The notes under the pieces were generated by a model that worked only from the letters and a program-made list of their open reading frames with translations, had not been told where the DNA came from and ran no database searches. From positions 1 through 26,036 of the IMG/VR virus record IMGVR_UViG_3300021139_000126: DNA of 26,036 nucleotides. One strand, written 5' to 3'. The stretch is from a virus. The first letter of the stretch is position 1; each line of letters starts with the position of its first letter. The position numbers and the translations under genes were made by a program. Positions 1 through 26,036 of this stretch are shown here, piece by piece.

Positions 1-1188
1 GACGCACAAGGATTTATTGAATTGTTTCAGTTATCCGGTAATGAATATTTGGAAATTAATTTTGGTAAAATCAAAGATGCTACCAATACCGATGACCAAA
101 TATTTCATGTATACAAAATTGGTAAAAGAATTTCAACCGGCAACATGAATGATGAGTTCTACACTCTTTATTTTTGTTCTGAAGAATTGTATTTGTCTGA
201 GCAATTGAAAATTAGTAAATCTTATATGGGACAAAAAATATCTAATATTGTTAAAAGTATTTTGACTAATACATTAAAAACAAAAACATCCAAAATCAAT
301 ATTATTGAAGAAACCACAGGTATTTACGATTTTATTGTTCCAAGATTTAAACCATTGGAAACCATTTCTTGGATATCAACTTATGCTAGACCAACAACAG
401 GAACTGGTTGTGATATGTTGTTTTATGAAAATCGTTATGGATTTAATTTTAGGTCGTTACAATCAATCTATAAAGATCCTGTTTATGCTTCTTATAGATA
501 TCAACAAAAGAATTTATCTAAAGAATTAGAACAGATAGAAGATAAAATAACTTCAGTTTTGGATTATGAATTTGTTAAAGCTTACGATGTTTTGAATGAT
601 ACTAATTCTGGTACTTTTGCCAATCAATTAATATCTTTGGATCCAGTAACCAGAAAATCAAACATTACTAATTTTGATTACACAAAATATCAAAAAGATT
701 CTAAATCATTAAATGGTGATGGAGTTTTAAATTCTTCACCTAATAGATTGGGTACCACACCAAATCAAAACTATAGTGCTGTCACAAAAGTAGCTATTAG
801 CAATTCAAATCAAGGATTAACTCCTTACATAAAACAAGCTCCTGGTTCGGTGGCCAAAGATATATACTTAGAAACATATGTTCCTAATAGAACAGCACAA
901 CTTAGTTTGGCAAATTATACTGTATTAAAATTGGTGATTCCTGGTGATCCAGGTATTACTGCTGGTGCTGTTATTAATTTTGAATTATTGTCTTTGAAAC
1001 CAACATCTACTACTAAAGAAGCAGATAAGTTTTATTCTGGTAAATATTTGGTATCGGCAGTAAGGCATATAATTAATGATTCAGGTTCATATACTACGAT
1101 ATTAGAAATAGCAAAAGATAGTAGTGATAACGCATATGCTGGGACTAATAATAGTTCAGCTGAAAGATTACAGGCGGCACAAAATTAA
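1..1188 (+). CDS. Baseplate hub protein, gp27-like (5' end outside window)
   Basis: The reading frame is open from base 1, so the true start lies upstream; 395 codons are visible, close to the 391 aa of T4 gp27. The protein has the composition and motif order of T4-type tail hub proteins: an early strand-rich part with an SGNEYLEINF segment and an F-x-VYKIGKR motif (about residues 12-50), then a Ser-Glu-Glu turn, an IVPRFKPLETISWIS segment and an FYENRYGFNFRSLQ segment (about residues 125-160). The known role of gp27 is a trimeric ring joining the tail tube to the gp5 spike. The next gene overlaps its stop by one base (TAATG) and encodes the gp5 OB domain, which is the expected partner. The assignment rests on remembered family patterns and gene order, so another hub protein of this phage group is possible. 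Confidence 0.68.
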   Translation, partial: DAQGFIELFQLSGNEYLEINFGKIKDATNTDDQIFHVYKIGKRISTGNMNDEFYTLYFCSEELYLSEQLKISKSYMGQKISNIVKSILTNTLKTKTSKINIIEETTGIYDFIVPRFKPLETISWISTYARPTTGTGCDMLFYENRYGFNFRSLQSIYKDPVYASYRYQQKNLSKELEQIEDKITSVLDYEFVKAYDVLNDTNSGTFANQLISLDPVTRKSNITNFDYTKYQKDSKSLNGDGVLNSSPNRLGTTPNQNYSAVTKVAISNSNQGLTPYIKQAPGSVAKDIYLETYVPNRTAQLSLANYTVLKLVIPGDPGITAGAVINFELLSLKPTSTTKEADKFYSGKYLVSAVRHIINDSGSYTTILEIAKDSSDNAYAGTNNSSAERLQAAQN

Positions 1189-1481
1189 TGGAAAATTTTA
1201 TTGGTAAAGATGGATTTGTTTGGTTTATTGGTGTAGTAGAAGATAGAGCAGACCCACTAGGATTAGGTAGATGTAAACTAAGAATTTTTGGTTGGCATAC
1301 TGATAATAAATCGGAATTGCCCACTTCTGATTTGCCTTGGGCTTTACCAATGTATCCCATAAACAATTCAAAAGCCTTTTCAGCACCAAGACTTGGTGAA
1401 TGGGTTGTTGGATTTTTTATGGATGTTGCTTCAGGTCAGGCACCTGTAATGATGGGTGTAATTCCTGGATTACAACCGTAG
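1188..1481 (+). CDS. 5: Free-standing gp5 N-terminal OB-fold domain (spike base)
   Basis: 97 aa that closely match the N-terminal OB domain of T4 gp5. WFIGVVEDRADPLGLGR (residues 12-28) corresponds to the T4 WFVGVVEDRMDPLKLGR segment, and a following LPWALPMYPI aligns with the T4 LPWMSVIQPI. In T4 this domain seats the cell-puncturing spike in the gp27 ring, and gp5 is a 575-aa chain of OB domain, lysozyme and beta-helix. Here the chain stops after the OB domain, at residues VMMGVIPGLQP, with no lysozyme and no helix. The ATG overlaps the stop of the hub gene by one base. A beta-helix spike protein is encoded separately two genes downstream, so gp5 appears to be split. The domain identity is strong; the split architecture is read directly from the frames. 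Confidence 0.9.
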   Translation: MENFIGKDGFVWFIGVVEDRADPLGLGRCKLRIFGWHTDNKSELPTSDLPWALPMYPINNSKAFSAPRLGEWVVGFFMDVASGQAPVMMGVIPGLQP

Positions 1482-1490
1482 GAGAATAAA

Positions 1491-2201
1491 ATGGCAGATG
1501 TTCAATCACCACCACAAGTTGCAAATGATAATTTAATTCCATTATATACAAATAATGGACCAACATCAGGTAATCCAACAACACCTGCACTCTCTCGCAG
1601 TGTGGTTGCAAATACTTCTATTGCTGCGGCTAATAGTGATTTAGCACACATTTGTGATTTTTCATTGGATATTCAACGCAGAACAGAATTGAAAAAGTTT
1701 CTTAATGCTCAAGCCAATAATATTAGAGAAGCAATTCGTGCAGTAATGAGAGCCTTAGGTTTTTCTGACGGTACTGGCACATATCAATGGTTAATTGACA
1801 AACTTCAAGCAATCAAGCGAGGTTTAAAATACATTCAAAAAAATGTAATTCAACCAATTCAAGATTTTAATAAAGCTGTTGTTCAATACATTCAAAAAGT
1901 TCAAGAAATTATTGCTTACATTTTGAGTTTACCTGCTAAACTTTTGGCCTTGTTAGGTGATTGCTTAAAATCTTTGCGTCAAGCAATTTCTAATGTATTG
2001 TCCGATGCTTTTAGTTCTACTGGTAGTAGTGGTTCAGGTGGTGCTGGTTTTAGTGATGTAATTGCTGCAGCAAAAGATACTGCATCAACTTTGGCTACTA
2101 CAGTCGGCCAAGCATTAACCACGGCAACTCAAACGGCCGCACTCGCAACTGTTGCATCTTCTGCTGGAAATGTTGTGACTAATATTAAGAAGGGTGTATA
2201 A
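1491..2201 (+). CDS. Helix-rich virion protein between the two gp5 parts, unknown function
   Basis: 236 aa, not recognised as a named family. The N-terminus (about residues 1-45) is Pro/Asn/Thr-rich and probably flexible. Residues about 55-160 look strongly alpha-helical, with IREAIRAVMRALGF and repeated amphipathic Ile/Leu/Lys stretches around IQKNVIQPIQDFNKAVVQYI. A Gly/Ser-rich linker at about 175-187 leads into an Ala/Thr-rich tail ending in NIKKGV. No signal peptide and no lysozyme motif were seen. AGGAG at 1480-1484 lies six bases before the ATG. It sits where the lysozyme part of gp5 would be in T4, and its stop overlaps the start of the spike gene (TAATG), so a role in hub or spike assembly is inferred. 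I recall similar helical proteins in cyanophage tail regions but cannot assign a role. Confidence 0.6.
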   Translation: MADVQSPPQVANDNLIPLYTNNGPTSGNPTTPALSRSVVANTSIAAANSDLAHICDFSLDIQRRTELKKFLNAQANNIREAIRAVMRALGFSDGTGTYQWLIDKLQAIKRGLKYIQKNVIQPIQDFNKAVVQYIQKVQEIIAYILSLPAKLLALLGDCLKSLRQAISNVLSDAFSSTGSSGSGGAGFSDVIAAAKDTASTLATTVGQALTTATQTAALATVASSAGNVVTNIKKGV

Positions 2202-2986
2202 TGTCAGCAACTAGCGGACTATGGACTGAACCAGAATCGGCAGCAAATACCGATTATCAGCCAATATATCCTTACAATAATATCAATCAAACTGAAGCTG
2301 GACATTCATTTGAAATGGATGATACACCTGGTCGTGAGCGGGTTCGTATTCAACATGGCAAATCTGGTAGTTTCTTGGAGATGCACCCAAATGGTGATGA
2401 AGTTCACAAGATTTATGGTGATGGTTACGAAATTATTGCCGGCAGAAAAAATGTATTAATCAAAGGTGTGTGTAATGTTACTATTCAAGGTGATTGTAAT
2501 ATGCACGTTCTTGGTAATAAGAATGAACAGATTGATGGTGATTATAATCTATTAGTTGGTGGTAATATGATTGCTCGTGCCTCTGGTTCAAGCGGTATGA
2601 CAATTATCTCTGATAGTGATATGTCTATTCAATCTAATTCAGCAAGCGATGGTGCCTTGTATATCTCTGCTGGAGACCATGTTTATGTTGCTTCAGACTT
2701 ACAGATTGCCGGTGCAGCTTCAGCAGATACTATTTCAGCAGAATCTCGTATCAATGCTGGTACAGGACTTTATGCTGGACTTTTAGGCACATATTCTGAA
2801 GGACCAATCACCTCATTGGTGTCGGTGACTGCACCTTTGGGAACTTTTGCTTATGCTTCTTGTGGTATTATGGATGCTGTATTGATGACTGATACAATCA
2901 ACTCAGGTATATTCAATACCCATGTGCATATTGGTAATAGAGGATTCCCGACAAGTCCACCCACATCTGAATTTTTTGGAGTTTAA
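2201..2986 (+). CDS. Baseplate central spike, gp5 C-terminal beta-helix type with HxH tip
   Basis: 261 aa. Residues about 33-65 carry the entry motif of gp5/VgrG spikes (GHSFEMDDTPGRERVRIQHG, then SGSFLEMHPNGDEV). Residues 70-125 follow with short regular strands, such as VLIKGVCNVTIQGDCNMHVLG, of the type that winds into a triple-stranded beta-helix. The last part contains NTHVHIGNRGFPTSPPT; H241 and H243 form a His-x-His pair. In the spikes of P2 gpV and phi92 gp138 such a pair binds an iron ion at the apex, so this spike may make its own metal-tipped point. The protein lacks an OB domain, which is supplied by the 97-aa gene upstream. Expected role: puncturing the outer membrane at the centre of the baseplate. 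The start overlaps the previous stop. Confidence 0.85.
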   Translation: MSATSGLWTEPESAANTDYQPIYPYNNINQTEAGHSFEMDDTPGRERVRIQHGKSGSFLEMHPNGDEVHKIYGDGYEIIAGRKNVLIKGVCNVTIQGDCNMHVLGNKNEQIDGDYNLLVGGNMIARASGSSGMTIISDSDMSIQSNSASDGALYISAGDHVYVASDLQIAGAASADTISAESRINAGTGLYAGLLGTYSEGPITSLVSVTAPLGTFAYASCGIMDAVLMTDTINSGIFNTHVHIGNRGFPTSPPTSEFFGV

Positions 2987-2988
2987 TT

Positions 2989-3810
2989 ATGGCAATGGTT
3001 AATAATGCAACAGGTGTATACACAACGCTAGGTTATAGTTTTAATGACCCTAATGGTGATATTCAAGTATTATCGGCAAATACTCAGGCACACTTAAATA
3101 CAATGCCTGCTTTTATTACTTCTTGGCAGGCTCAAGATATTGCTAGTAATTCAGTAGGCGGATATTTTCAGAATCCAGTAGCAACTCCAGTAAACAATAT
3201 CATCACAATATCAAATCAGATATACATTTTGGCTAATTCTATTGCTGGTAACGCAAATTCATCATTTTCAGGTACTGCCAACTTGGCACCGCTTATTCCT
3301 GCTGCTCAAACTTTAAATATTACAGCAAGTTCATTTTTGGCACATACAAATAGACTTTCTGGTGTAACGCCATTCACAGGAACAGACCAAACTAATCCAT
3401 ACTATACTAATGCAACCAATTTTGGTAAAACTGCATTGTATATTACCAATCAAACAGACGGAATCATTAATAATTCACCTATTTTAGGTAGTTTTACTAG
3501 TATTCTTGTTGGTCCTCAGATTAGTGCTAATTCTAATACAATTACCTTAGATTATTCAACATTGACGGCTGGAGTAACAGGTAATACATTATCCAATACT
3601 CAGGTTTCACAAATTGTATCAGATTTAACTAATACAAATAGTTTTTTATCAACTAGACAAAATGGTGACATCACCTATTTTGGTAATTTACAGACTTTTG
3701 TAAATAATTATAATAATGTCAAGCAATTCACCAATATGGGTGAAACGCAGACTTATTTGCTGAATAACTTTATTGGAACACCAAAACTAGTATCAAGAAT
3801 TAATTCATAA
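2989..3810 (+). CDS. Putative virion structural protein, unknown function
   Basis: 273 aa, rich in Asn, Thr, Ser and Ile, with no charged low-complexity tracts and no membrane segment. Helical-looking parts (TPVNNIITISNQIYILANSI, about residues 66-85) alternate with turn-rich parts (FLAHTNRLSGVTPFTGTDQT, about 116-135), and a SFTSILVGPQISA segment lies near residue 168. GGAG at 2978-2981, seven bases before the ATG, supports the start at 2989; a second ATG two codons later is possible. It is the last gene of the hub/spike block and comes before the only sizeable intergenic gap. I recall cyanophage proteins of unknown role with similar segments, but no function can be assigned. Position between spike and wedge genes argues for a baseplate component. 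Confidence 0.55.
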   Translation: MAMVNNATGVYTTLGYSFNDPNGDIQVLSANTQAHLNTMPAFITSWQAQDIASNSVGGYFQNPVATPVNNIITISNQIYILANSIAGNANSSFSGTANLAPLIPAAQTLNITASSFLAHTNRLSGVTPFTGTDQTNPYYTNATNFGKTALYITNQTDGIINNSPILGSFTSILVGPQISANSNTITLDYSTLTAGVTGNTLSNTQVSQIVSDLTNTNSFLSTRQNGDITYFGNLQTFVNNYNNVKQFTNMGETQTYLLNNFIGTPKLVSRINS

Positions 3811-3905
3811 GGAAAATTCAAATTTTTTGTTCCGGCCCCGAAATATTTCCAACGGTGTCCTGAAGTTCCGGAACGTGTTTTACTCCAAGGCTCTATAAAT
3901 AAAGA
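3811..3905 (+). other. Intergenic gap, locally GC-rich with inverted repeats
   Basis: A 95-base gap between the hub/spike block and gp25. Bases 3829-3893 are about half G+C by my count, clearly above the surroundings. They contain GTTCCGG at 3829-3835 and its reverse complement CCGGAAC at 3868-3874 (a possible 7-8 bp stem with a 32-base loop). The second copy is also part of a perfect 10-bp palindrome, GTTCCGGAAC, at 3865-3874. The T-run lies before the stem, not after it, so it is not a standard intrinsic terminator in either direction. No open frame or tRNA-like fold was seen. Confidence 0.6.
3894..3901 (+). promoter_or_regulatory. T4-type late promoter octamer TATAAATA before gp25
   Basis: A perfect match to the T4 late-promoter -10 octamer (TATAAATA), the sole promoter element recognised by the gp55 sigma factor. 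It ends only four bases before the gp25 ATG. By the T4 rule of initiation about six bases past the octamer, the transcript would start at or inside the ATG. It would therefore be leaderless or serve mainly as a start for distal genes. Confidence 0.65.
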
Positions 3906-4298
3906 ATGGCACTCAATCAAAAAATATACTCAGATATAGACTTCACTTTTACCATGAGACCTGGTATTAAGGATGTCGCTTTGAGCTATGATAGTCAGGC
4001 AGTTATTAGGTCAATTCGTAATCTTTTATTAACAAAACACTTTGAAAGACCATTTAATCCTGATTTAGGTGCCAATATTGACGGTTTATTGTTTGAACCT
4101 ATTTCTCCAATTACATCTTCATTGTTGGAAAATGAAATCAAAACAACTATACAGAATTTTGAACCGAGAGCCAGATTACATCAGATTAATGTGACTCCTA
4201 ACGCAGACAAAAATGCTTATAATGTTTATTTAAGTTTTTTTATAGAAAACGCAACATTACCAACGACAGTAACACTTCTTTTAGAGAGAAATAGATAA
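3906..4298 (+). CDS. 25: Baseplate wedge protein gp25
   Basis: 130 aa, matching T4 gp25 in length (132 aa) and in the GPW/gp25 family pattern. IRNLLLTKHFERPFNPDLG (residues 37-55) is followed by IDGLLFEPISPIT, and the hallmark EPR triplet is at residues 86-88 (NFEPRARLHQI). The family also includes the type VI secretion component TssE. gp25 sits at the inner part of the baseplate wedge next to the sheath and helps start sheath polymerisation. The start is the first ATG after the TATAAATA octamer. No convincing Shine-Dalgarno sequence precedes it (AAGG at 3887-3890 is too far away), which is unusual here. It begins the wedge gene block, and gp6 follows one base after its stop. Confidence 0.95.
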   Translation: MALNQKIYSDIDFTFTMRPGIKDVALSYDSQAVIRSIRNLLLTKHFERPFNPDLGANIDGLLFEPISPITSSLLENEIKTTIQNFEPRARLHQINVTPNADKNAYNVYLSFFIENATLPTTVTLLLERNR

Positions 4299-4299
4299 G

Positions 4300-6363
4300 A
4301 TGGCAGGCGCAAACTCTAATATCCAGATTACGGATTTGGATTTTAATAATATTAAAACCAATCTCAGAACATTTTTACAATCTCAAGACACACTCAAAGA
4401 TTATAATTATGAAGGTTCTGCGCTTTCTACACTCTTAGACATTCTTGCTTATAATACTCAATACAATGCTTACTATTTGAACATGGTAGCAAATGAGATG
4501 TTCTTGGATTCAGCATTGTTGCGTTCTTCTGTTGTATCTCATGCTAAACTATTGAATTATGTACCTAAATCTTCACTTGCACCAACAGCAACTATTGATT
4601 TAAATGTATATGGCGTCACTTCTGGTTCATTAACTGTCCCGGTTGGTACAAGGTTTTTATCTGAAGCATTGGATGGAGTAAACTACAATTTTGTTACGAC
4701 TGATTCATATACCGTTAATGTTGTAAATAACACGGCAACATTTAACAACCTTTCAATCAGTCAAGGTATTCCGGCTTCATTAAAATTTACTGTCGATTCT
4801 ACTGCCAATCCAACATATACATTTGAAATACCAGAAACTAATGTTGACACTACAACTATTACTGTAACTGTTCAACAGTCTGGTGCAAATACATCATCTG
4901 ATGTTTATTCATTGGCATCCAATTTTTTATCGTTGAATGGAGATTCTTTAGTATACTTTCTACAAGAAAGTTTAACTGGAACATATCAAATTTATTTTGG
5001 TGACGGAATTCTAGGCAAAAAATTATCTGACGGCAATATTGTCAATGTTTCTTATATCGTAACAAATGGCACTTCTTCCTATGGTGCCAATAATTTTGTA
5101 TTAATGGATACTATTTCTGGTTATTCAAATAATTCTGTTACACCTATTACTTCAGCAACACAAGGTGCAGCAAAAGAAACTATTGATTCCATTAAGTTTC
5201 AAGCACCTAAAGCATACGCAGCACAAAATCGTGCCGTTAGTAAAAACGACTATATTACATTGGTTCAACAAAACAAATATGGTATTGCTCTTGATGCAGT
5301 TAATGTGTGGGGTGGCGAAGAAGCTAATCCACCACAATACGGCAAAATCTTTGTTGCGGTTAAACCAACAGGCGGTTATTCTTTAACAGACAATCAGAAA
5401 CAAATTTTAATTAATGATGTTATTAAACCTATTTCTGTATTGACAGTAGTGCCAGAAATTGTAGACCCAACCTATGTTTACTTGCTATTAAACTCAAATA
5501 TTTTGGTTGATTTTAAGAAAACAACTTTAACGGCTTCACAAATTCAAACATTAGTTACTAATGGTATCAAGACTTATTGTAATGCCAATTTAAATACTTT
5601 TAATTCTACATTTGTTGTTGGTGACTTAATTCAATACATTCAAAATTTAGATAAGTCCATCGTTGCAGCTGATTTTGATTTGTTCTTGGAAAGAAGAACA
5701 ATTCCAATATTCAATACTTCACAAACCTATACAATTGAATTGGGTGCTCCTATTGAGAATGGTTCTACTAGTGAATCATTACAAATTACACCATCATTTG
5801 CAACTTATGATTCGTCTGGTAATTATTATGACCCGGTATATTTTGAAGTGGCACCAGATTCCACAACAAATATTGATTCAGTTACATTGATTTCTGGTGG
5901 AACAGGTTATACTGCACCAACAGTTACGATTAGCGGTGATGGTCATGGTGCAACAGCAACTGCAACGGTTGTTAATGGTGTAATTACAAGTATTACAGTC
6001 ACCAATGGTGGTACTAATTATACACAAGCAACAGTTATTATTTCTGATCCTACTGGAACAGGTGTATCTGCTTCTGCTGTTCTTCGTGGAAATTATGCTC
6101 AATTAAGAACATACTATTATGTTAATGGTGTTAAAAATATTTTAGGAAGTGCATCAGCTACTATACCTCCTGGCACAGTTGATTTTAATACTGGCACAAT
6201 AACACTTAATAATTTTGCTCCAACTAAACTGAACAATACTGATGGAATATTGAGAACAATTGGTTATGCAGCAAATAGAATTGTTTCATCTACATACGAT
6301 AAAATTATTACATTAGACAATAATGATCCAGCTGCAATCACAGTTAATGTAACCGCAAAGTAA
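4300..6363 (+). CDS. 6: Baseplate wedge protein gp6
   Basis: 687 aa; T4 gp6 is 660 aa. The N-terminus (LDFNNIKTNLRTFLQSQ at 13-29, then LSTLLDILAYNTQYNAYY and NEMFLDSALLRSSVVSHAKL) is the conserved helical start of T4-type gp6. Residues about 270-460 carry the gpJ-like core (FQAPKAYAAQNRAVSKNDY). gp6 dimers link neighbouring wedges into the ring that holds the baseplate together. Near the C-terminus, residues about 525-597 hold a GGxGY module (ISGGTGYTAPTVTISG, then ITSITVTNGGTNYTQATVII). A similar module recurs in three other proteins of this window and probably accounts for part of the extra length. The ATG follows the gp25 stop by one base, with a purine-rich AGAGAG upstream. Confidence 0.93.
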   Translation: MAGANSNIQITDLDFNNIKTNLRTFLQSQDTLKDYNYEGSALSTLLDILAYNTQYNAYYLNMVANEMFLDSALLRSSVVSHAKLLNYVPKSSLAPTATIDLNVYGVTSGSLTVPVGTRFLSEALDGVNYNFVTTDSYTVNVVNNTATFNNLSISQGIPASLKFTVDSTANPTYTFEIPETNVDTTTITVTVQQSGANTSSDVYSLASNFLSLNGDSLVYFLQESLTGTYQIYFGDGILGKKLSDGNIVNVSYIVTNGTSSYGANNFVLMDTISGYSNNSVTPITSATQGAAKETIDSIKFQAPKAYAAQNRAVSKNDYITLVQQNKYGIALDAVNVWGGEEANPPQYGKIFVAVKPTGGYSLTDNQKQILINDVIKPISVLTVVPEIVDPTYVYLLLNSNILVDFKKTTLTASQIQTLVTNGIKTYCNANLNTFNSTFVVGDLIQYIQNLDKSIVAADFDLFLERRTIPIFNTSQTYTIELGAPIENGSTSESLQITPSFATYDSSGNYYDPVYFEVAPDSTTNIDSVTLISGGTGYTAPTVTISGDGHGATATATVVNGVITSITVTNGGTNYTQATVIISDPTGTGVSASAVLRGNYAQLRTYYYVNGVKNILGSASATIPPGTVDFNTGTITLNNFAPTKLNNTDGILRTIGYAANRIVSSTYDKIITLDNNDPAAITVNVTAK

Positions 6364-6366
6364 TTC

Positions 6367-9201
6367 ATGTCTTATATCAATAAAACTTCGTTACTGGTAC
6401 CCTCACAGTTACCAGAATTTGTTCGGGACAATCCGGATTATTCTACCTTTGTTTCTTTTCTTCAAGCATATTATGAATGGTTAGAATCTCCTGACGCAGC
6501 AAATACTCTAAACACTTCTGCTACCACTACCGGGGAAGGTGTAACTTACGGTTCAAAAAATCTACCTAATTATTATGATATTGATACGACATTAGATGGA
6601 TTTCTTCAGTATTATGAAAATGATTTTCTTTCATTTTTTCCTGAAGGTTCGTTAGTAGACGAAAGAAAACTCATTAAAGTTGCCAAAGAGTTATATCAAT
6701 CTAAAGGCACACCAGCTTCTTATGAATTTTTGTTTAGAGTTCTTTATAATTCGGATGTCAATCTTTTTAATTCTTCGGATTATATTCTTAAACCATCTGA
6801 TGGTAAATGGATTGTAACAAGGTCATTAAAATTATCTTCAATTGATCCTAATTGGTTAAAAACAATCAACTATCGTTTGTTTGGTTTAACTTCTAAAGGT
6901 TATGCAACAATTGAATTGGTTACAATTGGTGAAAATAGTGTTGAAATTGTTCTTTCAGGTATTGATAGAAACTTTACATCAGGTGAATTTGTTGAAGTTG
7001 TTGATATTCACGGCGCTCCAGTATTGTTTAATGGCAATACCCTTCAAGCACAAATTCTTGGTGTATTAAATTCTGTTGTTGTTGATCCAAATAATGTAGG
7101 TTCTGGTTATAACGTAGGAGACCCCGTAGTATTTTATGGTGGTTTAAATCCAAATGTTACTAATCCAACGCCAGCATTAGGTTACATCTCACAAGTTTCT
7201 GGTGCTTCTATTATATTAGTAAATCCGGTATACAAAGGACAAGGTTATCGACCAGGTAGTTATACTAGTGTAAATATCAATTCTGGTTCAGGCACAGGTT
7301 CAGGTGCTTCAGATATTGCCACCACATTTGACCCTACTCCTTATTACATCAACTTAGTTAATAATGATACTATTGGATCCAAAGCAAATACACAAATTGG
7401 TAATGGCTCTCATTTAGTATCTTACAATTTTGCTAATTTAACAAGTGCAAACTATAACACCCAATTACAACTAGCTCTTGGTTTCCCCGTTTTAAATACT
7501 TTTGGTATTTTTGCAACAACAGTTATTTCAGGCGGAACAGGATATGATGCAACAACCACAGCAAATGCTACAGGTTATTATTCAACGGACATTAATACAC
7601 TTGAAGCTTTACCTAATCTAGGAATTTTAGGTCCAATTCAAATTGCTACTGGCGGTATTAATTATCATGTCAACGATAAGATTGTATTTACGGGCGGAAC
7701 AGGATATGGTGCTTTTGCCAATGTAACAAGCGTGGCATCCAACGGAGCAATTACAACTGTATCTTTTGTTCACGATCCCTCAGGTGCTACTGCATATCCT
7801 TTTGGTGGTATGGGGTACAAAGCCAATAGTTTACCGGTATTAACAGTTAATACTGCAACGGGTTCAGGTGCTTCTCTTTATGTTCCTGGTTTAGTTGGTG
7901 GTGATGCAACATTTAATATTAATTCTACATCTTACGGCCAAGTTCAACAGATTACTCTCACTAATACAGGTAAAGATTATATTTCTGCACCTGGAATTTC
8001 TTTACGAGTAGAAGATTTATTGGTTTATAACGTCAATGTATTAAATGAACCAAAGCAAGGTGATATAATCTATCAAGGTTCTATATCAAATGAATTCTTT
8101 TATGCTAATGTAGATTCTATTTCAATTAATACTGCCAATTCATCTAATGGCTACTTCAGTACCTACAATTTAAGAACATACGATTACAACGGTGCATTTG
8201 ATCCTACTGCTAACATTTATGTTAAGCGTAATGGTGTTGATATTGGAACAACAATCAAATTATCTAATACAACAACAGGTATCTACACTAGTGGTAGAAA
8301 AATTTATGGTAATGGTTCAGCAAAGGCAATCGCCAACTTCTTAAACGGTATTGTATTAGGTGCCGGTTTCTATCAAAATGCTGATGGACAACCTTCTGCC
8401 TACTCAGTATTGGAAGATTCAACTTATAATAATTATACTTACATATTACAGGTACAAGAAGCATTGGCCAAATATAAGAATACAGCATTGTCATTCTTAC
8501 ATCCGTCAGGCATGAATTACAATGCAGTAAACTTATTGAAGAGCAATTCTTCATTTAGTTCGTCTATGTCACCTGGTGAAGAACTCACGGTCAAACCATT
8601 AAGTTATCTATTAGGTACCACAAATTATGTGGCCAATTCACAACCTAATGCTTCCAATACTATTGTCATATTCACCAATACTTCTGGTGCCAATGTGGCC
8701 AATGTGGTTCAGGCAAACTCTTACTTAACTATCTACACAGTATATGGTGAACCCTATTACTCCAAGGTTACTAAAGTTACTTCCAATACAATTACATTAC
8801 AAGATGATTGGGTATTTGCTGTACCAAATGTTGCAGTTGCCTCAGCATCCTCTGGTTCAAATGTCATAAATATCAGCAGCCTCACCAATGCTTGGAACAT
8901 TGCTACTGGTAATACTATATCATATATTAGTGACTTCATGCACATTTATGATTCAGTATCATTTGATGGCGTAACATATAAGACCATTACCCATGTAGAC
9001 CAACCGGGTTCAGGTTCAAGAATTTTTGTTAATTCCGCTTACGGTTCACAACAAACTGGTTACTTAAGCTTTAAGGCAAATGTAATATCAAGTAATGTAT
9101 GGGTAAGTGGCATCACATCAATAGCAGAAACAATAGATATTACGGATGAACAAGGTGATCCAATTGCAGCAGAAGATGGAACTATACTTTTAATAGGATA
9201 A
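6367..9201 (+). CDS. Baseplate wedge-associated structural protein at the gp7 position
   Basis: 944 aa, directly after gp6, where T4 encodes gp7 (1032 aa). Residues about 1-140 are the recognisable part: LLVPSQLPEFVRDNPDYSTF, then FVSFLQAYYEWLE, and VAKELYQSKGTPASYEFLFR near residue 115. I recall the same start in virion proteins of cyanophage-type T4-like phages. The rest is beta-rich and carries several GGxGY-type modules (about residues 232-318, 384-468 and 517-548, for example ISGGTGYDATT and FTGGTGYGAF). A helical LQVQEALAKYKNTALSFLHP segment lies near residue 695. The likely role is wedge or peripheral baseplate structure; equivalence to gp7 is inferred from position, not from clear sequence identity. 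The start at 6367 is the first ATG after the gp6 stop and lacks a strong ribosome site. Confidence 0.72.
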   Translation: MSYINKTSLLVPSQLPEFVRDNPDYSTFVSFLQAYYEWLESPDAANTLNTSATTTGEGVTYGSKNLPNYYDIDTTLDGFLQYYENDFLSFFPEGSLVDERKLIKVAKELYQSKGTPASYEFLFRVLYNSDVNLFNSSDYILKPSDGKWIVTRSLKLSSIDPNWLKTINYRLFGLTSKGYATIELVTIGENSVEIVLSGIDRNFTSGEFVEVVDIHGAPVLFNGNTLQAQILGVLNSVVVDPNNVGSGYNVGDPVVFYGGLNPNVTNPTPALGYISQVSGASIILVNPVYKGQGYRPGSYTSVNINSGSGTGSGASDIATTFDPTPYYINLVNNDTIGSKANTQIGNGSHLVSYNFANLTSANYNTQLQLALGFPVLNTFGIFATTVISGGTGYDATTTANATGYYSTDINTLEALPNLGILGPIQIATGGINYHVNDKIVFTGGTGYGAFANVTSVASNGAITTVSFVHDPSGATAYPFGGMGYKANSLPVLTVNTATGSGASLYVPGLVGGDATFNINSTSYGQVQQITLTNTGKDYISAPGISLRVEDLLVYNVNVLNEPKQGDIIYQGSISNEFFYANVDSISINTANSSNGYFSTYNLRTYDYNGAFDPTANIYVKRNGVDIGTTIKLSNTTTGIYTSGRKIYGNGSAKAIANFLNGIVLGAGFYQNADGQPSAYSVLEDSTYNNYTYILQVQEALAKYKNTALSFLHPSGMNYNAVNLLKSNSSFSSSMSPGEELTVKPLSYLLGTTNYVANSQPNASNTIVIFTNTSGANVANVVQANSYLTIYTVYGEPYYSKVTKVTSNTITLQDDWVFAVPNVAVASASSGSNVINISSLTNAWNIATGNTISYISDFMHIYDSVSFDGVTYKTITHVDQPGSGSRIFVNSAYGSQQTGYLSFKANVISSNVWVSGITSIAETIDITDEQGDPIAAEDGTILLIG

Positions 9202-9204
9202 GAA

Positions 9205-10872
9205 ATGAGTTCAGTAAAGATTTCGGGACTGCCAGCCAGTTCTAATTTAAATGTTAACCCAGCGCAGTCTATATTTCCTACTACCGATTTAGGTACAGGA
9301 CAAACTACACGCTTAAATGCTAAAAGTTTAGGCACTACACTCTATGCCAACAATAATCTAACTGTTGGTACTGGTGGTGTTCTTCTTCCCAATCTTGTAG
9401 CACAGTTTACTGGCATTTCTAGCGGATATACTCAAGTCAATGAACAAAACATTAACAATCAAGGTACTGCTGACTACATTGTAACGGCTGATGTTGGTGA
9501 CGATTTAAATTATTATATTGATATGGGTATCACCAATTCACAATATAGTAATACAAACCCATTTAATTCATTAGGCACAGCAATTGAACCTCTTTCTGGT
9601 TATTTGTATGTCACAGGTAACACAGTATCTAATTCAAGCGGCAATCTAGTTATTGGTACAACAAATCCAGGAACAGAAACACGATTTATTGCGGGCGGAG
9701 TTAACGCTGCCAATGTAGTTGCAAAAATTACTTCTAATACTATTACATTGTCCACAAATACTAAAATTGTTTTTGGTGACAGCACAACACAAAATACCGC
9801 AAGTTTACCGGCATCGTATATTATTGGAGTTAACAATACACAAAATACTAATATTCAAATTGCCAACACTACTGCCAATAACGCTTCCGCAAATACAATA
9901 GCATTACAAACATATTCAAGTGCAGCTTTTGCAAAGGCTAATGCTGCTCTAGCAAACGCAACAGGCACTTTTGCTGGCGATTTAACAATCACAGGTAATA
10001 CAATTGCTCAGGTAATGAATACTGCCAATCTAATTGTAAACGGTACTGCAAATGTGACCGGCACATTGAATGTTTCTGGTATTATTAATATGAATGCTCA
10101 AGTCATTTTGACCAACACTTCATTCTCTGCCACACAAGCTGCATTAACAATTGCTGCAACGCCAACAGTTACATTACCATCACAAGATGGTTACATGATT
10201 CATGTTTCAGGTAAACAAAACGTTGCTTCACGCATCATTAGTGATTCATTTGGTGCAAATACATATGTTGTATATGCTGGTCGTTCAGCAAGAGGTAATG
10301 TAACAAATCCTTCTGCTGTTCAGACTAATGATATTCTTTCTCGTTTCTCTGGTAACGGTTATGGTACAACAAAGTATCAACCACTTGGTGTTGGTCGTAT
10401 TGATTTTGTTGCGACAGAAAATTATACGGATGCAAACACCGGTTCACAAATTCAATTTTGGACTACTCCTGCCGGTTCAAATACTGTAACACAGATTGCA
10501 ACATTTAATGGAACATCTGTAACATTTACAGGTACAGTAGGCCCACAAAAAGGTTTCATTTATACACCAACAGTATATCCTGGTGCTCAGACAGCAATCA
10601 CAATTGACTTTGCAAATAATTCTGTTGTTCGTGCTCAGACAGCAACAGGTATAACTGCAACCTTATCTAACTTGGTTGCTGGTAAAGAAGTTGTTGCATG
10701 GATTACAAATACTGCTGGTACAAACCAAAACTTTACTCATGGACTTTCTGCTACCAATTCTACCACCAATTCAACTTCGTATGCTATTCCAGGAACTTCA
10801 ACAATCATGGCAAGATATATGAGTATTGACGGTACTACACAGAATACATTTGTAGCTGTTGTCCACGCTTAA
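9205..10872 (+). CDS. Fibre-like virion protein between the gp7-position gene and gp8
   Basis: 555 aa, low in charge and rich in Asn, Thr, Ala and Gly, as in phage fibres. The N-terminus (VKISGLPASSNLNVNPAQSI, residues 4-23) is of the kind that anchors fibres to baseplates. Residues about 205-260 contain Asn/Ala repeats, including AAFAKANAALANATG, then GDLTITGNT and ANVTGTLNVSG strand repeats typical of triple beta-helices. The C-terminal third (PQKGFIYTPTVYPGAQTAIT to FTHGLSATNS) looks like a compact beta domain. AGGA at about 9196-9199 supports the ATG. T4 has no fibre gene between gp7 and gp8, so this is an accessory fibre or a connector protein. Its stop codon overlaps the octamer that precedes gp8. 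Confidence 0.65.
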   Translation: MSSVKISGLPASSNLNVNPAQSIFPTTDLGTGQTTRLNAKSLGTTLYANNNLTVGTGGVLLPNLVAQFTGISSGYTQVNEQNINNQGTADYIVTADVGDDLNYYIDMGITNSQYSNTNPFNSLGTAIEPLSGYLYVTGNTVSNSSGNLVIGTTNPGTETRFIAGGVNAANVVAKITSNTITLSTNTKIVFGDSTTQNTASLPASYIIGVNNTQNTNIQIANTTANNASANTIALQTYSSAAFAKANAALANATGTFAGDLTITGNTIAQVMNTANLIVNGTANVTGTLNVSGIINMNAQVILTNTSFSATQAALTIAATPTVTLPSQDGYMIHVSGKQNVASRIISDSFGANTYVVYAGRSARGNVTNPSAVQTNDILSRFSGNGYGTTKYQPLGVGRIDFVATENYTDANTGSQIQFWTTPAGSNTVTQIATFNGTSVTFTGTVGPQKGFIYTPTVYPGAQTAITIDFANNSVVRAQTATGITATLSNLVAGKEVVAWITNTAGTNQNFTHGLSATNSTTNSTSYAIPGTSTIMARYMSIDGTTQNTFVAVVHA

Positions 10873-10878
10873 TAAATA
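10871..10878 (+). promoter_or_regulatory. Late-promoter-like octamer AATAAATA before gp8
   Basis: Matches the NATAAATA form of the T4-like late promoter described for cyanophages. It overlaps the TAA stop of the 555-aa gene and ends six bases before the gp8 ATG, so the predicted start of transcription would lie next to the ATG. No Shine-Dalgarno sequence is visible between them. Confidence 0.5.
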
Positions 10879-10884
10879 CATACT

Positions 10885-12255
10885 ATGGCAAATACAGTAA
10901 ACGGAATATTAACAACATACGGCTCGGTTGTAGAGGTAGAGTTAACCTACTTCTTTGTAATCACAGCATCTGGTTATGCGCCTAATGCTCAGTCATCTTC
11001 TTATTTTATTCTTGGTAAACCTGACCAATGGCCAGACGATAATAATCCTCCAATACCTACACAAGACCAAGCAAACATTAAGAAAACGTTTAAACATATG
11101 TTTGCTGCCAAGTTGTTGACATCTTCCAATATGGCACCTGTTATTCCTCGTATTGACTGGACTTCAGGCACAACATATACACCATATACTGATTATGACG
11201 ATATGTTTACACTTGATTCTAATGGAATCATTACAAAGAATTTCTATGTTCGTAACCGTTACGACCAAATTTTTAAGTGCCTCGGTAATAATCGTGGTGG
11301 CACCTCTACTGTTGAACCAGTTCTTCAAGCTGGTACCACAGATGCTTCACAAACTCTTTACTTATCAGATGGTTACAAGTGGATTTACATCACAACTATT
11401 GATAAAGGCTTAAAAAAATCATTCTTTGATAATAATTGGATGCCTCTGTCAGTAGGTGTAATTACTCCTAACCCATTGTTGCCATCTGGCCTAGGTTCAA
11501 TCAACGCAATTAATGTGACCAACTCAGGTAATGGTTATTCAGATGGTATAATTACTACTGTTGTGAATGTAACAGGTGATGGTTCAGGTGCTGCAGCATA
11601 TGCGAATGTAACTAATGGTATGGTTTCTGATGTTATTGTTACTAATACAGGAAACAATTATACATATGCAACTGTAACTATTTCACCTCAGGCTGGATAT
11701 GCAGGTAATAATGCAACGGCCAACGCAATCATTTCACCAATTGGTGGTAATGCAACCGATCCTGCATCAGAATTAGGTTGTAACCACATTATGTTATCTG
11801 TTGAAGTTGATGGAAATGAAGGCGGTAATATCCCTACGGATGTATCTTTCCGTCAAGTTGGTGTTCTTGTTAATCCGGTTTTGACTGATGGTACCGTACC
11901 AACGGGTTCAGTTTATAATACAAGTGACTTAGCAACTGTATCATTTGGTCTAGGAACATTTACTACTGGTGAAACAGTTTATCAAGGCACAGATGTAAAT
12001 AATCCTAACTTTACCGCTACTGTTTGTTCGTTTGATTCAGGAAACAATGTGGTTTCGCTGATAAATACAGTAGGAACATACAATTTAGGTGGCGCATTAT
12101 ATGGTGCCACATCAGTCACATCAAGAGTTCTTTTGCAGTATACTCCAACAGGTTTCTCGGTTGGTTCAGGATACATGATGTATTTTGAGAATAGACAACC
12201 AATTCAGCGTTCACCAAACGGTAACGAACAACTCAGATTAGTTTTAAGATTCTAA
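10885..12255 (+). CDS. 8: Baseplate wedge protein gp8
   Basis: 456 aa; T4 gp8 is 334 aa. The gp8 pattern is clear: NTVNGILTTYGSVVEVELTY, then FILGKPDQWPDDNNPP (about residues 42-57), and FYVRNRYDQIFKCLGNNRGG (about 120-139), which is the family's 'Y-x-C-L-x-N-N-x-x-G-x-S-T-x-E-P' region, followed by DGYKWIYITTID. gp8 forms a dimer in the wedge and ties gp10, gp7 and gp6 together. The extra length is largely explained by a GGxGY-type insert at about residues 205-287 (NVTNSGNGYSDG, then VSDVIVTNTGNNYTYATVTI). The C-terminus closes with FENRQPIQRSPNGNEQLRLV. There is no clear ribosome site; the ATG lies just past an AATAAATA octamer. Confidence 0.9.
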   Translation: MANTVNGILTTYGSVVEVELTYFFVITASGYAPNAQSSSYFILGKPDQWPDDNNPPIPTQDQANIKKTFKHMFAAKLLTSSNMAPVIPRIDWTSGTTYTPYTDYDDMFTLDSNGIITKNFYVRNRYDQIFKCLGNNRGGTSTVEPVLQAGTTDASQTLYLSDGYKWIYITTIDKGLKKSFFDNNWMPLSVGVITPNPLLPSGLGSINAINVTNSGNGYSDGIITTVVNVTGDGSGAAAYANVTNGMVSDVIVTNTGNNYTYATVTISPQAGYAGNNATANAIISPIGGNATDPASELGCNHIMLSVEVDGNEGGNIPTDVSFRQVGVLVNPVLTDGTVPTGSVYNTSDLATVSFGLGTFTTGETVYQGTDVNNPNFTATVCSFDSGNNVVSLINTVGTYNLGGALYGATSVTSRVLLQYTPTGFSVGSGYMMYFENRQPIQRSPNGNEQLRLVLRF

Positions 12256-12264
12256 GGTAGAAGA

Positions 12265-15200
12265 ATGATTAATTATAATATAGACCCGTTTTACGATGAT
12301 TTTGATCCAACAAAAAATTATCATCGTATTCTTTTTAAACCAGGTCGTGCGGTTCAGGCTCGTGAATTAACACAAGCGCAAACCATTCTTCAAAATCAAG
12401 TTTCACAATTTGCTTCAGCAATCTATTCTCAAAATACACCGGTATCTGGTGGTCAAGTTACTACAAATTTAAAATGTAATTTTGTAAAACTGAATACTTT
12501 GTATAGTAATTCAGCAGTTGTAGTTAGTAATTTGGTTGGTCAAACAGTTCAAGACCAATATGGTATTGTTACTGCTAAAGTTCTTGCTGCATCTGAAGCA
12601 ACAGGCAACGCAACAACTCCAGGTGATCCTCCAACATTGGTAGTTTCTTACCTTTCCGGCCAACAATTTACTGATGCAAATACTATTTTTGTTCAATCAC
12701 AGTCTGGCACATCAATTACTCCTGTAGCAAATACAATTACTACTTCTAGTGGTGGAATTTCATCTGTTGCTTCTGTTTCTGCTGGTGTTTACTATGTAAT
12801 CAATGGTTATAACACCGTAAACAATAATCAATATTCTATTGGTAACTTTGTTAATGTTCTTCCACAAACTGTCATTCTTGACAAGTATGATAATACTCCT
12901 TCATGGCGTATTGGTTTGGTCATTACTGAAAGTACCGTAACAAGTTCAACCGATTTATCATTATTGGATCCTGCTGCTGGCGCTTCCAACTATCAAGCTC
13001 CAGGTGCTGACCGTTATCAAATTACTTTAACATTAGATAAACGTCCTCTAACTGCTGGTAATGATGATGCCTTTATTGAATTACTCAGAATGGAAAATGG
13101 TGTTGTTCTTAAACAAACCGACCAAACTGTTTACTCTGCTATTGATGATTACTTTGCTAAACGTGACTATGAAACCAATGGTGATTATGTTGTTAATGAT
13201 TTTAAATTAACTCCTGGTCCTAATGTTTCTGGTAATACTGCTCAATATGATTTAAGTATTGGACCAGGTGTTGCTTATGTTCGTGGTTATCGTATTGAAA
13301 ATCAATCAAACTATACTTTAACAAGCGACAGAGCAAGAACAACAGCTTCCATAACCGGTGATTCTAATTTTATAGATTACGGTAATTACTTTGTTGTTGA
13401 TACTCTCAAAGGTATTTTTGATTACTCAACAACGCCTTCTGTTGATTTGCATTGTGTTCAAGCTGGTAATATTGTTACTGCTAATGCTAACACCTATAAT
13501 TCAACCGTAGTTGGTACTGCTTATGTTAGATATTTGGATTATGTTAGTTCAACAGGTTCTAATACTGCTTCTTATCTTTTTAATTTCCATGTTTCGGATA
13601 TTAATACTAATACATTAAGTAGTAATGCAACTTCAGCAACAACTAATACTATTACATTCTACGACCCAACAAACAAATTCTCTACTGCTGCAAATGCTTA
13701 CTTCGGTACTACATTAACTATTACAAATGGTACAGATGCAGGTGATATTAGAACTATTGTTTCTTATAATGGTTCTACAAAAACTGCAACAGTAAATCAA
13801 CCATTTAATATTACTCCTGACACAACAAGTCAATTCAATTTGATTTTCTCAACTGGTAATATTAATTCCATTGTTCAAGCAAATACAACATATGCTTTGA
13901 CTGCTAATACAAATATTAATGCAAGTGCAGGTAAAGTAAATGGCGTTTCTTCTGGCGCAACAATTCTGCAAGGCGCAGGTATGCCAGAGATGATTTTTAC
14001 ATTGGGTTATCCTTATGTTGCCAATGTGTCAAGCTCTTCTTACTACTCAACACAAATTTTCCGTAATGTTCCAACTACAAGTTCCGGAACATTCACAATT
14101 AACAGTAATGACCCAATTCGTTTCCAAGGTACCGCAGGTACCACATATAGTGGAAGCACCGATGCTTTTAGACAGTTGTTTACTGTAATTGATACCGCAA
14201 ACGGAAACATTCTTGACTTTACAGGCAACTCAGCAACAGTTGTAACTAATACACAAACAACATTTACTGCTCCTGCTTATGCAAACAAGACTGTCGATAT
14301 TTTTGCTGGTGTATATGTTTCTTCTGCTGATTCTACTGGTTACGTATTAAAATCTAAGAACCTTGTTGTTGGTAATACAACAGTAGTTCAAACATTTACT
14401 AATCCAAATTCTGTTGCTAATACACAGTTTGCTTTAGATGGTTCTGGTAATCCAAAAGGTCAAGTATTAATTTCTAAAGTTGCTGTTAATACTATTAAAA
14501 CATCTTTGTATGTTTCTGATGTAAAACAAGTAACAAGAATTTACGATACTGGTGTGGTAGGTGGTTCTCCATCTGGAGCTTTGGCACAATACAGAGATAT
14601 TACTGGTTCATTCTCATTTAATAATGGCCAAAAAGATTCACACTACTCTCACGCATACATTAAGTTATTACCTGGAGTTAATCCTCCAACTGGTGATATC
14701 ATTGTAGTATTTGATTGTTATACGCATGGTGGTGGTGACGGATACTTTAGTGTTCGTTCATACACAGCAAATACAATTGGTGGAATTTCTGGTAGTCCAG
14801 AAACTTATGCATCAATTCCAGCTTATACTGCTACTGATGGTACAACATATCAGTTAAGAGATTGTGTTGACTTTAGACCAGTTAGAAAAAATGCAGCCAA
14901 TCCAACTACATGGGAATATAGTGTTTCAACTAGTGGATCCATAGATACTCATGGCGCATTAATTCCACAAAATCTTTCCAACTATGTAAGCAACTATACT
15001 TACTACTTGGGTAGAAAAGATAAATTGGTATTAACAAAAGATAGTAAGTTTTCTATCATTGAAGGTGCACCATCTTTATCACCAATTCTTCCTACTGAAC
15101 CAACAGGTGCTTTAGTTCTTGCTAATATTAACCTTGATCCTTACACGGCTTATGTTCAAGGTGAAGGTCCAGGTTATGTAACTGGTGAAAGTCCTCTTGG

Positions 15201-18200
15201 CGTTACAGTTAATACTGTTCCATCCAATCTAAGCATTGATAAGATTCTTCATAAGCGTTGGGCTAAGTCTGATATTACTGATTTACAAACACAAGTAGAT
15301 AACTTAGAATACTATACATCTCTTAGTTTGTTGGAACAAAAAGCACAAACACTACAAGTGCCTGATGTTAACGGATTAAATCGTTTCAAAAATGGTATTT
15401 TAGTAGATTCATTCTCAGATTTTGGTGCTGCTGATACGGGTAACGTTGACTATGCTGCCAATATCAACATTAGAAAACAACAACTAACTGCACTTTCTTG
15501 GATTGAAAATTTCCAATTACAAAACTATGGTGTGTTGAATTCACTTGGTACTGTTGCTAACACTAACACGTATGCCGTATCAAGTCTTGGTGGCACATCA
15601 ACAAACGTATATACATTACCCTATACTCCACAATTACTCATCAAACAACAATTGGCAAGTAACACAATTAGTGTAAACCCATTTAACGTAGTTGTTTATG
15701 AAGGCGTTGCAACTCTTAATCCTCCAATGGACAATTGGGCAAACAATTGGGAAGCTCCTGCAATCACAATTAATCAGCCAAATCTTCAGTTCTCACAACA
15801 ATCTGGTGGTTTGAATTTATTAAATGCTGGTGACTTTGCTTCTATACCTGGAACAACTGTTGTACCTTCACAAAATCAAGGTGCAGTAGAAACGACTTAT
15901 GTTAATCAATTAACTTCATTAAACAATGCTGAAGCATCTTCAGCGGCTGCAGCAGGATTAATTGCAGATAACGGCTATGTTACTAATACGGCTGTTGTTC
16001 CATTTATTCGTCAACAAGAACTTATTGTAAGATGTAAAGGTATGTTGAAGAATACTCCTGTTGGATGTTACTTTGACGGACAAAATGTAAACAAATGGAT
16101 TACAACTCCAAACACCATGGAATTAACTGGCGTTACTGGTATGTTTAATGAAGATGATATTGTTGGTTTCTATGATACCGGCACACAACAATTCTATCCA
16201 TATGCTCGTGTAGTTTCTGTATACAACTATGGTGATAGTTCAAGAGTTCGTTTATATGTAGCAACAACAATTCATCCACCATCAACTGTTGCAACCGCAA
16301 CATTACAAAATGCTTTCTTTGATACAAGTGGAAATTATTTGGGTAAATCTGCTGCAGGAACAATCGTACCAGCAAACAATGGAGCTTTAATTTCATTACA
16401 TAATTCTGGTTCTGTTACCGGTGTTGGTGGTGGTTGGACAAATACTTATGAAACAAATCCGACATACATTTTCAAATCACAGTATCTTTCTGGTGCATCT
16501 ACATTCTTGAATACTTATGGTGTTTGGGGTGACCAAAGCAATTCTGGTTCATACTCATCCACATTTGCGTTTACTGCCACAACTGCTGGCACTTATACAA
16601 TTTATGGTGCTGTCACCGGTTCAGGCACAATTTCTATTGATGGCACATCTGCATTATCAGTTAGCACAAATGATAATTCTACAACCAAAACATTAACTAC
16701 TGGTGCACATACTGTATCTTGGTCTGTAAGTAATGGATGGAGTGTTGCTGGATTTGCTTGTAAGATTGTAGACCCATCAGGCAATGTAATTTGGAATACA
16801 TTGACACCTTCTGGTTTAACTTACACAAATGCTGGCACAGAGTATCAAATGCCAGGTGGCGGTTCATATTTTGTTGGCGCCACAAAATTACAGTTAGACC
16901 AAAATGCAAATGGTTCTTCTAATACGGCTTTTGTTGGTGCTTCAGTTACTATCAAATCAACTTATGTTTACGCTTATAACTATGGCGCAGTTTATGTTCC
17001 ACCATATCCACAGTTTTCCGGTGACGGTGATGGACCTAATGTATCTCGTTATTATCAAGCAGTAGCACAATGGAATTCTGTTTACAATCAAGCACAAGCC
17101 ACTGAACAGAATATCATCTACTTGTCATCTACCGATGAATTTACCGCTAACATTACTTCATACAATTATGTTACTAGAACAGTTACATTAGATAGACCTG
17201 TTAATGTTTCATTAGGTTATAACTCTAATGCAGGTTATAATATTACTTCACAGTATGGATTAAAAGGTGTTCAATTAAGTATTGCTAATGCTATTCAAGC
17301 TGGTAATTCAATTGCTAATCTTTCTACTGATGAACACGGACAATTTGTTGGTATCTTTAATATTCCAGGTTCAAACTTCTATACTGGTCAAAGAGTGTTC
17401 CGTGTAGATAATAGAACTGTTACAACTGATCCTGGTTCAGCAACAACTTATGCTGAGGCGGTATTTACGGCAGGCGCAGGTAATATTAATGGCTTGGCTC
17501 CATCTGTGGATGCTTCAACCAAAACAATTCAATCGGTTAATCAACAATCGTATAACATTGTTTCACATACCTCACCATACGATCCAATAGCACAAACATT
17601 TATTGTTTCTAAAGACAATTATCCAAATGGTGTATTCATTAAATCGGTTAAATTGTTCTTTGAATCTAAATCTAATACATCACCAATTAGTTTGTCTGTT
17701 GTTGGTACCATCAATGGTATACCAAATGGTCAAACATTAGATTATTCACAAGTGATATTGTCACCTGACCAAGTTAATGTATCTTCTTCTCCACATTATT
17801 TGGATTCAAGCACTTATACAGAGTTTAATTTTGCTGCACCTGTTTATATTCAAGCAGGTACTTTATATGCGTTTGTTATTCATTCAAGTTCTTCTGATTA
17901 CAACTTGTATCTTGGACAACAAAATGCAATTGCTGTTCCTTCAACAGCGGCAGCATTACCAGTAAGTCAAGGCGGAACAATACCAACTAATCCAACTAAG
18001 ATTGGTGCAGCACCTTATGTTGGTGCTCTGTTTGAATCACAAAATGCTATTACATGGACTGCTGACCAGAACAGAGATTTAATGTTCGTAATTGACCAAT
18101 GTGTATTTGACATTACACAAGCTCCTACTTTGGACTTTGTGGTGCCACAAAATCTGCCACGCAGAAAATTAAATACACAAGATATTATTCAACACGCTGA

Positions 18201-19260
18201 CCCAGCATTGGTAAGTAATCTACACGCAAACTTTAGGCCTTCGTCACCAATGCACGCTTTCAATGTGACAACAACTGACTTTGTTCCGACCTCTACTAAT
18301 ATTCAATATCAGTATAGCACAAAATTGTTAAATGGTTTTGGCACCACTACTCCAGTTTCAGTAAATCCTGGTAAGTATGGCACACCAACACAAGATAACA
18401 TTTATTTGAATGACGGACAAGGCGAGAGAATCTTATTAGCAAATACTAATACTTCATTCCAATTGTTTACCACATTAACATCTACCGACACCAATGTTAG
18501 CCCAATTATTTCAGATGATGGTATATCTTTGTATGATATCATTTATGTTATTAACAATTTAGGTATTGATACCAACAAGATTTCAGTTGCCAACACAGGT
18601 TCTGGCTATAATGCCAATACCATGTCAGTTACTATTTCTTCACCTGTCGTAGGCTCTAATTCAGCACAGTTAGGATTCACAACCAACACCGCCACAGGTG
18701 CAATTTCATCTGTGTATGTGACTTATCCTGGTTCAGGATATTTAAAGACTCCTACGATTACGGTGACAGATTCGGCAACTAGAAGTGGTAATGCAAATGC
18801 CGTAGTTACCGTTTATGGTGAAACATCACCTTATGGTGGTAATGCTTACGCTAAGTATATTACCAAGAAAGTGGTACTCACACCAGGAAATGACTCTGGT
18901 GATTTGCGTGTATTCTATACTGCTTACAAGCCCGCAGGCACAGAAGTTTACATCTACTATAAGATTTTAAATGCTTCCGATACTTCTAAATTTGAGGATC
19001 AAAACTGGCAGTTAGCAACGCAAGTAAGTAATACTGGAGTATATTCTCAGAACAGAACAAATTTAATTGAATATGAATGGGCACCAGGAAAATTGAATAA
19101 AGCCGATAATCAGATTTCTTATACAAGTACCAATGGTCAGACTTATCACAACTTTATTCAGTTTGCTATCAAAGTAGTCATGGCAACGGCTGATAACACT
19201 ACTGTTCCATTCTTAACCGATATTCGTGCCTTGGCATTACCATCAGGAACAGGAATCTAA
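12265..19260 (+). CDS. Giant DUF4815-type baseplate/tail structural protein
   Basis: 2331 aa, by far the largest gene here. The start (INYNIDPFYDDFDPTKNYHR, then FKPGRAVQARELTQAQTILQ) is the hallmark of the DUF4815 family of T4-like aquatic phages. A short coiled-coil-like LQTQVDNLEYYTSLSLLEQK at about residue 1010 leads to the conserved VNGLNRFKNGILVDSF. Other family landmarks are VPFIRQQELIVRCKG (about 1245) and DPIAQTFIVSKDNYPNGVFI (about 1775), followed by a jelly-roll-like part. Residues about 1375-1512 look like an inserted PA14/jelly-roll domain (TAGTYTIYGAVTGSGTISID, TGAHTVSWSV, DPSGNVIWNT). Residues about 2105-2184 hold a GGxGY module. It probably surrounds the wedge tips, occupying the place of T4 gp10-gp12, and may touch glycans. 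AAGG at about 12253-12256 supports the ATG. Confidence 0.82.
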   Translation: MINYNIDPFYDDFDPTKNYHRILFKPGRAVQARELTQAQTILQNQVSQFASAIYSQNTPVSGGQVTTNLKCNFVKLNTLYSNSAVVVSNLVGQTVQDQYGIVTAKVLAASEATGNATTPGDPPTLVVSYLSGQQFTDANTIFVQSQSGTSITPVANTITTSSGGISSVASVSAGVYYVINGYNTVNNNQYSIGNFVNVLPQTVILDKYDNTPSWRIGLVITESTVTSSTDLSLLDPAAGASNYQAPGADRYQITLTLDKRPLTAGNDDAFIELLRMENGVVLKQTDQTVYSAIDDYFAKRDYETNGDYVVNDFKLTPGPNVSGNTAQYDLSIGPGVAYVRGYRIENQSNYTLTSDRARTTASITGDSNFIDYGNYFVVDTLKGIFDYSTTPSVDLHCVQAGNIVTANANTYNSTVVGTAYVRYLDYVSSTGSNTASYLFNFHVSDINTNTLSSNATSATTNTITFYDPTNKFSTAANAYFGTTLTITNGTDAGDIRTIVSYNGSTKTATVNQPFNITPDTTSQFNLIFSTGNINSIVQANTTYALTANTNINASAGKVNGVSSGATILQGAGMPEMIFTLGYPYVANVSSSSYYSTQIFRNVPTTSSGTFTINSNDPIRFQGTAGTTYSGSTDAFRQLFTVIDTANGNILDFTGNSATVVTNTQTTFTAPAYANKTVDIFAGVYVSSADSTGYVLKSKNLVVGNTTVVQTFTNPNSVANTQFALDGSGNPKGQVLISKVAVNTIKTSLYVSDVKQVTRIYDTGVVGGSPSGALAQYRDITGSFSFNNGQKDSHYSHAYIKLLPGVNPPTGDIIVVFDCYTHGGGDGYFSVRSYTANTIGGISGSPETYASIPAYTATDGTTYQLRDCVDFRPVRKNAANPTTWEYSVSTSGSIDTHGALIPQNLSNYVSNYTYYLGRKDKLVLTKDSKFSIIEGAPSLSPILPTEPTGALVLANINLDPYTAYVQGEGPGYVTGESPLGVTVNTVPSNLSIDKILHKRWAKSDITDLQTQVDNLEYYTSLSLLEQKAQTLQVPDVNGLNRFKNGILVDSFSDFGAADTGNVDYAANINIRKQQLTALSWIENFQLQNYGVLNSLGTVANTNTYAVSSLGGTSTNVYTLPYTPQLLIKQQLASNTISVNPFNVVVYEGVATLNPPMDNWANNWEAPAITINQPNLQFSQQSGGLNLLNAGDFASIPGTTVVPSQNQGAVETTYVNQLTSLNNAEASSAAAAGLIADNGYVTNTAVVPFIRQQELIVRCKGMLKNTPVGCYFDGQNVNKWITTPNTMELTGVTGMFNEDDIVGFYDTGTQQFYPYARVVSVYNYGDSSRVRLYVATTIHPPSTVATATLQNAFFDTSGNYLGKSAAGTIVPANNGALISLHNSGSVTGVGGGWTNTYETNPTYIFKSQYLSGASTFLNTYGVWGDQSNSGSYSSTFAFTATTAGTYTIYGAVTGSGTISIDGTSALSVSTNDNSTTKTLTTGAHTVSWSVSNGWSVAGFACKIVDPSGNVIWNTLTPSGLTYTNAGTEYQMPGGGSYFVGATKLQLDQNANGSSNTAFVGASVTIKSTYVYAYNYGAVYVPPYPQFSGDGDGPNVSRYYQAVAQWNSVYNQAQATEQNIIYLSSTDEFTANITSYNYVTRTVTLDRPVNVSLGYNSNAGYNITSQYGLKGVQLSIANAIQAGNSIANLSTDEHGQFVGIFNIPGSNFYTGQRVFRVDNRTVTTDPGSATTYAEAVFTAGAGNINGLAPSVDASTKTIQSVNQQSYNIVSHTSPYDPIAQTFIVSKDNYPNGVFIKSVKLFFESKSNTSPISLSVVGTINGIPNGQTLDYSQVILSPDQVNVSSSPHYLDSSTYTEFNFAAPVYIQAGTLYAFVIHSSSSDYNLYLGQQNAIAVPSTAAALPVSQGGTIPTNPTKIGAAPYVGALFESQNAITWTADQNRDLMFVIDQCVFDITQAPTLDFVVPQNLPRRKLNTQDIIQHADPALVSNLHANFRPSSPMHAFNVTTTDFVPTSTNIQYQYSTKLLNGFGTTTPVSVNPGKYGTPTQDNIYLNDGQGERILLANTNTSFQLFTTLTSTDTNVSPIISDDGISLYDIIYVINNLGIDTNKISVANTGSGYNANTMSVTISSPVVGSNSAQLGFTTNTATGAISSVYVTYPGSGYLKTPTITVTDSATRSGNANAVVTVYGETSPYGGNAYAKYITKKVVLTPGNDSGDLRVFYTAYKPAGTEVYIYYKILNASDTSKFEDQNWQLATQVSNTGVYSQNRTNLIEYEWAPGKLNKADNQISYTSTNGQTYHNFIQFAIKVVMATADNTTVPFLTDIRALALPSGTGI

Positions 19261-19261
19261 T

Positions 19262-19483
19262 ATGAGTTTTGTTAAAGTAACCAATTCTAGTTTCATAAGG
19301 GACACCAAAACAATGGCTCTTATTAATACTAATACTTCTGAAAAACAAGAGTATTATGCTCGAGCCAAGTTAATTCAGTCCCAAAAACAAGAACTAAATA
19401 TGGTGAAAGACGAAATTAATAATGTCAAGGTTGAAATGAGTGAAATTAAGCAACTGCTCCAACAATTAATCAGTAAACAATAA
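19262..19483 (+). CDS. Small coiled-coil protein of the tail region
   Basis: 73 aa. The ATG at 19262 is chosen because it sits just after the stop of the giant gene and has AGGAA at about 19248-19252 upstream; an earlier in-frame ATG lies inside that gene without support. The N-terminus FVKVTNSSFIRDTKTMALIN (residues 3-22) matches what I recall as a short conserved protein of cyanophage-type T4-like phages. Residues about 28-73 are a Lys/Glu-rich heptad pattern (MVKDEINNVKVEMSEIKQLL), which suggests an oligomerising helix. The position between baseplate and fibre genes hints at a small scaffold or attachment factor, but no function is known. Its stop overlaps the next start (TAATG). Confidence 0.7.
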   Translation: MSFVKVTNSSFIRDTKTMALINTNTSEKQEYYARAKLIQSQKQELNMVKDEINNVKVEMSEIKQLLQQLISKQ

Positions 19484-20244
19484 TGGCAAATAACGTATCC
19501 CTACTTAGTTATAGCAACACGTTTGGAGACTGGATTGTTTCAACCAATCAGTTGGCCGGCGAAGTCAATACTATTGGTAAAGGCAATTACACCAAAGATA
19601 CTGGTATTTTGGTCATTAATTCACCAGGTACTGGTCTACAAGTATCCAATAATTCATTGTTTACCGGTAATGTGGTTATTGCTGGAACAGGCCAAGCACT
19701 TCAAGTTAACCATGATGCAGTCATTTCTGGTAACCTGACTGTTGTAGGAAATACAATATTCTCTGGTTATGAAATTGACCTAAAAGACATTAGTTCTGAC
19801 ACAATTCATGCCAATACTGGTACCATTATTACTCTAAATGTTACAGGCAATGAAACTGTTGGTGGAAATTTAAGCGTTACTGGTACGACAACCATTGGTG
19901 GCAATACAACTATTGGTGGTAACTTAACTGTTGCCGGCAATACCAATATTAATCTAAATGAGATTGTTGCTGGAAGTATCACCGCCAATACTCTGGTGGC
20001 CAATAATTCTGCTACACTAAATAAAGCCAATGTTACAACGGATCTAGGTGTCACAGGTAATACATACATTACCGGCAACCTAACCGTTACAGGAAATACC
20101 AATCTTACTATTGAAAACATTAGTATGAATGAGATTGTGACTGGAAATCTAGCGGTTAGTGGAGATTTTAGTGGTACCGGTACCGCAAACTTGGCGATAA
20201 ATATTCTGGCCACTTCATTGGCCTTCTCAGTAGCACTAGGATAA
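19483..20244 (+). CDS. Fibre protein with GNLTVTGNT-type strand repeats
   Basis: 253 aa. The N-terminal 50 residues (SLLSYSNTFGDWIVSTNQLA, then GEVNTIGKGNYTKDTG) are an anchor domain that I associate with T4-like aquatic phages. Residues about 75-235 are a run of short repeats built on G-N-L-T-V-x-G-N-T, alternating with stretches such as NEIVAGSITANT, the usual signature of a trimeric beta-helical shaft. The C-terminus is a short hydrophobic segment, INILATSLAFSVALG, with no globular tip, so the receptor-binding part is probably supplied by another chain. It shares one base with the preceding coiled-coil gene. The repeats produce a long mirror frame on the other strand, which is not a gene. 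Confidence 0.68.
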   Translation: MANNVSLLSYSNTFGDWIVSTNQLAGEVNTIGKGNYTKDTGILVINSPGTGLQVSNNSLFTGNVVIAGTGQALQVNHDAVISGNLTVVGNTIFSGYEIDLKDISSDTIHANTGTIITLNVTGNETVGGNLSVTGTTTIGGNTTIGGNLTVAGNTNINLNEIVAGSITANTLVANNSATLNKANVTTDLGVTGNTYITGNLTVTGNTNLTIENISMNEIVTGNLAVSGDFSGTGTANLAINILATSLAFSVALG

Positions 20245-20251
20245 ATAAATA
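20240..20251 (+). promoter_or_regulatory. Two overlapping late-promoter-like octamers
   Basis: GATAAATA at 20240-20247 and AATAAATA at 20244-20251 overlap each other and the TAA stop of the fibre gene. The ATG of the next gene is 26 bases further on, after AAGG and AGAGAG purine runs, which leaves room for a normal short leader. Confidence 0.55.
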
Positions 20252-20277
20252 TAAAAAGGTAAAGAGAGTAATATAAT

Positions 20278-20595
20278 ATGGCAAACAACTTCCGCAGTTA
20301 CGGACTTTCAAATATTTCAGCAAATACGGTACTCTATTCTGTACCTGCTGCTACACAGACTACTGCAATTGGTCTAGTAGTTGCTAATAAAACACAAGGT
20401 ACTATCACAGCAAACGTGCAGATTAACCGCACAGGCAATAACTACTTTATTATTCAAAGTGCTCCTGTTGTTACTGGTTCTTCTTTAGTCGTTATTGGTG
20501 GTGACCAAAAAGTTGTTTTACAAGCAAACGATTCAATTTCCATTTCAGCATCCGCCAACGTGGATTCGTGGATTAGCATCCTTGAAATTAGTTAA
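20278..20595 (+). CDS. Small beta-rich virion protein, unknown function
   Basis: 105 aa with no Cys, alternating hydrophobic strands and turns: NTVLYSVPAATQTTAIGLVV (residues 16-35), TANVQINRTGNNYFII (about 44-59) and GGDQKVVLQANDSISISASA (about 74-93), then WISILEIS at the end. The pattern suggests one compact beta-sandwich. Proteins of this kind occur singly in T4-like aquatic phages, probably as a tail or head decoration, but the family has no settled role. Its own octamer, leader and purine-rich ribosome site set it apart from the preceding fibre gene. The next ATG follows after eight bases. Confidence 0.58.
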   Translation: MANNFRSYGLSNISANTVLYSVPAATQTTAIGLVVANKTQGTITANVQINRTGNNYFIIQSAPVVTGSSLVVIGGDQKVVLQANDSISISASANVDSWISILEIS

Positions 20596-20603
20596 GGAAT
20601 AAC

Positions 20604-21827
20604 ATGAGCTACTTAGGTTCAAGCAGCACACTATACGATCCAACACGCAACTCACCTAAAACAGCACAAGTATTTTCTGGTGATGGCGTTACTACCGTAT
20701 TTACATTACAGTATTCGGTAGCACAATCTACTGATATTGAAGTTATTGTTGAAAATGTTATTCAACAACCAGATTATGCCTATACTGCAACAGGTAATCT
20801 ACTTACATTTACTGGCACACCAAGACCTGGTACCAATAACATCTATGTTAATTACAATAGAACTGCTGGTCTAACTGGTACTGTACCTGATGGATCTATT
20901 ACAAGTTCTAAGTTAGCAACTAACATTCGTTTATTGGCAACAGACCAATATACAGGTAACGGCTCAGCAACTCAGTTTGCTCTCTCTGATACTCCTGCTG
21001 ATGCAAACTCATTAGTTGTTACTGTTAATGGTGTAACACAATCTGCTCCTGTAAACTATACAACAAGCGGTAACATTATTACTTTCACTTCGGCACCTTT
21101 AGCTGGTGCCAATGTGGTGATTCGTAACTTAGGCTTCAGAACAACATCAACATTGTATGCTTTAAGTGCTGGCACACCAATCGTTCAACCACAGATTACT
21201 GGTGGTACAATCAATCTAGCATCTTCTGTTTCTACAACAAACGGATTCAATGTATACGATTCCACAGGTACTCAATTAAAAGCCGGTATCAATGCAAACA
21301 ATGTGTTTTCTACCGGTAACTTGGTAATGCAAGCTGTAAATTCAATTCAGCTACAGAGTGGTTCTAATACTGCTACAATGCCTGCTGCGGCTGGCACAGT
21401 AATGGTTAGCGGTAATATGCCAGCGTTTAGTGCTTATCAAAGCTCAGCCCAAACAATTACTGGCGGTTCGTTTACTAAAGTTACTTGTCAAACTAAAGAA
21501 TTTGATACTAATTCAAATTATGATAATGCAACTAACTATCGCTTTACTCCTACTGTAGCTGGATATTATCAATTTAACGCCGCATTACAAGTAACAACAA
21601 GTACAAGTACAGGTTTAATTTGTTTTTATAAAAATGGTGCTGAAGTTAAAAGACCAACATATTTGTCGGGTTCTTCTGTAGTAAATAGTACAGGCGGGTC
21701 TGCTTTAATTTATTGCAATGGCTCAACAGACTACATAGAATTTTATGCACTTTTAGGAACAGGACAAGCATTATCTACTAATGTGTTTTCAACTTGGTTT
21801 CAAGGTGTAATGGTAAGGAGTGCATGA
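20604..21827 (+). CDS. Tail fibre/adhesin with C1q-like C-terminal domain
   Basis: 407 aa. Two copies of a fibre N-terminal module are seen: residues about 22-85 (VFSGDGVTTVFTLQYS, then GNLLTFTGTPRPGTNNIYV) and about 113-175 (YTGNGSATQFALSDTP, then NIITFTSAPLAGANVVI). A linker of about 175-270 carries NGFNVYDSTGTQLKAGI-type strand repeats. The last 130 residues have a C1q/TNF-like jelly-roll pattern (FTPTVAGYYQFNAALQV, FYKNGAEVKRPTY, STDYIEFYALLG), which commonly forms trimeric receptor-binding tips. AAGGA at 20594-20598 is well placed before the ATG. A 57-aa gene overlaps its end. The leader and first residues (MSYLG) resemble those of the fibre gene at 25186. Confidence 0.75.
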   Translation: MSYLGSSSTLYDPTRNSPKTAQVFSGDGVTTVFTLQYSVAQSTDIEVIVENVIQQPDYAYTATGNLLTFTGTPRPGTNNIYVNYNRTAGLTGTVPDGSITSSKLATNIRLLATDQYTGNGSATQFALSDTPADANSLVVTVNGVTQSAPVNYTTSGNIITFTSAPLAGANVVIRNLGFRTTSTLYALSAGTPIVQPQITGGTINLASSVSTTNGFNVYDSTGTQLKAGINANNVFSTGNLVMQAVNSIQLQSGSNTATMPAAAGTVMVSGNMPAFSAYQSSAQTITGGSFTKVTCQTKEFDTNSNYDNATNYRFTPTVAGYYQFNAALQVTTSTSTGLICFYKNGAEVKRPTYLSGSSVVNSTGGSALIYCNGSTDYIEFYALLGTGQALSTNVFSTWFQGVMVRSA

Positions 21828-22000
21828 TGACTTTATATGAAAAAATTATTTCTATTTATCCTGAATTGACTTTTGATGAATTTGTATTTGGAACAATTCG
21901 TTTGCAAAACGATTCAGACGGAAAAGGCGATTACATTGCTAAATGGGAACACCCTACACTAGCTAGACCTACAGAAGAACAATTAGCTTCTATTAGTTAG
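21827..22000 (+). CDS. Small protein after the C1q-like fibre; candidate fibre chaperone (XkdW-like)
   Basis: 57 aa. Two adjacent ATGs (21824 and 21827) are possible. The second is preferred because AAGGAG at 21815-21820 is then six bases away, and either one overlaps the fibre stop. The sequence TLYEKIISIYPELTFDEFVF followed by TIRLQNDSDGKGDYIAKWEH and P-T-x-E-Q-L resembles small XkdW-like proteins that I recall next to phage fibre genes. A role in folding or attaching the fibre is inferred only from position and size. It is followed by a TAG stop and then by the octamer of the next cassette. Confidence 0.6.
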   Translation: MTLYEKIISIYPELTFDEFVFGTIRLQNDSDGKGDYIAKWEHPTLARPTEEQLASIS

Positions 22001-22001
22001 T

Positions 22002-22009
22002 AATAAATA
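22002..22009 (+). promoter_or_regulatory. Late-promoter-like octamer AATAAATA before fibre cassette A
   Basis: The octamer begins two bases after the stop of the 57-aa gene and is followed by a 24-base leader, AAGAATAACAACAGAGAATA plus four bases, before the ATG at 22034. Nearly the same leader (GAATAAC and CAGAGAATA elements) precedes the paralogous gene at 23409. Confidence 0.55.
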
Positions 22010-22033
22010 AAAGAATAACAACAGAGAATAACG

Positions 22034-23209
22034 ATGCCATTACAGCAAATAACTCCAACAGATATTACTGGAACACTTACTAATAACGTGGCTTCATCAC
22101 AATTAAGTATTGGTGGTACTGCAATTGGAGCTGGTAATGCTTCTATTATGAAGAATCGCATTATCAATGGTGCGATGGTTATTGACCAAAGAAATGCTGG
22201 TTCGAGTGTAGCTATTACAACAGCAGCACCCTATATTACAGATAGATTTTTTTCTTATGCTTCACAAGCAAGCAAATTAACAGCACAACAAAATGCTGGC
22301 TCAATAACTCCACCAGCGGGATTTACTAATTATCTTGGTTTTACTTCACAGTCAGCATATTCAATCACATCAACAGATATATTTTCAGCCGCACAAAGAA
22401 TAGAAGGTTTTAATACTGCTGATTTAGGATGGGGAACTGCTAACGCTAAAACTGTAACTTTATCTTTTCAAGTGTATTCAAGTCTTACAGGCACTTTTGG
22501 CGGTTCATTACAAAATTCTGCACAAAATCGTAGTTATCCTTTTACTTTTACAGTTTCTTCTGCAAATATTTGGACTTCTATTTCTGTAACTATTGCTGGT
22601 GATACAACTGGTACATGGATAGGTGCTACAAACGGAATTGGTATTCAGCTTAATTTTGGTTTGGGTGTAGGTTCAACATATAGCGGAACTGCTGGTGCAT
22701 GGGCTGGTGCTAATTATTTTGCCCCAACTGGTGCAACATCCGTAGTAGGAACAAGCGGAGCAACTTTCTACATTACTGGTGTTCAACTAGAAGTAGGAAG
22801 TAGTGCTACTGGATTTGAGTATCGTCAGTATGGTCAAGAATTAGCATTGTGTCAGCGTTACTTCAACATATATAAAGGTGGTTATTATGGTGGATTCAAT
22901 ATAACGGGTTCAACTTTTGCATTTGCGTTGTCTGTTCCAGTATCAATGAGAACCTCTCCCACATTTGCAACAAGCATAACTGATTCAAATTTTGTTACTG
23001 CATCCCCTAGTGCCAGTCAATGGGCAATGTATGTTCAAAATAGCGGATGGAGCAGTTATTCAGGCTCAATCAACACACTATCATTAAATGTGCCAGCAAC
23101 TAACAGCACTCAATATAACCTCGGAACATACGGCTGTACTTTGGGTTCGGCATTTACTTCATTTTTGCTTGGCGCAAACGTTTATTTTTCTTTTACTGCG
23201 GAGTTATAA
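22034..23209 (+). CDS. Tail fibre/adhesin, KNRIINGAMVIDQRNAG family, copy A
   Basis: 391 aa. After a 20-residue N-terminus (PLQQITPTDITGTLT) comes the shared block SSQLSIGGTAIGAG and NRIINGAMVIDQRNAG (residues 41-56). A beta-rich carbohydrate-binding-like domain follows, with FTNYLGFTSQSAYSITS, KTVTLSFQVYSSLTGTFGG and TWTSISV-like strands, ending at FYITGVQLEVGSSATGFEY (about residue 245-263). The last 125 residues differ completely from copy B except for the final F-T-A-E-L, so this is probably the variable receptor-binding tip. This family is common in fibres of aquatic phages and prophages. A 52-aa gene follows after one base. Attachment to a particular virion structure is not shown by the sequence. 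Confidence 0.75.
   Translation: MPLQQITPTDITGTLTNNVASSQLSIGGTAIGAGNASIMKNRIINGAMVIDQRNAGSSVAITTAAPYITDRFFSYASQASKLTAQQNAGSITPPAGFTNYLGFTSQSAYSITSTDIFSAAQRIEGFNTADLGWGTANAKTVTLSFQVYSSLTGTFGGSLQNSAQNRSYPFTFTVSSANIWTSISVTIAGDTTGTWIGATNGIGIQLNFGLGVGSTYSGTAGAWAGANYFAPTGATSVVGTSGATFYITGVQLEVGSSATGFEYRQYGQELALCQRYFNIYKGGYYGGFNITGSTFAFALSVPVSMRTSPTFATSITDSNFVTASPSASQWAMYVQNSGWSSYSGSINTLSLNVPATNSTQYNLGTYGCTLGSAFTSFLLGANVYFSFTAEL
22094..22201 (+). repeat. Direct repeat 1, copy A (pairs with 23580-23687)
   Basis: These 108 bases differ from bases 23580-23687 at only three positions by my reading, all A/G or T/C changes. They encode the SSQLSIGGTAIGAG to DQRNAG block of both fibre paralogues. Such identity at DNA level inside otherwise diverged genes suggests recent exchange or duplication. 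Confidence 0.85.
22751..22822 (+). repeat. Direct repeat 2, copy A (pairs with 24231-24302)
   Basis: These 72 bases differ from bases 24231-24302 at two positions by my reading. They encode the FYITGVQLEVGSSATGFEY segment. Sequence similarity ends abruptly just after it, at the border to the variable C-terminal tips. Confidence 0.85.
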
Positions 23210-23210
23210 G

Positions 23211-23369
23211 ATGATAACCAAAGCACAATTAATTCCTTTTAGTTCAAGCGTTTTTGTTTGGCATGGTAGCCAAAAGTTATGTGTGCCAGCGGACACAGAC
23301 AACACCGATTACCAAGCCTACCTAAAATGGGTAGCTGAAGGCAATACACCAACTCCAGCAGACGAATAA
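23211..23369 (+). CDS. Small protein after fibre copy A; candidate fibre chaperone
   Basis: 52 aa, starting at the ATG one base after the fibre stop, with GGAG at 23200-23203 seven bases before it. The N-terminal half (MITKAQLIPFSSSVFVWHGS) differs from its counterpart at 24665. The C-terminal half, DNTDYQAYLKWVAEGNTP followed by TPADE, is nearly identical. This ending is familiar from small proteins next to phage fibre genes, some called tail fibre assembly proteins. The pairing of one such gene with each fibre suggests a folding or assembly partner specific to that fibre, which is inference. Its TAA is part of the next AATAAATA octamer. Confidence 0.62.
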   Translation: MITKAQLIPFSSSVFVWHGSQKLCVPADTDNTDYQAYLKWVAEGNTPTPADE

Positions 23370-23373
23370 ATAA
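23301..23373 (+). repeat. Direct repeat 3, copy A (pairs with 24758-24830)
   Basis: About 73 bases covering the NTDYQAYL to PADE coding end, the stop and the following AATAAATA octamer; bases 24758-24830 are the closely similar second copy. The repeat therefore links the end of one cassette to the promoter of the next and could guide recombination between cassettes. Confidence 0.75.
23365..23372 (+). promoter_or_regulatory. Late-promoter-like octamer AATAAATA before fibre cassette B
   Basis: Overlaps the stop codon of the 52-aa gene. A 36-base leader with repeated GAATAAC elements leads to the ATG at 23409, much as in cassette A. Confidence 0.55.
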
Positions 23374-23408
23374 ACCAATAGAATAACAAAGAATAACAGA
23401 GAATATCA

Positions 23409-24665
23409 ATGAGCTTAACACAAGTAGCAACGAATATGATTTCTGGAGTACCTATTCAGGTCTCTGGAAATACTACTATAATTAGTTCAAATAATACCAC
23501 AGCGATTACTCTGAATGGTACACAGAATGCTACGTTTGCCAATACAGTATCAGCCAATCTATCAGCAACAACTGTAACATCATCACAATTAAGTATTGGT
23601 GGTACTGCAATTGGAGCTGGTGATGCTTCTATTATGAAGAACCGCATCATCAATGGTGCGATGGTTATTGACCAAAGAAATGCTGGTGCTTCTACAACTT
23701 TAACAACTTCTGCTTACACTTTAGACAGATGGTATTCATATACAACTCAATCTTCTAAATTTAGTATTCAACAAAATGCTGGTTCAGTTACACCACCAGT
23801 AGGGTTTACTAATTACATCGGTGCAACTTCTTTATCTGCTTATAGCATTACATCAGGCGATTACTTTTCAATTATGCAAAGGGTTGAAGGATACAATGTT
23901 GCCGACTTAGGATGGGGTTCTGCTAATGCCAAAACTGTAACTTTATCGTTTCAAGTCTATTCTTCATTAACTGGCACTTTTGGTGGCTCATTAAGAAACT
24001 CTGCTGGTAATCGTTCTTATCCATTTACTTACACAGTATCTTCTGCAAACACTTGGACTTCAATCTCTGTAACTATTGCTGGAGATACATCAGGAACTTG
24101 GTTAACAACTAATGGTATTGGTGTTGATGTGTTGTTTAGTCTAGGTACTGGTTCATCTTTTTTAGGTACGGCTGGTGCTTGGGCTGGTGCAAACTACTTG
24201 GGTGCTACTGGTCAAGTAAACATGGTCGCTACAAACGGAGCAACCTTCTACATTACTGGTGTTCAACTAGAAGTAGGAAGTAGTGCTACTGGATTTGAGT
24301 ATGTAAATTATCAGGCTAGCCTAGCTAACTGTATGCGTTATTACTACAAATTGCAATTAGGTGATTATAGTGCAATTAACGGATTTGTAGATAATTCTAC
24401 TAATGCTATTTTTTATTATCAATTTCCTGTCCCTATGCGTTCAGCACCAACATTAGGGACAAGCGGAACGGCTGGTGATTATGGAATTAGATGGCCCTCA
24501 AACACTACTGCATTAAACGCAGTCCCAGCTATTATTGGCACAGGTGCTATTGGTTCTACTCGTATTCAAGGCGTTGTAGCAAGTGGGTTAACTGTTGGTC
24601 AAGGCTGTGGATTGGTTTCATTTAACAATACATCAATTTATTTAGCTTTTTCTTCGGAGTTATGA
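23409..24665 (+). CDS. Tail fibre/adhesin, KNRIINGAMVIDQRNAG family, copy B
   Basis: 418 aa, a paralogue of the gene at 22034. The N-terminus is longer and different (SLTQVATNMISGVPIQVSGN, then NTTAITLNGTQNATFANTV), so it may use another attachment site or an added shaft repeat. The shared block starts at SSQLSIGGTAIGAG, with NRIINGAMVIDQRNAG at residues 78-93, and the central beta domain follows (KTVTLSFQVYSSLTGTFGG, GDTSGTWLTTNGIGV, FYITGVQLEVGSSATGFEY). The last 120 residues (MRYYYKLQLGDYSAINGFVD and on) are unlike copy A apart from the final F-S-S-E-L, as expected for a swapped receptor-binding tip. GAGAAT before the ATG is the only weak ribosome site. The stop overlaps the next gene. Confidence 0.75.
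   Translation: MSLTQVATNMISGVPIQVSGNTTIISSNNTTAITLNGTQNATFANTVSANLSATTVTSSQLSIGGTAIGAGDASIMKNRIINGAMVIDQRNAGASTTLTTSAYTLDRWYSYTTQSSKFSIQQNAGSVTPPVGFTNYIGATSLSAYSITSGDYFSIMQRVEGYNVADLGWGSANAKTVTLSFQVYSSLTGTFGGSLRNSAGNRSYPFTYTVSSANTWTSISVTIAGDTSGTWLTTNGIGVDVLFSLGTGSSFLGTAGAWAGANYLGATGQVNMVATNGATFYITGVQLEVGSSATGFEYVNYQASLANCMRYYYKLQLGDYSAINGFVDNSTNAIFYYQFPVPMRSAPTLGTSGTAGDYGIRWPSNTTALNAVPAIIGTGAIGSTRIQGVVASGLTVGQGCGLVSFNNTSIYLAFSSEL
23580..23687 (+). repeat. Direct repeat 1, copy B (pairs with 22094-22201)
   Basis: Second copy of the 108-base block, three mismatches from copy A by my reading; it lies 1486 bases downstream in the same orientation. Confidence 0.85.
24231..24302 (+). repeat. Direct repeat 2, copy B (pairs with 22751-22822)
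   Basis: Second copy of the 72-base block at the border between the central domain and the variable tip; two mismatches from copy A by my reading. Confidence 0.85.
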
Positions 24666-24826
24666 TGACTGTTTACAAATTAATTAAAAATCCTGACAAC
24701 GGACAAGATTGTGGTGTTTTGCGTGATGGTAAAGATTCCATTCCTTTTGCACCTGATAACACAGACTACCAAGCCTACCTTGCATGGGTAGCTGAAGGTA
24801 ATACACCATTACCAGCGGATGAATAA
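24665..24826 (+). CDS. Small protein after fibre copy B; candidate fibre chaperone
   Basis: 53 aa. ATGs at 24662 and 24665 are both in frame and both overlap the fibre stop; 24665 is chosen because GGAG at 24656-24659 is then five bases away. The N-terminal half (TVYKLIKNPDNGQDCGVLRD) is unlike the 52-aa protein of cassette A. The C-terminal half, DNTDYQAYLAWVAEGNTP followed by LPADE, matches it almost fully. The conserved half may therefore bind the conserved part of the fibres and the variable half the variable tip, which is inference. The stop overlaps the AATAAATA octamer that precedes the endonuclease remnant. Confidence 0.62.
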   Translation: MTVYKLIKNPDNGQDCGVLRDGKDSIPFAPDNTDYQAYLAWVAEGNTPLPADE

Positions 24827-24830
24827 ATAA
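24758..24830 (+). repeat. Direct repeat 3, copy B (pairs with 23301-23373)
   Basis: Second copy of the 3' end of the small gene together with the stop and octamer. After this copy the expected fibre leader is replaced by an endonuclease gene. Confidence 0.75.
24822..24829 (+). promoter_or_regulatory. Late-promoter-like octamer AATAAATA before the endonuclease remnant
   Basis: Overlaps the stop of the 53-aa gene, as in the other cassettes, and ends seven bases before the ATG at 24837. It was probably the promoter of the fibre gene now at 25186 before the endonuclease gene was inserted between them. Confidence 0.5.
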
Positions 24831-24836
24831 AAAATA

Positions 24837-25189
24837 ATGGTTTCACACTTATATCGTATAGAGAATAAACAGACTGGTGAGTATTACATCGGTAAGCACA
24901 ATGGTGTGGATCAGAAAAAACCAGATGGTAGATTGTATTGGGGTTCTGGTAAGAGGATTAAAAGTCAAGTTAAAAAATATGGTGTAGAGAATTTTACATA
25001 CACCATTTTAGTGATTGCTGAATCGGATTATATCTATGATTTAGAAAAAAGAAAGAAAAGAAAGGTTTAACCATTGGTTATACCTTCATAAATAATACTA
25101 AAGAAACAAAGTTTGTACCACCTGAAAAATTACAAGAATATTTAAATTCAGGTTGGATAAAAGGACAATTAAAAAGGAATAAATTTTGA
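24837..25189 (+). pseudogene. Broken GIY-YIG homing endonuclease gene
   Basis: The first frame (24837-25070, 77 aa) has the GIY-YIG nuclease start: HLYRIENKQTGEYYIGKH with YIG at residues 17-19, then WGSGKRIKSQVKKYGVENF and a possible catalytic Glu at residue 70. It ends early at a TAA after an A/G-rich tract. A second frame, shifted by -1 and readable from about 25064 to the TGA at 25187-25189, gives IGYTFINNTKETKFVPPEKL followed by QEYLNSGWIKGQLKRNKF. That is the kind of C-terminal DNA-binding tail seen in longer phage homing endonucleases. The middle of the protein is missing, so the gene has an internal deletion or frameshift and is probably dead, although a 77-aa fragment could be made. 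No canonical slippery heptamer in the right frame was found. The stop overlaps the TTG start of the next gene by two bases. Confidence 0.75.
25087..25094 (+). promoter_or_regulatory. Possible late-promoter octamer CATAAATA inside the endonuclease remnant
   Basis: Fits NATAAATA and lies about 90 bases before the TTG start at 25186, so it could drive the short fibre gene now cut off from its original promoter. The match lies inside former coding sequence and could be chance. Confidence 0.3.
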
Positions 25190-25608
25190 GCTATCTTGGT
25201 GCGAACCCAGCTTACGGACTCTTTTCCACGGATTACTTTTCAGGTAATGGCTCAACTACGACCTTTAATTTAACCAAAAATACTGGTAACGAAGCTTCTT
25301 TAATTGTTTCTATTTCTGGCGTTGTTCAACAAGCGACTACGTATACACTAAATAACGGACAGTTGATTTTCTCTCAAGTTCCACCTAATGGTACTAACAA
25401 TATTGAGGTGCGTTATCTTGGTGAGCGTGTTATGGTAAATCCTGCATTATCTGCTGATCCATATGGCATCGTCAGGATTAATTCAAACGTATTAAATCAG
25501 AACACAATTATTGGTGCCGGTTACAATGCAAGTTCAGCTGGCCCATTACAAATTGCAAACAACACCGTAGTAACGATTACAACTGGAAGTTATTGGAAAA
25601 TATTTTGA
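25186..25608 (+). CDS. Short tail fibre protein with TTG start
   Basis: 140 aa. Residues 1-82 are the same fibre N-terminal module as in the gene at 20604: MSYLG at the start, YFSGNGSTTTFNLTKNTG, then GQLIFSQVPPNGTNNIEVRY. The C-terminal part (NVLNQNTIIGAGYNASSAGP, then VTITTGSYWKIF) resembles the closing segment of many phage fibres and virion proteins. There is no shaft or large tip. The start is TTG at 25186; AAGGAATAA upstream matches the leader AAGGAATAAC-ATG of the 20604 gene, so an ATG was probably lost when the endonuclease gene joined here. The next in-frame ATG is at residue 82, inside the module boundary. Endonuclease genes touch both ends (overlaps of two to three bases and one base), so it may be a shortened relic or a small baseplate plug. 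Confidence 0.65.
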   Translation: MSYLGANPAYGLFSTDYFSGNGSTTTFNLTKNTGNEASLIVSISGVVQQATTYTLNNGQLIFSQVPPNGTNNIEVRYLGERVMVNPALSADPYGIVRINSNVLNQNTIIGAGYNASSAGPLQIANNTVVTITTGSYWKIF

Positions 25609-26036
25609 TGAATCATTATGTTTACCTGATTGAACAAAAAAATGCTTTGGTTGGAGAACCTAAGCAATATATTGGTGTTCGGTCATGTGAAGGTAACATT
25701 GGTGAGGATAAGTATATGAGTTCATCTAAATATGTTAAAGAAGCAATCAAAAAACATGGTATTGAGCAATTTAATAAGATTATATTAAAAAGATTTAATA
25801 GTCGTAGAGAAGCAATGGATTATGAAATTGAATTACATGAAAGATTTAATGTTGTAGGCAATAATTTTTTTTTCAATAAAGTAAAACAAACTACTGATAG
25901 TTTTGCTTGTGGTCCTGGTGAATTAAATCCATTTTATGGAAGAAAACACACAGAAGAATACAAGAAAAGAATGAGTGCTTTATTGAAAACAAAAGATTGT
26001 AGGCAAAAAGTTAATAATTTAGGTAAAAAGTTTCCA
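25608..26036 (+). CDS. GIY-YIG homing endonuclease with NUMOD3 motif (3' end outside window)
   Basis: 143 codons are visible with no stop before the window ends. The start ATG overlaps the fibre stop (TGATG). Residues 4-25 give HYVYLIEQ and QYIGVRSC, the two halves of the GIY-YIG core, with R25 as the expected catalytic Arg. EDKYMSSSKYVKEAIKKHGI (33-52) and DYEIELHERFNV (71-82) supply the rest of the domain, including a candidate metal-binding Glu at 73 or 75. Residues 107-122 (NPFYGRKHTEEYKKRM) are a NUMOD3 DNA-binding motif. Such free-standing enzymes cut related phage genomes that lack the gene and so copy themselves. A run of nine T at 25865-25873 lies in the frame. Unlike the upstream remnant, this copy looks intact so far. 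Confidence 0.88.
   Translation, partial: MNHYVYLIEQKNALVGEPKQYIGVRSCEGNIGEDKYMSSSKYVKEAIKKHGIEQFNKIILKRFNSRREAMDYEIELHERFNVVGNNFFFNKVKQTTDSFACGPGELNPFYGRKHTEEYKKRMSALLKTKDCRQKVNNLGKKFP

Follow-up and report, generated by a model that had tools for sequence, protein, structure and literature searches.

A Fibre Tip and Half of Its Small Partner Protein as a Candidate Exchange Unit in a T4-Like Freshwater Phage and Its Relatives

The window considered here, the whole 26,036-nucleotide stretch of IMG/VR record IMGVR_UViG_3300021139_000126, stems from a freshwater relative of phage T4 and represents its baseplate/tail-fibre region. Wedge and hub proteins encoded by its open reading frames (ORFs) match PHROGs 219, 438, 261, 430, and 694, in keeping with a T4-type baseplate. 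Downstream of the baseplate genes lie three fibre genes, each with its own small gene directly 3′, an arrangement noted in a preliminary description of this DNA and confirmed by the ORF coordinates (small products of 57, 52, and 53 aa); the features of the three units are all on the plus strand. Fibre 1 (20604..21827; tail fibre PHROG 18673, 9e-12) ends in a C1q-like tip at about 21423-21824, which matches PHROG 15750 and, weakly, C1q at the C terminus, and it is followed by a partner of 57 aa (21827..22000) of the XkdW type (PF09636, 9e-6). Fibre 2 (22034..23209) and fibre 3 (23409..24665) both match PHROG 4492 (6e-41 and 1e-48, respectively) and combine a CBM4-like core with a tip. The core assignment draws on a relative (L004) in which the fibre is read through into the partner; in the model of this natural in-frame pair, the core resembles the carbohydrate-binding modules CBM4, CBM11, and CBM22, while the partner part is of low confidence. 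Partner 2 (23211-23369, 52 aa) and partner 3 (24665-24826, 53 aa, or 54 aa when started from the ATG at 24662) match PHROG 20370, a family with no annotated function, and matched no Pfam or NCBIfam family. Units 2 and 3 are similar, but unit 1 is of another type in both its C1q-like tip and its XkdW-type small gene.

Base-by-base alignment of cassettes 2 and 3 bore out the two near-identical fibre blocks reported earlier. Block 1, carrying the NRIINGAM motif (22094..22201, with its copy in fibre 3 at about 23580-23687), extends as 22094-22221 versus 23580-23707 with 91% identity over 128 nt and about 97% over the first ~108, and block 2 (QLEVGSSATGFEY, about 22757-22823 versus 24237-24303) shows approximately one mismatch. 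A third shared block of 77 nt with 84% identity forms the 3′ part of the two small genes, as expected from the reported likeness of the small proteins in their C-terminal halves (23301..23369 in partner 2, including the NTDYQAYLKW helix, and 24758..24826 in partner 3). Synonymous codons are identical at 94 to 95% in the two fibre blocks versus 58% in the core between them, which exceeds chance and implies recent sharing of the blocks at the DNA level. We considered whether such homogenisation of blocks within genomes is a general trait, but it was clear only in this window. The tips (22862..23206 in fibre 2 and 24342..24662 in fibre 3) were said not to align over their C-terminal 120 residues; in fact they align weakly (z=7 versus shuffles), anchored by LAxCxRY, VPxMRxxPT, and YxxFxxEL, so that they are diverged versions of one EL-ending tip type.

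The late-promoter-like octamer AATAAATA precedes unit 2 at 22002..22009 and unit 3 at 23365..23372, together with the GAATAAC-rich leader described for both units, although the second copy overlaps the stop of partner 2. In T4-like phages, octamers of this kind act as T4-type late promoters, and the copies here may do so too. A further copy at 24822 lies 5′ of a homing-endonuclease ORF, showing that the octamer is not cassette specific. Overall, NATAAATA was not over-represented (12 copies versus 14 expected), but its strand distribution was biased 11:1 in favour of the coding strand and seven of the 11 plus-strand copies, two of which overlap, were within 45 nt 5′ of a start (p=4e-8). Separate promotion of the units, as originally proposed, is plausible in view of these start-proximal copies, even with the total count at chance. 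The octamer is not a general signature of cassettes of this kind, being found after only 3 of the 89 introduced below, and it was absent from related cassettes in other phage types.

Two scans of viral contigs yielded 139 fibre genes with an NRIINGxM motif, representing 89 distinct cassettes. Every one of these 139 fibres for which sufficient downstream sequence was available had a small gene beside its stop, nearly always at a position of -25 to +10 nt from it. A cultured relative, Methylophilales phage MEP401, has the same pair of genes (gp53/gp52). When the ORFs of the retrieved loci were searched with a profile, 157 distinct ORFs carried the small domain, 144 of which directly follow a fibre-like ORF, the gene position of Tfa-type assembly proteins; most of the remaining 13 had starts extended upstream into the fibre. 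Almost all partner-bearing fibres (140/144) end in EL. The S74 self-chaperone motif occurred in none of the 144, and none of 16 S74 fibres had a small gene after it, an exclusion that is supportive rather than strict because the motif was detected by a simple pattern. Fibres with a C1q tip were accompanied by an XkdW-type partner in all 32 cases examined. Two further leads were dropped: a suspected intron at the small gene of one relative (L091) had no Rfam match, and a search of cellular genomes for the host returned one MAG contig only, which is probably a phage.

To follow inheritance within the cassettes, each was split into four parts, i.e., core, tip, partner N-half, and partner C-half. 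Across the 89 distinct cassettes, tip and partner N-half were linked (partial rank Mantel r=0.17 to 0.21, p<=0.001), also when only mutually unlike tips were kept and when lengths were controlled, while the same test detected no linkage for tip/C-half, tip/core, core/N-half, core/C-half, or N-half/C-half. Nearest-neighbour comparisons pointed the same way: the best tip match had an N-half similarity at the 66th percentile (null, 51 +/- 3), and the best N-half match had its tip at the 72nd percentile. The linkage is clear, though of moderate size, and it is not absolute, since two cassettes (L098 and L043) have a common N-half but unlike tips. A Fisher test for TGxEL tips with a partner lacking IP (p=0.0017) was not counted because the classes had been defined post hoc.

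Individual relatives show the same module on other cores. Tip 2 had one relative in the IMG/VR scan (L165), with 73% identity over 123 residues, and this tip is borne on a core unrelated to fibre 2 (GMRNRLINGNFNFWQRGTS...). It is followed by MITKTQLIPFSSSVFVWYDDQKLCVPAD..., a sequence almost the same as the unusual partner 2 N-half, and then by AATAAATA. In comparison with unit 2, the DNA is most similar in the N-half (23211..23300 in partner 2; identity 0.88), less so in the tip (0.67 to 0.77), and least in the core (0.47 to 0.54). The contig itself is T4-like, its gp6-like protein being 40% identical to that of the window; a scan with its core gave only seven loci. In a second module, shared by four loci (L005, L011, L046, and L070), tip and N-half are kept while core and C-half differ, and the neighbouring genes differ as well. 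For fibre 3, relatives of the tip (L004 and L055) have partner N-halves similar to that of partner 3 (24665..24757). Thus, a variable, fibre-specific N-part paired with the tip, as in Tfa-type proteins, is apparent from the Mantel tests, the nearest-neighbour comparisons, and the L165 locus, and the earlier proposal that tip and partner front half are exchanged together is supported, the N-half tracking the tip and nothing else tested. In related phages, tips and partners are not always fixed, so the main idea of exchange survives.

Where such exchange might take place is suggested by the profile of DNA conservation. Mean identity between cassettes is 0.75 to 0.82 in the QLEVGS segment of the fibre, falls to ~0.31 in the tip, is 0.52 at the fibre end and 0.30 in the N-half, and rises again to 0.72 at NTDYQ. 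In the QLE block, 57% of the pairs of cassettes had an identical run of 20 nt in common, and in the C-half 29% did, as opposed to 4% at the fibre/partner junction and <1% in the tip and N-half. The exchange unit would thus cross the gene border, comprising the tip and the partner N-half between two conserved DNA blocks, with upstream and downstream edges in unit 2 at 22757..22823 and 23301..23369, respectively. From this pattern we infer that homologous exchange in both blocks caused the mosaic. Shared DNA is scarcer at the junction, so some of the linkage between tip and N-half could be due to position alone.

What the small protein does is suggested by its relatives. The small domain occurs alone, in proteins of about 47 to 60 aa, or at the head of longer proteins with extra C-domains. 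One of the latter, a 123-aa protein of T7-like phages of P. putida, has a tail-fibre-assembly C terminus (PHROG 4628, 1.5e-4; PHROG 188, 4e-4), and others carry PF16778 (L156, 0.0019) or DUF4376 (L150, 0.0015); these C-domain matches are weak and do not reach the Pfam cut-offs. The exception is DUF4376 in L158, for the N-part of which no match to the small domain was shown. Alteromonas phage V22 gp27 is a fibre chaperone that is needed for function, and its relatives include DUF4376 proteins (PMC7289586). Structural comparison was less informative. Sequence searches of the PDB with the small-protein profile and the long relatives gave no match. The model of one long relative (L173; pLDDT 89) shows the small domain as three strands and a helix followed by more helices; it had no significant fold match in the PDB, Mu Tfa (5YVQ) and Pam3 gp25 included, and among viral models it resembled uncharacterised phage proteins only. 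Partners 2 and 3 have just one short helix rather than the conserved trimerising helical C-domain of Tfa-type proteins, the larger domain being confined to the longer relatives. The read-through model of L004 was not accepted as proof of contact between fibre and partner, since confidence in the partner is too low and the covalent link forces proximity.

As L173 has no significant PDB match, we do not claim membership of the Tfa family but rather that the small protein works like Tfa. The suggestion that it is a tip-matched folding factor is favoured by its context, i.e., the gene pairing, the fusions to chaperone-type C-domains, and its absence beside S74 fibres, although the PDB fold search found no chaperone. 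A chaperone role is likely, and the best reading of the sequences and their analogues is that the partner is a minimal tip-matched assembly factor which would bind and fold its tip much as Tfa or Pam3 gp25 does. Joint inheritance of tip and N-half is what one would expect if the partner helps that tip to fold.

Taking as established the gene pairing, the tip/N-half linkage, the occurrence of the same module on other cores, and the DNA blocks, we consider it probable that in each unit a tail-fibre gene is tightly coupled to a minimal assembly factor for the fibre, and that in units 2 and 3 the N-half of this factor is tip specific and its C-half generic. In this scheme, the short strands of the N-half would bind the tip and guide its folding, and the C-half, a single helix with the sequence NTDYQAYLxWxxEGN, would have a tip-independent job, probably an oligomer contact. 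Given that the C-half and the QLEVGS segment of the fibre are also conserved as DNA, exchange at these two places would replace tip and N-half in one step and leave both genes working. More tentatively, and with the balance still slightly against so broad a statement, environmental phages may possess a widespread plug-in unit that ignores gene borders: a tip together with that half of a 50-residue assembly factor which matches it, with joints at QLEVGS and NTDYQAYLxW. This unit would circulate among T4-like and unrelated phages and dock onto the generic fibre core on one side and the generic half of the partner on the other.

Alternatively, tip and N-half might move together simply as they lie between stretches of shared DNA, with no need to match and with a small protein whose job is unrelated to the tip. 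The two blocks do flank exactly these parts, and few breaks may occur at the junction in the first place, considering the low frequency of 20-nt runs there (4% versus 57% and 29% in the QLE block and C-half). We nevertheless regard such passive co-transfer as unlikely, given that the linkage persists among very unlike tips, that the partner family differs by tip class (XkdW for C1q tips, the NTDYQ type for EL tips), and that the fusion and S74 patterns point to fibre assembly. A variable N-half that tracks a variable tip would also suit a small protein that stays on the virion tip as a structural cap or second adhesin and aids receptor binding, rather than a chaperone that leaves; according to work cited in PMC10579305, Mu Tfa is retained on the fibre, where it may contact the receptor. 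This we judge improbable, since Pam3 gp25 was not found in virions (PMC9608196) and since relatives carry, behind the small domain, C-domains of the assembly-chaperone type.

Least probable is an archive function, in which alternative tips kept in the array would be recombined into a single active fibre by a switch like the Mu G segment. Recent exchange or gene conversion would leave the kind of near homogenisation that the fibre 2 and 3 blocks show at synonymous sites (94 to 95% versus 58%), but similar homogenisation was not seen in other multi-cassette contigs. Moreover, all three units are complete and two have promoter-like octamers. An inversion or phase-variation switch was rejected, as the scanned ORFs included no visible recombinase and the window, itself a fragment, has no good inverted repeats. 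The idea that the locus stores alternative receptor-binding ends therefore finds no backing as a switch, and the three units read as three working fibres. Fibre genes coupled to tip-matched assembly factors remain the reading that we prefer.

Coupling of this kind has precedents. In the T-even gp37/gp38 adhesins, conserved segments between hypervariable ones may be joints for the exchange of receptor-binding parts; the possible joints in our cassettes are similar, but the proteins are different, and relatives of gp38 were not found here. In phage Mu, a fibre tip and its assembly protein (Tfa) go as a pair, as tip and partner appear to do here. The Mu G segment differs in having an invertase and inverted repeats, which are not seen here, and the exchange joint in our cassettes lies inside the small gene, so that only the N-half accompanies the tip. 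The modularity of Tfa is cited as such in other papers (PMC9608196, PMC10579305). In Alteromonas phage V22 (gp26/gp27) and the A5 modules, fibre and downstream chaperone are likewise common to distant phages (PMC7289586, PMC10579305), but there whole fibre/chaperone modules are shared rather than a tip and half a partner. A parallel in layout is Pam3 gp24/gp25, where the partner gene is also 3′ of the fibre gene and a variable N-domain of ~55 residues (residues 1 to 55 of gp25) sits on the distal fibre end while a conserved helical C-domain serves trimerisation (PMC9608196). However, gp25 has 162 aa with a 100-residue helical C-domain, whereas the whole protein here has ~50 aa and one helix, and no sequence or PDB fold match between the two was found. 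PHROG 20370 (matched by partners 2 and 3), PHROG 34019, and XkdW (PF09636; matched by partner 1) have no assigned function, and the role proposed here provides a function hypothesis for an orphan family of ~50-aa genes located after fibres in many phages. If correct, it also marks natural joining points at which receptor-binding tips can be attached and remain foldable, and it allows the matching of assembly factors to tips to be examined first in metagenomic sequence and then at the bench with small proteins.

Directly downstream of partner 3, the small gene that follows fibre 3, lies a 77-aa ORF for a GIY-YIG homing endonuclease (PF19835), which together with a remnant occupies positions 24837-25189 of the window. 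The apparent C-terminal remnant (TFINNTKETKFVPPEKLQEYLNSGWIKGQLKRNKF) is found downstream of this ORF in a different frame, and the gene is probably broken. A second homing-endonuclease ORF, of the GIY-YIG/NUMOD3 type, is present at the end of the window (25593-26036). Another short fibre-like gene (25186-25608; PHROG 5342/18673) has no small partner, and its product terminates in TITTGSYWKIF.

Homing-endonuclease ORFs also adjoin cassettes of relatives. At locus L091, an HNH/NUMOD3 ORF (4431-5123) immediately follows the small partner gene, and similar HEG-like ORFs were found downstream of 5 of 79 cassettes. The final residues of the L091 ORF (AYLKWVSEGNTPDPADEVTV) correspond to the C-half, the generic helix part, of a different small partner. 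This end resembles a joint at DYQ|AYLKW, as if left by replacement.

Among cellular genomes, fibre 3 matched a single contig, from a Saccharibacteria MAG (L258, CAIUOC010000087.1), which carries the same cassette. Since the cassette adjoins phage-like structural ORFs there, we consider this contig to be probably a mis-binned phage.

At L158, the gene after a fibre-3-like tip encodes not a small partner but a 162-aa protein (2366-2854) whose C-terminal domain is DUF4376, and none of 16 fibres with the S74 self-chaperone motif (L169 4536-5813 and 15 others in the same arrays) is followed by a small partner. Fibres with C1q tips (L178-L257) precede a highly constant XkdW-type gene of 50 to 60 aa, whereas the partners of EL tips are variable.
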